DNA from: an uncultured Myxococcales bacterium
GTDB taxonomy: Bacteria; Myxococcota_A; UBA9042; DTJE01
NCBI GenBank assembly: GCA_903936705.1
Contig: CAIZWN010000054.1
Span: forward strand, 1-64,000
Reading direction: 5' to 3'
DNA length: 64,000 nucleotides
A program made the position numbers and the translations under genes. The notes beneath the pieces were generated by a model that worked only from the letters and a program-made list of their open reading frames with translations, had not been told where the DNA came from and ran no database searches. How positions within the stretch are numbered: position 1 is the stretch's first letter; each line of letters starts with the position of its first letter. This document shows positions 1 through 64,000 of the stretch, in pieces.

Positions 1-50
1 CCACCGCCACCCCGCTGCAGCAGCGAGCATTCGAACTGCTCGACTTGTAG
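1..50 (+). CDS. 3' end of an unidentified gene (partial)
   Basis: A reading frame enters from the left edge and stops at TAG (48-50). It encodes about 15 residues ending TPLQQRAFELLDL. The amphipathic ending resembles a protein C-terminus, but the fragment is too short to name. It is followed by a noncoding gap before the toxin-antitoxin pair. It could be chance read-through. Confidence 0.35.
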   Translation, partial: TATPLQQRAFELLDL

Positions 51-218
51 TCAGAAACGTCGCAGTGGTTTTCAGGTGAAACTCAATATGCCTGGGCACT
101 TGGGGCTTGTTGCGCGCTGGAACTTCGGACTAAACCCCAGCCTCGATACGAGCCAGCGTGACGCGCGACGTTGGAGGGGGCTGTCGACATCGATTGACAA
201 CCATCCATAGTTCCGACA

Positions 219-233
219 TCCTTACGGTAAGGA
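219..233. promoter_or_regulatory. Palindrome overlapping the antitoxin ribosome-binding site; possible autoregulatory operator
   Basis: A perfect 7-bp inverted repeat (TCCTTAC, one central G, GTAAGGA) sits on the Shine-Dalgarno GGAGG (231-235) of the antitoxin gene. A TTGACA -35-like hexamer lies just upstream at 194-199, although no good -10 box follows at the right spacing. AbrB/MazE antitoxins commonly repress their own operon through palindromes, so an operator is the natural inference. The repeat would also form a weak mRNA hairpin masking the SD. Confidence 0.45.
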
Positions 234-242
234 GGTTTGACG

Positions 243-461
243 ATGTCACCCGCCGTCGCCATCGTTTCAAGCAAAGGGCAGATCACCCTCCCCAAGACCG
301 TCCGCCAGACCCTGGGACTGCATCAGGGTGATCCGGTCCTTTTCGAGGAAAAGGATGGGGTCATCTTTTTGCGCAAACGCCCCAAGGTCGACCCGGCCTG
401 GGCCGCAGGCCTTGTGGCTACCTTGAGCGAATGGGAAGACACCCTTGACGACGATCTTTGA
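243..461 (+). CDS. AbrB/MazE-type antitoxin
   Basis: A protein of 72 residues with an N-terminal SpoVT/AbrB swapped-hairpin DNA-binding domain. The diagnostic run is SSKGQITLPKTVRQTLGLHQGD, shown here only as its start SSKGQITLPK and the later LGLHQGD. The acidic C-terminal tail (EWEDTLDDDL) is the part that in this family wraps and neutralises the toxin. ATG 243 is preferred over TTG 237 because GGAGG lies 7 nt upstream of the ATG. The gene overlaps the downstream toxin by 17 nt, the usual antitoxin-first arrangement. It probably represses its own operon through the palindrome upstream. Confidence 0.85.
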   Translation: MSPAVAIVSSKGQITLPKTVRQTLGLHQGDPVLFEEKDGVIFLRKRPKVDPAWAAGLVATLSEWEDTLDDDL

Positions 462-807
462 AGCCGGGGATGTGGTCGATGTCCCCTTTCCGTTCATCGA
501 AACAGGCACCAGGAAACTTCGTCCGGCACTCGTCCTGACCTTGCCCGATTATCAAAAGGACTCAGGCGCCTGCATCCTGGCCATGATCACCAGTGCCGAG
601 CGCAGCCGGTGGGAAAACGACCTGGTCCTGGAATCCTGGGCCCTGGCAGGTCTGAAGAAACCGTCCGTGATCCGATGGAAGTTGTTCACCCTCGATGAAA
701 GCATGATCGTGGGCCGCCGAGGCCATCTGGCAGATCCGGACCTGGCCCACGTCGGTTTGCGATTGACCGGGATTCTTGGCGCATGGTTGCATGCTTCCAC
801 GCGTTAA
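445..807 (+). CDS. PemK/MazF-like toxin (putative endoribonuclease)
   Basis: A 120-residue protein with the SH3-like MazF/PemK pattern: an N-terminal GDVVDVPFPF strand, then KLRPALVLT, a central ILAMITS strand and a C-terminal LADPDLAHVGLRL segment. MazF relatives cleave mRNA or tRNA at short sequences; specificity cannot be read here. The TTG start at 445 lies inside the antitoxin gene, implying translational coupling. The sequence is more divergent than E. coli MazF and closer to the PemK-like proteins common in environmental genomes. Family assignment is good, catalytic activity is inferred. Confidence 0.8.
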   Translation: MTTIFEAGDVVDVPFPFIETGTRKLRPALVLTLPDYQKDSGACILAMITSAERSRWENDLVLESWALAGLKKPSVIRWKLFTLDESMIVGRRGHLADPDLAHVGLRLTGILGAWLHASTR

Positions 808-942
808 GGCCAGCGCCGTACTCCAACACCATCCGGTATCACGGCATGTTTGCGAACCGCTCGAAATATCGACACTTGCGGGAACGTAGAGCGGACGCTA
901 TACCGATCCGGCACGGCAGTTGGCCGTGAACGGGAGGTGGCG

Positions 943-2655
943 ATGGTCGGGCACGGGCAGATTCGATGTGGAGCGCGGGACGGCAGAGGCCGGCGTGTCG
1001 TGTGGTTGCCGTTCCTCCTGGCGACGGGCCTGCTGGCGTGCGGCGGGTCCGATGCGACCAGAGATGCTGGTCCGGACCTTACGACGGACTTCGGCATGGA
1101 CGTCGGCGCGGACGTGGCTGCTGACGTGGCTAAGGACGTAGCCGCCGACGTCGCAGCGGACGTAGCTATGGACGTTGCCGCCGACGTCGCGGCTGACCTT
1201 CCTTCCCCCGCGGCGGACCCCCAAGCGCTGACCTTCCTGCGCGTGGCCAACGGCGCCGTCGTGGACGAGACCGGCCGGCAATGGCTGTTCCGGGGAGTGA
1301 ACGCCAAGTACGAGCACCTTTTCGACGTCACCTTCAGCGACGGCCGGACACGCAACGAGGGCCTGCCGGACTTCGCGTTCTGGGACGCCCCTGAGACTGC
1401 CCGTCTGGGGTACAACCTGGTGCGCCTCGCCATCAACTGGAGCGGCCTGGAGCCGATCGAGGGCCAGTTCAACGCGTCCTTCCTGGAGTTGCTCGACCAG
1501 GTGGTTGACGCCTATGCCGCGGCCGGCGTCTACGTGCTGATCGATTTCCACCAGGATTCTTACTCGAAGGAGATCGGGGAGGACGGCGCGCCGTACTGGG
1601 CGATCCTCCCGCAGCCCGAGCGGCTCGGCGGCCCGCTGTGGCCCGAGGGCGGCCTGCAGTGCCCATGCGGTGACTTGACGGCCCGCCGCCTGTCCCAGGT
1701 CACGATGGACGCGTTCGCGTCGTTTTTCAACAATACCGACGGCCTCCGGGATCGATTCGTGCCGGCCTGGCAGACGGTCGCGAAGCGTTACGCGGGGCGG
1801 GCTGCGGTCGCAGGCTTCGAGGCTATGAACGAGCCCATCGCGTTCCACGTGGGCGACGGCTTCAAGGCCCTCGACGACTTCCACGTGGCAATGGCCGCGG
1901 CCCTTCGGCAGGTTAACGCGCGCCACGCCTATTTCCTGGAACCTGAGAACGGCATCTTCGCCATAACCTGCAACGCCCTCGCGCGGCCGACGCCCTTCCC
2001 GGACGGGAACGTCGTGTTCGCGCCGCACGGCTACTTCGGAAACTGCATCAACCTGCCGCCGAACATGAACACGTTCGACGAAGTGTACGCGGGCCTCAAG
2101 CCGGTGCTGGACGGCCTCGCCGCGACCGCGGCCTCGTACGGGGGGGCGTTCGTGATGGCCGAGTACTACCTGCAAATGGGCGGCGACGGGATGTTCGGGT
2201 TCATGGACGCCCTGCTGGCCCTGGCCGACGAGCGCAACATGGGCCTGGCTCACTGGTACTGGCGGGGAGTATCCGGCAACGACAACCCGGAATGCAACGG
2301 TGCAGGAACCGTGTACTGCCTGCGCGGGGACGGTACCTGGGACTTGATGGCAACGGGCCAGGAGCACCTGTCCCGGCCATACCCGGTCGCGGTCCCTGGG
2401 CGTCTGGTCGCAAACGCCTACGACCGCGACACCGGAGTCCTGACGTTCCGTTTCCAGGCGGCCGGGGGCGAGGCGGCGCCTCTCGTGTTCCTGCCGGCCC
2501 ACCGCTTCCCTGCCGGCGCCGCGATCACGGTCGACGGGGCACCCGCGGCCTTCACCCTGGCGCCCGGAACGCTGCGGGCCGCGCTGTCCTGGAACGGCCA
2601 GGCTGGGATGCACGATGTGGTCGTGACCCCCGTGGCGCCGCACGCGTCGCGGTGA
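943..2655 (+). CDS. GH5-family glycoside hydrolase lipoprotein, endoglycoceramidase-like
   Basis: A 570-residue secreted hydrolase. Residues 17-33 form a lipoprotein signal (RR, hydrophobic core, lipobox LLAC with Cys33). A spacer of repeated DVA(A/K/M)DVA units follows, then a GH5 TIM barrel: DFHQDSYS, then AMNEP with predicted acid/base Glu297, and MAEYY with predicted nucleophile Glu407. The C-terminal 80 residues form a beta-sandwich like that of endoglycosylceramidases. ATG 943 is chosen because GGGAGG lies 5 nt upstream and a signal peptide follows at once; an upstream in-frame start at 850 would spoil this. The substrate could be a glycolipid or another beta-glycan. The gene stands alone, opposite no partner. 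Confidence 0.85.
   Translation: MVGHGQIRCGARDGRGRRVVWLPFLLATGLLACGGSDATRDAGPDLTTDFGMDVGADVAADVAKDVAADVAADVAMDVAADVAADLPSPAADPQALTFLRVANGAVVDETGRQWLFRGVNAKYEHLFDVTFSDGRTRNEGLPDFAFWDAPETARLGYNLVRLAINWSGLEPIEGQFNASFLELLDQVVDAYAAAGVYVLIDFHQDSYSKEIGEDGAPYWAILPQPERLGGPLWPEGGLQCPCGDLTARRLSQVTMDAFASFFNNTDGLRDRFVPAWQTVAKRYAGRAAVAGFEAMNEPIAFHVGDGFKALDDFHVAMAAALRQVNARHAYFLEPENGIFAITCNALARPTPFPDGNVVFAPHGYFGNCINLPPNMNTFDEVYAGLKPVLDGLAATAASYGGAFVMAEYYLQMGGDGMFGFMDALLALADERNMGLAHWYWRGVSGNDNPECNGAGTVYCLRGDGTWDLMATGQEHLSRPYPVAVPGRLVANAYDRDTGVLTFRFQAAGGEAAPLVFLPAHRFPAGAAITVDGAPAAFTLAPGTLRAALSWNGQAGMHDVVVTPVAPHASR
1096..1200 (+). repeat. Imperfect minisatellite encoding the DVA-rich lipoprotein spacer
   Basis: Short units of about 12 bp based on gacgtngcngcn recur here and encode alternating DVAA, DVAK and DVAM steps directly after the GH5 lipobox. 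Related Asp/Val-rich spacers follow the lipoboxes of the proteins starting at 17762 and 19811. The probable role is a flexible, negatively charged linker holding the enzyme away from the membrane. Copy number may vary between strains by slippage. Confidence 0.7.
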
Positions 2656-2915
2656 GGCTGGACCCGGCCGGTCGCCACGCAGCGTGGGCAGGAACCAAGG
2701 CCCCTGACTGCTGTCGTTCGCCAAAACTCCGTCGGCTTTGAAAGCGCAGCGTTTCCCATTTCGGCACTGCGCAAGCGCTGGTCCCGTTCGCATGGCGTCA
2801 GGCGAACCAGGGCCGCCAGCAGAACGATTCCTTGCGTCTTCCGCACTTGCACACCAGACCATCGGGGACGATGATCGCGATGACGCGCGATACAGCGCCT
2901 TCCAGGGAGGACGTC

Positions 2916-5435
2916 ATGGCGACGACCGGAACGGTCCGGCCCAAGGTGCCAATCAAGCAGCCTCACAGCCTGTCACCGCGGGTCAAATGGCTGCGCGACT
3001 ACTTCTTCGAGGGCGTAAGGCGACCCTGGAACAACGAATTCCAGTGCTTCACCACCGGGACTGCCTGGGACGTCGTGTACGACGAGGTCACGTACTACAT
3101 CGTTCCGGAAACATACGCCTTTCTTCAACCTTTCCGGGCGTCGGCGCTGCAGGCGGCGCGACCGGTGCCCCTGCCCGCGGACTTCTGGGGGCTGACCCTG
3201 CCCGAACGGCGAGCCTGGTTCATCCGAGAGGTGATGGTCAGCCAGGTCCCGCAGGAGATCCTGCCGGGCGACCTGGTGGCCGGGGGACGCTTCAACATCC
3301 TGGCCTCGCGCTGCTGGAAACGCGACGAGGTGAAGGGGCGCGACAAGGAACTGCTGGGATCGCGTGGCACCCGCGCGGCAGTCAAGGAATTCCACGACCG
3401 CGGCTTCGGGAACGCCGGCGCCACCAGCGGACACCTGATCCCGGACTACGCAAGCGTGCTGACCAAGGGGTGGCGCGGGATCCACCAGGAATTGCAGGCC
3501 CGACTGGACGGCATGGAACGCCGCGACCGCGATGGGCCAAAGGGCGCCCAGGTGCGGGCCATGATGACGGCAGCCACGATGCCGCGGGACCTCGCGACCA
3601 GGTACGCCGAGGTGTGCCGACAAGCGGCGGGGCGCGAGTCCGACCAGGCCAGGCAGCAGGAACTGCACCAGATGGCGGCAAATCTGGACCGCGTCCCATG
3701 GGAACCGGCTAACACGTTCTGGGAAGCGATCCAGGCCGTGTGGCTGTCCCACATGCTGGTCCTCAGCGACGAGAACTACCCCGGTGCCGGCGTGTCGTTC
3801 GGCCGGATGGACCAGTATCTGCTGCCTTTCTGGCAGCGATCGATCGCCGAAGGGATGCCGCGGGAATTCGGCAAGGAAGTCCTGCGCTGCTTCTGGGTGC
3901 ACTGCAATACGGTCTACGACGCCATGATCCAGGTGGGTGGAAACCAGGGCATCACGGCAGGCTTCGGCCAGTTGATAACGCTGTCGGGAATTGGGGCCGA
4001 CGGCTGCGACGCCACAAACGACCTGACCTGGGCGTTCCTGGAGGTCGTCGACGAGATGACTCCAATCCTTGAACCAAAGCCCAACGTACGGCTGCACCGA
4101 GGGTCTCCGGAAGCCCTGCTGGACAAGGTGGTCGACATGGTCGCCGGCAGTCAGGGGGCGCCCTTCCTGCTGAACTTCGACGAACGCTCGATGGCCGGCA
4201 TGATGCGCGAGGCCGATCGTGCCGGGGTACAGGACCGCATCAACGCCGGAAATGTTTGGGACTACGCGTCGGTAGGGTGCCTGGAAAACACGATGGTCGG
4301 CAACGACCGATCGGGCACCGTCGATGTAAACCTGAACCTGCTGAAGGCTGTCGAGCTGGCACTGACCGGGGGATGGGACCTCGTCCCGGCGGTTGACCCG
4401 GTAATGGGCGCGACGTACCCGCGGCGTCAGGTCGGGGCCGACACCGGCGACGCGACAAGGTTCGAAACGTTCGAGGCGTTCTTCGGCGCTTATGAAACGC
4501 AGACACGCCAGATGATCCGGCAAGCGGTCGAACTGTACGAACGCAGCGAATCGGTTCGCGCGCGGTTCTGCCCGACGCCGTACGTTTCCTGCCTCGTACG
4601 CGGGTGCGCCGACAAGGCGCTGGACGTGACGCAAGGCGGTGCCGAGTTGTCCTTCGTGACGATCGAGGGCGTCACGTTTGCAACCACGGTGGACTCGCTG
4701 CTGGCAGTGAAACACCTGGTTTTCGACGAACAACGCTGCACGATGGGCGAATTGACCCAGGCACTTAGGGACAACTGGGTCGGACACCAGAAGTTGCAGG
4801 CGTTCGCGCAGCACAGGTCGCCGAAATACGGACGCGATGACGACGCAGCAGACGCGATGGCCCTGCGCGTGATGGAACTGTGGGCCGAGGAAACGTGGCA
4901 CCACCGGACGCGCAGCACCGGGCGGCAGTTCAGACCCGGGATGCTGTCGTGGAACTACTGGGCCGGCGACGGATTCGTGATGGCGGCCAGTCCCGACGGC
5001 AGACCCAAGGGTAAGTTCCTGTCGAATGCAATCTGCCCGACCGACGGCGCCGACACGAAAGGGCCCACGGCGAACACGAACTCGGTCGGCAAGGCACTTG
5101 GCGGCAAGGCTCCAGGCGGCAACGGGGACTGGGGCGAGTGGCTGAACCTGCTGCCGAACGGGGCCAGCCACACCATCACCTTCAACCCATCGATGCTGCG
5201 AGACCCGGAACACCAGGCAAAATTCAAGGCGTTCCTGAGGGGATACGTCGAGAACGGCGGCACGGCGCTGCAGATGAACGTTCTTGACCCGGACGTGCTG
5301 CGCGAGGCGCAGAGCCATCCCGCAGACTATCGGCACCTGCTGGTCCGGGTGACTGGCTACAACGCCTATTTCACGTCGATCGGGCGCGAGCTTCAGGACG
5401 AAATCATCGCGCGTGAAAGCCACCGCGGGGTGTGA
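2916..5435 (+). CDS. Glycyl radical enzyme of the pyruvate formate-lyase superfamily, subclass unassigned
   Basis: An 839-residue enzyme with both hallmarks of the superfamily. The thiyl radical site is VGCLE (Cys455, Glu457), and the C-terminal glycyl loop RVTGYNAYF carries the radical Gly814. The GCxE pattern is that of dehydratase, lyase and decarboxylase members, not the adjacent Cys-Cys of true pyruvate formate-lyase, so this enzyme probably cleaves a C-O, C-N, C-S or C-C bond of a small metabolite. ATG 2916 has GGGAGG 5 nt upstream; earlier in-frame starts at 2832, 2871 and 2880 lack this. The activase begins 13 bp after the stop and a flavin-type protein follows. No shell protein or dedicated transporter is adjacent. 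The radical would be destroyed by oxygen, which points to an anaerobic lifestyle. Confidence 0.9.
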   Translation: MATTGTVRPKVPIKQPHSLSPRVKWLRDYFFEGVRRPWNNEFQCFTTGTAWDVVYDEVTYYIVPETYAFLQPFRASALQAARPVPLPADFWGLTLPERRAWFIREVMVSQVPQEILPGDLVAGGRFNILASRCWKRDEVKGRDKELLGSRGTRAAVKEFHDRGFGNAGATSGHLIPDYASVLTKGWRGIHQELQARLDGMERRDRDGPKGAQVRAMMTAATMPRDLATRYAEVCRQAAGRESDQARQQELHQMAANLDRVPWEPANTFWEAIQAVWLSHMLVLSDENYPGAGVSFGRMDQYLLPFWQRSIAEGMPREFGKEVLRCFWVHCNTVYDAMIQVGGNQGITAGFGQLITLSGIGADGCDATNDLTWAFLEVVDEMTPILEPKPNVRLHRGSPEALLDKVVDMVAGSQGAPFLLNFDERSMAGMMREADRAGVQDRINAGNVWDYASVGCLENTMVGNDRSGTVDVNLNLLKAVELALTGGWDLVPAVDPVMGATYPRRQVGADTGDATRFETFEAFFGAYETQTRQMIRQAVELYERSESVRARFCPTPYVSCLVRGCADKALDVTQGGAELSFVTIEGVTFATTVDSLLAVKHLVFDEQRCTMGELTQALRDNWVGHQKLQAFAQHRSPKYGRDDDAADAMALRVMELWAEETWHHRTRSTGRQFRPGMLSWNYWAGDGFVMAASPDGRPKGKFLSNAICPTDGADTKGPTANTNSVGKALGGKAPGGNGDWGEWLNLLPNGASHTITFNPSMLRDPEHQAKFKAFLRGYVENGGTALQMNVLDPDVLREAQSHPADYRHLLVRVTGYNAYFTSIGRELQDEIIARESHRGV

Positions 5436-5448
5436 CCTGGGAGAACCG

Positions 5449-6372
5449 ATGACCGGGCGCGTGCTGAACATCCAGCGAATGTCCACCGAGGACGGGCCGG
5501 GGATCCGGACTACCGTGTTCCTGAAGGGCTGCCCGCTGCGCTGCACGTGGTGCCACAACCCAGAAAGCATGTCCGCCGCAGCACAGGTCGTCGTGCGCGA
5601 GGAACGCTGCATAAAGTGCGGGTCCTGCCTGGAGGTATGCCCGCTGGAGTGCGACACGTCGGTCTGCAAGGCGTGCGGGCTGTGTGTAGACGACTGCCCT
5701 ACGGCAGCAAGGGAACTCCTTGGGTGCGACTGGGAAGTCGGCAACCTTGTCCGCGAGGTTGCCAAGGATCGAGCCTACTTCAAGACGTCCGGTGGAGGCG
5801 TAACGATTTCCGGCGGCGAGCCATCAATGCAGGCCGGGTTCACGGGGGCCTTCCTTGCGCGCTGTCGCGACGAGGGACTGCACACGGCACTGGACACGTG
5901 TGGCGCGTGCGGGCCTGATGTGCTGACAAGCCTTGCCGGCATGACTCGATTGGTGCTGTTCGACCTGAAGCTTTTCGATACCACGCGCCACCGGGAGTAC
6001 ACCGGCCAGGGCAACGAACGGATTCTAGAGAACCTGGCGACCCTTGCCGCCTGGATGGATGGGCAGCAGGCCCCGCCGTCTTTATGGGTAAGGACTCCAC
6101 TGGTACCTGGGGCCACGGCAGATGACACAAACATCCGGGACATCGGAAGGTTCCTGGCCGACAGCGTCGGGACGCGCCTTGAAAAATGGGAACTGTGTGC
6201 GTTCAACAACCTTTGCCGCGAACAGTATCGCCGGCTGGGAAGGACATGGGAGTTCGCGACCGAACCACTGATGCGCCGCGAAGACCTGCTGCACCTGCAG
6301 GAAACGGCCGCGGCATCAGGTGTGGACCCGACAATCATCCGGGTGACGGGCGCATCCCGACTGGAGGAATAG
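5449..6372 (+). CDS. Glycyl radical enzyme activase (radical SAM)
   Basis: A 307-residue radical SAM protein that would use S-adenosylmethionine to abstract hydrogen from Gly814 of the upstream enzyme. The cluster motif CxxxCxxC is Cys28, Cys32 and Cys35 (GCPLRCTWC), and the SAM-contacting ISGGEP follows. Between them, around residues 53-86, lies an inserted bicluster ferredoxin with CIKCGSCLEVCP and CKACGLCVDDCP, as in activases of the dehydratase, decarboxylase and succinate synthase groups but not in PflA. ATG 5449 follows GGGAG by 5 nt; the alternative GTG at 5413 would overlap the enzyme gene. Co-transcription with its substrate enzyme is evident from the 13-bp gap. Confidence 0.93.
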   Translation: MTGRVLNIQRMSTEDGPGIRTTVFLKGCPLRCTWCHNPESMSAAAQVVVREERCIKCGSCLEVCPLECDTSVCKACGLCVDDCPTAARELLGCDWEVGNLVREVAKDRAYFKTSGGGVTISGGEPSMQAGFTGAFLARCRDEGLHTALDTCGACGPDVLTSLAGMTRLVLFDLKLFDTTRHREYTGQGNERILENLATLAAWMDGQQAPPSLWVRTPLVPGATADDTNIRDIGRFLADSVGTRLEKWELCAFNNLCREQYRRLGRTWEFATEPLMRREDLLHLQETAAASGVDPTIIRVTGASRLEE

Positions 6373-6373
6373 C

Positions 6374-7240
6374 ATGGAAGTGGCGGTGCGACTGGACGAC
6401 GTGGCAATGAAGGCATTCGCTGCCGACTCGAAGCTTGGGATTCTGGCGACGAAGGATCCCGACGGCCTGCCGCATCTGACCCTGATCACGACGATCGAGG
6501 CCAGCGCCCCTGGGCGCTTGACCTGGGGACAGTTCTGCGAAGGCTGCAGCAAGCGTAATGTCCTGCGCGACCCGCGAGTGGGCTTTGTGGTGATGTCGCT
6601 GGCAAAGGAGGCCTGGCGCGGCACGGCGCGATGGACCAGCGCCACAACGGAAGGCGATTCGTACGAGGCCTACAACCGCAAGCCTCTGTTCAGGTACAAC
6701 TCGTATTTCGGCATCCACACGGTGCACCACGCCGATCTCGTTTCCGTCAGCCCAAGGGAAATGCTGTCTGTCCCGCGCATCGCCGCCGGAATGCTGCTTG
6801 CAGCCGCAGCACGACCGCTGGCCGGCTTCGGTCTTGACGGCCCGGCACTTACCCCGTGGGCCGCCAGCCTGATCAACCGCCCGTCGTGCCTGAAGTTTGT
6901 TTCCTTCATCGACGCCGAAGGTTATCCACGGGTGATCCCTGCTGTTCCCGGACAGGTGGCAGGCCGCCGGCGACTGGTTCTGGCCTCGACCGTTCACGGG
7001 GATGAACTTGCACGTATTCCGGCTGGGGCGCCAGTAGCCGTCCTGGCCCTGGACCTGAACATGGAAAGCGTGCTGGTCCGAGGAAGGCTGGATGGTTGGC
7101 AAGGCGCCCCGTCACTGGGCGCAGGGCTGGGTTTCCTGACGATCGACTGGGTCTACAACTCGATGCCCCCGCGCCAAGGGCCAATCTGGCCGCCTCAACC
7201 GCTGCGGGCAGTAACGGATTTTTCACTGGCAGAAATGTGA
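6374..7240 (+). CDS. FMN-binding split-barrel (pyridoxamine 5'-phosphate oxidase-like) protein
   Basis: A 288-residue protein whose N-terminal 110 residues match the PNPOx-like split barrel: LGILATKDPDGLPHLTLI, then LTWGQFCEG and NVLRDPRVGFVVMS. A second LKFVSFIDAEGYPRVIPAV segment near residue 175 suggests a duplicated barrel. Members bind FMN, F420 or haem, and act as reductases or oxidases. It starts 1 nt after the activase stop with GGAGG at 6363-6367, so it belongs to the glycyl radical operon. It may process the substrate or product, or protect the radical from oxygen; neither can be decided from sequence. Confidence 0.65.
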   Translation: MEVAVRLDDVAMKAFAADSKLGILATKDPDGLPHLTLITTIEASAPGRLTWGQFCEGCSKRNVLRDPRVGFVVMSLAKEAWRGTARWTSATTEGDSYEAYNRKPLFRYNSYFGIHTVHHADLVSVSPREMLSVPRIAAGMLLAAAARPLAGFGLDGPALTPWAASLINRPSCLKFVSFIDAEGYPRVIPAVPGQVAGRRRLVLASTVHGDELARIPAGAPVAVLALDLNMESVLVRGRLDGWQGAPSLGAGLGFLTIDWVYNSMPPRQGPIWPPQPLRAVTDFSLAEM

Positions 7241-7267
7241 AATCGCCCGCCTCGCGCCAGCCCAGCC

Positions 7268-7346
7268 AGCCTCGACAACCCCGTCAGCCGCAATAGCCTC
7301 GACAGCCTCGATGCCAGCCCAGTCCGCCTTGACGCCAGCCCCGACA
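7268..7346. repeat. Degenerate short repeats in a convergent intergenic region
   Basis: The decamer AGCCTCGACA occurs at 7268-7277 and 7295-7304. A truncated copy AGCCTCGA overlaps at 7304, and a variant AGCCCCGACA lies at 7337-7346. The stretch separates the flavin-type gene from the oppositely oriented zinc-ribbon gene. No hairpin or coding potential stands out. Confidence 0.5.
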
Positions 7347-7385
7347 GCCCCGCAGGATCACGCGGCACAAAAAGCCCTACGACGC

Positions 7386-7754
7386 CTACGACGCCTTGCC
7401 GTTGACCAGAGTCTTTTCAAACGCCTTGAACACAACATCAATCTTGTCGGCCCGGTTGGCAATCACGACGCCCATCCCGAAAGTCGGATGGCTGATGACG
7501 TCGTCGATCCGAAAGTATTCCTTGGGCGTATATTGCCTGGCAGCACCAATGGTCCTGCCCTTCAAGCGGTCCTCGAAACCCAGCACCACCGCCTTGGGCT
7601 TGGCCACACCAGCCGCCTTGGCCAAAGGCTGATCCCCCCTGAACGAGTGATGGCCCTGGCAGGTATTGCACCTGACCTTGACCACCTTCGGACCAATCAT
7701 CGCAATAATGGTATGCCCAAGGTTCATATCGCACTTGGTACAAAAGGCATCCAT
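7386..7754 (-). CDS. Zinc-ribbon protein with C-terminal Tudor/KOW-like domain
   Basis: A 122-residue protein of unnamed family. The N-terminus holds a four-cysteine zinc ribbon (FCTKCDMNLGHTI, then VRCNTCQGHH). After a basic linker the C-terminus reads VISHPTFGMGVVIANRADKI, continuing VVFKAFEKTLV, very like the small Tudor-like domain that ends UvrD/PcrA helicases and contacts RNA polymerase. ATG 7754 is used because it puts the ribbon at the N-terminus; two earlier ATGs (7790, 7796) are possible. The same layout recurs in the protein at 23348-23851. A nucleic-acid or RNA polymerase association is inferred from the domains only. Confidence 0.7.
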   Translation of the reverse strand: MDAFCTKCDMNLGHTIIAMIGPKVVKVRCNTCQGHHSFRGDQPLAKAAGVAKPKAVVLGFEDRLKGRTIGAARQYTPKEYFRIDDVISHPTFGMGVVIANRADKIDVVFKAFEKTLVNGKAS

Positions 7755-7880
7755 CTCGCCACCGGTTCGAACCGCATACAAAGATATCATCGCCAAAGTC
7801 CTTCAAGTACAAGTTGGAACAACCCCTACCCCACCAAAATCAACCATCCAAATCACCAACCCAACCCAACCCCAAACCAA

Positions 7881-7912
7881 GCGCTTTGGCCGCGCAAGCC
7901 GGCCAAAAGCGC
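7881..7912 (-). terminator. Possible hairpin terminator for elbB
   Basis: Arms GCGCTTTGGCCG (7881-7892) and CGGCCAAAAGCGC (7900-7912) pair almost fully, leaving a 7-nt loop and one bulged base. On the minus strand the hairpin lies 24 bp after the elbB stop and is followed by a TTGGTTTGGGG tract rather than a pure T run. It may terminate elbB or act as an mRNA stabiliser. The G/T tract that follows could form a G-quadruplex. Confidence 0.5.
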
Positions 7913-7935
7913 GCGAACGCGGGCGGCTCGCGGCG

Positions 7936-8610
7936 CTACACCAACCCAAGCAACGCACCCACAGCACCATCCACGCCCAACCAAAGCTCCGCGAGTCCGC
8001 CCGCGAGCATATAGGCTGGGCTGGTAACGACTTTGTGCCGCGAATCCGCGACGAACGAAGCCGCCAGGCAATCGACATGAATCTGCCCCAAATCCTCGAT
8101 GACCTTGGCCGTCCCAGGATCGTTCCCGATGGTCATCCGAACGCCCGCCACACCCAGTTCGGCCAGAACCTTCGCCACTATCGGAGGTGCGATGCACAAC
8201 GCCGCAATCGGCTTTCCGGCCTGGTACGCGGCCTTCAGGAACGCCAATGTATTCGCCTCGACCACCAGATTCGCGCCATCCCTGGCCAAAGTCGACAGGT
8301 TCAAGGCCGCCCCATACCCGCCTGGCAACAGGACGGCATCGATGTCGGACATCGCCAGTTCGGTGATCGGCTTGATGACGCCTCGCGCTATCCTGGCTGA
8401 TTCCACCAGGACGTTCCGCGCCTCTGCAGGTACATCCAGCCCCTTCGCATGGTCGTGCACCTTGGCCTGTGGCACGTCCGGCGCAACAATCACGGCCTTG
8501 GCGCCCGCACGATCCAGCGCCAGTAAAGACAATGTGGCTTCGTGGATCTCGGACCCGTCGAACACCCCGCACCCCGACAGGATCACAGCAACACGCTTCG
8601 TAGTGGCCAC
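7936..8610 (-). CDS. elbB: ElbB-type DJ-1/PfpI family protein (glyoxalase-like)
   Basis: A 224-residue member of the class I glutamine amidotransferase-like fold. The opening VAVILSGCGVFDGSEIHEA is essentially the ElbB signature, followed by DAVLLPGGYGAA and the nucleophile-elbow cysteine in AALCIAPP. E. coli ElbB has glyoxalase activity and has been linked to isoprenoid yield. GTG 8610 is preferred over ATG 8616, because GGGAGG abuts that ATG with no spacing whereas the GTG lies 6 nt away. It reads the same way as the zinc-ribbon gene downstream but a hairpin separates them. Confidence 0.9.
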   Translation of the reverse strand: MATTKRVAVILSGCGVFDGSEIHEATLSLLALDRAGAKAVIVAPDVPQAKVHDHAKGLDVPAEARNVLVESARIARGVIKPITELAMSDIDAVLLPGGYGAALNLSTLARDGANLVVEANTLAFLKAAYQAGKPIAALCIAPPIVAKVLAELGVAGVRMTIGNDPGTAKVIEDLGQIHVDCLAASFVADSRHKVVTSPAYMLAGGLAELWLGVDGAVGALLGLV

Positions 8611-8706
8611 GTGCATCCTCCCGATTCAAGATGAAAACGGCGAACGCCCAGACTGCCCGATTTTAGGCCAACCGCCCGCCAAAGTACCCAACCCCCGCCG
8701 CAACCC

Positions 8707-9351
8707 CTACGGCACCAACACGGAAGGCAGGTAAGTCACATCGATTTGAGTTCGCGTGCTGTCGACCAGCATGCAGCGCGGTTCGTAGAACGAAAGATTG
8801 GCGGCCCGACCATCCAGCGACTTCAGGACCAGCGTGGCAACCACCACATCCCCGTCCAAAGCGGTGTTCGCCTCGTAGTAAAGGTGGGCCAGGCCGATTG
8901 CCAAGGACCCCGGACGAACCTCTGCCGCCTTGTAGACCGCCTCGCCTGCCCCCTCGTCACCAAGGATCGGCGCCGGCACGACCGACACCAGCGACAGCGC
9001 GGCGGGGTCCCACTCGACCCGCAGCGCGATCCCGAAAACCGCCTTCACGTCCCTGGCAACGACCTCGACACGAAAGGCATCCCCCTCGCGCCCCGCCCCC
9101 TGGAACCGGAATGAAGCTGGCGGAATGTAGGCAGCCGGCACGACTGTTTCACCCTGGAATACTTCAGTCGGCGCTCCTTCAAGGTCCACGATGTCTGTGG
9201 TGATCGCGTCCGACATCGACCCATTGTCCACACCTCCGGGATCCACAGTCCCCGGATCCGCAGGAGGCCTGACGCACAGCGATTTCTTGTCGCACCCGGA
9301 AACTGCCCCGATTGTCAGCATCAGCACTGCGCCTGCCAGGAATCGCCTCAT
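8707..9351 (-). CDS. Lipoprotein with a cohesin-like domain
   Basis: A 214-residue lipoprotein: signal peptide with lipobox GAVSGC (Cys20), a short Asp/Gly/Pro spacer, then a domain from about residue 78 to 212. That domain has the cohesin/carbohydrate-binding beta-sandwich pattern: VKAVFGIALRVEWDPAALSL, then GSLAIGLAHL and ALDGDVVVATLVLKSL. Cohesins bind dockerin domains, and the gene directly upstream in the operon encodes a dockerin-bearing peptidase. The start codon overlaps that gene's stop as ATGA, with GGAGG 6 nt upstream, so the two are translationally coupled. Cohesin assignment is by motif and context and needs structure-based confirmation. Confidence 0.65.
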   Translation of the reverse strand: MRRFLAGAVLMLTIGAVSGCDKKSLCVRPPADPGTVDPGGVDNGSMSDAITTDIVDLEGAPTEVFQGETVVPAAYIPPASFRFQGAGREGDAFRVEVVARDVKAVFGIALRVEWDPAALSLVSVVPAPILGDEGAGEAVYKAAEVRPGSLAIGLAHLYYEANTALDGDVVVATLVLKSLDGRAANLSFYEPRCMLVDSTRTQIDVTYLPSVLVP

Positions 9352-11318
9352 GGGACACCTCCATTCGACGTCTTGCCAAAGGCGTCCGTCACATACGAAA
9401 GGTCAACCTCATCCACAATCGCGTTCGCATCGAAATCAGCCGAGGACTGGAAGTTCTGGGCATTCCCAAATAGGCTCCCGCCCAATGACCATGCGACATA
9501 GACAAGGTCAATCCCGTCCACCTCGCCCGAAAGATCCATGTCACCGGAAAGCCCCGGTCCGACACGCTTCAGCAGGTTCCTGGCAGGGTCGAACCGGACG
9601 CGCGCCAGCCGCGAGTCCAGGTCGAACGCGAAAGACTGGTCAGCCTTGTCAACCATGACCTCGTGGACAATCTCGCCCTTTTCCGTGACCAGGCCCAACT
9701 GGACCGGCATCTTGAACGAGTTGTACTTGTTGCTGGGTGTCTGCCTGATCCTGACCGTCGCCTGCAAGCCCCCGGATTCCTTCGTCTGGCGAGTCACATC
9801 GACCGTGTAGATCGGATAGCCCTTCTTCTGTACCCAACTGGTGAACAGGTCAGTCAGGTCCTTGCCCGAGGCCGCTTCCAGGTAGGCCTTCAGCCCGTCG
9901 GTATCGTAGTACGCTTCCTTTCCGGCCAGATCTGCGTGCATTGCCTTCAGCGCCTGGTTCCACACGTCGGTGCCGACGTACTTTTCGATGACATGGCAGA
10001 CGATCGCCCCCTTGTAGTAGGTGACCAACTGGTACACCTGGCTGTCGCTGACCGAGGCCGAGGCGACCGAGGACAGACCGTAGTCGCTGACATCACTTAC
10101 GAAGTAACGATACAAATCGCCGTAATAATTGTAGATAGCCGTTGGGTAGTCAGGCCCCTCGACCGTGCCCATGTACTCGGTGGACAGATACTCCGCAAAG
10201 CCCTCGGACAGCCAGGCCGCAAAAGCGTCGTTGTTCTGGATCATGTCGGGAAACCACTGGTGGCCCAGTTCGTGGGCGAACAACGCCGTCCGCTGGGACC
10301 CGCCGTGCCTGAACATGCCGTCGGGAATCCACAGCAGAGCCGGCCATCCGAAGGCGGCCCCGGCATCGTTGGTCACCTGACAGGCATCCATCTTGGGGAA
10401 CAGGAATGCGCCTATCCTTTCCGAGTAGTAGTCCAGAACCGACTTCATGTCGCCCAGAACCTCGGGCACGCCGGCCTGAACCCTGGAGTCAGACCCCATC
10501 GTGAATGTCCGGATGGGGTCCACACCGCGGGGAATAATGGCCTGCACATACGACGCGATACCGAAGGACCGGCTGTCGGTCGGAAAATCCTGGACGATGC
10601 GATGAATCTCCTTGCCATCCTGAACAGGACTGACCGAAACGGTCACGCCCGTCGCCGCAACCGAAAGCCCCGCAGGAAGGGTCAGCCGCAGGTCGGCCGT
10701 GGCGAAATCCCTGGCCATGCCACCCGGCAGGAAAACGTCCCCGGCCAGATAGTTCACATCGCCCCAGGCGCATAGGTTCACCGAAATCGCCCCCTGAATC
10801 GAGCAATCTGGGACCCCGGAAAGTCGAAGAACCAGGTCCATCCTGTCGCCCTTTGCCGCAATGGTGGCCGGCGAAACCTTGGCCATGTAGTACCCCTGAA
10901 AGTCGCCAGAGGTCCACTCAATCGGGGACCCGTCCGGGTGCTCGATCGCCAGGAAAGGCAGGAAGGACAGCAGGCTGAACGAATTGGTCCCATCCTCCAG
11001 GAACGAAACGGTCTGGCGCACCACCACATCCAGCGAGTTGGCAACCGGATCGATCGCGACGTCGCCATCCATGTGCACGATGCGAACAAGTCCCTCGGTC
11101 GCAGCCTTCGCGGACATCACGGCCAAGCGACGCCGAAGTTCCTGCATCCGCGCAAGTTCCATAGGTCGGACCATCCCCGTCTCGAACCCAAGCCGGGCCT
11201 TCACGTCACGGGCCGCCAGCGCATCGACAGTCCCCGACAATTCGATCCCGGATGCGCTGCCGACCAGTGAAAGAGCCGAGGCCAGTACGACCAGACCGCC
11301 ACCAACGAATCGGTTCAA
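9348..11318 (-). CDS. Secreted M1-family metallopeptidase with C-terminal dockerin type I-like domain
   Basis: A 656-residue peptidase. A TTG start at 11318 has GGAG about 6 nt upstream and yields a clean signal peptide (VVLASALSLVGSASG). The N-terminal beta domain leads to the gluzincin site HELGH (His349, Glu350, His353) with third ligand Glu372 in SEGFAEY, as in M1 aminopeptidases. The last 65 residues contain two Ca-binding dockerin repeats: DMDLSGEVDGIDLVYVAWSL and DFDANAIVDEVDLSYVTDAF. M1 enzymes remove N-terminal residues from peptides. The downstream cohesin-like lipoprotein overlaps by 4 nt and is the likely anchor. The canonical GAMEN motif is not obvious (GAAFGWP lies nearby), so exact specificity is open. 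Confidence 0.85.
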   Translation of the reverse strand: MNRFVGGGLVVLASALSLVGSASGIELSGTVDALAARDVKARLGFETGMVRPMELARMQELRRRLAVMSAKAATEGLVRIVHMDGDVAIDPVANSLDVVVRQTVSFLEDGTNSFSLLSFLPFLAIEHPDGSPIEWTSGDFQGYYMAKVSPATIAAKGDRMDLVLRLSGVPDCSIQGAISVNLCAWGDVNYLAGDVFLPGGMARDFATADLRLTLPAGLSVAATGVTVSVSPVQDGKEIHRIVQDFPTDSRSFGIASYVQAIIPRGVDPIRTFTMGSDSRVQAGVPEVLGDMKSVLDYYSERIGAFLFPKMDACQVTNDAGAAFGWPALLWIPDGMFRHGGSQRTALFAHELGHQWFPDMIQNNDAFAAWLSEGFAEYLSTEYMGTVEGPDYPTAIYNYYGDLYRYFVSDVSDYGLSSVASASVSDSQVYQLVTYYKGAIVCHVIEKYVGTDVWNQALKAMHADLAGKEAYYDTDGLKAYLEAASGKDLTDLFTSWVQKKGYPIYTVDVTRQTKESGGLQATVRIRQTPSNKYNSFKMPVQLGLVTEKGEIVHEVMVDKADQSFAFDLDSRLARVRFDPARNLLKRVGPGLSGDMDLSGEVDGIDLVYVAWSLGGSLFGNAQNFQSSADFDANAIVDEVDLSYVTDAFGKTSNGGVP

Positions 11319-11404
11319 AATAGTCTCCAGGGACAAGCCGGCCGGGATTGTATCCGTTTCCCGCAGGAACGACGTTATTGATCTCCACAGGCGAAAGCGG
11401 CGTT

Positions 11405-11463
11405 CCCGACCTGCTGGCCCGACCTGCTGGCCCGACCTGCTGGCCCGACCTGCTGGCCCGACC
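11405..11463. repeat. 13-bp tandem repeat, 4.5 copies
   Basis: Four exact copies of CCCGACCTGCTGG (11405-11417, 11418-11430, 11431-11443, 11444-11456) and a partial fifth. The array lies between the divergent peptidase and AAA ATPase genes, some 90 bp from the first start and 45 bp from the second. It could be a multi-site operator or a slippage-prone spacer. Confidence 0.85.
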
Positions 11464-11508
11464 TTCGCGCCCACGACCTTGACGCGAGAGCCTCTCCGCG
11501 CTAGCGTG

Positions 11509-13617
11509 ATGGGCATGCCGCAACCTCGCTCGGCCCCCCCGGCGTTATTGAAGCCTCACGAGGCGCTGCTGGTTCATCTTGATGCCGTGTGCCAGTGGGC
11601 CGAGGCGCTGGTCGATTCCAGGACCATAGAGGCATGGGGGCCATCCGATGGGGTTGACCTGGCCGCAGCCGAGCGGACGCTGAAGGACGCCGTGGCGCGG
11701 CTTGTTCAGTCTCGCGAGGCACTGGTCGCCCTTGGGCGCGAGCCCCCACTTCAAGCGCTTGCCAAGGCCTGGAACCTGGACGAAACCGACGTGTCGATCC
11801 TGGCGCTGGTGATGGCCCCGGTGCTGGATTTGTCCTATCGCAAGCGCATCGCACGCTACAAGGACAATATCCTGCTGGACTATCCCGACGTGGATTTCCT
11901 GCTGTCCATGCTGTGCGATCGCCGCATTGATCGCCTGCGCCTGCGCCAGCGCTTCCTGCCAGGTTCGTCGCTTGCGGACGCCAAGCTGCTGAACCTGGTC
12001 CCGTTGCGAGACGGCGGTCAGGACACGTTGCTGTCCAACGAGGTAAGACTGCCCGATCGCGTTGTGTCGTTCCTCCTGGGCCACCAGCACCTCGACCGTA
12101 CAATCGCGGCTTTCGCCCGAGTGGAATATCCCGCGGTCTCCCTGGAAAATGTCGTGCTGGACCCGACGGTGCTTGAACAAGTGGCAACACTGGCTCGTCC
12201 GGTCCTGGGCCGGGAATCGCCCAGGGGAAAGGGTGTCACGTTCGGCTTCGGCGGCGCCTCGGGTACCGGAAAATCCCTTCTGGCCGCGGCCTTGGCCTCG
12301 ATCGAGAACCGCCCCGTCGTGATTGTCGATTCCTCGCGCCTGGCGGCCCTTGACCCGCTGCCTTACGAGATCCTCGACGCCATCTTCCAGGAAGCGACGA
12401 TGCGTCGGGCGGTCCTGGTATTCGAGTCATGCGAATCCATTTGCGGCCTGAAGAATCCGCGCCTGCCAGCGCTGTTCGCCCGCCTGGACAAGCACTCCGG
12501 CGTGACGGTGCTGTGCTCGGCCGACACCCGCCAACTGGATGTGTCGGTGGAACGACACGTTACCTGTCAGGTTGAACTGGACGCGCCCGATTCGGCACGA
12601 CGCGAGCGCCTGTGGCAGTTGCACCTGCGCCAGGACAACCTGGCCGTCGATGTCGATCTGCCGGTAGTCGCCCACACTTTCGAGTTCACAGGTGGGCAGA
12701 TCGCGAACGCTGCGGCGATGGCCAGGCAATTATCGGCAGCTCGCAATGACACCGTCATCGGCCTGGACGACATCATGGCCGGCGCCTGGGCCCAGGTGCG
12801 CGCCGACATGGAAGAATACGCACACCGCCGCAAGATGCGGCTGACGCTGGACGACCTGGTGCTGCCCGACGAGGAACGTCGGATGGTCCACGAGGTGCTT
12901 GACGCCGCCAAGCACAGGTCTTTCATAATGACGCACTGGGGGTTCGCAAAGCGCATGCCAACCGGGCGCGGGCTGTGCTGCCTGTTCGTTGGCGACCCCG
13001 GCACCGGCAAGACACTCTGCGCCGAGATCCTGGCCGAACATCTTGGTCAAACGCTGTACCAGATCAGCATCCCGCGCGTCATGTCGAAATACATAGGCGA
13101 AACCGAGAAGAACATCGAACGCATCTTCCAGACTGCGCGCGCAAACAACAGCATCCTGCTGTTCGACGAGGCTGACGCCCTGTTCACTTCCCGCGTCAAG
13201 GTCGATACGTCGGTTGATCGCTTCAGCAACATGGAGATCAACCTGCTGTTGCAGGAAATCGAACGTTTCGACGGAATCTCGATACTGACGACGAACCTGG
13301 AAAAGAACATGGACAAGGCGTTCGAGCGCCGCATCCAGTTCAAGATCCGCTTCCCGTTCCCGGACAAGAGTCATCGCACCCTGATCTGGAAGTCCCTTGT
13401 TCCCAGGGAATGTCCGGTGGACGACGACATAGACTGGGATCTGGTGGGCGAGTCCTTCGAACTGTCTGGTGGCAACATCAAGAACGCGATCCTTCGGGCG
13501 GCCTATCGCGCGGCCAAGGACGGGACCCGGATCGGGATGAACCACCTGGTCGATGCCGCTGAATCCGAGTGCCGCCACGCAGGCAGGCTGTTCCGTGGGC
13601 TGAAACGTGGGGATTGA
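11509..13617 (+). CDS. Tandem AAA ATPase with N-terminal helical/winged-helix region
   Basis: A 702-residue cytoplasmic ATPase. The first 190 residues are helical (LDETDVSILALVMAPVLDL, continuing SYRKRIARY), as in the uncharacterised AAA proteins that also occur beside contractile injection systems. The first AAA module has Walker A GGASGTGKS (Lys255) but its Walker B is degenerate (LVFESCE). The second module is complete: GDPGTGKT (Lys501), LLFDEADA (Asp553, Glu554) and an arginine-rich FERRI. No injection-system genes are nearby. No clear SD precedes ATG 11509 or ATG 11515. It probably remodels a protein partner through the second module while the first is structural. Confidence 0.85.
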   Translation: MGMPQPRSAPPALLKPHEALLVHLDAVCQWAEALVDSRTIEAWGPSDGVDLAAAERTLKDAVARLVQSREALVALGREPPLQALAKAWNLDETDVSILALVMAPVLDLSYRKRIARYKDNILLDYPDVDFLLSMLCDRRIDRLRLRQRFLPGSSLADAKLLNLVPLRDGGQDTLLSNEVRLPDRVVSFLLGHQHLDRTIAAFARVEYPAVSLENVVLDPTVLEQVATLARPVLGRESPRGKGVTFGFGGASGTGKSLLAAALASIENRPVVIVDSSRLAALDPLPYEILDAIFQEATMRRAVLVFESCESICGLKNPRLPALFARLDKHSGVTVLCSADTRQLDVSVERHVTCQVELDAPDSARRERLWQLHLRQDNLAVDVDLPVVAHTFEFTGGQIANAAAMARQLSAARNDTVIGLDDIMAGAWAQVRADMEEYAHRRKMRLTLDDLVLPDEERRMVHEVLDAAKHRSFIMTHWGFAKRMPTGRGLCCLFVGDPGTGKTLCAEILAEHLGQTLYQISIPRVMSKYIGETEKNIERIFQTARANNSILLFDEADALFTSRVKVDTSVDRFSNMEINLLLQEIERFDGISILTTNLEKNMDKAFERRIQFKIRFPFPDKSHRTLIWKSLVPRECPVDDDIDWDLVGESFELSGGNIKNAILRAAYRAAKDGTRIGMNHLVDAAESECRHAGRLFRGLKRGD

Positions 13618-13651
13618 GGTCGCCAGGACCACGACCGAAACGAGGCTGACG

Positions 13652-14902
13652 ATGCGCCAAGTATCCGACACCCTGATCCAGGCGCTGCCAAAGACGGACC
13701 TGCACGTTCATCTTGACGGGTCGCTGCGCCTGTCATCCCTGATCGAGATGGCAAAAGAGCGGGGCATCGCCCTGCCCTCCCATTCCGAGGCAGGGATGCG
13801 CCAGCTTGTCTTCAAGGACAGCTATGCGAACCTGGTGGAATACCTGAACGGCTTCCGCTACACGACAGCCGTGATGCAGGACCCTGAAGGGCTCGAGCGC
13901 GCCGCTTGCGAACTGGCCGAGGACAACTACGCCGAGGGAGTACGCTATTTCGAGGTGCGGTTCGCCCCGCAACTGCATTGCAACGCGAAAATGAGCATGG
14001 ACGCGGTGCTGAAGGCCGTGAACAAGGGCCTGCAGCGTGCCACCAAGCGCGCGAACCGCTCCATATCAAGTCTTGCGGGACGCCTGGCCCAGCCGGAGTT
14101 CGTCTACGCGATAACCGTGTGCGCGATGCGCTATTTCAATCCAGGCATGTCGTCGTACTACAACGACTGGTTTCGCGTGCACCCGTACACCCCGGAACCT
14201 GAAATCTTTGGGCTGGCCTCGCTGGAACTGGCGCAGGCGGCGGTTGCAATCCGCGACAGGTACGGTTTCCCGATCACGGGATTCGACCTTGCGGGGCGCG
14301 AGAAGGGCTATCCGGCCGAAGACCACCGTGCCGCCTACGAATTTGCCCACAAGAACTTCCTGAAAAAGACTGTTCACGCCGGCGAGGCCTACGGGCCCGA
14401 GTCGATCTTCCAGGCCATCACCGACCTGCACACCGACCGCATCGGGCACGGTTATTACCTGCTGTCGCCAAGCAAGATTTCGTCGATAACCGTGAAGGAC
14501 AAGGCTGGGTACGTGCAGCGACTGGCCGAGTACGTGGCCGACCGGCGTGTCACGCTGGAGGTGTGCCTGACATCGAACCTCCAGACCAACCCGAAGATAG
14601 GCAGCCTGTCCCGCCATGCGTTCTGCCAGATGCGCGATGCCCGCCTTTCCACGACGATCTGCACCGACAACCGCCTGGTATCGAACACCACGGTCTCCAG
14701 GGAAATCAGGCTGGCAATCGAGCACTTCGGGCTGACTTCGAGCGAACTGCGCAACATCATCATCTACGGGTTCAAGCGGTCGTTCTATCCGGGGTCATAC
14801 GTCGAAAAGCGCAACTACGTCCGAAAAATCATCGACTTCTACGATCAGGTGGAACGCAGCCACATGCCGCCCGGAGGGTTCTGGAGCGGGGAGGAAGATT
14901 AA
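13652..14902 (+). CDS. Adenosine deaminase-family metal-dependent hydrolase
   Basis: A 416-residue amidohydrolase of the adenosine/AMP deaminase family. Zinc ligands are the HVHLDGS pair (His18, His20), the histidine of HAGE and the aspartate of TDNR; DRIGHG follows the HAGE motif. In classical adenosine deaminase the last motif is SLNTDDP, where the second Asp contacts the purine N7; here it is Asn, so the substrate may not be adenosine. ATG 13652 with GAGG 6 nt upstream is favoured over GTG 13607, which lies inside the ATPase gene. Only about 35 bp separates it from the ATPase, so the two may be co-transcribed. Confidence 0.85.
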   Translation: MRQVSDTLIQALPKTDLHVHLDGSLRLSSLIEMAKERGIALPSHSEAGMRQLVFKDSYANLVEYLNGFRYTTAVMQDPEGLERAACELAEDNYAEGVRYFEVRFAPQLHCNAKMSMDAVLKAVNKGLQRATKRANRSISSLAGRLAQPEFVYAITVCAMRYFNPGMSSYYNDWFRVHPYTPEPEIFGLASLELAQAAVAIRDRYGFPITGFDLAGREKGYPAEDHRAAYEFAHKNFLKKTVHAGEAYGPESIFQAITDLHTDRIGHGYYLLSPSKISSITVKDKAGYVQRLAEYVADRRVTLEVCLTSNLQTNPKIGSLSRHAFCQMRDARLSTTICTDNRLVSNTTVSREIRLAIEHFGLTSSELRNIIIYGFKRSFYPGSYVEKRNYVRKIIDFYDQVERSHMPPGGFWSGEED

Positions 14903-14928
14903 AACCCCTAGAGCCTGTCACCGGCGGT

Positions 14929-15648
14929 TCACGCCATCAACTGCAACTTCGCGATAACCGGCACGTCGTCGTGATCGAAAACGTGCAGGATGTGGTCGTT
15001 CTTGCGGTGCTTCAGCGCCTTGATGATGGCGCGGCCCTTCGTGAAAGTCGCCGCGTACGCGACGGCTTCGGCCAGGACGGCTTCGGCGCCTTCGACCGCC
15101 TTCACTGCCACGCCGGCCAGAACCAGCTCGGCGCCCGAGACGCGCCGTCCTTCCAGCACCCAGCGGGTCAGCGCCGGTTCAGGCACGGCGGCGCGAACTA
15201 CGGCCATCATGCCAGGCAGGAAAGGGATGCCCAGGTCCACTTCCGGGAAGCAGAAGAACCCGCGGTCGGCTCGCATGATGCGAAAGTCGCAGCAGCAGGC
15301 CAGGATCGCGCCGTCGCCGAACGTGTGCCCCGACAGCGCCGCGATAACGGGCAGCGGGAAGGTCAACACACGGGCAAACATCGCGTCCAGGCCGCGCATG
15401 AAGTCGCGAATCTCGTCCTGGCGGGCAGGATCGGGCACGCACGACATGATCCACTGCAAATCGATGCCCTGCGACCAGCTCTTCGGGTCGTCAGATGCAA
15501 TGACTACCGCGCTGGCGCCGGCATCGGCCTCGACCGCGTCCATGGCAGCCAGGAACTCCTTGACGAACTCGGGATTGTGCCTGTTCTCGCCGTTGGAAAG
15601 CGTCACGATCGCTACGGTCCCTTCGCGGCGTACGGACATCAGGGCCAT
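14929..15648 (-). CDS. Enoyl-CoA hydratase/isomerase (crotonase) family protein
   Basis: A 239-residue crotonase-fold protein. It shows the N-terminal VAIVTLSNGENRHNP strand, the oxyanion-hole region SQGIDLQWI, SGHTFGDGAILACCCDFRI and the FPEVDLGIPF helix. Members hydrate or isomerise acyl-CoA thioesters. The Glu pair of classic hydratases is not evident (GDGAILA instead of GGGCEL), so it may be an isomerase or have another reaction. ATG 15648 has an ideal AAGGAGG 5 nt upstream. It is divergent from uvrB and convergent with the deaminase. Confidence 0.8.
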   Translation of the reverse strand: MALMSVRREGTVAIVTLSNGENRHNPEFVKEFLAAMDAVEADAGASAVVIASDDPKSWSQGIDLQWIMSCVPDPARQDEIRDFMRGLDAMFARVLTFPLPVIAALSGHTFGDGAILACCCDFRIMRADRGFFCFPEVDLGIPFLPGMMAVVRAAVPEPALTRWVLEGRRVSGAELVLAGVAVKAVEGAEAVLAEAVAYAATFTKGRAIIKALKHRKNDHILHVFDHDDVPVIAKLQLMA

Positions 15649-15745
15649 GGGATCCTCCTTTTGGGATTAAGGGGAACAAAGTTGGCGGCAGCTTATCACG
15701 AACAGGCACCTTGACGCAGCGTCTGGCGGGCAGCAGGATCCCCAC

Positions 15746-17734
15746 ATGTTCACCCTTCACAAGGAATTCGAACTCGCGGGCGACCAGGCGGCGGCTGTGG
15801 CGGCACTGGAGGCCTGGTGCGTTGCGAATGCACGCGATCAGGTGCTGCTGGGCGTCACCGGTTCTGGCAAGACATTTGCCATCGCTAACCTGGTCGCACG
15901 AATCGGCAAGCCCACGCTGGTGATGGCGCCAAACAAGACACTGGCCGCGCAGTTGTACGGGGAATTCAAGCAGTTCTTCCCCGAGAACGCAGTCGAGTAC
16001 TTCGTTTCGTACTACGACTACTACCAGCCCGAGGCCTACGTCCCTTCGTCGGACACGTTCATCGAGAAGGATTCCAAGATCAACGAAGAAATAGACCGCA
16101 TGCGCCACTCGGCGACGAAATCGTTGTTCGAGCGGGACGACGTGCTGATCGTCGCGTCGGTTTCGTGCATCTACGGGCTGGGGTCGGCCGAGTCCTACTA
16201 CGGGATGGTCGAGTTCCTGGAGGTCGGCCAGGATGTTGACCGGGACACGTTCCTGCGCCGCCTGATGGACCTGCAATACGAACGCAACGATCTGGCGTTC
16301 GAACGCGGTGCCATCAGGGTGCGGGGCGACGTCATCGAGGTCTTCCCGCCGTTCGAGGAAAACCGGGCGCTGCGCGTCGAGCTGTTCGGCGACACCATCG
16401 AGCGCATACGCGAATTCGACCCGGTCACAGGAAATGTCCTGCGGGACCTGCGAAAGGTCGGCATCTTCCCGAACAGCCACTACGTCACGACGGCCGACAA
16501 GTTGCGCCGCGCCATCGTGCTGATCCAGGACGAACTGGAAGCGCGACTGCAGGTTCTGCGGGCCGAAGGAAACATCCTGGAGGCGGCCAGGCTGGAACAG
16601 CGAACCCTGGCGGACGTCGAGTCGCTGGAACAGTTCGGCCGCGTGCCGGGCATCGAAAACTATTCCAGGCACCTTACGGGGCGAGGCGCCGGCGAACCGC
16701 CGCCCACGCTGCTGGACTATTTCCCCAAGGATTTCCTGGTGGTCCTTGACGAATCCCACATGACCGTGCCGCAGATAATCGGCATGTACCGAGGCGACCG
16801 GGCGCGAAAGGACGTGCTGGTCAACTACGGTTTTCGGCTGCCGTCAGCCGTGGACAACAGGCCGCTGAGGTTCGACGAGTTCAACGAAAGGCGCGGAAGG
16901 ACCATCTATGTCAGCGCGACCCCGGGCGACTACGAAATGGATCTGGCCGTCGGTCGCGTGGCCGAGATGATCGTGCGACCGACCGGGCTGATCGATCCGG
17001 CCATCAACGTCCGGCCGGCGACACACCAGGTTGACGATCTGCTGGGCGAGGTGCGAACGCGCGTTGCGGCGCAGGAACGCGTCCTTGTCACGACGTTGAC
17101 CAAGCGGATGGCCGAGCATCTGACCGAGTACCTGGCCGAGGCTGGAATCAGGGTGCGCTATCTGCACAGCGACGTCGATACACTGGACCGCATCGAGATC
17201 ATCCGGGACCTGCGCATGGGCGTCTTCGATTGTTTGGTGGGCATCAACCTGCTGCGCGAGGGGCTGGATCTGCCCGAGGTATCCCTTGTGGCAATCCTGG
17301 ACGCCGACAAGGAGGGTTTCCTGCGCAGCACGCGGTCCCTGATTCAGACGTTCGGGCGGGCTGCGCGAAACCTGAACGGCACTGTCATCATGTACGCTGA
17401 CCGCGTGACGAAATCCATGACCGCCGCCATGGACGAGACCCAGCGGCGCCGTGCAAAGCAGCTTGAATTCAACCAGCTAAACGGCATCACCCCCAGGACG
17501 GTGGCCAGGCGCATCTTCTGGGTCGAGGCCGCCGAGGACGCCGCGCGAAAGGTCGGCATGGACCGGCCCGAGGCACTGCACAAGCTGGTCGAAGACCCGC
17601 GCGAAGCCACCAAGGTCCTGGAACGAATGAAGAAAGAGATGCTGGAAGCCGCCAAGCGCCTGGACTTCGAGAAGGCCGCAGAGATCCGCGACAGGATCAG
17701 AACCTTGCGTTCCGTGATAGGAAACCTGTGGTAG
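15746..17734 (+). CDS. uvrB: Excinuclease ABC subunit B
   Basis: A 662-residue helicase-like subunit of UvrABC nucleotide excision repair, close to the usual 670 residues. Visible are Walker A GVTGSGKT, the beta-hairpin region [20 protein letters not shown] that clamps damaged [12 protein letters not shown], helicase motif TFGRAARN, and a C-terminal UVR domain ([13 protein letters not shown]) for UvrC contact. The ATG at 15746 fits the family N-terminus although the SD is weak. The lipoprotein gene starts 27 bp downstream with its own strong SD. Confidence 0.97.
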
Positions 17735-17761
17735 AATCCCCCCGCCGAAAGGAGAAACATC

Positions 17762-18856
17762 ATGCGCATCCAGATGCCCCTAGCGCTACTCGCGGCCAGC
17801 TTTTTCGCCGCCGCGTGCACAGTCAGCTTTCCAACCACCGACCAAGGCGCCCCGGTTGACACGGGTCCCGACCCGGTGGATGTCAGCTCGGACCAGATTG
17901 TGACCACGGATGCGGATGTGACCGGGGTGGATGTGGCTGATGTGGGGGACGTGACGAGTACTGATCTTCCACCTAAGGATCTGGTCGTAACTGACAACGT
18001 GATCATCGCTGATATTCCGGTGATCGTGGATGTTCCTGTGACGGATACCGGATGTACTAATGGCAAAACAGTGGGTGCTGACTGTACTACTGATTGCCCT
18101 TGTGTCGCCAACCTGACCTGCGGCAACGCATCCAAGAAGTGTGTTGAATGCCCAAATACTCCAAATGTTGCTGGTGGCCTTAGCTGCGACGACGACTGCC
18201 AGTGCATTTTGAACAGATGCGTCAGTAACGCTGTAGGAGCAACGCCAACTTTCATCTGTAAGTGCGATCAAAAAGTGGAAATCACCGAGGGATGCAAGGA
18301 ATCATGCCAATGCGTACGAGGACTACAGTGCAATGGAACTAGTTGCGTTTGCAACAACGCTGCTCCAGGTACCTCCCCAGTTGACAGTCCATGCGAACAT
18401 AATTGTGAATGCAAATCAGGCACATGCTCTGGATCCTCCGATGATAATAGGAAGTGCCAATGCAAGGTGTCTGCGAAATCGATTCTTCCTGGTTTAGGGT
18501 GTACCGAAGATTGTGAATGTAGCTCAGGACGGTGCCTATCCAATTCAACATGTTCGTGCGTTGACTCAACCCAAAAGGCTATTGATTGCCCTTCAGGATA
18601 TTTCTGCGATTTTGGTAGCACGGCCTTGAACGACCAAGCTTCCTTGGCGTGTTTACCTTTACAGGGACCATGGGTCACTTGTAAGTCTTCTAGCAATTGC
18701 ATATCAAATTGGTGTAACAGCGGCAATAAATGCGCACCATGTGGAAATCATAACGATTGCCCTAACCCCGAGGGCGGTAAGGGCTGTTGTTGCATAGCGC
18801 CGGTTTGCAAGAACTTCTCAAATACCAGTGCTTCGTGCAGCAGTCTTTGCAATTGA
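17762..18856 (+). CDS. Cysteine-rich lipoprotein with repeated Cys motifs, atypical base composition
   Basis: A 364-residue lipoprotein: signal peptide with lipobox AAAC (Cys19), an Asp/Val-rich spacer to about residue 95, then some 260 residues packed with cysteines. The repeated theme is D/E-C-x-C-x(2-5)-C, for example DDCQCI, ESCQCVRG, HNCECKSGTC and EDCECSSGRC, suggesting stacked disulfide knots like those of EGF or Dickkopf-type domains. GGAG precedes ATG 17762. From about 18050 the DNA is visibly AT-richer than its surroundings (many ACT, GAT, AAT codons), hinting at horizontal origin or special selection. No enzymatic motif. Likely a surface adhesin or binding protein. Confidence 0.8.
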   Translation: MRIQMPLALLAASFFAAACTVSFPTTDQGAPVDTGPDPVDVSSDQIVTTDADVTGVDVADVGDVTSTDLPPKDLVVTDNVIIADIPVIVDVPVTDTGCTNGKTVGADCTTDCPCVANLTCGNASKKCVECPNTPNVAGGLSCDDDCQCILNRCVSNAVGATPTFICKCDQKVEITEGCKESCQCVRGLQCNGTSCVCNNAAPGTSPVDSPCEHNCECKSGTCSGSSDDNRKCQCKVSAKSILPGLGCTEDCECSSGRCLSNSTCSCVDSTQKAIDCPSGYFCDFGSTALNDQASLACLPLQGPWVTCKSSSNCISNWCNSGNKCAPCGNHNDCPNPEGGKGCCCIAPVCKNFSNTSASCSSLCN

Positions 18857-18919
18857 TATGGTCCCCGTCCTAACACAGGGGCCTAGTCTCTGCCTCCTTC
18901 ATACCGCCCCATCCCGAGT

Positions 18920-19624
18920 TCACACCCCAAGCACCATGACCACCACGCCTGACAGGGCCAGGACGCCGCCGGCGAGGGCGTGGACGTAGCGTTCCATGAA
19001 GCCAAGGCGGATGATTTTCAGGCCGTGCCAGCCGAGGGCTGTCAGGGTCAGCATTGATGCCAGGGTCGTTGTGCCGAATACTGCCGTTACCAGTGCCAGC
19101 GTGGTCCAGTCGTGCTGGGCTGCGGGGTACATCAGGAGGGGGATCAGGGGTTCGCAGGGGCCCAGGACAAAGACGATGAACAGGACCCAGATCGCTCGTC
19201 CCTCGCCGTGGGGATGGACGTGGACCTCCTTGTGGCCGTGCAGGTGCTGGTGAACCGAGCCATCCTCGTGAACGTGGGCGTGGGTGTGAGGGCGGTTGCG
19301 CAGGCCGTGCCACAGCCCCCAGACCCCGTAGGCCAGGCCCAGGCCGATCAGCGCCCAGGTTGCCAGACCGCCGCGGGCCGACTCGACATCGGTCACTGAC
19401 GACAGGGCCAGGCCAGCCGCGACCCCGATTAACCCGATTACAACCGACGACAGAATGTGCCCGATCCCGCAAAAGGCGGTGATCGCCAGGGTCTTTTTCA
19501 AACTCCACCGGCCGGCGCGAGCCAGCGCAATGAAAGGCACGTAGTGATCGGGCCCAAGAAACGTGTGAACAGTCCCCAGCAACAGCGCGGTCATCGCCAG
19601 CGCAGCACCCGTAGTCGCTTCCAT
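18920..19624 (-). CDS. NicO/UreH-like membrane metal exporter with His-rich loop
   Basis: A 234-residue polytopic membrane protein with about six hydrophobic segments. Helix 1 contains LLLGTVHTFLGPDHYVPFIA and helix 2 CGIGHILSS, the paired GxxHxxxPDH-like and GxxH motifs of the NicO (RcnA) and UreH groups. The loop after helix 3 is rich in histidines (HTHAHVHEDGSVHQHLHGH and further), a typical Ni/Co-binding insert. It most likely exports nickel or cobalt, or delivers nickel to an enzyme. The SD before ATG 19624 is weak. It is divergent from the large lyase gene. Confidence 0.75.
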   Translation of the reverse strand: MEATTGAALAMTALLLGTVHTFLGPDHYVPFIALARAGRWSLKKTLAITAFCGIGHILSSVVIGLIGVAAGLALSSVTDVESARGGLATWALIGLGLAYGVWGLWHGLRNRPHTHAHVHEDGSVHQHLHGHKEVHVHPHGEGRAIWVLFIVFVLGPCEPLIPLLMYPAAQHDWTTLALVTAVFGTTTLASMLTLTALGWHGLKIIRLGFMERYVHALAGGVLALSGVVVMVLGV

Positions 19625-19810
19625 CCAGAAAACCCCGCTACCCAGACGAAGGTCATCCTACGCGATGTCACCGCCTGGGTGAAGTCAGAAACGATGGCTT
19701 CCCTTTGATGGACAAGCGCTTGAGGTCGGCACCGACGCCAGACCGCCGGATCTCGTTGACCCTGGGCACAAGCCTCATGTACGCTGCCCCCATCGTCCGG
19801 AGGACCACCG

Positions 19811-22800
19811 ATGAGGACTACTCCCCTGGCAATTCTGGTTTTGGCCGGCATGGCTGCCTGTTTCGACAACGCAGCCCCGAGTTCGGATGTCGTGCCGGAT
19901 CTGGCAGTCGATTCCCAGGAAACCGCGTCACCGGACGCTGATTTGGGCGTGGACTACCTTGATATTCCTCAGGTTGACCAGGCTGACGAGGCTGATGTTG
20001 CGCCTGAAACGATTCCTGCCGACACTCTGACCGACGCCGAAACCTTGATCGACACCATTTCGGACCCCGGCCCCCTGCCTGCCTGGCCGGATCGTCCTGC
20101 CCTTGTTACGCGCCCCGACCGCAAGGCCGCAATACTGGCCCGCCTGGACCAGGAACCGTGGGCCGGCATCCTTGCTGGAATTCGTAACAGCGCCGCCCAG
20201 GCATGCGCCGATGACACCGGATCTGAATGGGGCAGCGGCGTCTTTGGCCGCAACGGCCAGATCGCCCAGGCAGCCGCTACGGTTGCCTGGTTGTTCGACG
20301 ATGCCGCGGCCGCGGCAACAGCGATCGATTGTTTTTCGCGCATACGCACCGACTGGGAAACCAACACCGTCTGGGACATGAACATCTCGATGGCCGACGG
20401 GCAAATAACGTACGCAGTGGCATGGGACCTGATGGCCGGCACCACCATGTTCCCTGAAACCGACGCCGCCGAGGCACGGCGCCGCATGTTGGAGATCAAC
20501 CAGAAATTCTACGAACGTTACGTGCTGGACGATTTCCAACGCTGGTCGGCCCTGACCGTCAGCCAGAACAACCATCCCATCCGCACCACATCGTCCATGG
20601 GCTTTGTCGCGCTGGCCTTCCCCGACCAGCCAGGCAGTCGCGAGATTCTGGACTTCGCGGCCAGCGAACTTGCCTACCTGTGGGGTCCGACGGGTCGATA
20701 CATCGGGGACGACGGCGTGGTCAGCGAGGAACCGTTCTATTTCGGATTCGGGTTCCCCCCTGCCCTCGCCTTCTTCCTGGCGATGCGCACGGCCTGGCCG
20801 GCCGACGCCCTGTTGTTCCGCAACTGCATCAACCGCAACAATGTTGACCCGTGGGCGCCCATTGACTGCCTGGACGGCCAGCCCTTCGAATGGGAAGACC
20901 CGCTGGCCGCGCCCGGCTCGAACCCTCACGCCGACCGTTTCTGGGCTGCGTTCGACTGGTCGCTGGACCATCGCATGCCCTCTGGCCTTCGATCAGCGGT
21001 CGGCGACGGCAAGATGCGTGTGCAGAACGCCGGACTGCTGCTGACGGCCCTGTCGGGGCGTGGCCGCTATGCCTGGGACAGCCGGCACAACGAGAACGGT
21101 GACTTGTCGATGACCCGCGGCCTGAACCTGTCCGTCCAGCACCTGTTCGAAGTCACGCAGGCACCGACCGACGTGCAACCCTTCTGGTCATCCACCGCGC
21201 ACATGACCTCGGGGCACGCCGTCCTGCGCAGCGGCTGGGGCCCGGATGATTTGTGGATCGTGCTGCTGGGCGAATCCGGGGCGGCGCGCAAGACCCTGCA
21301 CGACCATGCCGACGGGACATCCTTCGCAATGTCGGCCTATGGCGAACACCTGCTGATGGATACCGGCTATTTCAAGCCTATTGAGCTGAACAACGCCGTG
21401 ACTGCTGACGCACCCAGCCACAGCCTGGTGCTGATCGACGGCCAGGCGGCGCCGAAACGCGGCCTGCTGAACGACTGGGGCGACGCCGACGCATCGATTG
21501 ACCTGTTCCACGACGGGCAGGCCCTCGACCTGGCAGTGGCCTCGCAGTCCTACCAGCAGGCAACAATCCACAGGTCGATGCTGATGGTGCGCAACCGCTA
21601 TGCCCTGGTGGCCGATCGCATCGAATCGCTGGTCAACGGCCCGCGGGAGTTCGCCTGGCGTGTCCATGGCTATGCCGGATACGATTCCGGTGGCACGTAT
21701 TCCGTGGACTCGACCGGGGCGACCTTCGTCAAGCAGAAGGCAGGGATCCGCGTGTCCATCGGTTCGACCGTGGGCGCCCCAACAGTGGCGGAACCGCCGT
21801 ACGTGGACGGACAGGCGCCGCATTCCCATTCGATTGCCAGCGAATCCGGACACGGCAGCCATGCGGTGGCAGACGCCACCATCAACGCCGTCGCCCCGTC
21901 CTTCCTGGCCGTCCTGGCCCCGTATCAGGTTGCGGCCGCCGATGGCACACGCGACGCGCCGTTGACCGTGACGCGCATCGCCTCGAGTGGCGGCAGCGCG
22001 GCCTGGACAATCACCGGGACGCACGGGACCGACCTTGCCTGGATGCGGGATCCGTCCGGCCCGGACACGCTGGAGGTCAATGGACGCACGGTCCACAGCG
22101 ACGCGGGATTCGTGCTGCTGGCGCTTGACGGCAGCCTTGCCTACCTTGATGGCGGTCAGTTACTGCAGCTTGACGGCGCCGACGTGCCCATGCCGGTCGC
22201 CATCGGCCCATCGACAAGGGTCCTGGATACCCCATTCGACGCCTGCGTGCCGGGAATGGTTCCAGACAATGCCTGCTTTGCCGCTCGGCGATACCCGGCG
22301 TCCGAAGGGATCGCCCTTGCCACCGCGATGGCCCACCGACAGATGACACGAGTCGCCGCCGACAAACTGGTGTGGGACTGGGAGCCCGCCGTTATGATGA
22401 CGGCATTCTGCGAACTGCACCGCGTCACCGGCGACCCGGAACTGCTGGCCTATGTGAAGACATGGCTGGACCATCACATCGAGGCCGGCTACACGATGAT
22501 GTCCAGCGACACGGCGTCTCCAGTCGCCGCGACACTGTACGTGCATCAGTTGACGCCCGACCCCAAGTACCGCGGGGTGATCGAGCGCTTCAGGACCTAC
22601 ATCCGGGACGAGGCCCTGCGCACCGAGGACGGGGGGATCAACCACCTGGGCACGCTGGAGATCATGGGCATCACGCTGTGGGTGGACAGCCTGTGGATGA
22701 TTGGTATCCCCCTGGCCCGCTGGGGCACGGGGTCATCCGAAGAGTGGGCGCTGGATCTGGCCGCCCAGCAGTTCCAGGTATTCGCAAAGCGCCTGCAGGA

Positions 22801-23332
22801 GGAACCGGGTTTCTTCCGCCACGCCGACGACTGGGCGTTGCCGCAGGACCCAGGTGTCTACTGGGGACGCGGCAACGGCTGGGTGCTGGCGGCCACGTCG
22901 GAATATCTGCGGATCCGCAGCCTGCGCGGCGAGACCGACCCGCAGGTGCGCACAGCGCTGGCCCGTCTGACGGCAGCCGCCCTGGGCTTCCAGGACGATG
23001 CCAGCGGGATGTGGTGGACAGTTCTGAACCGCCCCGGCGAAACCTACCTCGAGACGTCGACAGGCGCGCTGTTCGCGTTCGGTATGGCGCGAGCCTGGCG
23101 CAACGGCCTGCTGGGTGACGAGGTCCTTCCGGCCATAGCCAAGGCAATGGTCGGCGTCAGATCGCGCCTGGTTGACGCCGTGGACGGCCCCGTGGTCCAG
23201 GGCACTTCAGGCCCGACTTCTGCCGGCACTTTCGCCGAGTATTCCGCAGTGCCACAAAAGGACGACATTCTGTACGGCATCGGTGCTGTAATACTTTCGC
23301 TGATCGAGACGTCTGGTCTGCCGGCTCGCTAG
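19811..23332 (+). CDS. Bifunctional lipoprotein: heparinase II/III-like polysaccharide lyase fused to GH105/GH88-like unsaturated glucuronyl hydrolase
   Basis: A 1173-residue lipoprotein: lipobox GMAAC (Cys17), Asp-rich spacer to about residue 95, then two enzymes. Residues about 100-800 match heparinase II/III-type lyases: an alpha toroid (SQNNHPIRTTSSMGFVA), then the catalytic beta part with LHDHADGTSFAMSAYGEHLL near residue 496. Residues about 835-1170 form an (alpha/alpha)6 barrel of the GH105/GH88 group: VWDWEPAVMMTAF, WVDSLWMIGIPLARWG with candidate catalytic Asp959, and YWGRGNGW from residue 1017. The lyase would make unsaturated uronides and the hydrolase remove them. ATG 19811 has GGAGG upstream. 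Lyase substrate (alginate, heparan-like or other uronan) is not predictable. Confidence 0.82.
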   Translation: MRTTPLAILVLAGMAACFDNAAPSSDVVPDLAVDSQETASPDADLGVDYLDIPQVDQADEADVAPETIPADTLTDAETLIDTISDPGPLPAWPDRPALVTRPDRKAAILARLDQEPWAGILAGIRNSAAQACADDTGSEWGSGVFGRNGQIAQAAATVAWLFDDAAAAATAIDCFSRIRTDWETNTVWDMNISMADGQITYAVAWDLMAGTTMFPETDAAEARRRMLEINQKFYERYVLDDFQRWSALTVSQNNHPIRTTSSMGFVALAFPDQPGSREILDFAASELAYLWGPTGRYIGDDGVVSEEPFYFGFGFPPALAFFLAMRTAWPADALLFRNCINRNNVDPWAPIDCLDGQPFEWEDPLAAPGSNPHADRFWAAFDWSLDHRMPSGLRSAVGDGKMRVQNAGLLLTALSGRGRYAWDSRHNENGDLSMTRGLNLSVQHLFEVTQAPTDVQPFWSSTAHMTSGHAVLRSGWGPDDLWIVLLGESGAARKTLHDHADGTSFAMSAYGEHLLMDTGYFKPIELNNAVTADAPSHSLVLIDGQAAPKRGLLNDWGDADASIDLFHDGQALDLAVASQSYQQATIHRSMLMVRNRYALVADRIESLVNGPREFAWRVHGYAGYDSGGTYSVDSTGATFVKQKAGIRVSIGSTVGAPTVAEPPYVDGQAPHSHSIASESGHGSHAVADATINAVAPSFLAVLAPYQVAAADGTRDAPLTVTRIASSGGSAAWTITGTHGTDLAWMRDPSGPDTLEVNGRTVHSDAGFVLLALDGSLAYLDGGQLLQLDGADVPMPVAIGPSTRVLDTPFDACVPGMVPDNACFAARRYPASEGIALATAMAHRQMTRVAADKLVWDWEPAVMMTAFCELHRVTGDPELLAYVKTWLDHHIEAGYTMMSSDTASPVAATLYVHQLTPDPKYRGVIERFRTYIRDEALRTEDGGINHLGTLEIMGITLWVDSLWMIGIPLARWGTGSSEEWALDLAAQQFQVFAKRLQEEPGFFRHADDWALPQDPGVYWGRGNGWVLAATSEYLRIRSLRGETDPQVRTALARLTAAALGFQDDASGMWWTVLNRPGETYLETSTGALFAFGMARAWRNGLLGDEVLPAIAKAMVGVRSRLVDAVDGPVVQGTSGPTSAGTFAEYSAVPQKDDILYGIGAVILSLIETSGLPAR

Positions 23333-23347
23333 CACGATTCAGGCAGG

Positions 23348-23851
23348 CTACTCGTCGCGCGGCTGCCCCTGGGGCAGTCGTTCGAACCCCTCGCGAAACA
23401 GCACCAGGATAGACTGGTCGTCCACTTCACGAACGACACCCAACCCCTTGCCCTTGCACGTGATCAGGTCGTCCACCAGGAACACCCGGTGCTGGTCGTA
23501 GATTTTCGACTTCAGCGGGTTGGCGTCCACCGTCGCTTCTTCCCACAACGCCCGCGCGACCACTTCCGCCGACAGGATGCCGGTCGTCTTGATGGCTGGG
23601 CCCGACCGGTCGGATGATCCACGCGTATGCCTTTCGGCAATCTTCATGACCTTCTTCAGGAGGGCAGCGCGCTGGTCTTCCACTGGCACCGGCGCCTTGA
23701 AGTCCTGGAAGTGTTTGCACGTGCGGCACTGGACCTTCATGATGGAACCGTCGGGACCAAGTGCCGACACGCTGGCGTCCAGGTTCAACCGGCAGAACCG
23801 GCAGCGGATATCGACGATATCCCCCAACCCGTGCTTTGCGGTGTCCGCCAT
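23348..23851 (-). CDS. Zinc-ribbon protein with Tudor/KOW-like C-terminus (paralogue of the 7386-7754 protein)
   Basis: A 167-residue protein with an N-terminal zinc ribbon, RCRFCRLNLDASV then VQCRTCKHF, a charged helical middle, and a C-terminal beta segment DDLITCKGKGLGVVREVDDQ continuing SILVLFREGFERL. The order ribbon, linker, barrel and the spacing of conserved Gly-Val residues match the shorter protein at 7386-7754, so the two look like paralogues. A strong GGGGAGG lies 6 nt before ATG 23851. Likely a nucleic-acid or transcription-associated protein. It is encoded just upstream of yjbQ on the opposite orientation of the lyase gene. Confidence 0.68.
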   Translation of the reverse strand: MADTAKHGLGDIVDIRCRFCRLNLDASVSALGPDGSIMKVQCRTCKHFQDFKAPVPVEDQRAALLKKVMKIAERHTRGSSDRSGPAIKTTGILSAEVVARALWEEATVDANPLKSKIYDQHRVFLVDDLITCKGKGLGVVREVDDQSILVLFREGFERLPQGQPRDE

Positions 23852-23869
23852 GACAAACCTCCCCGGGCC

Positions 23870-24280
23870 CTAGACGCCCTTCACTGCCCCGGCCAACGGC
23901 TGCACCCAGACCTGTCGAACTCTGGGCCCATCAAATTCGGCAAAAAATACGCGTTGCCACGTCCCCAAAGCCAGGCGCCCGTCAAAAACCGGGATCGTGA
24001 CGCTGCAGCCACCCAGCAGTGATTTCAGGTGCGCGGGCGAATTCCCCTCGCCATGAAGGTATTGCAGGCCCCCCGGGACCAGTCGCCCAAGAACCATCGC
24101 AATGTCGTGCAGGACGTCAGGATCATGCCCCTCGTTCACGAAGATTGCAGCAGTCGTATGGGGACACCAGACCAGCAAGGCACCTTCGGCCAGCCCCGAA
24201 CCTGCGGCCGCAGCGGCCACCTGATCGGTGATGTCGATCGTTTCCTCGGCCATCGCTGTCCGGACCTCGAACTTCGTCAT
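23870..24280 (-). CDS. YjbQ/UPF0047 family protein
   Basis: A 136-residue single-domain protein. The UPF0047 signature is clear: LLVWCPHTTAAIFVNEG, then HDIAMVLGRLVP, GNSPAHLKSLLGG and LGTWQRVFFAEFDGPR. The conserved His/Thr cluster binds a metal; YjbQ of E. coli can replace thiamine phosphate synthase weakly, but the physiological role is unsettled. The short ATG at 24280 with AGG 5 nt upstream gives the family length; a longer upstream extension in the same frame is not conserved-looking. It lies 18 bp upstream of the zinc-ribbon gene and probably shares its transcript. Confidence 0.92.
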   Translation of the reverse strand: MTKFEVRTAMAEETIDITDQVAAAAAGSGLAEGALLVWCPHTTAAIFVNEGHDPDVLHDIAMVLGRLVPGGLQYLHGEGNSPAHLKSLLGGCSVTIPVFDGRLALGTWQRVFFAEFDGPRVRQVWVQPLAGAVKGV

Positions 24281-24344
24281 CTCAACCTGCCACTCTGAGG
24301 GGGCCAGTGTAGCAGAATCGATCGGGCGGTCGTACAATTCGCCG

Positions 24345-24833
24345 ATGAAGCGAACAGTTCCCCAGTGGGACCTGCTGGATGCCATGGCCCAGGATCTTGC
24401 CGGCGTCCTCGCTGACGGCACACTGATGCCGTCGGCGCAGCCGGAAGCCCAACTGCTGCTGGCCAGGGCAAGGCTTGCTCTGGATGGCCCGCGTCGCGAT
24501 TCACCAGTCGGGTTGCGCGGCCTGACTGAAGGTATTGACCGCCTGCTGGTGCTTGCCTGCCCGCGGCTGCCCGGTTCCGGCGACCAACCCGTGCACCCGG
24601 ATCGCCTGAAGATAGCGGACCGGTTGCTGACCTTTTGCAGCGTTCCCCTGGTGAACCGGGTGTCCAGGCTGGAGGACTCGGTCGATGCTCTGGCGCACAG
24701 GACCCGGCGCATGGTAGAACATGCGCAGCCGACCGTAGCCAAGGCGGCAAGGCGCTTTGCCCCGCCGTCCGCACCTGGTGCCACTGATGGGCGCGCGGCC
24801 ATGGAACTGGTTTGGGGCGACGACGAGACCTGA
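24345..24833 (+). CDS. Hypothetical helical protein
   Basis: I do not recognise this 162-residue protein. It starts MKRTVPQWDLLDAMAQDLAG and is predominantly helical and charged, with a hydrophobic core segment (LTEGIDRLLVLACPRLPG) and no signal peptide, metal motif or known fold signature. ATG 24345 is chosen over upstream starts because the divergent yjbQ promoter region lies just before it. The next gene encodes a small membrane protein 62 bp away in the same direction. Confidence 0.55.
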   Translation: MKRTVPQWDLLDAMAQDLAGVLADGTLMPSAQPEAQLLLARARLALDGPRRDSPVGLRGLTEGIDRLLVLACPRLPGSGDQPVHPDRLKIADRLLTFCSVPLVNRVSRLEDSVDALAHRTRRMVEHAQPTVAKAARRFAPPSAPGATDGRAAMELVWGDDET

Positions 24834-24895
24834 ATTCTTGCGGGTCGGGTTCCGGCTGAAACGCAAGCCGGTTTCGGCTTTCCAGGAGGATCATC

Positions 24896-25123
24896 GTGAG
24901 CGACGAGCATCCAGAAGCGCTGGCACCGCATTCGAAAAGCGACCTGGCGCGAGTGTCTCTGGTCATCATGGGGTGTTCGATCCCGCTGTTCGTCACGGCC
25001 TGGCGCTTCTTCCTGGGCACATCCGACCAGGAAGTCCATGCTGCCTACACCTTCGTTTTCGGCGGGGCTCTGTTGCTGATCGTCGGCGCGGCCATTGGAA
25101 TCAAGGTAAGGCGCCAGGGCTGA
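24896..25123 (+). CDS. Small two-helix membrane protein
   Basis: A 75-residue protein with two predicted transmembrane helices (VSLVIMGCSIPLFVTAWRFF and AYTFVFGGALLLIVGAAIGI) and a short basic C-terminal tail KVRRQG. The N-terminal 19 residues are polar and probably cytoplasmic. GTG 24896 has a full AGGAGG 6 nt upstream, good evidence that it is a real gene. It ends 10 bp before the convergent kinase gene. Function unknown. Confidence 0.65.
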   Translation: MSDEHPEALAPHSKSDLARVSLVIMGCSIPLFVTAWRFFLGTSDQEVHAAYTFVFGGALLLIVGAAIGIKVRRQG

Positions 25124-25133
25124 CCTCGCCGCC

Positions 25134-26846
25134 TCAGTCCTGCATACGAACCTTCACGATTTCCTTCGCGCCTTCCGCGACCATCCGGGTAACGGTCCTG
25201 GTCCCCAGCGCCGGATGCTGGAACACGATCCGGTGCGACCCGACCGCGACCTTCAACGCCAGGATGGGCGTCCGCCCCAGCGCCTGGCCATCGACCACTA
25301 CTTCGGCCCATGGTTCGGCGTTCAGCACCAGCACGCCGGACAAGCCCGCCGCTTCCGTGGTGTTGCCTGTCGAGTCAGGCGCGGCAGGCACGGCGGGCGC
25401 GGCGGGTTCCAGCGGCGGATTCCTGGCCGCAGTGGCGCGCACGTTTTCATCCCCCGTATCCAGGCCTTTCACTGCCGGCGATCGACCGGACGACACTGGT
25501 AAACGCCCAGTCGGATTTTGTATTGAAGGCGCGCTTGCCGATCCCACACCGACCGCATCGATACTCCTCATACTGGGGACGGTGGAAGGAAAATACTGCT
25601 GTATCGAGGCGGCTCCAGGCTCCACGGCAACCTGCTGCCTAGCCACCACTCTTTCAGGGGAAAGTTCGCCCGCGGCGACCTGTGCGACTTCCCGATCCAG
25701 ATCCCCCTGCGGCCGGTTCCCAGATGGCCCCTGCCAGGCAAGAACGGCAATCGCAATACCGGCAGCCAGCACCGTGAACGCTGCGGCCGCCACGCCCCAT
25801 CGAACGCCCCGATGCGTTCCAGGCTTCTTGCGCCGCCTCCCGGTCATCCTATCGGCCGCCAAGGCAACGGATCTCGCATCGAGACTGGTCACCCCGTCAA
25901 GATCAGTTCGCGTCGGAACCGTTCGAGTGGTGGCCAGCGCAGCATCCACATCGACCCGGGTCTTGTCGTCATGCACGCCATCATCGAACCCGTCAACGGC
26001 GTCCCGCAGCGCGTCCCCGAACGCAGCGATTGTTGGAAATCGCTCGCCGGGCGAAGGCGACAAAGCCCTCCACAACACCGCGGACATGGCGGGTGGAACA
26101 CGCCGCCCGGATTCCCGGAAATCCAGTCCTGCCGGCCGTTCGGACAGCCGAGCCAGCAGTCCTCCGTCGTCCGCAGACGGGAACGGCCTGCGACCGGCAA
26201 TCAACTCGAACGTCACCAGAGCCAGCGCGTACTGATCGGCACGCCCGTCAATCGCCCGCCCCAGCATCATCTCGGGAGCCACGTACTCGGGTGTGCCTAT
26301 GAAAGCATCGCTTTTCGTCAGTTCCGGCAATTCGGGATGGGCGCGCCTGTCGGCAAGCAGGATTCCGAAATCGATCACCTTCAGACGTTCGGCCCTTGTG
26401 CCAGGAGCCACCAGAATCAGGTTCGACGGCTTGACGTCACGATGCACCAGGCCGCGAGCATGGGCTTCGTGCAGACCCGCCGCCGCCTGCGCCATCCAAC
26501 GGGCAATGTCCACAAGCGGAACGGGACGCCCCCGACGCAGGACTTCCAGAAGGCTGCACCCCTGAAGGTGTTCCATCACCAGGACCAGGTCACCGTCATC
26601 ATCGACCCCAAAATCGTGGTACGTCACGACACTGGGATGGTTGATACCGGCTACCAGCAAGGCCTCGCGACGAAAGCGCTCGCGCAGACCATCGTCGTCC
26701 CGCCTGCATGGTCGAGATGCCTTGATGGCGACTTCGCGGTCCAGAGCAACCTGCCGGCCAAGGAATATACGGCCGAACCCACCTTCCCCGATGGGCTGCC
26801 CCAGTCTGTATCTTCCCAGTACCCGCTCGCCAACCTCGCCCTTCAC
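25134..26846 (-). CDS. Hanks-type Ser/Thr protein kinase with transmembrane segment and PEGA domain
   Basis: A 570-residue membrane kinase. The catalytic domain spans about residues 12-275: P-loop GEGGFGRIF, Lys42 in VAIK, catalytic loop VHRDVKPSN, DFG in VIDFGI, activation segment GTPEYVAPE and DGRADQYALA. One transmembrane helix (AAFTVLAAGIAIAVLAW) follows near residue 355. The outer part is Pro/Ala-rich and ends in a PEGA repeat (LNAEPWAEVVVDGQALGRTP), which may sense or bind the envelope. Start is GTG 26846 with a weak G-rich SD. It converges with the small membrane protein gene. All catalytic residues appear intact. Confidence 0.92.
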   Translation of the reverse strand: MKGEVGERVLGRYRLGQPIGEGGFGRIFLGRQVALDREVAIKASRPCRRDDDGLRERFRREALLVAGINHPSVVTYHDFGVDDDGDLVLVMEHLQGCSLLEVLRRGRPVPLVDIARWMAQAAAGLHEAHARGLVHRDVKPSNLILVAPGTRAERLKVIDFGILLADRRAHPELPELTKSDAFIGTPEYVAPEMMLGRAIDGRADQYALALVTFELIAGRRPFPSADDGGLLARLSERPAGLDFRESGRRVPPAMSAVLWRALSPSPGERFPTIAAFGDALRDAVDGFDDGVHDDKTRVDVDAALATTRTVPTRTDLDGVTSLDARSVALAADRMTGRRRKKPGTHRGVRWGVAAAAFTVLAAGIAIAVLAWQGPSGNRPQGDLDREVAQVAAGELSPERVVARQQVAVEPGAASIQQYFPSTVPSMRSIDAVGVGSASAPSIQNPTGRLPVSSGRSPAVKGLDTGDENVRATAARNPPLEPAAPAVPAAPDSTGNTTEAAGLSGVLVLNAEPWAEVVVDGQALGRTPILALKVAVGSHRIVFQHPALGTRTVTRMVAEGAKEIVKVRMQD

Positions 26847-26872
26847 GCGGTCTTACCCCCCCCCGCCTGCCA

Positions 26873-27403
26873 CTAGAGTCCCGTCGCCGCATCCTGCCCT
26901 GACAGCTCGGCCAGCCGCTTCAACGCACGTGAAGTTGCATACCCCCCCCGCCCAGAGTAGTCAACCTTGCCCTGTGCGTCCACCACCACAACCGACGGCA
27001 ATGATCGGACACCATAGGCCTGCAGCGCACCGCCAGCCAGGCCAGCCGCTGGTATCACCAGCCCCCGCCCCTTCAGGAAATCGCGCAACACACGCGGGTC
27101 TTCGTCGCCCAGCAACAGAACCTTCATTCCTGGACGCTGCGCCATTGCCTGCGACACATCCGGCAATTCGGCCCTGCACGACGGGCACCATGTCGCGAAA
27201 AACAGCAGCGCAACCGGCGTTCCTCGGAACGAGTCCAGCGTCCACGTGCCCTGCCCCCCAGCGTCCACAGCCTGGAAGGCCGGCGCTATCGACCCCGTCG
27301 AAATCTGCGACGAACACCCACCTTCGGAGGCCGTCTTTGCCAGGAATACCAAAGCCAGACCGATCACCACCCAGCGAACCAGCTTCTTGAAGTTCTCGTT
27401 CAC
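26873..27403 (-). CDS. TlpA/ResA-like membrane-anchored thioredoxin
   Basis: A 176-residue protein with an N-terminal membrane anchor (VRWVVIGLALVFLAKTA) and a thioredoxin-fold domain carrying FFATWCPSCRAELP, whose WCPSC is the redox-active site, plus a LPSVVVVD cis-proline region. Such proteins reduce apocytochrome cysteines or other exported thiols. GTG 27403 follows AGGGGGC and is preferred over a start 30 nt upstream. It is divergent from the DsbA-like gene, making an oxidant/reductant pair. The multihaem cytochrome at 60324 is a plausible client. Confidence 0.87.
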   Translation of the reverse strand: MNENFKKLVRWVVIGLALVFLAKTASEGGCSSQISTGSIAPAFQAVDAGGQGTWTLDSFRGTPVALLFFATWCPSCRAELPDVSQAMAQRPGMKVLLLGDEDPRVLRDFLKGRGLVIPAAGLAGGALQAYGVRSLPSVVVVDAQGKVDYSGRGGYATSRALKRLAELSGQDAATGL

Positions 27404-27524
27404 ACGCCCCCTGCCATGCCCGGTGCCGCCCACCCGAGTCTAGGGAATATCGAAGCCACCAACGGAATTCTTGATCCCGCACGTTAACGCATGATAAGCA
27501 TCGTTCGTTCAAATTGGAGGCCTC

Positions 27525-28418
27525 ATGAGATCCGCAGCTCTTGTAGTCGCATTCCTGGCCGTTGCCGGGGGATTTTTTGCCCTGGGTCGCTTCACTGCAT
27601 CGCAGTCGGCAGCGCCTGCTGCCACCGCACCCGCCCCTACTGCAGCACCAGCTGTTGCGGCCCAGCGACCGCAGCCGCAACCTGCAGGACAGCCGCCTGC
27701 GATCTTCCGCGTCGATGGGGACCGCCCACCTGCTGCAAGGCCGCCACCGCCCCCTCCGCAGTACCCGGTTCCTGCCGACACCAAGCCGGCAACGGATCCC
27801 AGTCCATCCAAGGGCCCCGCAAACGCCAAGGTGATCGTGCTGGAGGTGTCCGATTTCCAGTGCCCCGTATGCAAGCGCGCCTATGAACCGCTGCGGGCGC
27901 TGGCCGACGATTTCCCCGGAATGGTCCGACTGGTATTCAAGCAGAACCCTCTGGACATGCACAGAAACGCATGGAACGCAGCAGCCGCCTCGATGGCCGC
28001 AGCCCGCCAGGGCAAGTTTGACGCGTTCGCGGACATTCTGTTCCAGAACCAGTCGTCACTGGACGAAGCGTCCCTGACGCGATTTTCCCAGCAGATCGGT
28101 CTTGACGCAGCAAAATTCAGGAAGGATTACGAAGACCTCACGGTCCGAGCGCGGGCGAAGGCCGAAGGCAACGCAGCCACGGCGATGGGTGCTGCCGGTA
28201 CGCCGGCGTTCTTCGTAAACGGCCAGATGCAGGTAGGCTGGGCCTCGTACGAGGCCATCAAGCAGATGGCGCAGCAGGAGATCCAGGCGGTCGATGCCCT
28301 GATGGCACAGGGACGTTCCCTGAAGGATGCCCGGATCGAGCGCGTAAAGGCCAACCTGGCTGACAAGGCTGACGCGTTCCTCGCATCCCCGCTTGGTTCG
28401 GAGTATCGTCAGCCTTGA
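27525..28418 (+). CDS. DsbA/BdbD-like thioredoxin-fold disulfide oxidoreductase
   Basis: A 297-residue exported protein: N-terminal signal anchor (ALVVAFLAVAGGFFALGRF), a long Pro/Ala-rich linker to about residue 97, then a DsbA-like domain with FQCPVCKRAYE (CPVC active site), the inserted helical domain and the cis-proline segment GTPAFFVNGQ. These enzymes introduce disulfides into exported proteins, and the Cys-rich lipoprotein at 17762 would need such help. GGAGG lies 5 nt before ATG 27525. The lon gene follows in the same direction 67 bp later. Confidence 0.88.
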   Translation: MRSAALVVAFLAVAGGFFALGRFTASQSAAPAATAPAPTAAPAVAAQRPQPQPAGQPPAIFRVDGDRPPAARPPPPPPQYPVPADTKPATDPSPSKGPANAKVIVLEVSDFQCPVCKRAYEPLRALADDFPGMVRLVFKQNPLDMHRNAWNAAAASMAAARQGKFDAFADILFQNQSSLDEASLTRFSQQIGLDAAKFRKDYEDLTVRARAKAEGNAATAMGAAGTPAFFVNGQMQVGWASYEAIKQMAQQEIQAVDALMAQGRSLKDARIERVKANLADKADAFLASPLGSEYRQP

Positions 28419-28485
28419 TTTTCCCACAGTCGTTGCCATTCTTGCGGGTAACGCGCCCGTCTGGGGCACAACGGAGTCTGACGAC

Positions 28486-30978
28486 ATGACGACCAGAAAC
28501 AAGAAGCCTGAAGGCGACGAAGTACCGCAGCCTACGGCTTCGCTGCCAATTCTCCCTTTGCGGAATTCGGTCCTGTTTCCAGGACTGGTGATGCCACTTG
28601 TAATCGGTCGGGAAAAGACCTTGCGCCTGCTGGATCTGGCGGCTGGCAAGGACGAACCGATTGGCGTCCTGACCCAGAAGGACAAGGACATCCACGATCC
28701 GAACCCCGAGGACTTGTACACGATGGGCACCACCGCCCGCATTCTGCGCATCGTTCGCGAACGCGAGCAGGGCGTGGACATCGTCGTCCAGGGCATCCAG
28801 CGGTTCCAGGTGAACAAGTTCACCCAGACATCGCCCTTCCTTGCTGCCAGCGTCACGCTGGTTCCCGAGGAGGACCGCAAGGACGTCGAGACCGAAGCGT
28901 TGATGCGGACGCTGAAGGCACTGACGACCGAGGTTCTGCAACTGATTCCGGAAATGCCTTCCAGCGCCGGAGACATGGTCGATCAAGTTGAATCGCCCTC
29001 GCGCCTGGTCTACTTGATCGCATCAAACCTGCCCATCAGCACCGAGGAGAAGATGCAGATCCTCGGGATGACCGACGTGGCTGACGCCATGCGGACCACC
29101 CTGAAGATCCTGCACCACCACCTTGAGGTGCTGCGCGTAACGCAGAAGATCAACACCGAGGTCAAGGGCGAGCTGAACAAGAGCCAGCGCGAATACCTGC
29201 TGCGCCAGCAGATCAAGGCCATCCAGAAGGAACTTGGCGAACTGGAGGACGACGGCGACATCCTGGACGAACTCCAGGACAAGCTGGTCAAGATGGTGCT
29301 GCCCGACGAGGTCAGAAAGGTTGCCGAAAAAGAGATGCGCCGCCTGCGTTCGATTCAGCCGTCCTCGCCCGAATACACGGTGGCGCGGACATACCTGGAC
29401 TGGATCTGCGAGCTGCCATGGGGCGTTTCGACGCCCGATAACCTGGACGTGCCCCACGCGCGCCAGGTGCTGGACGAGGACCACTACGACCTGGACAAGA
29501 TCAAGAAGCGCATCCTGGAGTACCTTGCCGTCAGCAAGCTGCGCAACAACCTGCGCGGACCTATCCTTTGCCTGGTCGGCCCCCCCGGCGTAGGAAAGAC
29601 GTCACTGGGCCAGAGCGTCGCACGAGCGCTGGGCCGGAAGTTCGTGCACGTCAGTCTGGGCGGCGTCAGGGACGAGGCCGAGATCCGTGGCCACCGACGC
29701 ACCTATATCGGCGCCCTGCCCGGCAAGATCATCCAGTCCCTGAAAAGGGCCGAATCCAAGAACCCTGTCTTCATGATGGACGAGATCGACAAGCTGGGGC
29801 GAGACTGGCGTGGCGATCCCACCAGTGCACTGCTGGAGGTACTGGACCCGGAACAGAACCACAGCTTCATGGACCACTATCTGGACGTGCCGTTCGACCT
29901 TTCGTCCATCCTGTTCATCACGACGGCGAACGTGACCGACACCATCCCGCCGCCGTTGATGGACCGCATGGAACTGCTGGAGCTTCCCGGATACACCCCC
30001 GAGGAAAAGATCGCGATCGCCAGGCGGCACCTGCTGCCCAAACAGATCAAGGAACACGGCCTGACCGAGGCGCAGGTCCCGCTGACCGACAAACAGATCC
30101 TGTTCGCCCTCGAGCACTGGACCCGGGAGGCCGGCGTGCGCAACCTGGAGCGCGTCATGGCCGGCATCTGCCGCGGCATCGCGGTGAAGGTTGTCGAGGG
30201 CACGTGGGCCGAAGGCCAGGAACTGTCCGAAACGATAATCGGCGACTTCCTGGGACCGGAACAGTTTGCCCCCGACGCCGTCGAGCGGACCGAATGCCCC
30301 GGCATCGCCACCGGCCTTGCCTGGACCTCGACCGGCGGCGAGATTCTGTACATCGAGGCGTCAAAGATGGCCGGAAAGGGCCGGCTGAAGCTGACCGGCC
30401 AACTGGGCGACGTCATGAAGGAGTCCGCGCAGATAGCGTTGTCGTACCTTCAAAGCAATGCCCTGGCGTTCGGTGTCGACGAACGCATGTTCGAGACCGC
30501 CGATCTGCACATCCACGTGCCGGCAGGCGCCATCCCGAAAGACGGACCCTCGGCTGGTGTAACAATGTTCACAGCCCTGTTCTCGCTGATGACGGGCCGC
30601 AAGGTTCGCAGCGACACGGCGATGACTGGCGAGATCACATTGCGCGGTCTGGTGCTGCCTATCGGTGGCATCAAGAACAAGGTGCTTGCGGCCCAGCGAG
30701 GCGGCATTTCGCGCATCGTCCTGCCCGAGCGCAACCGCAAGGATTTGACCGAGATCCCCGAGCAGGTCCGCCGCGAGATGGAATTCGTGTTTGTCCGCAA
30801 GATGGACGAACTGCTTCTGCAGGTCATCGAACGCAAGGAAGGCGAGGACCTGTTCAAAGCCCCCATCAAGCTGCCCGAAAGCGTCCTGCCGCGAGTATCG
30901 GATGATGACGAGGACGAGGTGCCCGAGGTTCGCAAGCCCGAGGTTCTCGAGGACCTCCCTCCCCGCCCGACGGTCTGA
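28486..30978 (+). CDS. lon: ATP-dependent protease Lon
   Basis: An 830-residue LonA-type protease. The N-terminal substrate-binding domain opens LPILPLRNSVLFPG; the AAA module has GPPGVGKT and VFMMDEIDKLG; the C-terminal peptidase has the dyad Ser689 (KDGPSAGV) and Lys732 (GGIKNKVLAA), 43 residues apart as in E. coli Lon. A short acidic tail follows. It degrades misfolded and regulatory proteins in the cytoplasm. ATG 28486 gives the family N-terminus; a longer in-frame start at 28393 would lie inside the DsbA-like gene. Confidence 0.97.
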   Translation: MTTRNKKPEGDEVPQPTASLPILPLRNSVLFPGLVMPLVIGREKTLRLLDLAAGKDEPIGVLTQKDKDIHDPNPEDLYTMGTTARILRIVREREQGVDIVVQGIQRFQVNKFTQTSPFLAASVTLVPEEDRKDVETEALMRTLKALTTEVLQLIPEMPSSAGDMVDQVESPSRLVYLIASNLPISTEEKMQILGMTDVADAMRTTLKILHHHLEVLRVTQKINTEVKGELNKSQREYLLRQQIKAIQKELGELEDDGDILDELQDKLVKMVLPDEVRKVAEKEMRRLRSIQPSSPEYTVARTYLDWICELPWGVSTPDNLDVPHARQVLDEDHYDLDKIKKRILEYLAVSKLRNNLRGPILCLVGPPGVGKTSLGQSVARALGRKFVHVSLGGVRDEAEIRGHRRTYIGALPGKIIQSLKRAESKNPVFMMDEIDKLGRDWRGDPTSALLEVLDPEQNHSFMDHYLDVPFDLSSILFITTANVTDTIPPPLMDRMELLELPGYTPEEKIAIARRHLLPKQIKEHGLTEAQVPLTDKQILFALEHWTREAGVRNLERVMAGICRGIAVKVVEGTWAEGQELSETIIGDFLGPEQFAPDAVERTECPGIATGLAWTSTGGEILYIEASKMAGKGRLKLTGQLGDVMKESAQIALSYLQSNALAFGVDERMFETADLHIHVPAGAIPKDGPSAGVTMFTALFSLMTGRKVRSDTAMTGEITLRGLVLPIGGIKNKVLAAQRGGISRIVLPERNRKDLTEIPEQVRREMEFVFVRKMDELLLQVIERKEGEDLFKAPIKLPESVLPRVSDDDEDEVPEVRKPEVLEDLPPRPTV

Positions 30979-31124
30979 CCGCCTGCCCGCAATCAGCAGC
31001 AGCCACGATTGCTGACATTGTGTGTTGCCTCTGACGATCCGCCAGCGCAAAATGAGTTTCAAACCTTGAACAGGAAGGCAACGGCGGGCGATCGGTCACG
31101 TTGATCTTCCCAGAGGGGACTGCA

Positions 31125-32582
31125 ATGGAAAAAGGCATGGTCAGGAACGCAAGGCTGGCGCTGTCCCAGGTACTGGAGGTGCGCGACGGCGAGAACTTCC
31201 TGGTGGTCACCGATTCCCTGACATCAACTGTAGCCGACGCTTTTTTCGCGGCTGCCGAGTCCCTGGGCGCACGGCCGATTCGCTATATGCTGAAGGAATC
31301 AGACAGGCCTTTGACCGAGATTCCCGAGAACCTGATGGTCCTGGTACCGGATGTGGATATCGCCGTAACCTGCTTTGACGGGCGTGTCGAGGAAACCCCG
31401 TTCCGGATCCAGTTGCTGCGCGCACTTTCCAAGGTTGCAAGACGCATCGGCCACGCCCCGGGGATCACTGAATCGATGCTGCTGCAGGGGCCGATGGACG
31501 TCGACTATGAATCAATGGCGGTTGCGGCGCATGACCTGATCCGGCGATTCAACGGCGCGATACGTGTCCGACTGACCGCGCCGGGCGGGACCGATCTGTA
31601 CCTGTCGATCGATGGAAGGCCGTTCTCGACCGACACCGTGATAGCCGACGGCGGATGGGGAAACCTGCCATGCGGCGAGATATGGTGCGCCCCGATCGAG
31701 GTGTCCGGCGAAGGTATCCTGGTTTGCGACGCATCCATCGGAGACCTGGGTGCGGTGCCTGCACCGGTCAAACTGACGATATCGCAGGGCAAAGTCACGA
31801 CAATCGAGTGTTCCGACGCAGCCTATCGCCAGCGCGTTGCGGACGCGATGTCGGTGGACGATGGAGCAAGGATCGTCGGGGAACTGGGCATTGGTCTGAA
31901 CCCGGGGGCCAGGGTTACCGGAAACCTGCTGGAGGACGAGAAGGCGTTCCGGACAATACATGTGGCGTTCGGCAACAACCGTGACATGGGCGGCGGCCAG
32001 AATTCGTCGAATACCCATCGCGATTTTCTGGTACTGCGGCCCACCCTTGAGGTGGAGTTCGCGTTCGGAAACCGCGAGCGTCTGATCGTGGGCGGCGAAG
32101 TCGTGCCGCGCCCAATGACACGCGATGCAACCGAGGCTCACCGCTTCCACAACGTGCTGGTGGCAGTTGACTACTCCGACGCCTCGATCGAGGCCCTGCG
32201 TTGCGCCGACTCGATTGCCAGAAAGGACGACGCAACGCTGCTTGTATGCCATGTCCTGGTGCGCCCGCCGACCGTCAGCCCCCTTTTCCCGCACTACGTG
32301 TCGATGCCCGACCAGGACTGGACTCACCAGCACGAGGTGGAAGCTGCGGAGCGCCTTGACGACCTGGTGCGCCAGCACACGCCACGCCCGCCTGACGCCT
32401 ACAACTCCCTGATTCCCTGGGGAGACCCAGCCTCGACTCTGGTGGAACTGGCCGAACAACGTGGCGTGGACCTGATAGTGCTGGCGAACCGCGGTTCGTC
32501 GGCTTTGACACGCTGGGTTCTGGGCAGCGTGGCAACATCTGTCGCAGCCAACGCACGATGTCCTGTTCTGCTGGTGCGCTAG
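31125..32582 (+). CDS. M29-like aminopeptidase fused to a C-terminal universal stress protein domain
   Basis: A 485-residue two-domain protein. Residues 1-340 match thermophilic (M29) aminopeptidases: LPCGEIWCAPIE, then GELGIGLNPGARVTGNLLED with candidate metal-binding Glu residues, HVAFGNN and THRDF. Residues about 345-485 are a UspA domain: NVLVAVDYSDASIEALRCAD, the linker LIPWGDPASTLVELAEQRGV, LIVLANRGSS and a final CPVLLVR. The ATP-binding pattern G-2x-G-9x-G(S/T) is only partly met (NRGSSALTRWVLGSVATS). ATG 31125 follows GAGGGG by 7 nt. The peptidase may be controlled by nucleotide or stress through the Usp part; this fusion is unusual. Confidence 0.8.
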   Translation: MEKGMVRNARLALSQVLEVRDGENFLVVTDSLTSTVADAFFAAAESLGARPIRYMLKESDRPLTEIPENLMVLVPDVDIAVTCFDGRVEETPFRIQLLRALSKVARRIGHAPGITESMLLQGPMDVDYESMAVAAHDLIRRFNGAIRVRLTAPGGTDLYLSIDGRPFSTDTVIADGGWGNLPCGEIWCAPIEVSGEGILVCDASIGDLGAVPAPVKLTISQGKVTTIECSDAAYRQRVADAMSVDDGARIVGELGIGLNPGARVTGNLLEDEKAFRTIHVAFGNNRDMGGGQNSSNTHRDFLVLRPTLEVEFAFGNRERLIVGGEVVPRPMTRDATEAHRFHNVLVAVDYSDASIEALRCADSIARKDDATLLVCHVLVRPPTVSPLFPHYVSMPDQDWTHQHEVEAAERLDDLVRQHTPRPPDAYNSLIPWGDPASTLVELAEQRGVDLIVLANRGSSALTRWVLGSVATSVAANARCPVLLVR

Positions 32583-32639
32583 TTTTTCCTAGAACCTGGC
32601 TTCCTTGACCCACCCTGGGGGGGATGGTACAACCTGTTC

Positions 32640-34091
32640 ATGTCGGTGATCAACGCGCGCCTGCTGCCTTGCCTGCTTACGCCACTGTTGCTGCTGGTTC
32701 CATTTGCTCCGGCCGATGCCGCAGTTCATCGCATCGTGCTTGACGGCGCGATTGACCCTCTGCACGCCGAGTACGTCGTGCGCGGCATCGACCTTGCGGA
32801 ACGCGAGGGGTCTTCGCTGGTATTGATTGTTCTGAACACCCCTGGCGGCCTGGTCGATTCGATGGAGACCATGGTCCAGAGGATGCTGGCCTCCCGGGTT
32901 CCCGTTGCCGTTTTCGTGTCGCCACCCGGCGGAAAGGCAGCCTCGGCCGGTTTCTTCCTTCTTGTGTCCGCCGACATCGCGGCCATGGCGCCAGGAACGC
33001 GTACAGGTGCGGCTCACCCGATCCTGTCCATAGGCGGCATCCTCCCTATGCCCGAGCCCGAGAAGTTGCCCTCCGGGAAGCCTCAAGAAGGCGCCGTTGA
33101 TGAAGCCCTGGACGGCGGCGGCAAGCCGCCTGACAAGCCATCGGCCCTTCCCTCGGGCGCTCGGCCGCCAGCCGAACAATCCTCGGTCCTGATGCAGAAG
33201 ATCACGAACGACGTGACCGCCTACCTGCGGGCCATAGCCGAGCGCCGAGGCCGCAATGCCCAGACGGCAACCCTGGCAGTCACCGAGTCGAAGTCCTGGA
33301 CCGACAAGGAGGCTCTGGACGCGAACCTGATTGACCTCGTGGCTACATCCGACATTGAACTGCTGTCGAAACTGCACAATCGCGAGGTGAAACTGCTGGA
33401 CGGAACCGTAAGAACGCTGTCCGTGCAGGATCAACCGGTCACGACGATCGAGATGACCTTCCGCGAGAAGGCATTGTCATTCCTGGTAAACCCGAATCTG
33501 GCGTTCCTGCTGCTGCTGGTCGGCGCCCTTCTGATTTATGTCGAGGTGACCCACGCCGGGATGATCCTGCCAGGGGTAATAGGCGGCCTGTGCCTGTTGC
33601 TGGCCGTCACGGGATTTTCCTTCCTGCCGGTGACAGCCTCGGGAGTGTTGTTGATCCTGGCGGCGATCGGCCTGTTCGTCGCGGAGGTCTTCGTGACATC
33701 CTTCGGACTCCTCGCATTGCTGGGCGCGGTGGCGCTGGCGATTGGAGGAATCATGCTGGTCGATGTCCCCGAACAGGAGTTCGGCGTGGATCCCATACTG
33801 GCTATCGCTGCTGCACTGGCGTTTGGCGCGATCACAGTCTTTCTTGGCACGATCGTGTTGAAGGCGCTGCGGCGGGAAACTACGACCGGGTCCGAGGGAA
33901 TGATCGGCAAGGAGGGCACTGCGGTGACCCTGGTCGAGGCCGATGGGAAGGTCCTTCTTAACGGCGAATATTGGAATGCGTCGGCCGACACCCCGATCCT
34001 GCCGGGGACTGCGGTACGATGCATTGCCATTTCAGGTTTGAAGGTCAAGGTAACACCGGTGGAGCCGGCCCAGGTGCAGATATCCGGGTAG
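32640..34091 (+). CDS. NfeD-family membrane-bound serine protease (long form)
   Basis: A 483-residue protein: signal peptide, ClpP-like serine protease domain (LNTPGGLVDSMETM, then PPGGKAASAGFF with the predicted catalytic Ser), four to five transmembrane helices from about residue 283, and a C-terminal OB-fold NfeD domain (GKEGTAVTLVEADGKVLLNG). Long NfeD proteins cleave the C-terminus of their stomatin partner. The SPFH gene follows directly, the standard NfeD-stomatin operon. A Pro/Lys-rich insertion of about 40 residues sits after residue 135. The SD is poorly placed. Confidence 0.93.
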   Translation: MSVINARLLPCLLTPLLLLVPFAPADAAVHRIVLDGAIDPLHAEYVVRGIDLAEREGSSLVLIVLNTPGGLVDSMETMVQRMLASRVPVAVFVSPPGGKAASAGFFLLVSADIAAMAPGTRTGAAHPILSIGGILPMPEPEKLPSGKPQEGAVDEALDGGGKPPDKPSALPSGARPPAEQSSVLMQKITNDVTAYLRAIAERRGRNAQTATLAVTESKSWTDKEALDANLIDLVATSDIELLSKLHNREVKLLDGTVRTLSVQDQPVTTIEMTFREKALSFLVNPNLAFLLLLVGALLIYVEVTHAGMILPGVIGGLCLLLAVTGFSFLPVTASGVLLILAAIGLFVAEVFVTSFGLLALLGAVALAIGGIMLVDVPEQEFGVDPILAIAAALAFGAITVFLGTIVLKALRRETTTGSEGMIGKEGTAVTLVEADGKVLLNGEYWNASADTPILPGTAVRCIAISGLKVKVTPVEPAQVQISG

Positions 34092-34166
34092 TTCATCAAC
34101 CGCTGCGGTTCCGCTGACCTAGCCGATAGGTCACTGATTCAATTGCCATTTTTCATGGAGGAGAAC

Positions 34167-34931
34167 ATGGACGAGCTTCTGGTCACCATCCTGAAAGGTC
34201 CCGCCGTCATCGTAATGCTGGTACTGGCCTACCTGTTCACGGCCGTTCACGTGCTGCGCGAGTACGAGCGCGGAGTCATCTTCCGGCTGGGTCGCATCCT
34301 GGGCAAGCCCAAGGGTCCGGGCCTTATCTTCGTGTTCTGGCCTATCGATCGGATCGTCAAGGTCGATCTGCGCACCATCACGATGGACGTTCCGCCGCAG
34401 GATATCGTTACACGGGATAACGTCACTGCACGCGTAAACGCCGTGTGCTACTTCCGTGTCGTCGATGCATCAAGGGCTATCATCGAGGTCGAAAACTACC
34501 TTTACGCGACTTCTCAGCTTGCCCAGACAACCCTGCGCTCGGTGCTGGGCGAGTGCGAGCTGGACGAACTGCTGTCGCAACGCGAAAAGTTGAACCTGCG
34601 CCTGCAGGAAATTCTTGACCGCCACACCGACACCTGGGGCATCAAGGTGTCGCTGGTCGAAATGAAACAGGTCGACCTGCCCGACGAGATGCGGCGAGCC
34701 CTGGCCCGCCAGGCCGAAGCCGAGCGCGAGAAGCGAGCAAAGATCATCCATGCAGCAGGCGAACTCGAAGCATCGCAAAAGCTGTGGGAGGCATCGCTGG
34801 TACTGGCACAGGAACCAGTCGCCGTGCAACTGCGCTACCTGCAGACTCTGACCGAGATCGGCGTCGAAAAGAACACGACGGTCGTGTTCCCCATCCCCAT
34901 GGACATACTTTCGATTTTCCAGAAGAAGTAG
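34167..34931 (+). CDS. SPFH/stomatin-like membrane scaffold protein
   Basis: A 254-residue protein with one N-terminal membrane hairpin ([19 protein letters not shown]), then the SPFH domain: [22 protein letters not shown] and [18 protein letters not shown], ending in a coiled-coil ([20 protein letters not shown]). It forms oligomeric rings in membrane microdomains and is the usual partner of the NfeD protease encoded 75 bp upstream. ATG 34167 has GGAGG 5 nt upstream; two nearer-upstream ATGs lie before that SD. Confidence 0.95.
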
Positions 34932-34967
34932 GCCTGACGAACTGGCGCAGCACTGGAACCCGCAGAA

Positions 34968-35594
34968 TCAGGCGCCGGCAGCCCGTGCAACCACATCGCG
35001 CAACGCCCGAAGATGGAAAGGTTTCTGCAGAAACTCGCGACCGCTGTTGGTCACGAAATCCTGCACCTCGATATCGACGAACCCACCTGTCACAAAGACG
35101 ACGCATCCGGCAATTTCGGGCTGATGAACAAGAAGGTTTTCGTAGAAGGTCCGCCCGCTGATCTCGCCCGCAAGCGACAGATCCAACAGCACCACGTCAA
35201 AACTTTCGGTCAGCAAACGCTGATGCGCCTCCTCGGCCGACGATACTCCCACCACCAGATTGTCCCGACCAAGGGCCTCGGCCGTAAGCTTCTGGATAAC
35301 CGGCTCGTCATCAACCACCAGCACGCGCCGACGCGGCAAGTCAGCCACGGCAGCCCGGGACGTTTCCAGCGATAGAGGACGCGAGGTCGCACTGCGCACC
35401 TGCTCGATCAGCCGACTGCACTCCTTGGCTTCCTGGGCGATCCGGGACACCTGCGTACGAACGTCTTCATCAAGATCCTTCCTGGCCGACAGGAGTTGGG
35501 CATAACCGAGGACAACTGTCAGAGGGTTCATCAAGGCATGACAAAGCCCGGCCAGGTCTCGGTCTCGTCTGGCTGCAATGTTGGGGTCCTCCAT
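34968..35594 (-). CDS. HisKA (DHp)-receiver protein lacking a kinase ATPase domain
   Basis: A 208-residue signalling protein. Residues 10-70 form a histidine-kinase dimerisation helix pair with the H-box LCHALMNPLTVVLGYAQLL (His19). A receiver domain follows from residue 89: VLVVDDEP (acidic pocket), phosphoacceptor Asp138 in VVLLDLSL, FVTGG and the LQKPF lysine. No HATPase domain is present, so His19 can only be phosphorylated by another kinase or act as a phosphotransfer site. GGAGG lies 7 nt before ATG 35594. It is last in a minus-strand series behind xerD. Confidence 0.85.
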   Translation of the reverse strand: MEDPNIAARRDRDLAGLCHALMNPLTVVLGYAQLLSARKDLDEDVRTQVSRIAQEAKECSRLIEQVRSATSRPLSLETSRAAVADLPRRRVLVVDDEPVIQKLTAEALGRDNLVVGVSSAEEAHQRLLTESFDVVLLDLSLAGEISGRTFYENLLVHQPEIAGCVVFVTGGFVDIEVQDFVTNSGREFLQKPFHLRALRDVVARAAGA

Positions 35595-35684
35595 TGAAGG
35601 CCTCCTTCTCCCGGGGGCGGAAACTAACCGAAAACATTGTGAGCGTCAAGGCGCAACGCCCGATTTGGCGCTTGAATAAAAGCC

Positions 35685-36596
35685 CTACGCGCGAGGGTGG
35701 GCTTTCTTGTAAACCTCTTGGAGGTGCCTGCGGCTGACATGTGTATAGACCTCGGTAGTGCTGATATCCGCGTGCCCCAGCATCTCCTGGACGCTGCGCA
35801 GATCGGCACCGTTTTCGACCAGGTGCGTGGCAAACGAGTGCCTCAGTTTGTGAGGCGAAATCAGCTTCATGACCCCGGCCAGAATGCCGTAGGTCCGAAG
35901 GTTCTTGAAGAACCCCTGGCGAGTCAGCACCGTGCCACGAGCGGTCACGAACATCGGATCACGACGCCCCCGCAATGCCGGCCGTCGTCGCTGCATCAGC
36001 AGCGGGCGTCCATCGCGCAGGAAGGTCGAGACCGCGTCCCGGCATGGTTCCGATATCGGCACCAGACGCTCCTTCCTGCCCTTGCCCCGCGCCAGGACGA
36101 AGTTGGCAGTCAGATTCACGTCGCCTACGTCAAGCCCAAGTGTCTCGCTGATTCGCAGTCCCGAGCCGTAGAGCAGTTCAAGAATCGCCCTGTCGCGCAG
36201 CCCCTGTGGCGTGGTCGCCGGAGGCGCCCTCAGAATCGCCCCGACGTCGTCCTCGGACAGAACTATGGGCAACCGTCTTGTAAAACGGGGAATCTCGACA
36301 TCTTCCAAGGGATTTGCAGACCCCCCGGTAATCTCCCGGACCCAGGCGAAGAACTGGCGCAGCGCGACCACCGTTGCGGCAAGGCTGCGCGGCGACAGGC
36401 CGGACGCCTTCCTTGCCTGCAGGAATGCTTCGACATGATCTCGAGACACATCCGAGGGTCTCGCCTCCCGTGACAGGATGCCCGCAACGAACTGGGCGAA
36501 ACGGGTCAGCGAACGGGCATACGCCAGCAAAGTGTTTGGCGACAGCCCCCGCTGTACCTTCAGGTGAAACATGAAAGCATCGACGTCGCGGTCCAT
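35685..36596 (-). CDS. xerD: XerC/XerD-type tyrosine recombinase
   Basis: A 303-residue recombinase for chromosome dimer resolution. The N-terminal SAM-like core-binding domain starts DVDAFMFHLKVQRGLSPNT. The catalytic residues are in GSGLRISE (Arg), GKGRKERLVP (Lys), SPHKLRHSFATHL (His and Arg), LGHADISTT (His) and the nucleophile Tyr of TEVYTH. ATG 36596 gives the family's usual length; longer frames extend into the membrane-protein gene. No phage or integron genes adjoin it, so a housekeeping Xer is likelier than an integrase. XerD versus XerC is not certain. Confidence 0.9.
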   Translation of the reverse strand: MDRDVDAFMFHLKVQRGLSPNTLLAYARSLTRFAQFVAGILSREARPSDVSRDHVEAFLQARKASGLSPRSLAATVVALRQFFAWVREITGGSANPLEDVEIPRFTRRLPIVLSEDDVGAILRAPPATTPQGLRDRAILELLYGSGLRISETLGLDVGDVNLTANFVLARGKGRKERLVPISEPCRDAVSTFLRDGRPLLMQRRRPALRGRRDPMFVTARGTVLTRQGFFKNLRTYGILAGVMKLISPHKLRHSFATHLVENGADLRSVQEMLGHADISTTEVYTHVSRRHLQEVYKKAHPRA

Positions 36597-36714
36597 TGGC
36601 CCAACCTTGGTCGCAGATGCCAGCATGCCACGCCAGAGCTGCGAACTCCAAGAATGCGTCCGAGGTGATGATTGAATGGAAGGCCCAGGAAGATGGGTCC
36701 AAAAACCCCGACCC

Positions 36715-38583
36715 TCAAGGTGCCACGGCCTGCACGGTCGATCGCATGCGTTTAAGCATCCCATCCATAGGATTCAGCTCGATGGCAGCATCCAGCAGGC
36801 CGACAGCCTCTTCGCGATTGCCCTGCCCTGCCAGCCAGACACCTGATGTTGCCAGATGTCGCATCAGGACTCGACGCGTTTCGATATCTACTTCCGGCCA
36901 GTGCCATGCAACCCTACGAAGCTGCTGTAGATGCTGGGCGACATCGGGCCGCGATTCGACAGGCCTTGCCGATCTCGCAGCCACATCAAACGTCCACCCA
37001 TCGAATCGAAGGTCGGCCAGGGGCGCATCAAAATCATCAGATGCAAACAGGCGCACTGGACGCGATGCTGCCAGGGTCCGAAGCGCCTCCCAGTCCAGCG
37101 TTCCAGACCACAAGAACGTGCGGATGAACGGGGCAAGGTCCGGGTCTCGCCTGGCAACAGCCTCGGCATAGTACAGCCCGCCCCTGGCCTTGGAATACAG
37201 GCTCTGCTGAACCAGACTGACATCCGGCCGCCGGCCTTCGACCACCTGCCCGTACATCAGCAGAAAATGGACCGGATAATGGGACGGCATCAGCACGGTA
37301 CGCGGTGGCGCCCCATCCCAGAGCGAGTTCGCGACATCGACTGGCTCGCGCAGGGTGGACCGCTCGACCGCCATCGCACCACCCGACACCAGGGCGGGCG
37401 ACACCGCCACAAGCATCAGGATCGCAGCGCCACAAACCGCCGCAAATCCACGAGCCACTCGACCCAGCGGCGCGGCCAGCAACGGCAACGACGCCCCGGC
37501 CATGGATGCCAGGATGGCAACGCCGGCAATGGCCGGCAGGAAGTAGCCATGGTCGTCGGGATTCGACGGGTCCAGCAACCCCATCCCAACTTTCGAGACA
37601 AGGTTGCCCAACACAAACACCAGCAGCACCAGGACCAGGCGGAACCCGCCAGACCTTATCCGAAGGTACGCACCGGCAGCAGCCAGAACCAGCAATGGCG
37701 GCGACAGGGCTCCAGCCAGCAGACCAATCGCCTTGACGACATTCAGGCCGACACTGGACCCAGCCTGGCTGAACCCCCCCACCGACCCTGCGAAGATCCT
37801 GGCAGAGGCATACCAAAGCACCCCATCAAGGCTGGATGTGTCCGCCCACGAAGGCTGGGCACCTGCCGCCGAGCGCACGGGTAGGTACACATAGCATGCG
37901 GCGGTCACGACAACCCCTACCAGGACAACAATACCCAGCGCCGCCAACCTGGTGCCTCGACCGATCCAGGCAACCATCACGGCAGGCACGGCCAGGAAGA
38001 CCAGCAGGTGATGATTCGCCAATCCCACCGCCATCAGGATCGCCGCCACGACTCCATGGCGCGCGTCCGACTGACCTATAATCGCCAGGTACAGCGCCCC
38101 CAGCACCAAGGCACACGAGAACGTGTATACCTCGACCGACATGGCCTGCATCACCGCAGAACCTGACAGCGCAAAACCCAAACCGGCCGCCACCCCGGCC
38201 GCCTGGAACCAACTGGAACGGCGCGTTGAACCGCATGCCGCCGTTGCCTCGGCCAGTTTCGATACCAGCGCAGCAGAAACCGCGGCGAAAGTCGCTGAAA
38301 ACAGGTTCGCCCTGAACGCGATGTCACCGAACGGCAACAGCAGAAAACCCTTCAGCAACAAGATCATGGCGGGGTGGCCGGGCGGGTGCGGCAGACCCAG
38401 ATTCGCGCCAGCCGCAATGAATTCTGGCGCATCCAGCCAGTAGGGCACCTGGGGAAGAAAAACGAGGTAGGCGCCAAAAGCAACAAGGCCGGTCAGCAAA
38501 GCCACCACAAACGCCACCCCGAACTTCAAACGGGCCGATTTTGCCCGAGTCGCGCACGGCCTACCGGTCGTCTTCCAACCCAC
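36715..38583 (-). CDS. DUF2723-family polytopic membrane protein (glycosyltransferase-like) with TPR-like tail
   Basis: A 622-residue protein with about ten transmembrane helices followed by a soluble C-terminal part. The motif WLDAPEFIAAGANLGLPHPPGHP in the first outer loop (Asp, Glu, then HPPG) is the DUF2723 signature and is comparable to the active-site loop of GT-C enzymes; the C-terminus has a single TPR-like helix pair (AVGLLDAAIELNPMDG). It may transfer a sugar from a lipid carrier to exported protein. GTG 38583 overlaps the CYTH gene by 23 nt; a downstream TTG could instead be the start, as no SD is clear. Confidence 0.8.
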   Translation of the reverse strand: MGWKTTGRPCATRAKSARLKFGVAFVVALLTGLVAFGAYLVFLPQVPYWLDAPEFIAAGANLGLPHPPGHPAMILLLKGFLLLPFGDIAFRANLFSATFAAVSAALVSKLAEATAACGSTRRSSWFQAAGVAAGLGFALSGSAVMQAMSVEVYTFSCALVLGALYLAIIGQSDARHGVVAAILMAVGLANHHLLVFLAVPAVMVAWIGRGTRLAALGIVVLVGVVVTAACYVYLPVRSAAGAQPSWADTSSLDGVLWYASARIFAGSVGGFSQAGSSVGLNVVKAIGLLAGALSPPLLVLAAAGAYLRIRSGGFRLVLVLLVFVLGNLVSKVGMGLLDPSNPDDHGYFLPAIAGVAILASMAGASLPLLAAPLGRVARGFAAVCGAAILMLVAVSPALVSGGAMAVERSTLREPVDVANSLWDGAPPRTVLMPSHYPVHFLLMYGQVVEGRRPDVSLVQQSLYSKARGGLYYAEAVARRDPDLAPFIRTFLWSGTLDWEALRTLAASRPVRLFASDDFDAPLADLRFDGWTFDVAARSARPVESRPDVAQHLQQLRRVAWHWPEVDIETRRVLMRHLATSGVWLAGQGNREEAVGLLDAAIELNPMDGMLKRMRSTVQAVAP

Positions 38584-39295
38584 ATGGCATTGCGCCGGAA
38601 GGATCTCCCTCGGGAATCACGAAGGGCGTTTCGCCCTTGTGGGCGTCGGCCCGGGCATGCTTGGTCCTGGTCTGCGGCTTCAGCGTGATGTTTGCCATGA
38701 CCGCGAATGCCGTCATCACCCGCATCGCCTTGTCCGGATCAAGATCCTCGGCCTCTATCTCGAAATCCCGGTGCCCATCGGGGAAGACAGTCTCATCAAC
38801 CTCGATCGTGACGCCCTCTTCAGTGTCGCATATGGCCCGCCGCGTCAATGACCAGTTGACGACGCCAAGCGTCATCCCAGCCACGCGACCGGCAACCCCC
38901 TCGAAACCGGGCATTTTCGCCAGATCGAACGCCTTCCCGTCAACCACCCATGCTATTGCCGACGGCCTCGGCACCTGGACCTCGGTTTCTTCGGTCCGGA
39001 ACGTGGCTCCCTGACGCCCACGCTTCTGCTTCAGCGTCAGACGGGCATGGTCGGGGGTGATGCGCACTCGCAGGCTGATACCGGCGGACCGCAATTCCGC
39101 CCCCGGCGTATCCAGATAGCAATTCAACTGCATGCCCCAGCGGCGCGGCCTTGGCAGAACTGCCAGATATCCAAGCAGGTCGGACTTTGACGCCACCTCA
39201 AGCTTGACCTCACATTCGATACCGAACGCGACTGGACTCTGAGGTACTGACTTGTCCGAATCATGGCTGGGCTTCGAAGAACCGCTATTGTCCAT
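38561..39295 (-). CDS. CYTH-domain protein (triphosphate tunnel metalloenzyme)
   Basis: A 244-residue protein with the CYTH signature ECEVKLEV (ExExK) that coordinates the metal for triphosphate cleavage, then LNCYLDTP, RVRITPDHARLTLKQK and the acidic strand TIEVDETVFPDGH. Activities in the family include inorganic triphosphatase, thiamine triphosphatase and class IV adenylate cyclase; here inorganic triphosphatase is the most neutral call. The start overlaps the upstream kinase stop by 11 nt and the end overlaps the DUF2723 start, so all three are probably one transcript. Confidence 0.88.
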   Translation of the reverse strand: MDNSGSSKPSHDSDKSVPQSPVAFGIECEVKLEVASKSDLLGYLAVLPRPRRWGMQLNCYLDTPGAELRSAGISLRVRITPDHARLTLKQKRGRQGATFRTEETEVQVPRPSAIAWVVDGKAFDLAKMPGFEGVAGRVAGMTLGVVNWSLTRRAICDTEEGVTIEVDETVFPDGHRDFEIEAEDLDPDKAMRVMTAFAVMANITLKPQTRTKHARADAHKGETPFVIPEGDPSGAMPCGLEDDR

Positions 39296-40514
39296 ACGAC
39301 ATCCAGAACCATGCAGCTATTCCTGCGACCAAGGCAGCCACAAGAGCAATCATCAAGACCACTTTGACGATTTGCACATTGGAATTGACGGGTGGGTTGA
39401 CCTCGGTCAAGAACGCAGGCGCAACATCGTCATCGTGGGCAGAACGTGCAGTGGGACCAAGGCGCGATTCCGGCGAGGACGGCGAAGCATTGATTCGCGC
39501 CTCGGGCGCCTGCTGGGGGCGCTGTTCGGACTTCCTTCCAGGCGGAACCGGGCGCACGGCATTTTCCGACGCCGCCATCATGGCGTTACGCGCCTCGGCC
39601 GCATTCTCGAACCGATCGTCACGTTTCTTGGCCATCAGTTTGGAGACAACCGCTGCAACTGCCGGGTTGATACCGGGAACCTTCTCGACCAGGGGAATTG
39701 GCGGTTGCGTCAGATGAGCGGTTGCAACCTCCAGCACCGAGTCTCCGGAAAACGGCAACTCCCCGGAAAGCATCTGGTAGATCAACACGCCCAACGAGTA
39801 AAGGTCGGACCTGCCGTCCAGTTCCTCGCCACGAATCTGTTCGGGAGACATGTACTCGGGGGTCCCGAACACCATGCCTGTCGCGGTCTTGAACGACGAA
39901 TTCTCGCTGCCGGCAAAGTCCCGAATCTTGGCAATGCCGAAGTCCAGAACCTTCACGAAATCCGGATTCGAGCGCAGCTTCTCGATCATGATGTTTTCGG
40001 GCTTCAGGTCGCGGTGAATGACCCCCGCCGCATGCGCCTCGTCCAGGGCATCAAGGATCTGGGCAGAGATGCGAATCGTCCGCTCGTCGGAAAAGCGTCC
40101 CTCGTCGAACAGGACGCGACACAGGTCGCGGCCTGGAAGGAACTCCATCGCTATGTAAGAAAGGCCGTCCTCGGTCTGGCCGAAGTCCAGCATCGCTATT
40201 GCGTTGGGATGATTCAGACGGGACGCGGCCTTGGCCTCGCGATGAAAGCGCTTGACGTGACTTTCTTCGGTCAGCAGATGCCGATGCAGAACCTTCAGGG
40301 CTATCTGCTTGGACAAGGCGCGGTGCTCGGCCTTGTATATGCTTCCCATCGCACCGGTTCCGATCCGCTCGAGCACGACGTACTTGTTGTCGATCACTTT
40401 GCCGACCAGAGGGTCCTGTGGTTTGCGCACCAGTGCTGCCAGTTTGCCACCACAGAACGGACAGAAGCGGCTTCCGTCAGGAGCGCTGTTTGAACAAGTC
40501 GGGCAGGCAGCCAA
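39285..40514 (-). CDS. Hanks-type Ser/Thr kinase with N-terminal zinc ribbon
   Basis: A 409-residue kinase. The N-terminus is a zinc ribbon (CPTCSNSAPDGSRFCPFCGGKL), the kinase domain spans about residues 45-310 (IGTGAMGSIY, VIHRDLKPEN, LDFGIAKI, FGTPEYMSPEQI, DGRSDLYSLG), then a Pro/Ser-rich segment and a single C-terminal transmembrane helix (VVLMIALVAALVAGIAAWFW). All catalytic residues are present. Start is TTG 40514 with GAGG 8 nt upstream. It is divergent by 81 bp from an FHA/zinc-ribbon gene, a likely phospho-reader partner. Confidence 0.92.
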   Translation of the reverse strand: MAACPTCSNSAPDGSRFCPFCGGKLAALVRKPQDPLVGKVIDNKYVVLERIGTGAMGSIYKAEHRALSKQIALKVLHRHLLTEESHVKRFHREAKAASRLNHPNAIAMLDFGQTEDGLSYIAMEFLPGRDLCRVLFDEGRFSDERTIRISAQILDALDEAHAAGVIHRDLKPENIMIEKLRSNPDFVKVLDFGIAKIRDFAGSENSSFKTATGMVFGTPEYMSPEQIRGEELDGRSDLYSLGVLIYQMLSGELPFSGDSVLEVATAHLTQPPIPLVEKVPGINPAVAAVVSKLMAKKRDDRFENAAEARNAMMAASENAVRPVPPGRKSEQRPQQAPEARINASPSSPESRLGPTARSAHDDDVAPAFLTEVNPPVNSNVQIVKVVLMIALVAALVAGIAAWFWMSYGQ

Positions 40515-40595
40515 TGGATGGACCTCGCGATTGGCTTTACGATTCTATGGCGCGATGATAGGATTCGCAAGGTCCCGGGAGACAAAGGGGGGGGC

Positions 40596-41369
40596 ATGAT
40601 CCGCTGCGTGCATTGCGGAACCGATAACGAGGAAATTTTCACATACTGCCTGAATTGCGGGAAGCCGCTCGAACAATCGATGAAGGGCTTCAAGCCTCGC
40701 CATTCGTCAACGTCGCGCCTGGGCAGCGCCACTCTGATCACGATTCGGACGGACGGTGGCACCGGGCCCGAAATCCCGCTTGCCGACGGGATCAACCACA
40801 TCGGCCGCGACGGCCCCGAGGTGGTGATTACCGACGACCCGCGCGTTGCCGCAACGCACGCGACGCTCGACGTCGGTCGGGATGTCGTATTCCTGGAAGA
40901 TCTCTCCACACTACACGGCACATTCGTGCGTGTGACTGGCCAGCGTACCCTGGCTGATGGAGATCAGGTCCGTATCGGCCACGCAGTTTTTTCGGTGCAG
41001 TTGAATGTGCCGCGCCCCAGGGCATCCAACGACGGAGCCGCCTGGCTTGGGTCTACTGGCGTTCCCGGCGACTGGTTTGGTCGATTGATCCGCATCGGCC
41101 CGAACGAGTCCATTCTCGAAGCACACCTGCTGCGCTCGCCCGAAACCACACTGGGCCGAACCAGCGGAGACATCCTGCTTCCAGAGGATCCGTTCGTATC
41201 GTCGCGACATGCAGCCTTCGCAGCAACGAACGCCGGGTGCATCCTGAAGGATCTGGGCAGCACCAACGGCTGCTTTCTGCGCATCAAGGGACGTGTCGCC
41301 ATCGAAACCGGCGACTACATCCTTCTGGGCCACCACCTGTTCCAGTTCAAGCGCCGCACAGCCGCCTGA
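40596..41369 (+). CDS. Zinc-ribbon protein with two FHA domains
   Basis: A 257-residue cytoplasmic protein. Residues 1-28 form a zinc ribbon (CVHCGTDNEEIFTYCLNCGK). FHA domain 1 (about 45-140) has HIGRDGPEVVI, THATLDV and LHGTFVR, and FHA domain 2 (about 160-257) has TTLGRTSGDILL, VSSRHAAF and GSTNGCFLR. The canonical GR, SRH and N residues are best kept in the second domain; domain 1 lacks the SxxH serine (ATHAT). FHA domains bind phosphothreonine, and the kinase gene is divergent next door. ATG 40596 has a long G run just upstream as SD. Paralogous to the protein at 53019. Confidence 0.88.
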   Translation: MIRCVHCGTDNEEIFTYCLNCGKPLEQSMKGFKPRHSSTSRLGSATLITIRTDGGTGPEIPLADGINHIGRDGPEVVITDDPRVAATHATLDVGRDVVFLEDLSTLHGTFVRVTGQRTLADGDQVRIGHAVFSVQLNVPRPRASNDGAAWLGSTGVPGDWFGRLIRIGPNESILEAHLLRSPETTLGRTSGDILLPEDPFVSSRHAAFAATNAGCILKDLGSTNGCFLRIKGRVAIETGDYILLGHHLFQFKRRTAA

Positions 41370-41428
41370 CGGCACCACTCCAGCATTGCCTGCACTGTTA
41401 TTGATCAACCTGGGCGGGGGGATTCGGT

Positions 41429-41995
41429 CTACTTTCGGTCGGCCCTTGCCGAAACCTCTGCTGCAGTAAAAGCAGCGACTACCGGGATGCCGGCAGCAGC
41501 CATCGCCTCGCTACCGCCTTCCTGACGATCGACCAGGACCATCGCAGCCACGGGAACCAGGCCCTCCTCGCGAACCGCCTCGGCAGCCAGCAGCAGGGAC
41601 CCGCCGGTCGTCAGCACGTCCTCGACCAGCAGAACTTCCGCCCCCAAGGCCACGCCAAAACGCCCCTCGATCCGGGATGCCATTCCGTAGGCCTTGGCCT
41701 CCTTGCGGACCAGAAACCCTGGCAGGCGCTCGCCCAGCTCAAGTGCCCTCAACTGGAACGCCGTAACCAGTGGGTCGGCGCCCATCGTGGGACCACCGAC
41801 GGCAGCAACCGGCCGCAAGGCAGCGCGGTATACATCGACCATCACACGGCCACACAGACGGGCTCCTTCCGGATCCAGAGTCACACGCCGACAGTCAAGG
41901 TAGAAATCGGCCTCGCGCCCCGAACGCAGAATAACCTTGCGCCGCTCGAAGGCTATGCGGGCCAGCAGGTCCAGCAGTGCCAGGCGATCGTTCAT
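41429..41995 (-). CDS. pyrE: Orotate phosphoribosyltransferase
   Basis: A 188-residue enzyme that joins orotate to PRPP in pyrimidine synthesis. The PRPP-binding loop VLLVEDVLTTGGS is diagnostic, with FYLDCRRVTLDPE, VGGPTMGADPL and LVRKEAKAYGMASRIEG. It starts 21 bp after the last bactofilin stop and is probably on the same transcript from ftsH onward, an odd pairing of metabolism with cytoskeleton genes. ATG 41995 follows a GGAGG-like AGGA. Confidence 0.93.
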   Translation of the reverse strand: MNDRLALLDLLARIAFERRKVILRSGREADFYLDCRRVTLDPEGARLCGRVMVDVYRAALRPVAAVGGPTMGADPLVTAFQLRALELGERLPGFLVRKEAKAYGMASRIEGRFGVALGAEVLLVEDVLTTGGSLLLAAEAVREEGLVPVAAMVLVDRQEGGSEAMAAAGIPVVAAFTAAEVSARADRK

Positions 41996-42016
41996 ATTCC
42001 TCCGAAGAATTCAGGG

Positions 42017-42574
42017 TCAGGAGTCCTTTCGACCAGACTCGTCACCAAGGTCCAGGAGGCCGGGGTTTGCTGCGGCACGTGGAACTACAGGCACAACTGG
42101 CGGGGGAGTACGACCGCGAACCGAGGAAACAGACGTCCGTGAAGCCTTTGGCGCAACTGGTGCGGCGCGCCTGGCGCCGGCCACTGTCGCGGCAACCGCG
42201 GCCGAGGTACGAACGGCTGCCGTGGCGCCAGTCGATTCGGGACCAGATCCATCCATGACCACACGCCCCTTGACGGCTCCACCGTCCAGCAGGATCAGTC
42301 TGGGGGTGTATATGTTGCCAAGAACTCGGCCGGTCTCGGTAATTTCGACCCGCTCGATCCCGACAACGTCACCAGCAGCCCAGCCGGCAACAATAACGGT
42401 AGGTGCCTCTACCCGAGGCCCGACGCAACCGCCGTCCTCGACAATCACGGCCGTCGATGACACTACGGTTCCATCGATACGGCCAAAGACAACAACATCC
42501 TCGTCCGCCCGAACATCCCCTGAAACCACTGTCTCCGGGCCAATCTCGGTGCGGGTCCCCTGATCTTCCGCCAT
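42017..42574 (-). CDS. Bactofilin with C-terminal linker
   Basis: A 185-residue bactofilin. Residues 10-105 form the right-handed beta-helix of hydrophobic repeats (IGPETVVSGDVRADEDVVVF, GRIDGTVVSSTAVIVEDGG and further). The C-terminal 75 residues are Ala/Pro/Arg-rich and disordered, unlike the two shorter partners upstream. Bactofilins polymerise without nucleotide into membrane-associated filaments that organise cell shape or polar machinery. It starts 3 bp after the second bactofilin stop. Confidence 0.9.
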   Translation of the reverse strand: MAEDQGTRTEIGPETVVSGDVRADEDVVVFGRIDGTVVSSTAVIVEDGGCVGPRVEAPTVIVAGWAAGDVVGIERVEITETGRVLGNIYTPRLILLDGGAVKGRVVMDGSGPESTGATAAVRTSAAVAATVAGARRAAPVAPKASRTSVSSVRGRTPPPVVPVVPRAAANPGLLDLGDESGRKDS

Positions 42575-42577
42575 AGG

Positions 42578-42901
42578 TCAGCCCTCCCCGACATCCATAT
42601 CAACACGTCCACGGAACACGGCGCCGTCCGAAATCAGGATCCTTGGAGTCCGGACATCGCCGATCATCTTGGCGCCAGGCAGGATCTCGACCTTCTTCAG
42701 GCCGACAACATGCCCCTGGACCGTCCCCCCGATGGCGACTTCCGGTCCCTGCACGACGGCCTCAAGGCGCCCTTCGCGCTCGATGCGAATCGGGGCATCC
42801 ATCGTGACGGTTCCCCGAATCTGGCCCTGAACTACCAGGATGTCCTTACCCGAAACAGTGCCTTCAATACTGGTTCGCGGCCCGATCGTGGTTTCAGCCA
42901 T
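42578..42901 (-). CDS. Bactofilin (short)
   Basis: A 107-residue protein that is almost entirely the bactofilin beta-helix (IGPRTSIEGTVSGKDILVVQ, GQIRGTVTMDAPIRIEREGR, VAIGGTVQGHVVGLKKVEIL). Its start overlaps the upstream bactofilin stop by 8 nt (ATGGCTGA), which implies translational coupling. The near absence of tails suggests it assembles with its neighbours into mixed polymers. Confidence 0.92.
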   Translation of the reverse strand: MAETTIGPRTSIEGTVSGKDILVVQGQIRGTVTMDAPIRIEREGRLEAVVQGPEVAIGGTVQGHVVGLKKVEILPGAKMIGDVRTPRILISDGAVFRGRVDMDVGEG

Positions 42902-43256
42902 GAGAAGCGACCTCCGCCGGGACCGGCGCCGATCCCACGTCCATGTCCAACGTTCCCGTGAACACGGCGCCTTCCTCTACAATGACCCGCCGGGACGCAA
43001 TCGAACCGATCACGTCGCAACCGGGCTGCAAATGGGCCAGGTCATCACAAACGGCAGCGCCGTCGAAACGCCCCACGACCTCGAGGACCGACGCCTGCAC
43101 ATCGCCCTTCACGAGGCCGCCCTTTGCCACCAGCAACCTGGCCTGGAGCCTTACAATACCCTCTACTACGCCCTCGACGCGCAAGTCTTGTGCGCCATCG
43201 ATTTCGCCGCGAATCGTAATCGCTTTGCCTATCACGGCAGTGCTGTCGATTGCCAT
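42894..43256 (-). CDS. Bactofilin (short, first of three)
   Basis: A 120-residue bactofilin, with repeats such as VIGKAITIRGEIDGAQDLRV and GVVEGIVRLQARLLVAKGG. ATG 43256 has a perfect GGAGG 5 nt upstream, so a longer in-frame extension to 43397 is rejected. It lies 154 bp downstream of the ftsH stop, so it could have its own promoter or be read from the ftsH one. Confidence 0.92.
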   Translation of the reverse strand: MAIDSTAVIGKAITIRGEIDGAQDLRVEGVVEGIVRLQARLLVAKGGLVKGDVQASVLEVVGRFDGAAVCDDLAHLQPGCDVIGSIASRRVIVEEGAVFTGTLDMDVGSAPVPAEVASHG

Positions 43257-43410
43257 TGAAACCTCCAGATCGAACGCGCGGACGCTAGCCGATCCGCAGT
43301 CCGGTGTCAAGGCGCGCCGGGAACCGCAAGACCAGACCGGACGCGGGTTGCACGTTGTTCCATGCCATTGGGTAAAGTCTTGCTGATGTCTGAACAAGGT
43401 TGATTGGAAA

Positions 43411-45243
<1,833 letters not shown>

Positions 45244-45296
45244 TCACTGACCTCATTCCAGGACCAAAAACGTCCCGGGTGGAATTAGCGAAACGG

Positions 45297-45325
45297 ATGT
45301 TAATCACGTTAGCCGGCCTTGGCAA
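45297..45325 (-). promoter_or_regulatory. Predicted ftsH promoter
   Basis: On the minus strand, TTGCCA (320-325 of this kilobase) and TAACAT (297-302) are separated by exactly 17 bp. They match sigma70 -35 and -10 consensus at 5 and 4 of 6 positions. The start codon lies about 53 bp downstream. Confidence 0.5.
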
Positions 45326-45345
45326 CGGCGCAACCTGCAGTCGTC

Positions 45346-45987
45346 CTAGGGCTCGGCGTCTCCCATGCCCTCGTGGAAGACAACAACTGAGGGCGGCAAA
45401 CGATTCCCGCGTGCTGGAACCGGCATATCCAGGGCCTGCAAGCCCAGGGCAACCAGCAGCACCGGAAAATACCGGTCGGGAATCGCGAACGCCTTCCTCA
45501 ACACTTCATCGTCAAACCTCCCGATCGGCGACGAACCTATGCCGCGCTCGGTAGCAAGAAGCATCAGCGCCATGGCCGCGAACGCAGGTTCGCGCACAGC
45601 CAGCGTGAATCGGGCCAGTTCGTTGCCCTGGTACGATCTGCAAACCGACGCAACCAGATGGTCCGCAGCTTCCCGGGTCATCGCTCCGTCGCGCACGGAC
45701 GATGCAACTTCTTCCTCGGCCCTGGCATCCCCCTTCGAGTCACCACAAACGATGACCACAGCCGAGGCCTGCCGAACCTTCTCCTGCCTGTATGCGCAAT
45801 CGTAGAGGATCTCCTTGCGCTCGCGATCACGCACCACGATGAACCGCCAGGGCTGGAGATTGAAATCGGACGGGACAAGGCATGATTCGGCAATCATCTC
45901 CTCGATCAATTCACGCGTCAGCAGCAGCCCATCCGGCTCGAACCGGGGAACCGAACGCCGCCGCTTCAGAGTCTGCAAAACCGTCAT
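45346..45987 (-). CDS. Nitroreductase-family flavoprotein
   Basis: A 213-residue NAD(P)H-dependent FMN protein: N-terminal RRRSVPRFEPDGLL (the family's RRS-R-F motif binding phosphate), APS-like LVPSDFNLQPWRFIVVRD, AAMALMLLATERGIGSSPIG and the C-terminal VALGLQ segment. The substrate may be a nitro compound, quinone or a flavin. It follows the PIN-PhoH gene by 48 bp on the same strand, with a G-rich SD a little far from ATG 45987. Confidence 0.88.
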   Translation of the reverse strand: MTVLQTLKRRRSVPRFEPDGLLLTRELIEEMIAESCLVPSDFNLQPWRFIVVRDRERKEILYDCAYRQEKVRQASAVVIVCGDSKGDARAEEEVASSVRDGAMTREAADHLVASVCRSYQGNELARFTLAVREPAFAAMALMLLATERGIGSSPIGRFDDEVLRKAFAIPDRYFPVLLVALGLQALDMPVPARGNRLPPSVVVFHEGMGDAEP

Positions 45988-46035
45988 TTCACTATAACCT
46001 CGTACGGTGCCGTAGCAGTGCGCATCGCACTTACA

Positions 46036-47370
46036 CTACAGCAGGTTTGCCGCCATCTCGGCCAGATCCGACCGTTCGCCTTTCGAAAGAGTCACCGTAG
46101 CCGCCAACCGCTGGTGCTTGAACCTTTCGCTGACGTAGATCAGGCCGTTATTCACGCTGTCAACATACGGATTGTCGATCTGGTATGGGTCGCCGGTCAG
46201 TACGATCTTGGTACCATCACCGACCCGCGTGATGATCGTCTTGACCTCGTGCGGCGTAAGGTTCTGCGCCTCGTCAACGATCATGAACTGATTGGGAATG
46301 CTGCGACCACGAATGTAGGTCAGGGGTTCGACTTCCATCAGGCCCATGTCCAGAAGATCGCGATACGAGCGCCCCCCTTTCCGGTCGGGCCGGGACAGCC
46401 CCATCAAAAACTCGACGTTGTCGTGGATGGGCTGCATCCATGGGTTCAACTTCTCCTCGACATCGCCAGGAAGGTAGCCTAGGTCGCGCCCCAGCGGGAA
46501 GATCGGGCGCGAAACCAGCAGCCGCGTGAATGCCTGCTCCTCGGCAACTTTCTGCAAGCCGGCAGCGATGGCCAGAAGGGTCTTGCCGGTCCCGGCCTTG
46601 CCGATCAACGTGACCAGGCGTATCTCGTCCCGCAGCAGCGCGTCCAGCGCAAAGTGCTGCTCCTTGTTGCGAGGACGGATGCCCCACACAGGATCCTTGA
46701 GTTCCAATATGCGTTGCAATATTCCATCCGAGGCATGAACCCGCGTCAAAGCCGACTGGGAAGGATTCAGCGGGTTCCGTGCGACCAGGTACTGGTTCTC
46801 GAACAGGGAGGTCGCATCCGGCAATGGCACGGACTCTCCCCTGTACAGACGCGCAATGCTTTCCGCCTCCACCATGATGTCGCCGGTACCCGTGTACAGC
46901 TCGCTTAAGTCACGGTTCTCCTTGCTGTAGTCCTCGGCGTGCAAGCCCATGGCAACTGCGCGGATACGCAAGTTGGTGTCCTTGGTAACGAACACCACCG
47001 GCGTCTCCGGTTCGGCCTTCCGCAATTCCAGTGCAGTACCAACGATCAGGCGATCCATCAGGTGGGACAGGCTGACGTCCTTGTGATACGGCGACATTTC
47101 CTTCAGATGATCGGCAGATGAGAACAGGACACGCAGCTTTCCCCCGTCCTGGATCTCCACACCGGTCCTCAGATCGCCACGCTCGCGAAAACGGTCCAGC
47201 AGTCGCGAGGCGTGTCTGGCATTCTGGCCCAACTCGGACAGTTCCTTCTTGAAGTGATCAATTTCCTCGATGACGTAGATCGGAACGCACACGTTGTTGT
47301 CAGCGAAACTGGTCATCGCGTTCGGGTCGTGCAGCAGGACGTTCGTGTCGAGTACGAAATTCTTCTTCAT
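46036..47370 (-). CDS. PIN-PhoH family RNA helicase/nuclease
   Basis: A 444-residue PhoH2-type protein. Residues 1-150 form a PIN nuclease domain (FVLDTNVLLHDP with Asp8, EEIDHFKK, FVTKDTNLRI with acidic residues). Residues about 235-444 are the PhoH ATPase: GKAGTGKT, LLVSRPIFPLG, FMIVDEAQNLTPHE and LTGDPYQIDNPY. PIN-PhoH proteins unwind and cut RNA in mycobacteria. Acidic PIN residues appear intact. A sigma70-like promoter lies about 80 bp upstream. Confidence 0.93.
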   Translation of the reverse strand: MKKNFVLDTNVLLHDPNAMTSFADNNVCVPIYVIEEIDHFKKELSELGQNARHASRLLDRFRERGDLRTGVEIQDGGKLRVLFSSADHLKEMSPYHKDVSLSHLMDRLIVGTALELRKAEPETPVVFVTKDTNLRIRAVAMGLHAEDYSKENRDLSELYTGTGDIMVEAESIARLYRGESVPLPDATSLFENQYLVARNPLNPSQSALTRVHASDGILQRILELKDPVWGIRPRNKEQHFALDALLRDEIRLVTLIGKAGTGKTLLAIAAGLQKVAEEQAFTRLLVSRPIFPLGRDLGYLPGDVEEKLNPWMQPIHDNVEFLMGLSRPDRKGGRSYRDLLDMGLMEVEPLTYIRGRSIPNQFMIVDEAQNLTPHEVKTIITRVGDGTKIVLTGDPYQIDNPYVDSVNNGLIYVSERFKHQRLAATVTLSKGERSDLAEMAANLL

Positions 47371-47447
47371 TCGCGCTCCCCGGGCGGCCAGTCACGAACC
47401 GCCAACATTCGCTGCCATCTGCACAAACGGTGGATCAGGAAGGCGCT

Positions 47448-47476
47448 AGCATATCGACGGGAGCCTGGAAGCTCAA
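47448..47476 (-). promoter_or_regulatory. Predicted promoter of the PIN-PhoH gene
   Basis: On the minus strand TTGAGC (47471-47476) and TATGCT (47448-47453) are 17 bp apart, each matching 4 of 6 sigma70 consensus positions. It lies 78 bp before the start codon in a noncoding gap. Confidence 0.42.
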
Positions 47477-47522
47477 GCATGTTGTGCTGATGCGGCGCGG
47501 GAATCCTGCCGGGGGCGGGTTC

Positions 47523-49376
47523 CTAGAACACAACGTCCAGCGACGAGCGGTCGGAGTTCGACATGATCTCGACGCGCGTCTTCACGTTCGGCAGGATGTT
47601 GTTGCAGAAGAACGTCGCCGACTGCAGTTTGCCCCAGTAGAACTTCGCCTCGGGATTGTCGTTGACAAGCTTCTTCTTGTCGGTTGCGCCCGTCGCGCCG
47701 TTCTCCTGGTACAGCTTGGTCAGCGCCGCGTCCGCGACGACCGCTTCGGTCACCAGGCCGTACGCCGCGATGACGTCGCCGAATGACTCCAGCAACGGAT
47801 ACGCAACCAGCATCAGGTACTGCGGGTCCTGCATGGCTACGGTCATCATCTTCATGGTGATTCCGGCCATCAGGTTCTTGGCATCGGACAGCTTGGTAGC
47901 CAGTTTGCCGACGCCTGGATGCGCCTTGTACTTGTCGGCGAACGTCCCGATTTCCTTCAGATAGCCCGAGAAGATCTGCATCGACTTCATCGGCAGCTTG
48001 CGGCCGGCGAGGTCCATCGCCTGGATACCGTTGGTGCCTTCGTAAATCGGGGCGATACGGGCGTCACGGTAGTTCTGCTCGACCGGGTACTCGCTGCAAT
48101 AGCCGTAGCCGCCGTAAACCTGGATCGCCAGGTCGCAGGCCTTGACGCCCATGTCCGACCCGTACGCCTTGCATACCGGGGTCAGCAATTCGACGTAACC
48201 CTGGTACTTCTCCTTGTCGGCCGGGTCGTCGGTGGAACGCGCCATGTCGGCGTACCACGCGGAGGTGTACAGCAGGGTCCGCAGACCCTCGACGACGGAC
48301 TTCTGCCACAACAGCATGCGGCGGACGTCGGCGTGCTCGATGATCGCGACCTTGGGGGCCTTGGGATCCTTCATGTTCAGGATGTGCGAGCCCTGCAGGC
48401 GCTCCTGCGCGTAGGACTTGGCGGCTTCGTAGGAAGCGCCGGCCGCGGCCAGACCCTGGACGCCGACCATGATGCGGGCTTCGTTCATCATGTGGAACAT
48501 GATCTTCATGCCCTCGAGTTCAGCCCCGAGGATCTCGCCTTCGCACTTGTTGTCTTCGCCGAAGTTCAGAACGCATGTCGGCGAACCCTTGATGCCCATC
48601 TTGTGCTCGATGCGCCCGACCTTGACGTCGTTGAACTCGCCGCGGTTGCCGGTGGCGTCAACGCGATACTTCGGAACTACGAACAGCGACAGGCCCTTGG
48701 TACCGGCAGGAGCGTCGGGAGTACGCGCCAGCACGGCATGGATCACGTTGGCAGTCGAGGCGTCGCACAGGTTGTGGTCGCCGCCCGTGATGAAGATCTT
48801 GGTGCCCTGGATCAGGTACTTGCCGTTCGGCAGCTTCTCGGCGGTGGCCTTGTTCGCACCGACGTCCGAGCCGGCGCCGGCTTCGGTCAGACACATCGTG
48901 CCGGACCACTTGCCCTCGAGCAGCTTGGGCGCGTACTTCGCCTTGATCTCTTCGGTGCCGAAATCCTGCAGCAGGCTGATCACGCCTTCGGTCAGACCGG
49001 CCGTCAGCGAGAACGCCACGCACGAACCAATGAAGAACTCATGGATGACCTGGCCCATGACCCACGGCAGGCCCTGGCCGCCGATCTCCTGCGACTGGAT
49101 TGCGCCCAGCCAGCCGTTGTCCGACAGACGCTTCCACGCATTCTTGAAAACTTCGGGAAGAATGACTTCGCCGTCTTCGAACTTGGCGCCGACCTGGTCT
49201 GAAACCTCGTTCATCGGGGCAATGACGTCACGGGCGAACTTGTACGCCTCGGTCAGCATGGCGTCGTAGTCATCCTTCCCGTAGTCCTTGAACATCGGGA
49301 ACTTCTGCAAGTCCTGCAGCTTCAGGACTTCGAACAGCAGGAACCGGATGTCGCGCATGTCAGCTACGTAGTTCAT
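47523..49376 (-). CDS. Acyl-CoA dehydrogenase, long DmdC/AidB-like type
   Basis: A 617-residue FAD enzyme, longer than the 380-residue standard. The core signatures are CLTEAGAGSDVGANKATA, IFITGGDHN (typical of the long class), YGGYGYCSEYPVEQNYRDARIAPIYEGTNGIQ (the C-terminal FAD-binding motif; only the start QVYGGYGYCSEYPVEQNYRD is quoted exactly) and an extra C-terminal helical domain. Such enzymes start beta-oxidation of acyl-CoA, including 3-methylthiopropanoyl-CoA; this substrate cannot be told. AGGAGG lies 7 nt before ATG 49376, and a TTGACA box and a dyad lie upstream. Confidence 0.93.
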   Translation of the reverse strand: MNYVADMRDIRFLLFEVLKLQDLQKFPMFKDYGKDDYDAMLTEAYKFARDVIAPMNEVSDQVGAKFEDGEVILPEVFKNAWKRLSDNGWLGAIQSQEIGGQGLPWVMGQVIHEFFIGSCVAFSLTAGLTEGVISLLQDFGTEEIKAKYAPKLLEGKWSGTMCLTEAGAGSDVGANKATAEKLPNGKYLIQGTKIFITGGDHNLCDASTANVIHAVLARTPDAPAGTKGLSLFVVPKYRVDATGNRGEFNDVKVGRIEHKMGIKGSPTCVLNFGEDNKCEGEILGAELEGMKIMFHMMNEARIMVGVQGLAAAGASYEAAKSYAQERLQGSHILNMKDPKAPKVAIIEHADVRRMLLWQKSVVEGLRTLLYTSAWYADMARSTDDPADKEKYQGYVELLTPVCKAYGSDMGVKACDLAIQVYGGYGYCSEYPVEQNYRDARIAPIYEGTNGIQAMDLAGRKLPMKSMQIFSGYLKEIGTFADKYKAHPGVGKLATKLSDAKNLMAGITMKMMTVAMQDPQYLMLVAYPLLESFGDVIAAYGLVTEAVVADAALTKLYQENGATGATDKKKLVNDNPEAKFYWGKLQSATFFCNNILPNVKTRVEIMSNSDRSSLDVVF

Positions 49377-49414
49377 GAAGGTACCTCCTAAAGAGTGGAT
49401 AGACCTGGCGGAAG

Positions 49415-49442
49415 CCTAGAAGCCTGCGTCATTGGTTGTCAA
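49415..49442 (-). promoter_or_regulatory. Predicted promoter of the acyl-CoA dehydrogenase gene
   Basis: A perfect TTGACA -35 (49437-49442, minus strand) stands about 60 bp before the start codon. The best -10 at 16 bp spacing is TCTAGG (49415-49420), only 3 of 6, so activation by a regulator is possible. Confidence 0.42.
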
Positions 49443-49453
49443 GGGTTTTTTGC

Positions 49454-49478
49454 CTGCCAATGCACGTTGTGTTGGCAG
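49454..49478. promoter_or_regulatory. Inverted repeat in the divergent acyl-CoA dehydrogenase/aminotransferase region
   Basis: Arms CTGCCAA (49454-49460) and TTGGCAG (49472-49478) are perfect complements with an 11-nt spacer. The dyad sits 11 bp upstream of the TTGACA box of the dehydrogenase and could bind a dimeric regulator, as FadR/TetR-type repressors do for fatty-acid genes. No regulator gene is adjacent. Confidence 0.4.
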
Positions 49479-49585
49479 AAGCCCTGGCGCTGTTATCGAC
49501 CCGAACCACGCCTTGCAGAACGGTTGACTTGCGCACCGCTGGTGAGATAGGAGTCCCGCAGGCGGCGCTTGGCACCGGAGGATCA

Positions 49586-50776
49586 ATGGGCATCTCGAAG
49601 CAGTTGCGCGTGGACATGGTCCACGGTTCCTGGATCAGGAAGATGTTCGACGAGGGCCTGCGTCTGAAAGCCATTCACGGCGCCGCAAACGTCTTCGACT
49701 TCACCCTGGGGAACCCGTACGTCGATCCGCCGCCGGAATTTCTTACAGCGCTGAAGCGGGCTGCCGCCGAGGAACGCCACGGCATCCACGCCTACATGCA
49801 GAACTGCGGATTTCCCGAGGTTCGGGCCAAGGTGGCTGCAGAACTTTCGGCCGAACTGGGATTTGGATTCACGGCCGGCAGCGTCGTCATGACCGTAGGC
49901 GCCGCTGGAGCACTCAACGTCCTGCTGAAATCGCTGCTGGATCCGGGCGACGAAGTCGTCCTTGTGGCTCCGTTCTTCCCGGAATACGCCTTTTACATTC
50001 GCAACCACTCGGGCGTTGCAGTCGTATCGACCGCAGATGATACGTTCCTGCCGGATCTGGAGGATCTGGACCGAAAGATCGGCCCCCACACACGCGCCAT
50101 GATCCTCAACAGCCCTTGCAACCCCAGCGGCAGAGTGGTTACTCCAGAGGTCCTATCAGGCCTGGGGGACCTTCTGCGCCGCAAGTCGGCCGAGAACGGA
50201 CGCACGATATACCTGCTCAGCGACGAGCCCTACCGGCGCCTGCTTTTCGACGGCCGCACCTACCCAAGCCCCTTCGGCCACTATGCGCACACGATCCTTG
50301 CGACGTCCCACTCGAAGGATCTGTCGCTGGCCGGCGAGCGCATCGGATACCTGGCGATCGGCCCCGAATGCGAGGACGCCGCTGATATCTTCGCCGCCGC
50401 CACCTTCTGCAACCGGACTCTTGGGTACGTCAACGCCCCGGCCTTGATGCAAAGGGTGCTGCTGTACATGGACTCCTACCAGCCGAACGTCGCCATCTAT
50501 CAGCGCAAGCGGGACCGTCTGTTCGAGGTTCTTACCGGGATGGGCTACGAAATCATCAAGCCGGAAGGGACTTTCTTCATGTTTCCCAAGTCGCCTATTC
50601 CCGACGATCCAAAGTGGGTCGAAGTCCTGGCTCGCGAACGCGTGCTGGTCACGCCAGGCACCGGGTTTGCGTTTCCAGGGTATTTCCGCATCTCGTTCGC
50701 CGTTGACGACACCGTAATCGAGGGGTCCTTCCCCGGGTTCGAGCGTGCATTGAAGTCTGTTCGGCAGTCAGCCTGA
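49586..50776 (+). CDS. PLP-dependent aminotransferase, class I/II
   Basis: A 396-residue fold-type I enzyme. Motifs are FDFTLGNPYVDPP, GAAGALNVLLKSLLDPGDEV, NSPCNPSGRVV, and the PLP-binding lysine in SHSKDLSLAGERIGY. The C-terminal Arg expected to bind the substrate carboxylate is likely in GYFRISFAV. It belongs with aspartate/alanine-type aminotransferases; the exact amino acid is open. ATG 49586 has GGAGG 4 nt upstream, so earlier frames are ignored. Confidence 0.92.
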   Translation: MGISKQLRVDMVHGSWIRKMFDEGLRLKAIHGAANVFDFTLGNPYVDPPPEFLTALKRAAAEERHGIHAYMQNCGFPEVRAKVAAELSAELGFGFTAGSVVMTVGAAGALNVLLKSLLDPGDEVVLVAPFFPEYAFYIRNHSGVAVVSTADDTFLPDLEDLDRKIGPHTRAMILNSPCNPSGRVVTPEVLSGLGDLLRRKSAENGRTIYLLSDEPYRRLLFDGRTYPSPFGHYAHTILATSHSKDLSLAGERIGYLAIGPECEDAADIFAAATFCNRTLGYVNAPALMQRVLLYMDSYQPNVAIYQRKRDRLFEVLTGMGYEIIKPEGTFFMFPKSPIPDDPKWVEVLARERVLVTPGTGFAFPGYFRISFAVDDTVIEGSFPGFERALKSVRQSA

Positions 50777-50813
50777 AGGATGCACCGGGCCTGAAGCGAA
50801 GGCTTGTTGACGA

Positions 50814-51137
50814 TCAGGCCGCGGCCCGAGCCGTCAGGAAACCATCCATCGCAACGCGATCCCGCGGGAACATGTGCTTGAACCGCAGCAGGACCCGGCT
50901 GCTGCCGTTGTCCCCCACGACACCCACAATTTCGGCCAAGGTCTTCACGGGAATTCCCGTCGGAAGATCGAATCCCAGCCAGGCATAGCGCCCCGGAGGG
51001 ACGCGATCGCAGGCCAGTTCCATCCCGTAGGGCCCAAGGCGCGTGGCGACGGCACCAACCGGCGCGCCATCAGCTGTGAACTCACGAATGGGGATCATCG
51101 CATCCACCATGCCCCAACTGATCACTTCGATCGGCAT
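50814..51137 (-). CDS. PilZ-like small protein
   Basis: A 107-residue protein resembling a PilZ beta-barrel: VATRLGPYGMELACDRVPPG followed by YAWLGFDLPTG, VKTLAEIVGVV and RVLLRFKHMFPRDR. The RxxxR c-di-GMP motif is not evident, so it may be a non-binding PilZ. GGAGG sits 7 nt before ATG 51137. Convergent with the aminotransferase gene. A more divergent assignment is possible. Confidence 0.62.
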   Translation of the reverse strand: MPIEVISWGMVDAMIPIREFTADGAPVGAVATRLGPYGMELACDRVPPGRYAWLGFDLPTGIPVKTLAEIVGVVGDNGSSRVLLRFKHMFPRDRVAMDGFLTARAAA

Positions 51138-51318
51138 TGCAGCCCTCCTTGCGGTGGCGCTTGTTGCGCCTCGGCACAAGTCTAAAGTGGTAGGAACGAC
51201 GACGCCAAGAAGGCGACAAACCTTTTGCCATTATTGGGAATATCTGGCCACCAACGCAGCTTCATCCCGACGAATATGTCGCCGGTTCGAGTTCCATGGC
51301 CCCTCATCTGCTTCCCGC

Positions 51319-51346
51319 CCAATCCGACATCGGCCAATCCGACATC
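51319..51346. repeat. Direct repeat in a promoter-length gap
   Basis: CCAATCCGACATC occurs at 51319-51331 and again at 51334-51346 (15-bp period). The gap of about 275 bp separates the PilZ-like and the cysteine-rich genes. One and a half helical turns between copies is compatible with an operator, although chance duplication cannot be excluded. Nothing else was found in the gap. Confidence 0.45.
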
Positions 51347-51412
51347 TCCCCTGGAAGTCGCGAACGGTGTCTGATATGCTTCCGCGAATTCCTGGGAGGA
51401 GCCAGCAGGCCC

Positions 51413-51790
51413 ATGATTCAGGAGCCGCGTCTTTGTTGTTACAAGTGCCACGAGGAACTGGTCTTCGACGTGAAGATCGGACGCCGTGATACGTGCCCGA
51501 ACTGCTACTCGTATCTCCATTGCTGCTTCAATTGCCAGTTCTGGAATCCCGACGTGCACAATCAATGCACCGAGAACCAGGGCGAATTCATACGCGATCG
51601 GGCCGAAGGGAACTTCTGCCTGTACTTCACCTTCAAGGGCACGAAGGACACCAGCGACGACGAGGCCACCAAGGCAAAGAATCGATTGCAGTCGATGTTT
51701 GGCGGCGACGTCGTGAAGACCACGCCACGATCGGCCGATGAGGCCAAGGCCAGGCTGGACGCCCTTTTCGGATCCCCCAAGAAGCGTTGA
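51413..51790 (+). CDS. Small cysteine-rich zinc-binding protein
   Basis: A 125-residue protein of unnamed but apparently conserved type. The N-terminal 60 residues hold RLCCYKCHEELVFDV, DTCPNCYSYLHCCFNCQFW and QCTENQGEF, then NFCLYF: three Cys pairs consistent with two zinc ribbons. The C-terminal half is charged and helical (ATKAKNRLQSMFGG). ATG 51413 is followed by the first ribbon; GGAG precedes at a distance. It ends 33 bp before the pdxB-like gene. Function unknown. Confidence 0.7.
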   Translation: MIQEPRLCCYKCHEELVFDVKIGRRDTCPNCYSYLHCCFNCQFWNPDVHNQCTENQGEFIRDRAEGNFCLYFTFKGTKDTSDDEATKAKNRLQSMFGGDVVKTTPRSADEAKARLDALFGSPKKR

Positions 51791-51823
51791 TTCCCGTGAC
51801 CTACCAGTACGAACCGGAGACCT

Positions 51824-52963
51824 ATGGATCGCCCCGTAATCCTGGTTGACAAGGACATTCCATGGGGCATCGAGGCATTCGATGCGCTGGGCAAAGTTGT
51901 TCCGTACGTCGCGACCGATCTGGCGATGGACCCTTCAATCCTTGCGGACGCAACGGTCCTTGCCTGCCGTTCAACCACGCGTCTCGACTGCGCCCTGCTA
52001 TCGGCAGCTCCCCGCCTGCGAGTCGTGGCGACTCCGGTCATCGGCCGTGACCACATAGTCTGCGAGGATGTGCGCACGGCACAACGGGCCAGGGGCCATG
52101 CAATCGAGGTCTTTTCGGCCCCCGGTTCGACCGCCGCCGGAGTAGCTGATTGGGTGGTGTCCTCGATATTGACTGCACTGCCCGCCGCCGCATCGTTGCC
52201 GCGTTTCAAGGTCGGGATCTGGGGGTTCGGCAACTGCGGAAAAGCCCTTGCCGCCCGTCTTTCGCGACTGCGAGTCCGATGGATTGCGTTCGACCCGCCA
52301 CTTCAAGTCGCAACCTCCGGCGCTTTCCTGTCGGCTTCGCAATCCGATCTTGCCGATTGCGACGTCGTGACGGTCCACGTTCCGCTTACCGGCCCTCAAG
52401 AGAGCAACTGGCCAACGCGACTCATGATCGGAGAAGCGACACTTTCTGCCCTGTCGGCTGGAAAAGTCCGCCTTCTGTGCAACACATCCAGGGGAGCCGT
52501 ACTGGAACATTCGGCCGTCATCGCCCACATGGCTGGTGGCCGCGGACCCATGTTGGCACTGGATGTCTTCGAGGGGGAACCGGTCCCGGACGTTGGAATG
52601 ATCTCTGGTCCGCGAATCGCAACGGCGCATTTGGCCGGTTCCGTGCTTGAAGGACGAAGACGTGCGGTCGCCAAGGTCCGTGACGACGTGCGACGGTATC
52701 TGCGCCTTCCGCTTTCACGATTCCCGATGGAACCTGCCGGGGGGTTCGACAGGCCGGTTCCCCTTTCAATTTCCGGACGGCAGCAGCTTCGCGATGTTGA
52801 GGAAGACATACTGCTCGCGGTGCCAATCGATGAATGGACCCGCAGCTTTCGCAATGCATACCTGTCGGCCGCGATCAGCAGCCGAGCAGCCGCATTCGAG
52901 GCATCCCGCAGGGGGGGTACCCGCAGGGAAATTCGCTGGAATCGGTTGCGCCAGCCACATTGA
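51824..52963 (+). CDS. PdxB-like D-2-hydroxyacid dehydrogenase (4-phosphoerythronate dehydrogenase)
   Basis: A 379-residue NAD-dependent enzyme of the D-isomer 2-hydroxyacid dehydrogenase family. PdxB-like traits are the opening ILVDKDIPWGIEAF, ATPVIGRDHI, SAPGSTAAGVADWVVSSILT, the Rossmann motif VGIWGFGNCGKALA and VTVHVPLTG, LLCNTSRGAVLEH. It would oxidise 4-phosphoerythronate in the deoxyxylulose-5-phosphate-independent B6 branch; other substrates are possible because only fold and signature are visible. Final 60 residues include a PdxB-like dimerisation helix. ATG 51824 follows a short AGACC leader. Confidence 0.75.
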   Translation: MDRPVILVDKDIPWGIEAFDALGKVVPYVATDLAMDPSILADATVLACRSTTRLDCALLSAAPRLRVVATPVIGRDHIVCEDVRTAQRARGHAIEVFSAPGSTAAGVADWVVSSILTALPAAASLPRFKVGIWGFGNCGKALAARLSRLRVRWIAFDPPLQVATSGAFLSASQSDLADCDVVTVHVPLTGPQESNWPTRLMIGEATLSALSAGKVRLLCNTSRGAVLEHSAVIAHMAGGRGPMLALDVFEGEPVPDVGMISGPRIATAHLAGSVLEGRRRAVAKVRDDVRRYLRLPLSRFPMEPAGGFDRPVPLSISGRQQLRDVEEDILLAVPIDEWTRSFRNAYLSAAISSRAAAFEASRRGGTRREIRWNRLRQPH

Positions 52964-53018
52964 CATTGAATGTCTCCTGCATGACAATAAGTCGCTCGCA
53001 ATGTGAACAGGTGCTACC

Positions 53019-53876
53019 GTGAAAAAACATTGCCCCGGTTGCAAGATTGATCTGGACCCGCAATACATGTTCTGCCCCGAATGCGGGTCGACATTGACGG
53101 ATAGTCCCGCGGCCGAAATCAAGCCCGCGCCCCCGGCTGTCGAGGCTGCACCTACCACGCTTGAATCGTCGCCGCGTCCGGCGCCGATCTCTTCCCAAGG
53201 CGCCAGGCAGCCGTCGGCCCAGAAGCCAAGCGCCGGGACCAGCCGCTTCCGAATCGTCCGCCTTGCTCGAGGCGGTGGCAATGCCACCCCGTTCGACGTG
53301 CCGGCAGGCGGCATGGAACTGGGACAGACTCAGGGCTTGCTGACGTTCCCCGACGACAACACCGTTTCACCGCGACACGCTATGCTGCGCCCGACCGGCG
53401 ATACGCTGGTGGTCGAGGATCTGGGCAGTCTGAACGGGCTGTACGTTCGCCTGACCGAACCGCACCAGCTGATCGAGGACGATTGCTTTGTCTGCGGCGA
53501 TTCGGTGTTTCGCGTATCCCTGATTGCGGGTTCCTTTCCGGCGGCCGAATTCAAGCTGTTTGCCGCCCCATCCGAAAAGCCGGTTCTTGCCACCCTGACT
53601 CGCATCCTTGTGGATGGACGCGATGGCGAGGTGTACCCGATCCGTCACATGCCGTTCCTGATTGGGCGCGAGGAAGGGGATCTGCGCCTTGGAGCCGACC
53701 GTTTCCTGTCGCGACGCCACGCGGCGGTCCAGTCCGGTCCTGCCGGAGTGTACCTGGCCGATCAGAAGAGCCGAAATGGCACGTACATCCGGCGCCACGA
53801 GTCGTTGCGCCTGGTTGCGGGCGACATCTTCCTGATCGGTCGTCAGTTGCTGCGCGTGGAGGCGGTATCGCTGTGA
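53019..53876 (+). CDS. Zinc-ribbon protein with two FHA domains (paralogue)
   Basis: A 285-residue protein laid out like that at 40596: zinc ribbon (CPGCKIDLDPQYMFCPECG), a Pro/Ser/Ala-rich linker to about residue 75, then two FHA domains. Domain 1 retains SPRHAML and GSLNGLYVR, domain 2 has LIGREEGDLRL, LSRRHAAV and KSRNGTYIRR. Both keep the phosphothreonine-binding Ser/Arg and Asn region. GTG 53019 is chosen; AGG lies about 7 nt upstream. It precedes the RNase E/G gene by 96 bp in the same direction. Confidence 0.87.
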   Translation: MKKHCPGCKIDLDPQYMFCPECGSTLTDSPAAEIKPAPPAVEAAPTTLESSPRPAPISSQGARQPSAQKPSAGTSRFRIVRLARGGGNATPFDVPAGGMELGQTQGLLTFPDDNTVSPRHAMLRPTGDTLVVEDLGSLNGLYVRLTEPHQLIEDDCFVCGDSVFRVSLIAGSFPAAEFKLFAAPSEKPVLATLTRILVDGRDGEVYPIRHMPFLIGREEGDLRLGADRFLSRRHAAVQSGPAGVYLADQKSRNGTYIRRHESLRLVAGDIFLIGRQLLRVEAVSL

Positions 53877-53972
53877 TCGAACTCGTCGGCCTGACGAACC
53901 GGTTCCGGTTCCCGGTTCCTATCGCGCCTGCGTTCATCCACATGAAATCGTCTTGAAACACCGAGGAAACCC

Positions 53973-56576
53973 TTGCCCAAACGCATATTAGTATCAGTGG
54001 ACCCTTTCGAGGCCCGCGCCGCCCTTCTTGACGGCGAAAGCCTTGTAAACGTCGAGATTGAGAGTGCCTCGTCTAACAAGAGGAAAGGAAACGTCTACCG
54101 CGGCAAGGTCACAGCCGTGGAACCCAGCATCGATGCGGCGTTTGTCGACTACGGTGCAGCGAAGGATGGCTTCCTGCCTTTTGACGAGGTTGCATCGAAA
54201 TCCTTGAACCAGCTTGCCGGGCACGGCCGGGCAGGCAACCGGTCGGGCCTGAAGACTGGCGACTGGGTGCTTGTCCAGGTGACCAAGGAGGAGGTCGGCA
54301 AGAAGGGCGCGACGCTGACCATGCACGTCTCACTGCCCGGCCGGTTCGTCGTCCTGATGCCATTCTCGGATCGCACTGGCATTTCGCGGAAGCTTGGCGG
54401 CGAAGAGCGCGCCCGTCTGCGTACCATGGCGCAGCAGTTGCGGATCCCGGAAGGCTATGGGTGCATCGTCCGTACCGTTGGCGAGGACGAACGCCTGGAG
54501 GATTTGCAGGCCGACCTGGATCAACAGGTCGCAGCATGGGAATCAATCGTCACTAACTACGGGGACCGGAAGAACACGGGCGAGGTCCACGTCGAATCGG
54601 GCCTGTCACTGCGGTTCGTGCGTGACTACATGACGTCCGACGTCGTGGAAGTCATCGTCGAGGATGAAACCTCCCATCGCGAACTTGCGCAGTTCCTTGA
54701 CGCTCGGATGCCCCAGCGTCGGGCTCTTCTGAAGCGTTACTCCGGGGACATGCCTTTGTTCCTGCGTCACGGTGTCGAACGCCAGATCGAGGCTCTCCTG
54801 AACAACAAGGTTACGTTGCCGTCCGGAGGCAGCATCGTCATCGGTCAAACCGAGGCGCTGGTGGCCATAGACGTCAACTCCGGCCGCATGAAGCAGCGCG
54901 ATATCGAGGACACCGCGTTCAAGACGAACCTCGAGGCGGCCCGTGAAGTTGCCCGGCAGGTGGTCCTTAGGGACCTGGGCGGCATCATCGTCGTCGATTT
55001 CATCGACATGGAGGTCGAGGCCAACAACCACGCGGTCGAGGACGAACTGAAGGATGCGTTCCGATGGGACAAGGCCCGGCTGACATTCTCGCGGATCCAG
55101 GAATTCGGCCTGCTGACGTTCTCGCGCCAACGCCTGCGCCAGGCCGTGGACTCGGGCATCACCCTGACCTGCCCAACCTGCGCAGGCTCGGGGCGCGTTC
55201 GTTCGCCCAACCTGCTGGCGATGTCGGCACTTCGCAAGATCCGCGAACGGCTTGCCACCCAGGGCAATCGGGCAGCATTCGTCGAGGTCACAGTCCCGGT
55301 CGAGGTAGGCAACTTCCTGAACAACCGCAAGCGCGAGGCACTGACTGCGCTGGAACGTAAATTCGACGTGCTGATCGACGTCCTGGGGGACCCGGACGCC
55401 CTGCCCGACGATTTGCGGCTTACCGTGCTGGGAGAAGTTCCGCAAGGACGCAAGTCGCTGATGGGATACGAGGAATCCGAGGCTCCTGAGGCCGACGCAA
55501 CGGTTGATTCAGCCCCCGAAGGTCAGGTCACCACGATCAACCCTTACGCGGCGTCCTCGATTGGATTGGCGCCGCCGCCGTCACCGGGAAAGGGGCGATC
55601 ATTGTTTCGCGGACTCATCAGCAAGTTCCTTGGTCTCGAGGAACTGGCCGAGATGCCGCCTCCGGCATCGCAGAAAAGTCGGCACGACGAGTTCCGCAGC
55701 GCTCCTCCCGTCGTTACAGCGCCTGCCAGAACACTCGAGCCCGAAAGGGTGTCGGCGGCGGAAAGAAAACCGTCGCCCGAACCTTCGGCTCGACCTGCGG
55801 TTGCCCCACGAACGAACATGGCAGCAAGACCGTCTGCCAGCCCCAATCGGTATGAGCCCCCCTATCCAAGACCGCCGGTTCCCACGCCGATACCAGCCCC
55901 CGCGGCCAAGGCAGTCGAGCCGCCGGCGGCGACGTTGCCAGGGCCTGCGCCCGCAAGCCCTGATTCACGCCAGGAAACGGAATTTGATTCCAACGGCGAG
56001 ACCGGAGAGGCCGGGACGCGCAAACGTCGCCGCCGTCGCCGCCGTCGTGGAAAGGGTGGCGCCGCGGAAGGTACCCAGAACGAGAACGGCGACACCATGC
56101 TCACCTCCCCCTCCGATGCCCTTGAAAGCGGGCCAATCCCTCACCCGGCATCGATAGGCCATCAGGACTCCCAGGCAGGCGACCAGACCTCGACTACCGG
56201 TTCCACGGGTCGGATTCCCCTGCCCAGACGTGACGCACCGCCGGCTGACGACAGCGATCTTTCGGGCTTCGAGAACCAGCCTCAGGCCAAGAAGCCCCGC
56301 TCTCCCAGGCCCCCTCGTGCCCCCAGACAATCGCGTGGATCTGCGACCTCTTCCGACGTTGCTGTGGACGAACCTTCCACTATGAGTGGTTCGCAACCCG
56401 CCTCGACCGGCGAGCTTCAGGCTCAAGCAATCACCGACCCGGAAGCCCCCCCGAAAAAGCGCCCCCGTCACCGCGGTGGGCGGGGTCGCAAGAAGCCAGA
56501 GGGCGCGCCTGGCATGGCCAACCCGACGCCTGACAACCAGAATCCGCCGGCCGGGGATGCCGGCCCAAACGAGTGA
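53973..56576 (+). CDS. rng: Ribonuclease E/G family endonuclease with long basic/Pro-rich tail
   Basis: An 867-residue RNA-processing endonuclease. The N-terminal RNase H-like part and S1 domain (VYRGKVTAVEPSIDAAFVDYG) are followed by the DNase I-like catalytic region with VAIDVNSGRM and IIVVDFIDME (metal-binding Asp) and the Zn-link CPTCAGSGRV. From about residue 490 onward the sequence is low-complexity: Pro/Ala segments and a KRRRRRRRRGKGG cluster, resembling the RNase E scaffold that binds RNA and partners. TTG 53973 has GAGG 6 nt upstream. RNase E and G names are interchangeable here. Confidence 0.93.
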   Translation: MPKRILVSVDPFEARAALLDGESLVNVEIESASSNKRKGNVYRGKVTAVEPSIDAAFVDYGAAKDGFLPFDEVASKSLNQLAGHGRAGNRSGLKTGDWVLVQVTKEEVGKKGATLTMHVSLPGRFVVLMPFSDRTGISRKLGGEERARLRTMAQQLRIPEGYGCIVRTVGEDERLEDLQADLDQQVAAWESIVTNYGDRKNTGEVHVESGLSLRFVRDYMTSDVVEVIVEDETSHRELAQFLDARMPQRRALLKRYSGDMPLFLRHGVERQIEALLNNKVTLPSGGSIVIGQTEALVAIDVNSGRMKQRDIEDTAFKTNLEAAREVARQVVLRDLGGIIVVDFIDMEVEANNHAVEDELKDAFRWDKARLTFSRIQEFGLLTFSRQRLRQAVDSGITLTCPTCAGSGRVRSPNLLAMSALRKIRERLATQGNRAAFVEVTVPVEVGNFLNNRKREALTALERKFDVLIDVLGDPDALPDDLRLTVLGEVPQGRKSLMGYEESEAPEADATVDSAPEGQVTTINPYAASSIGLAPPPSPGKGRSLFRGLISKFLGLEELAEMPPPASQKSRHDEFRSAPPVVTAPARTLEPERVSAAERKPSPEPSARPAVAPRTNMAARPSASPNRYEPPYPRPPVPTPIPAPAAKAVEPPAATLPGPAPASPDSRQETEFDSNGETGEAGTRKRRRRRRRRGKGGAAEGTQNENGDTMLTSPSDALESGPIPHPASIGHQDSQAGDQTSTTGSTGRIPLPRRDAPPADDSDLSGFENQPQAKKPRSPRPPRAPRQSRGSATSSDVAVDEPSTMSGSQPASTGELQAQAITDPEAPPKKRPRHRGGRGRKKPEGAPGMANPTPDNQNPPAGDAGPNE

Positions 56577-56588
56577 TCGGAGGCTCGA

Positions 56589-57863
56589 ATGCTGGACCTT
56601 AAATACGTTGTTGAACATCTGGACGAAGTTGCCGAGCGTCTGTCCACACGCGGTGGCCGCGTAGACCTCGAGCCGTTGAAGGAACTGGCAACGCACCGCC
56701 GTACGGCAGTTACATCCCGGGATTCGGCACGGGCAGAACTGAAGACGGTTTCAGACGGCTTCCGCCAACCGGGTGTCACACCCGAGAGGCGGGAGGAACT
56801 TCGGGCCACATCGAAGGCTCTGGGTGAAGGAATCACCCTCCTCGAGGCCGAAGTCACGGACCTCGAAACCAGGCTGCAGGACGTTCTTTTGAACCTTCCC
56901 AACCTGCCGAACGCCGCGACACCCGTGGGCGCTTCGGCGGATGACAACGTCATTGTTCGCAGTTGGGGCACGCCCCGTGTTCTGGACTTTCCCGCGAAGG
57001 AACACTGGGAGTTGGGCGAGAACCTTGGAATCCTGGATTTCGAGGCCGCACGCAAGATTTCCGGCGCGCGTTTCGTCGTCTATCGGGGACTGGGCGCCCG
57101 CCTCGAGCGCGCACTGGCATCCTTCATGCTGGACCTGCACACCACCAAACACGGCTACACCGAAATCCTCCCGCCATTCCTTGTCAATCGAGACTGCATG
57201 GTAGGGACAGGCCAGTTGCCGAAGTTCGTCGAGGAGGCATACGTTGCCACCGACGACATGTATCTCGTTCCGACCGCTGAAGTGCCGGTCACGAACCTGC
57301 ATCGCGAGGAGATCCTTGACGCCTCGCGTCTGCCGATCTGTTACGTAGCATACTCGGCCTGCTTCCGCCGCGAGGCCGGCAGCCATGGCAAGGACGTCAA
57401 GGGCATGACCCGCGTCCACCAGTTCCAGAAGGTCGAGATGGTGAAATTCACTACACCCGAAACGTCCGAGGCCGAACACGAGGCACTCGTTTGCAACGCG
57501 GAAAGCATTCTTCAGGCCCTTGAACTGCCCTACCGCGTGGTGGCGCTGTGCAGTGGCGACCTGGGTTTTTCGGCATCGAAGTGCTACGACCTGGAAGTCC
57601 ACCTTCCGGGCCAGGGGTCGTTCCGCGAGATTTCCTCGTGCAGCAATTTCGAGGACTACCAGGCACGCCGAGCCAGTATCCGATACCGCCCCGCACCAGG
57701 CGAAAAGCCGCGCTTCGTCCATACGATCAACGGGTCAGGCCTGGCGATTGGGCGAACCGTCATCGCGATTCTCGAAAACTACCAGCAGGCAGACGGATCG
57801 GTAACGATCCCGACAGCCCTTCGCCCGTACCTCGGCGGACTGGAAATCATCCCGAATCCCTGA
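56589..57863 (+). CDS. serS: Seryl-tRNA synthetase
   Basis: A 424-residue class II synthetase charging tRNA-Ser. The N-terminal coiled coil (residues about 30-105) grips the tRNA; motif 2 is [20 protein letters not shown], motif 3 [18 protein letters not shown]. Full length and normal in all motifs. GGAGG lies 6 nt before ATG 56589, 12 bp after the RNase stop, so it is co-transcribed with it. Confidence 0.97.
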
Positions 57864-57881
57864 TTGACCTGAATACAATTT

Positions 57882-58667
57882 CTAGAGGTGGTCCTGTGGT
57901 CCCGAGGCCGAGCGGCGCCGGTGTCGGAAACGGATCTTCCAGGCCAGCTTCAGTAACCACTCGGATGGCCCCAGCAGCACGTACGTGGTTCCAAGCCCCA
58001 GAAGTACCACACTGGCGCGCGTCTTCAGCACCGCGACCAGCACCAGCAGCATCAGAACAAGGATCATTGCCTTGCCGATCGACGACATGTGAACGTGCTT
58101 GAAGTTCCTGTAGCGCACCGAACTGACCATCAGCATCGCCACCGAAAGCATCGCACCGCCCATCAGAAGGGTCCGCGTGGCCTCGTCCATTTCAAGATCC
58201 ACGCAGGTCCATACAAGGGTCGCCACGATTCCTGCGGCACCGGGAATGGGCAGGCCGGTGAAGAAGTTCGAGGGCGTCCGCGACCGTTCTGACTGGACGT
58301 TGAACCGCGCCAGTCGCATCGCCCCGCACGCCACGTACAGGAACGAAAGCCCGACTCCGATGTAGCCTGACCCTGCATCCACCTGCCGCAACGCAAACGC
58401 GTACGCCAGCACCGCCGGCGCCATACCGAAGGACAGCACGTCCGCCAGCGAATCAAGCTGCACTCCGAACTTGGTTTCCGTGCGAGTCATGCGGGCCACG
58501 CGGCCATCCAGCCCATCGGCAATTGCCGCCATCACGATTGCCAGCGCGGCCCGCCTGAAGGCCTCGCTGGTACCCTCCATGCTCCAGATCACTGACAGGA
58601 GACCGAACAGGACACTGCTCAGCGTGAACAGGTTGGGCAGAATGAATTTGCTCTTGCGAAGATCCAT
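57882..58667 (-). CDS. pssA: CDP-diacylglycerol-serine O-phosphatidyltransferase
   Basis: A 261-residue membrane enzyme that makes phosphatidylserine from CDP-diacylglycerol and serine. The CDP-alcohol phosphotransferase motif is intact: ADGLDGRVARMTRTETKFG then VQLDSLADVLSFG (the DGxxAR...G...D...D pattern). About six hydrophobic segments follow. ATG 58667 fits the family N-terminus (LRKSKFILPNLFT); an in-frame TTG at 58715 is also possible. Convergent with serS. Confidence 0.93.
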   Translation of the reverse strand: MDLRKSKFILPNLFTLSSVLFGLLSVIWSMEGTSEAFRRAALAIVMAAIADGLDGRVARMTRTETKFGVQLDSLADVLSFGMAPAVLAYAFALRQVDAGSGYIGVGLSFLYVACGAMRLARFNVQSERSRTPSNFFTGLPIPGAAGIVATLVWTCVDLEMDEATRTLLMGGAMLSVAMLMVSSVRYRNFKHVHMSSIGKAMILVLMLLVLVAVLKTRASVVLLGLGTTYVLLGPSEWLLKLAWKIRFRHRRRSASGPQDHL

Positions 58668-58736
58668 CGGATGCAGCGTACGCCGCACGTACGATCTTGG
58701 CAAGTGCACGGACAATGACGCAAGTACTAGTCGGAC

Positions 58737-58751
58737 AACAGTTATCCTGTT
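58737..58751. promoter_or_regulatory. Short dyad in the divergent pssA/cytochrome gap
   Basis: AACAG, TTATC, CTGTT: 5-bp arms with a 5-bp spacer within an unusually AT-rich part of the 188-bp gap. It could be an operator for the redox operon or chance. No binding protein is apparent. Confidence 0.25.
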
Positions 58752-58771
58752 AGTTTTACAAAATATTCTAC

Positions 58772-58801
58772 TGGACTACTCCGGCCCTAGTTGCCTAGAA
58801 T
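58772..58801 (+). promoter_or_regulatory. Predicted promoter of the membrane redox operon
   Basis: TAGAAT (58796-58801) matches the -10 consensus at 5 of 6 positions; TGGACT at 58772-58777 is a partial -35 with an 18-bp spacer. The first start codon (GTG 58856) is 54 bp downstream. Confidence 0.38.
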
Positions 58802-58855
58802 CGCCGGCAGGTTTTGGCTGGCGCCAGTCCGGCGCACTTTTGACGGAGGGGTCCC

Positions 58856-59503
58856 GTGGAAGCGCTGCTCGAATTCTTAAGTGGACCGGTCTTCCGGTTG
58901 GCCATCGTGGTAGCCGTCCTGGGGACGGCAGCACAGTATGTCCAGAACGCGATGGTAATCGCCCGATCATCGACGGACTGGAAAAAAGGCTTCCGCGACA
59001 CGATCAGCGCCATGATCACGTGGGTGAACCCTGCCGATCGCATACGACGACGTGGCTTTCTGGGTGAATTGCTGACCTGGATCGTCCTTGCTGGAGTGCT
59101 GGTGGTCCCGCTGTTCTACCTGGGCCACGCACGCCTGATTGGTCGCAACCTGTTCCTCGAATGGCCGGTCGTCCCCGCGCAGATCTCGGACCTCCTGACC
59201 AAACTTACGATGATCGCCCTGGTGCTGCTGCTGATCGTCCGACTGGCCGACCACAGCTTCCGCAGGGACATGCGGCGCCTGGACTGGATGCCCATGATCC
59301 TCGCCCTCACGGCCTTTGTGTCCGGCTATCTCGTTGCCCATCCTGGTCGCAGCCCGATGTCCCCCGATAACACCGCACTGATTCACTACGTTTCGGCGGA
59401 CGCTCTGCTGCTGATTGCGCCGTTCACCCGGCTTGCCAGATGCGTTTTGCTTCCCGGCGCCTATCAAGGAGCTGTCCAGCATCGCCAGGAGGTGGCGTCA
59501 TGA
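58856..59503 (+). CDS. HmcE/TmcC-like b-type cytochrome membrane subunit
   Basis: A 215-residue protein with about five transmembrane helices (RLAIVVAVLGTAAQYVQNAM, WIVLAGVLVVPLFYLGHARL, LTMIALVLLLIVRLAD, WMPMILALTAFVSGYLVAH and LLLIAPFTRLA). Histidines in LGHARL, ADHSF, VAHPG and LIHYV could ligate two b haems, as in NarI/HmcE-type subunits that exchange electrons with the quinone pool. GTG 58856 follows GAGGGG. The next gene overlaps by 4 nt (ATGA), showing tight coupling. Confidence 0.72.
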   Translation: MEALLEFLSGPVFRLAIVVAVLGTAAQYVQNAMVIARSSTDWKKGFRDTISAMITWVNPADRIRRRGFLGELLTWIVLAGVLVVPLFYLGHARLIGRNLFLEWPVVPAQISDLLTKLTMIALVLLLIVRLADHSFRRDMRRLDWMPMILALTAFVSGYLVAHPGRSPMSPDNTALIHYVSADALLLIAPFTRLARCVLLPGAYQGAVQHRQEVAS

Positions 59504-60321
59504 AGGCCATTCTGACCGACGTTACCAAGTGCATCGGATGTGAGCGCTGTGTGCAATCCTGCCGGATAGCCAACGATCTTGGCACCGTGCTGCCCTTCCG
59601 CTGGCTGCTGGACGATGGGCTTTCCGCCGTCAGGTGGTGCTCGGTACTTCGAAAAGACGGCAAGTTTGTACGCAAGCAGTGCATGCACTGCGTCCAGCCG
59701 GCCTGCGTAGGAATCTGCCCCGTTGGCGCCCTGCAAAAGACCGCTGAAGGCCCCGTCATCTACGACTCGGGCAAATGCCTGGGCTGTCGCTATTGCATGA
59801 TGTCCTGCCCGTTCGGCATCCCACGCTACGACTGGGAGTCGGCAGTGCCGTTCGTGCGCAAATGCCAGATGTGCTATCAGGGCCGCGTGTCCAAGGGCGT
59901 CCAGCCTGGCTGCACCGCGGGCTGCCCAGTCCAGGCCACGATCTTCGGCGAACGGGACCTCCTGCTGGCCGAGGCAAAGAAACGTATTGCCGATAACCCC
60001 GATCGCTACCTCCCAACGGTATTCGGGGAAAGCGAGGTCGGCGGCACGTGTGTCCTGTATCTCGCGCCAATGCAACTGGACATCCTGACCCTTGGCAACA
60101 AGCTTGACGAACGTCCGATGCCCTCCCGCACGGCAACTGCGATGTCGGCCGTGCCACCAGTTTTCGTCGGCATGGGAGCCGTCATGACCGGCATCTACTG
60201 GATCATTGAGCGCCGGATGAGACTGGAGCGCGACAAGGCTGCCGCCAACGGGACCCCGCCCAAGGCAGGCCACGCTCCATCGGGCCACGGCCACAACTCC
60301 AGCGACGGGAAGGAGGGCTGA
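59500..60321 (+). CDS. HmcB/HybA-like four-cluster ferredoxin with C-terminal membrane anchor
   Basis: A 273-residue iron-sulfur protein. Four [4Fe-4S] ligand groups are visible: CIGCERCVQSC, CMHCVQPACVGICP, CLGCRYCMMSCPFGIPRY and CQMCYQ with GCTAGCP. A single transmembrane helix near the C-terminus (AVPPVFVGMGAVMTGIYWII) anchors it. No Tat or Sec signal precedes the first cluster, so the iron-sulfur part would face the cytoplasm unless a signal is missed. ATG 59500 overlaps the previous stop as ATGA, with GGAGG upstream. It should relay electrons to or from the fused NrfD-cytochrome subunit 2 bp downstream. Confidence 0.9.
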   Translation: MKAILTDVTKCIGCERCVQSCRIANDLGTVLPFRWLLDDGLSAVRWCSVLRKDGKFVRKQCMHCVQPACVGICPVGALQKTAEGPVIYDSGKCLGCRYCMMSCPFGIPRYDWESAVPFVRKCQMCYQGRVSKGVQPGCTAGCPVQATIFGERDLLLAEAKKRIADNPDRYLPTVFGESEVGGTCVLYLAPMQLDILTLGNKLDERPMPSRTATAMSAVPPVFVGMGAVMTGIYWIIERRMRLERDKAAANGTPPKAGHAPSGHGHNSSDGKEG

Positions 60322-60323
60322 CC

Positions 60324-62162
60324 ATGAAGATGAAGCGCCTTAAGGCCGTCAAGAGCGCCCTGTGGTTGCTGGTTGGCGCCGCCTTTGCGATCGCGGTGTT
60401 CCGCTTCTGGCGGGGCCTGGGTCCGACCACTGCATTGACCGACCTGACTCCCTGGGGATTCTGGATCGGCTTTGACGTCATGGGCGGCGTGGCCTTGGCC
60501 GCCGGCGGCTTCTGCATAGCCGCCACCGTCTACGTGTTCCACCTGGAACGGTACAGGCCGATCCTGCGCCCGGCAGTTCTGACGGCATTTCTGGGATACG
60601 CGGCTGTCGTTGTCGGTCTGATGTTCGACCTGGGACTTCCCTGGTCCATCTGGCATATGGTCGTCTTCTGGAACCCGCGCTCCCCGCTGTTCGAGGTCGG
60701 CTGGTGCGTCATGCTGTACCTGTCGGTCCTGCTGATGGAGTTCCTGCCGGTCGTCCTGGAAATGTCCAAGCATCCGATCCTGTCGCGAATCTACGAACTG
60801 CTGCACAAGTTCACGGTGCCTCTGGTCATCCTTGGCATCATGCTTTCGACCCTTCACCAGTCATCGCTGGGCTCGTTGTTCCTGATCATGCCGCACCGGC
60901 TGGACCCGCTGTGGTACACCCCAATCCTGCCGATTCTGTTCTTCATCTCGGCCGTGGCGCTGGGCCTGATGATGGTCACTACCGAATCGCTGTTCTCCTC
61001 GTGGCTGTACGAGGAAGAGTACGAACTGGACCTTCTGCAGGGCCTGGGCAAGGTGGCCGCAGGCGTGTTGTGGTTCTACCTGGCTGTGCGCCTTTCGGAC
61101 CTGGCCTACCGCGGCAACCTTGCACACGCGCTTGACGGCGGCTTCGGCCCTACCCTCTTCATCTTCGAAATCCTCGTATCGGTGATTGTGCCGGCCACGC
61201 TGCTGACGATTCCGGCAACACGAAAGAAGATGACGACCCTTGCAACCGCAGCCGGATTCACGGTGTTCGGCTTCGTGTTCCATCGCATCAACGTTGGCGG
61301 TCTTGCCATGATCGAGACGACGGGCACGCGATACTCGCCGTCGTGGACCGAACTGACCGTGTCATTCGGCATTGTAGCCCTGGCAGCTCTGGTGTTCTTC
61401 TGGGTTGCCGAACGTTTCCACCTGATGCACGGCGGACCGATGATGAAGGGCCGCGAGAACCTGCCCGATATTGCGACATTCAGGCCACGCCTGATCCGCG
61501 GCGCCGTGATGTTCGTGACCGGCGCGGCTGTCGCCACTGCGCTGCTGCCGGCTTCCGCGCTGGATGGATGGGCTGTGGTCCCGCAGCACGTTCACCGGCC
61601 GGGCTACGGCGATATCATGATCCTGGACGGAAACCGCAACGACAAGGGGGTCAAGTTCGACCACAAGATGCACATCGACGTGGCCGAGGGCAACGACAAG
61701 TGCGCCTTCTGCCACCACATGGTCAAGCCCGGGGCACGAGCAACCGGATGTTCCGAATGCCACAAGGACGAGCACCTGGCGACCAGCATCTTCGATCACA
61801 GGTTGCACCAGGAGCTGCTGGCCCAGGGCACGGGTTGCCTTACGTGCCACGCGGATACCACCAAGCCGAAGGATCTGGAACACTCCCGACCTTGCCTGGA
61901 CTGTCACGAGTCGATGATCCCGGCAGGGGCGGCCTTCAAGCCCCGCGAGTCTCCGAACATCGGCCTGGCGCCAGGGTACATGGACGCAATGCACGGCCTA
62001 TGTGAACGATGTCACCGCGAGCAGGACGGCGGATCCTCGACCGACGCTCCGACGCTGGCCAGATGCTCGACCTGCCACTCGGGCGTCGTCAAGCCTTTCA
62101 ACCCGCTGCACCCCGATCAACGCCTGCCCCAGCCTGCCAACGCCGAGGACAAGGCAGAATAG
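60324..62162 (+). CDS. NrfD/HmcC-like quinone-interacting membrane subunit fused to a hexahaem c-type cytochrome
   Basis: A 612-residue protein. Residues 1-420 contain about ten transmembrane helices of the NrfD/PsrC family (WGFWIGFDVMGGVALAAGGF, PHRLDPLWYTPILPILFF). The final helix hands over to a periplasmic part of about 170 residues holding six CxxCH haem motifs, starting at Cys460, 476, 505, 524, 560 and 581, plus FDHKMH and FDHRLH distal-ligand patterns like class III cytochromes. In Hmc, Tmc and Nrf complexes the NrfD subunit and cytochrome are separate proteins. Here a single chain could link the membrane quinone site to extracytoplasmic haems. Confidence 0.88.
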   Translation: MKMKRLKAVKSALWLLVGAAFAIAVFRFWRGLGPTTALTDLTPWGFWIGFDVMGGVALAAGGFCIAATVYVFHLERYRPILRPAVLTAFLGYAAVVVGLMFDLGLPWSIWHMVVFWNPRSPLFEVGWCVMLYLSVLLMEFLPVVLEMSKHPILSRIYELLHKFTVPLVILGIMLSTLHQSSLGSLFLIMPHRLDPLWYTPILPILFFISAVALGLMMVTTESLFSSWLYEEEYELDLLQGLGKVAAGVLWFYLAVRLSDLAYRGNLAHALDGGFGPTLFIFEILVSVIVPATLLTIPATRKKMTTLATAAGFTVFGFVFHRINVGGLAMIETTGTRYSPSWTELTVSFGIVALAALVFFWVAERFHLMHGGPMMKGRENLPDIATFRPRLIRGAVMFVTGAAVATALLPASALDGWAVVPQHVHRPGYGDIMILDGNRNDKGVKFDHKMHIDVAEGNDKCAFCHHMVKPGARATGCSECHKDEHLATSIFDHRLHQELLAQGTGCLTCHADTTKPKDLEHSRPCLDCHESMIPAGAAFKPRESPNIGLAPGYMDAMHGLCERCHREQDGGSSTDAPTLARCSTCHSGVVKPFNPLHPDQRLPQPANAEDKAE

Positions 62163-62219
62163 CCCGACACACCCGCCACTCGTGAATTGTAGTGTCCTTA
62201 CGGCAGGCTTCAGGCAGCA

Positions 62220-63161
62220 TCAGTCATTCGACATCTGCTTGCAGGCAAGCCACTTAAGATAGCGGACCAACAGACCTGGATGTCCAGCCTCGTCGATGTC
62301 CTTGATGACAAGATCTACGGCCGGCAGGCGCCCCCCCTTTCCCATGTCCGACGCCCTCATCCTGACGTTGCAGTTCAGCGTGACGGCCCCTTCGCGCGTT
62401 GGAAGATCAAATTTCAACAGCATGGGCATATCGGGGTCCATGGGAACCCAGGGGCAATCAACGCCTGCTGAACTGGATCCGATCCAGCGCAGACGGACGG
62501 CAATCGGCACCCCAACCGCCTCCAGAAACGCAGGAAAGTCTACGGCCTGCCTGGTACTCCGTATGTCGATTTGTCTGGACAAGGGGCCACTTGGACGCCC
62601 GGTCCCTGACGACGCCGAGCCAGGGTCGATGGCAGGCCCCTCAGCTACCGAACTGGAGCCTACGTGCGAGCTGACCGGCCCTCGCGCCATGTTTGCAGGC
62701 TCGGGGCGGTCCAATTCCAGCACGGTTGAGGCCTTGCTAGCAGCATGTGCATCGAACCTGAAAACGTACTGCGTCAATCCCCGTTCCGGCACCTCTCGCT
62801 GCACGAAAACGGCGGATTCGATGCCGAACAAGCGCTTCAGAACCCGGCGCAATGGCTCGGGAGAACCTCCGCACACGGCCCTGTCCCACTCAAGCCCCAC
62901 CCCTGGCACCGGCGACTCCTGGTGACGCATCACGCGAGCGAACAGAAAAGCGGTGCCTGGTGGAATGCCGGAGTCTTCGAAGACAATCGCAACCATCGCC
63001 CCTTTGGGAAAGTTGTCGTACCTATGCGTCTTTAGAAACACACCTCCAATGCTGATATCAGCGGTTCGCCGGTCAAGACGGCTTCCATCGATATAGCACA
63101 GCACTTCCAGATCGTACGGCCGCCTGGGGTACTCCCGCCGATCGCTTGATTCCACCTTCAT
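62220..63161 (-). CDS. PilZ-domain protein (putative c-di-GMP effector)
   Basis: A 313-residue protein with an N-terminal PilZ domain: the c-di-GMP motif appears as RREYPRRPY (RxxxR), then ADISIGGVFLKT (D/NxSxxG). The middle is a Ser/Pro/Gly-rich linker and the C-terminus a second barrel-like segment (RLRWIGSSSAGVDCPW, LNCNVRMRASDMGKGG) that may be a divergent second PilZ. ATG 63161 follows AGGGGGG by about 4 nt; a GTG at 63206 is possible. It converges with the redox operon. Confidence 0.82.
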   Translation of the reverse strand: MKVESSDRREYPRRPYDLEVLCYIDGSRLDRRTADISIGGVFLKTHRYDNFPKGAMVAIVFEDSGIPPGTAFLFARVMRHQESPVPGVGLEWDRAVCGGSPEPLRRVLKRLFGIESAVFVQREVPERGLTQYVFRFDAHAASKASTVLELDRPEPANMARGPVSSHVGSSSVAEGPAIDPGSASSGTGRPSGPLSRQIDIRSTRQAVDFPAFLEAVGVPIAVRLRWIGSSSAGVDCPWVPMDPDMPMLLKFDLPTREGAVTLNCNVRMRASDMGKGGRLPAVDLVIKDIDEAGHPGLLVRYLKWLACKQMSND

Positions 63162-63266
63162 TTTCCCCCCTACGGGTGAGGCAGGAATCGTACTCGCCTC
63201 GGGCACTCAACTGCAATCCGCGACTATCGCAATCGGCAACATATCTAGTCGCGCAAGTCGGTTTGT

Positions 63267-64000
63267 TCAACCCATACCGCCCTTCAATACCCGCTCGGCC
63301 GGGTCCAGCGTAACCGAAAACGGATCGATTCGACGCATCGACACGTCATTGAAGGCCGACGATTGGATCTTTCGAACCAGTCCCATGTCATTTTCCTGCG
63401 TCCGGTGGAACCGCGTCGCGTCAGCCATGAAGTCCGCGCACGATACGCCTGGGACGGCAGGAAGAGAGGCATCGAAGGTCTCGGTGACCGGCCCTGGATC
63501 AGCCTGACCCAGCATCCGTAACAGCCAGAAGCGGTTCAAAAGGTGGTATGTCCGCTCGACCCGATGAGCCATCAGCCCACCAGCGACGACCCCCGGATCC
63601 GCGGCCAGCTTGACGGCTGTCGTCGCGATCCGCGATGCAAGCTGGTGTTCGGGGTGCCCTGTCCCGCCGTGGACGTGGTCGAACGTCAGGACAAGATCCG
63701 GCTTGAAGCGCCTGATGGAGGCCACGACATCGCCTACCGGATCACCTTGCTGGCACCACTTCGCGTAGATCTCGTGCCGCTTCGGAAACGACTCGACCGG
63801 CAACGGTGCGTTCCAGTAGCTGAAGTGTGTCAGGCCGGCGCGATACCGCTCGGACACCTGCTGCATCTCGGCCGCGCGTACGGTCGCAACGTCGGGCAGG
63901 CACCCCTCCGGCCTGCAGCATTCACCACCGTCACCACGCGTAAGAATGACCATTGCCAAGGGATTCCGATAATGGATGGAGGCCCGGGCCAGCAGCGAAC
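63267..64000 (-). CDS. PIG-L-family deacetylase (5' end cut by window edge)
   Basis: The open frame runs to the right edge, so the N-terminal HPDDE zinc motif lies outside. What remains starts near SLLARASIHYRNPLAMVIL and contains TRGDGGE, the LTFDHVHGGTGHPEHQ segment with the second metal site (His pair near GHPEH) and a C-terminal helical part. PIG-L enzymes remove N-acetyl groups from sugars such as GlcNAc-inositol or bacillithiol precursors. An internal TTG at 63959 should not be taken as the true start. Confidence 0.85.
   Translation of the reverse strand, partial: SLLARASIHYRNPLAMVILTRGDGGECCRPEGCLPDVATVRAAEMQQVSERYRAGLTHFSYWNAPLPVESFPKRHEIYAKWCQQGDPVGDVVASIRRFKPDLVLTFDHVHGGTGHPEHQLASRIATTAVKLAADPGVVAGGLMAHRVERTYHLLNRFWLLRMLGQADPGPVTETFDASLPAVPGVSCADFMADATRFHRTQENDMGLVRKIQSSAFNDVSMRRIDPFSVTLDPAERVLKGGMG

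Follow-up and report, generated by a model that had tools for sequence, protein, structure and literature searches.

A putative cohesin-dockerin tether, encoded by two overlapping genes, for a secreted M1-family peptidase in Myxococcota_A

A gene pair in an uncultured Myxococcales bacterium raises the question of whether a cohesin and a dockerin can serve one another alone, as a tether for a single enzyme. Few interactions are known to be tighter than that of cohesin with dockerin, which, to our knowledge, has been studied almost exclusively in assemblies that degrade cellulose and glycans. The pair lies in a stretch of 64,000 nucleotides at the start of contig CAIZWN010000054.1 (hereafter, the window), for which a preliminary description had proposed a dockerin-bearing peptidase coupled to a cohesin-like lipoprotein. 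Our analysis confirmed both genes on the minus strand: a secreted M1-family zinc metallopeptidase with a C-terminal dockerin (9348-11318, 656 aa) is followed by a lipoprotein with one cohesin domain (8707-9351, 214 aa). The proposed overlap was also found, in that ATGA at 9348-9351 (minus strand), preceded by GGAGGTG, forms both the peptidase stop and the lipoprotein start. The likeliest start of the peptidase is the TTG at 11318, with CTGGAG just upstream as the ribosome-binding site, in agreement with the boundary originally given for the pair. The peptidase begins with a signal peptide, which is of the Sec type by eye, followed by an M1 domain and a beta domain, and two calcium-loop repeats occupy its C-terminal segment. 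The closest named relatives are metagenome-assembled genomes titled uncultured Myxococcales and Anaeromyxobacter, which places the pair outside the cellulosomal clostridia, as had been supposed.

The downstream neighbour of the pair encodes a DJ-1/PfpI-family protein and the upstream neighbour a divergent AAA ATPase. The two congeneric genomes retain both, and the shorter flanks searched in more distant family members gave no match to DJ-1 or AAA; the two neighbours are unrelated in function to the pair. Elsewhere in the window (2832-6372, plus strand), the reading frames alone suggest a pyruvate-formate-lyase-like glycyl radical enzyme and an overlapping activase-like gene.

The C-terminal 68 residues of the peptidase (residues 589-656; 9351-9554, minus strand) carry two tandem F-hand calcium loops with Asp/Asn-type ligands at positions 1, 3, 5, 9 and 12. 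In loop 1, DMDLSGEVDGIDL (9504-9542, minus strand), D5, G10, D13 and D16 (loop positions 1, 6, 9 and 12) were invariant among 29 sequences; in loop 2, DFDANAIVDEVDL (9399-9437, minus strand), D40 was invariant and D51 was present in >90% of the same sequences, and position 3 is degenerate in many relatives. A search of the PDB with a profile of the family's tails (A3) returned dockerins as the best matches (2y3n_B, 8e-8; 8ajy_B, 2.4e-5), followed by more dockerins, with calmodulins far behind. When the dockerin profile was built without the window's taxonomic order, the window's tail outscored all 5000 shuffles of itself, so the profile and the shuffles agree with the two dockerin repeats read at the peptidase end in the preliminary description. 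Pfam Dockerin_1 (PF00404) gave no match over its cut-off in the window's peptidase or in the whole genome, and it matched 2 of 29 family members (best, 2.5e-5). This blank reflects low sensitivity and not absence, as the family profile does find dockerins, and the tail is best described as a predicted dockerin-like module that has diverged from PF00404. The AlphaFold2 (AF2) model of the entire peptidase had a mean pLDDT of 44.

In the lipoprotein, a low-complexity linker extending to about residue 72 is followed by the predicted cohesin domain (residues 73-214; 8710-9135, minus strand). Pfam Cohesin (PF00963) matched residues 88-197 with 29.4 bits (cut-off, 24.1), and thus the profile search proposed in the preliminary description had a positive outcome; the same model matched 15 of 29 family members at E 0.1 or better. 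A single-sequence phmmer search of the PDB with the lipoprotein returned chance matches only. A profile of 29 related lipoproteins (A1) was needed; it matched solved cohesins, the best being 3l8q, a type II cohesin pair (3.6e-11). A cohesin profile made from relatives outside the window's taxonomic order found the window's lipoprotein at E 1e-12.

The fold agreed with these matches. The AF2 model of the lipoprotein, made from four sequences, has nine strands within residues 81-212, a core (residues 81-194) mostly at pLDDT 70-90 and an unstructured N-terminal linker; its overall confidence is low (mean pLDDT, 55). All 50 Foldseek matches listed come from cohesin structures (best, 1e-6), and the Foldseek and VIA-align matches to cohesins extend over residues 73-214. 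VIA-align gave Z 11.9 to 6kgf over 132 residues (rmsd, 3.2). Its runners-up, collagen-binding and pilin domains, reached Z 9 to 10, and for this reason a cohesin call from the fold alone is weaker than one from fold and sequence together. Pfam, the family profile searched against the PDB and the modelled fold all identify the domain as a cohesin, whose binding of a dockerin is putative.

The lipobox of the lipoprotein, VSG-C (residues 17-20; 9292-9303, minus strand), was recognised by eye and by pattern, as it was in most relatives. The window's lipoprotein and several others of its family have Asp at +2 after the lipidated Cys; in the remaining relatives this residue is Gly or another. Asp at this position causes inner-membrane retention in Escherichia coli; lipoprotein sorting in the window's phylum may differ from that in E. 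coli, and the lipoprotein may sit in either membrane and face either the periplasm or the outside; the surface placement of the preliminary description is one of these possibilities. Five related loci (L003, L005, L006, L008 and L018; contigs G026:C15, G026:C177, G011:C12, G012:C104 and G002:C137) contain very long frames (2578 to 9562 residues), in each of which Pfam Cohesin matches more than once; these frames may encode giant proteins of the cell surface whose repeats resemble cohesins.

Dedicated pairing of the two genes, which had been suggested from the window, was borne out by near-exclusive linkage over the phylum. We examined 30 M1-dockerin loci of the window's class, one of which was cut by a contig end, and the cohesin gene adjoined the peptidase gene in all 29 judgeable loci. 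With second copies and the other classes of the phylum included, cohesin was adjacent in 46 of 48 judgeable M1-dockerin loci, a count that includes L136, whose cohesin match is weak (9 bits) and was accepted because of the location and length of the gene. The cohesin gene is missing beside L103 and L105, each of which is an additional peptidase copy in a genome where a complete pair is present as well; L104, a third such copy, ends at a contig edge and was left out of the judgeable loci. Reciprocally, all 34 full-length cohesin-family matches from 53 genomes adjoined an M1 gene; seven weaker matches, outside the 34, align with no more of the profile than its signal-peptide region. For comparison, we inspected 11 M1 peptidases of these genomes that lack a dockerin, and none had a cohesin neighbour. 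Owing to this near-exclusive linkage, a private complex of one anchor and one enzyme is the best reading of the pair: judged from the sequences, the two genes very likely encode a dedicated cohesin-dockerin tether, in which binding would join the two products.

The order of the genes varied, the peptidase being first in 18 pairs and the cohesin first in 28. An exact 4-base overlap of start and stop (ATGA or GTGA) was present in 41 of the 46 pairs, in both gene orders, often with GGAGG just before it. The peptidase tree requires one change of order, on a branch with an SH-aLRT of 96, and the weaker cohesin tree requires two; many changes of order were rejected on these grounds. At least one swap of the two genes thus took place deep in the family, and they either stayed adjacent and coupled or became so again. 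For this reason, a selected 1:1 output is favoured over the mere inheritance of neighbours.

These arrangements also bear on the idea that the cohesin-like sandwich and the calcium loops act separately, without mutual binding, their genes being adjacent through co-regulation only. Cohesin-fold and dockerin-fold domains do have other uses; however, a reciprocal and near-exclusive linkage throughout the phylum, in both gene orders and never beside a dockerin-less M1 peptidase, would then be a strange coincidence, and we consider such independence highly improbable. A test of co-evolution by partial correlation was mixed and offers no proof: the distance correlation between cohesin and dockerin was 0.32 (partial r), compared with 0.03 to 0.21 for other parts of the peptidase, an excess that vanished in the peptidase-first subset (0.02).

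If the cohesin were instead a general adaptor for several dockerin proteins, the peptidase would simply be the one encoded next door. This explanation draws on three genomes (G001, G002 and G007) that carry a second dockerin-M1 protein without an adjacent cohesin of its own and on the giant multi-cohesin frames of several class members. The second peptidases (L103, 1241-3172; L104, 1320-3254; L105, 485-2392; all plus strand) are 29-31% identical to that of the window; two of their genomes are congeneric with the window's, and the third belongs to its family. They may use the single anchor too. In the window's own genome, however, the dockerin profile, which very divergent dockerins could escape, found the M1 peptidase only (E 0.01 or better), and a genome-wide Pfam search found the lipoprotein's cohesin only, an absence from a single genome that is weak evidence given that one Pfam cohesin search over the relatives missed the window's own gene. 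Over the phylum, every match of this profile at E 1e-7 or better, in 46 of 379 genomes and usually once per genome, was to an M1 protein; one weak match (G029:C171) sits in a protein that shows no match to M1. A general adaptor seems unlikely.

In the dedicated tether that we favour, the signal peptide would export the peptidase, and the downstream lipoprotein gene would be translated from the overlapping start. The lipid of the lipoprotein would sit in a membrane, with the C-terminal cohesin projecting on its flexible linker. The dockerin, folded around two calcium ions, would dock on the one cohesin, presumably in a calcium-dependent manner, and the envelope would thereby retain a peptidase that could otherwise diffuse away. 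With a single anchor, a single enzyme and coupled translation, a stoichiometry of about 1:1 seems plausible. Strict 1:1 linkage and translational coupling would suit an enzyme-inhibitor or enzyme-chaperone pair as well, and the cargo is always the peptidase; the lipoprotein might accordingly bind its partner by the same cohesin-dockerin contact mainly to control it at the membrane, whether by inhibiting, chaperoning or activating it, and would tether it only secondarily. The linker-plus-lipid design and the general role of cohesins point instead to an anchor, and the dockerin stands at the far C-terminus, distant in sequence from the active site. We regard a mainly regulatory role as quite unlikely.

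On the nature of the cargo, as on the surface placement, the preliminary description needed correction. Pfam Peptidase_M1 (PF01433) matched the product of 9348-11318 at 1.1e-18, and the peptidase-family profile matched 8sw0 at E 1e-38. The zinc-site motif HELGH (10260-10274, minus strand) and the distal Glu (10203-10205) form an HExxH(18)E site that is invariant in all 29 aligned sequences (H349, E350, H353 and E372 in alignment A4). The catalytic Tyr-x-Lys is likewise invariant in the 29 sequences, and its region (VTYYKG) is intact in the window. In M1 aminopeptidases, the glutamate of the GxMEN motif holds the free amino end of the substrate. At this position (10310-10361), the window reads GAAFG, with Phe in place of Glu; among the 29 aligned sequences, many read GGGYA and five read GGGES, which has Glu, and most have an aromatic residue instead. 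The M1 aminopeptidase signature has been given as GXMEN...HEXXHX18E, and some M1 members are without GXMEN (PMC2241622). The cargo had been called an aminopeptidase, a name that the replaced glutamate of the window and of most relatives does not support: it is probably not a plain aminopeptidase. The loss of this glutamate suggests an endopeptidase or an otherwise altered specificity. The HExxH...E zinc site and the catalytic tyrosine are shared with PepN and the puromycin-sensitive aminopeptidase; unlike these, the window's peptidase is shorter, has Phe for the GxMEN Glu, is without the usual C-terminal helical domain and ends in a dockerin.

With the type I/II cohesin-dockerin assembly of cellulosomes (Acetivibrio and Clostridium), the pair has in common the cohesin fold, a duplicated calcium-loop dockerin at the C-terminus of the enzyme and the presumed anchoring of an enzyme via cohesin. 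It differs from them in having neither a multi-cohesin scaffoldin nor a carbohydrate enzyme; the anchor is a lipoprotein and the cargo a peptidase. A cellulosome is defined by a multi-cohesin scaffoldin together with many dockerin enzymes, whereas one cohesin and one dockerin protein were found in this genome.

That cohesins and dockerins also occur outside cellulosomes is established (Peer et al. 2009, as cited in PMC9012536), and cohesin and dockerin proteins have been reported in syntrophic sulfate reducers (PMC10553843). The non-cellulosomal cohesins of Archaeoglobus fulgidus (2xdh) and of Clostridium perfringens glycosidases (2vo8 and 2jh2) were among the fold matches of the window's domain. 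In contrast to such cohesins and dockerins, the present pair forms an operon of two genes that is private to one peptidase and is found in many families of one phylum. Dockerin-bearing peptidases are known from the scaffoldin system of Ruminococcus flavefaciens (PMC3573020) and, as S8 and C25 peptidases with a 3755-aa scaffoldin, from Cloacimonadota (PMC8542988); these are also carried by dockerins, but they dock on large scaffoldins that serve many enzymes in common, and they belong to families other than M1. In the literature searched, with most subscription journals outside its coverage, no private two-gene pair of a cohesin and an M1-dockerin peptidase was described. Non-cellulosomal pairs being already known, what is new here is the private, operon-encoded, single-cargo form spread within one phylum.

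It is likely that this form is a phylum-wide single-cargo system at the envelope of often uncultured myxobacteria, composed of one lipoprotein anchor and one M1-like peptidase without the aminopeptidase signature, with a second peptidase sharing the anchor in some species; it would then embody the cellulosome principle on the smallest scale found in nature. Conserved across many families and in two orders, such a private pair would represent a module serving simply to hold one secreted enzyme at the cell. The phylum offers dozens of divergent natural cohesin-dockerin pairs in which the operon gives the identity of the partner. They make cohesin-dockerin specificity, a long-standing question, directly testable and are new candidates for orthogonal pairs in protein engineering.

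One further frame was seen beside the pair. It was not seen in the window's family; in three loci of other classes (L129, L131 and L132), a short Rieske-like protein (CNHAGASLSEG...CPMHGYVF) is encoded just before the M1-cohesin pair.
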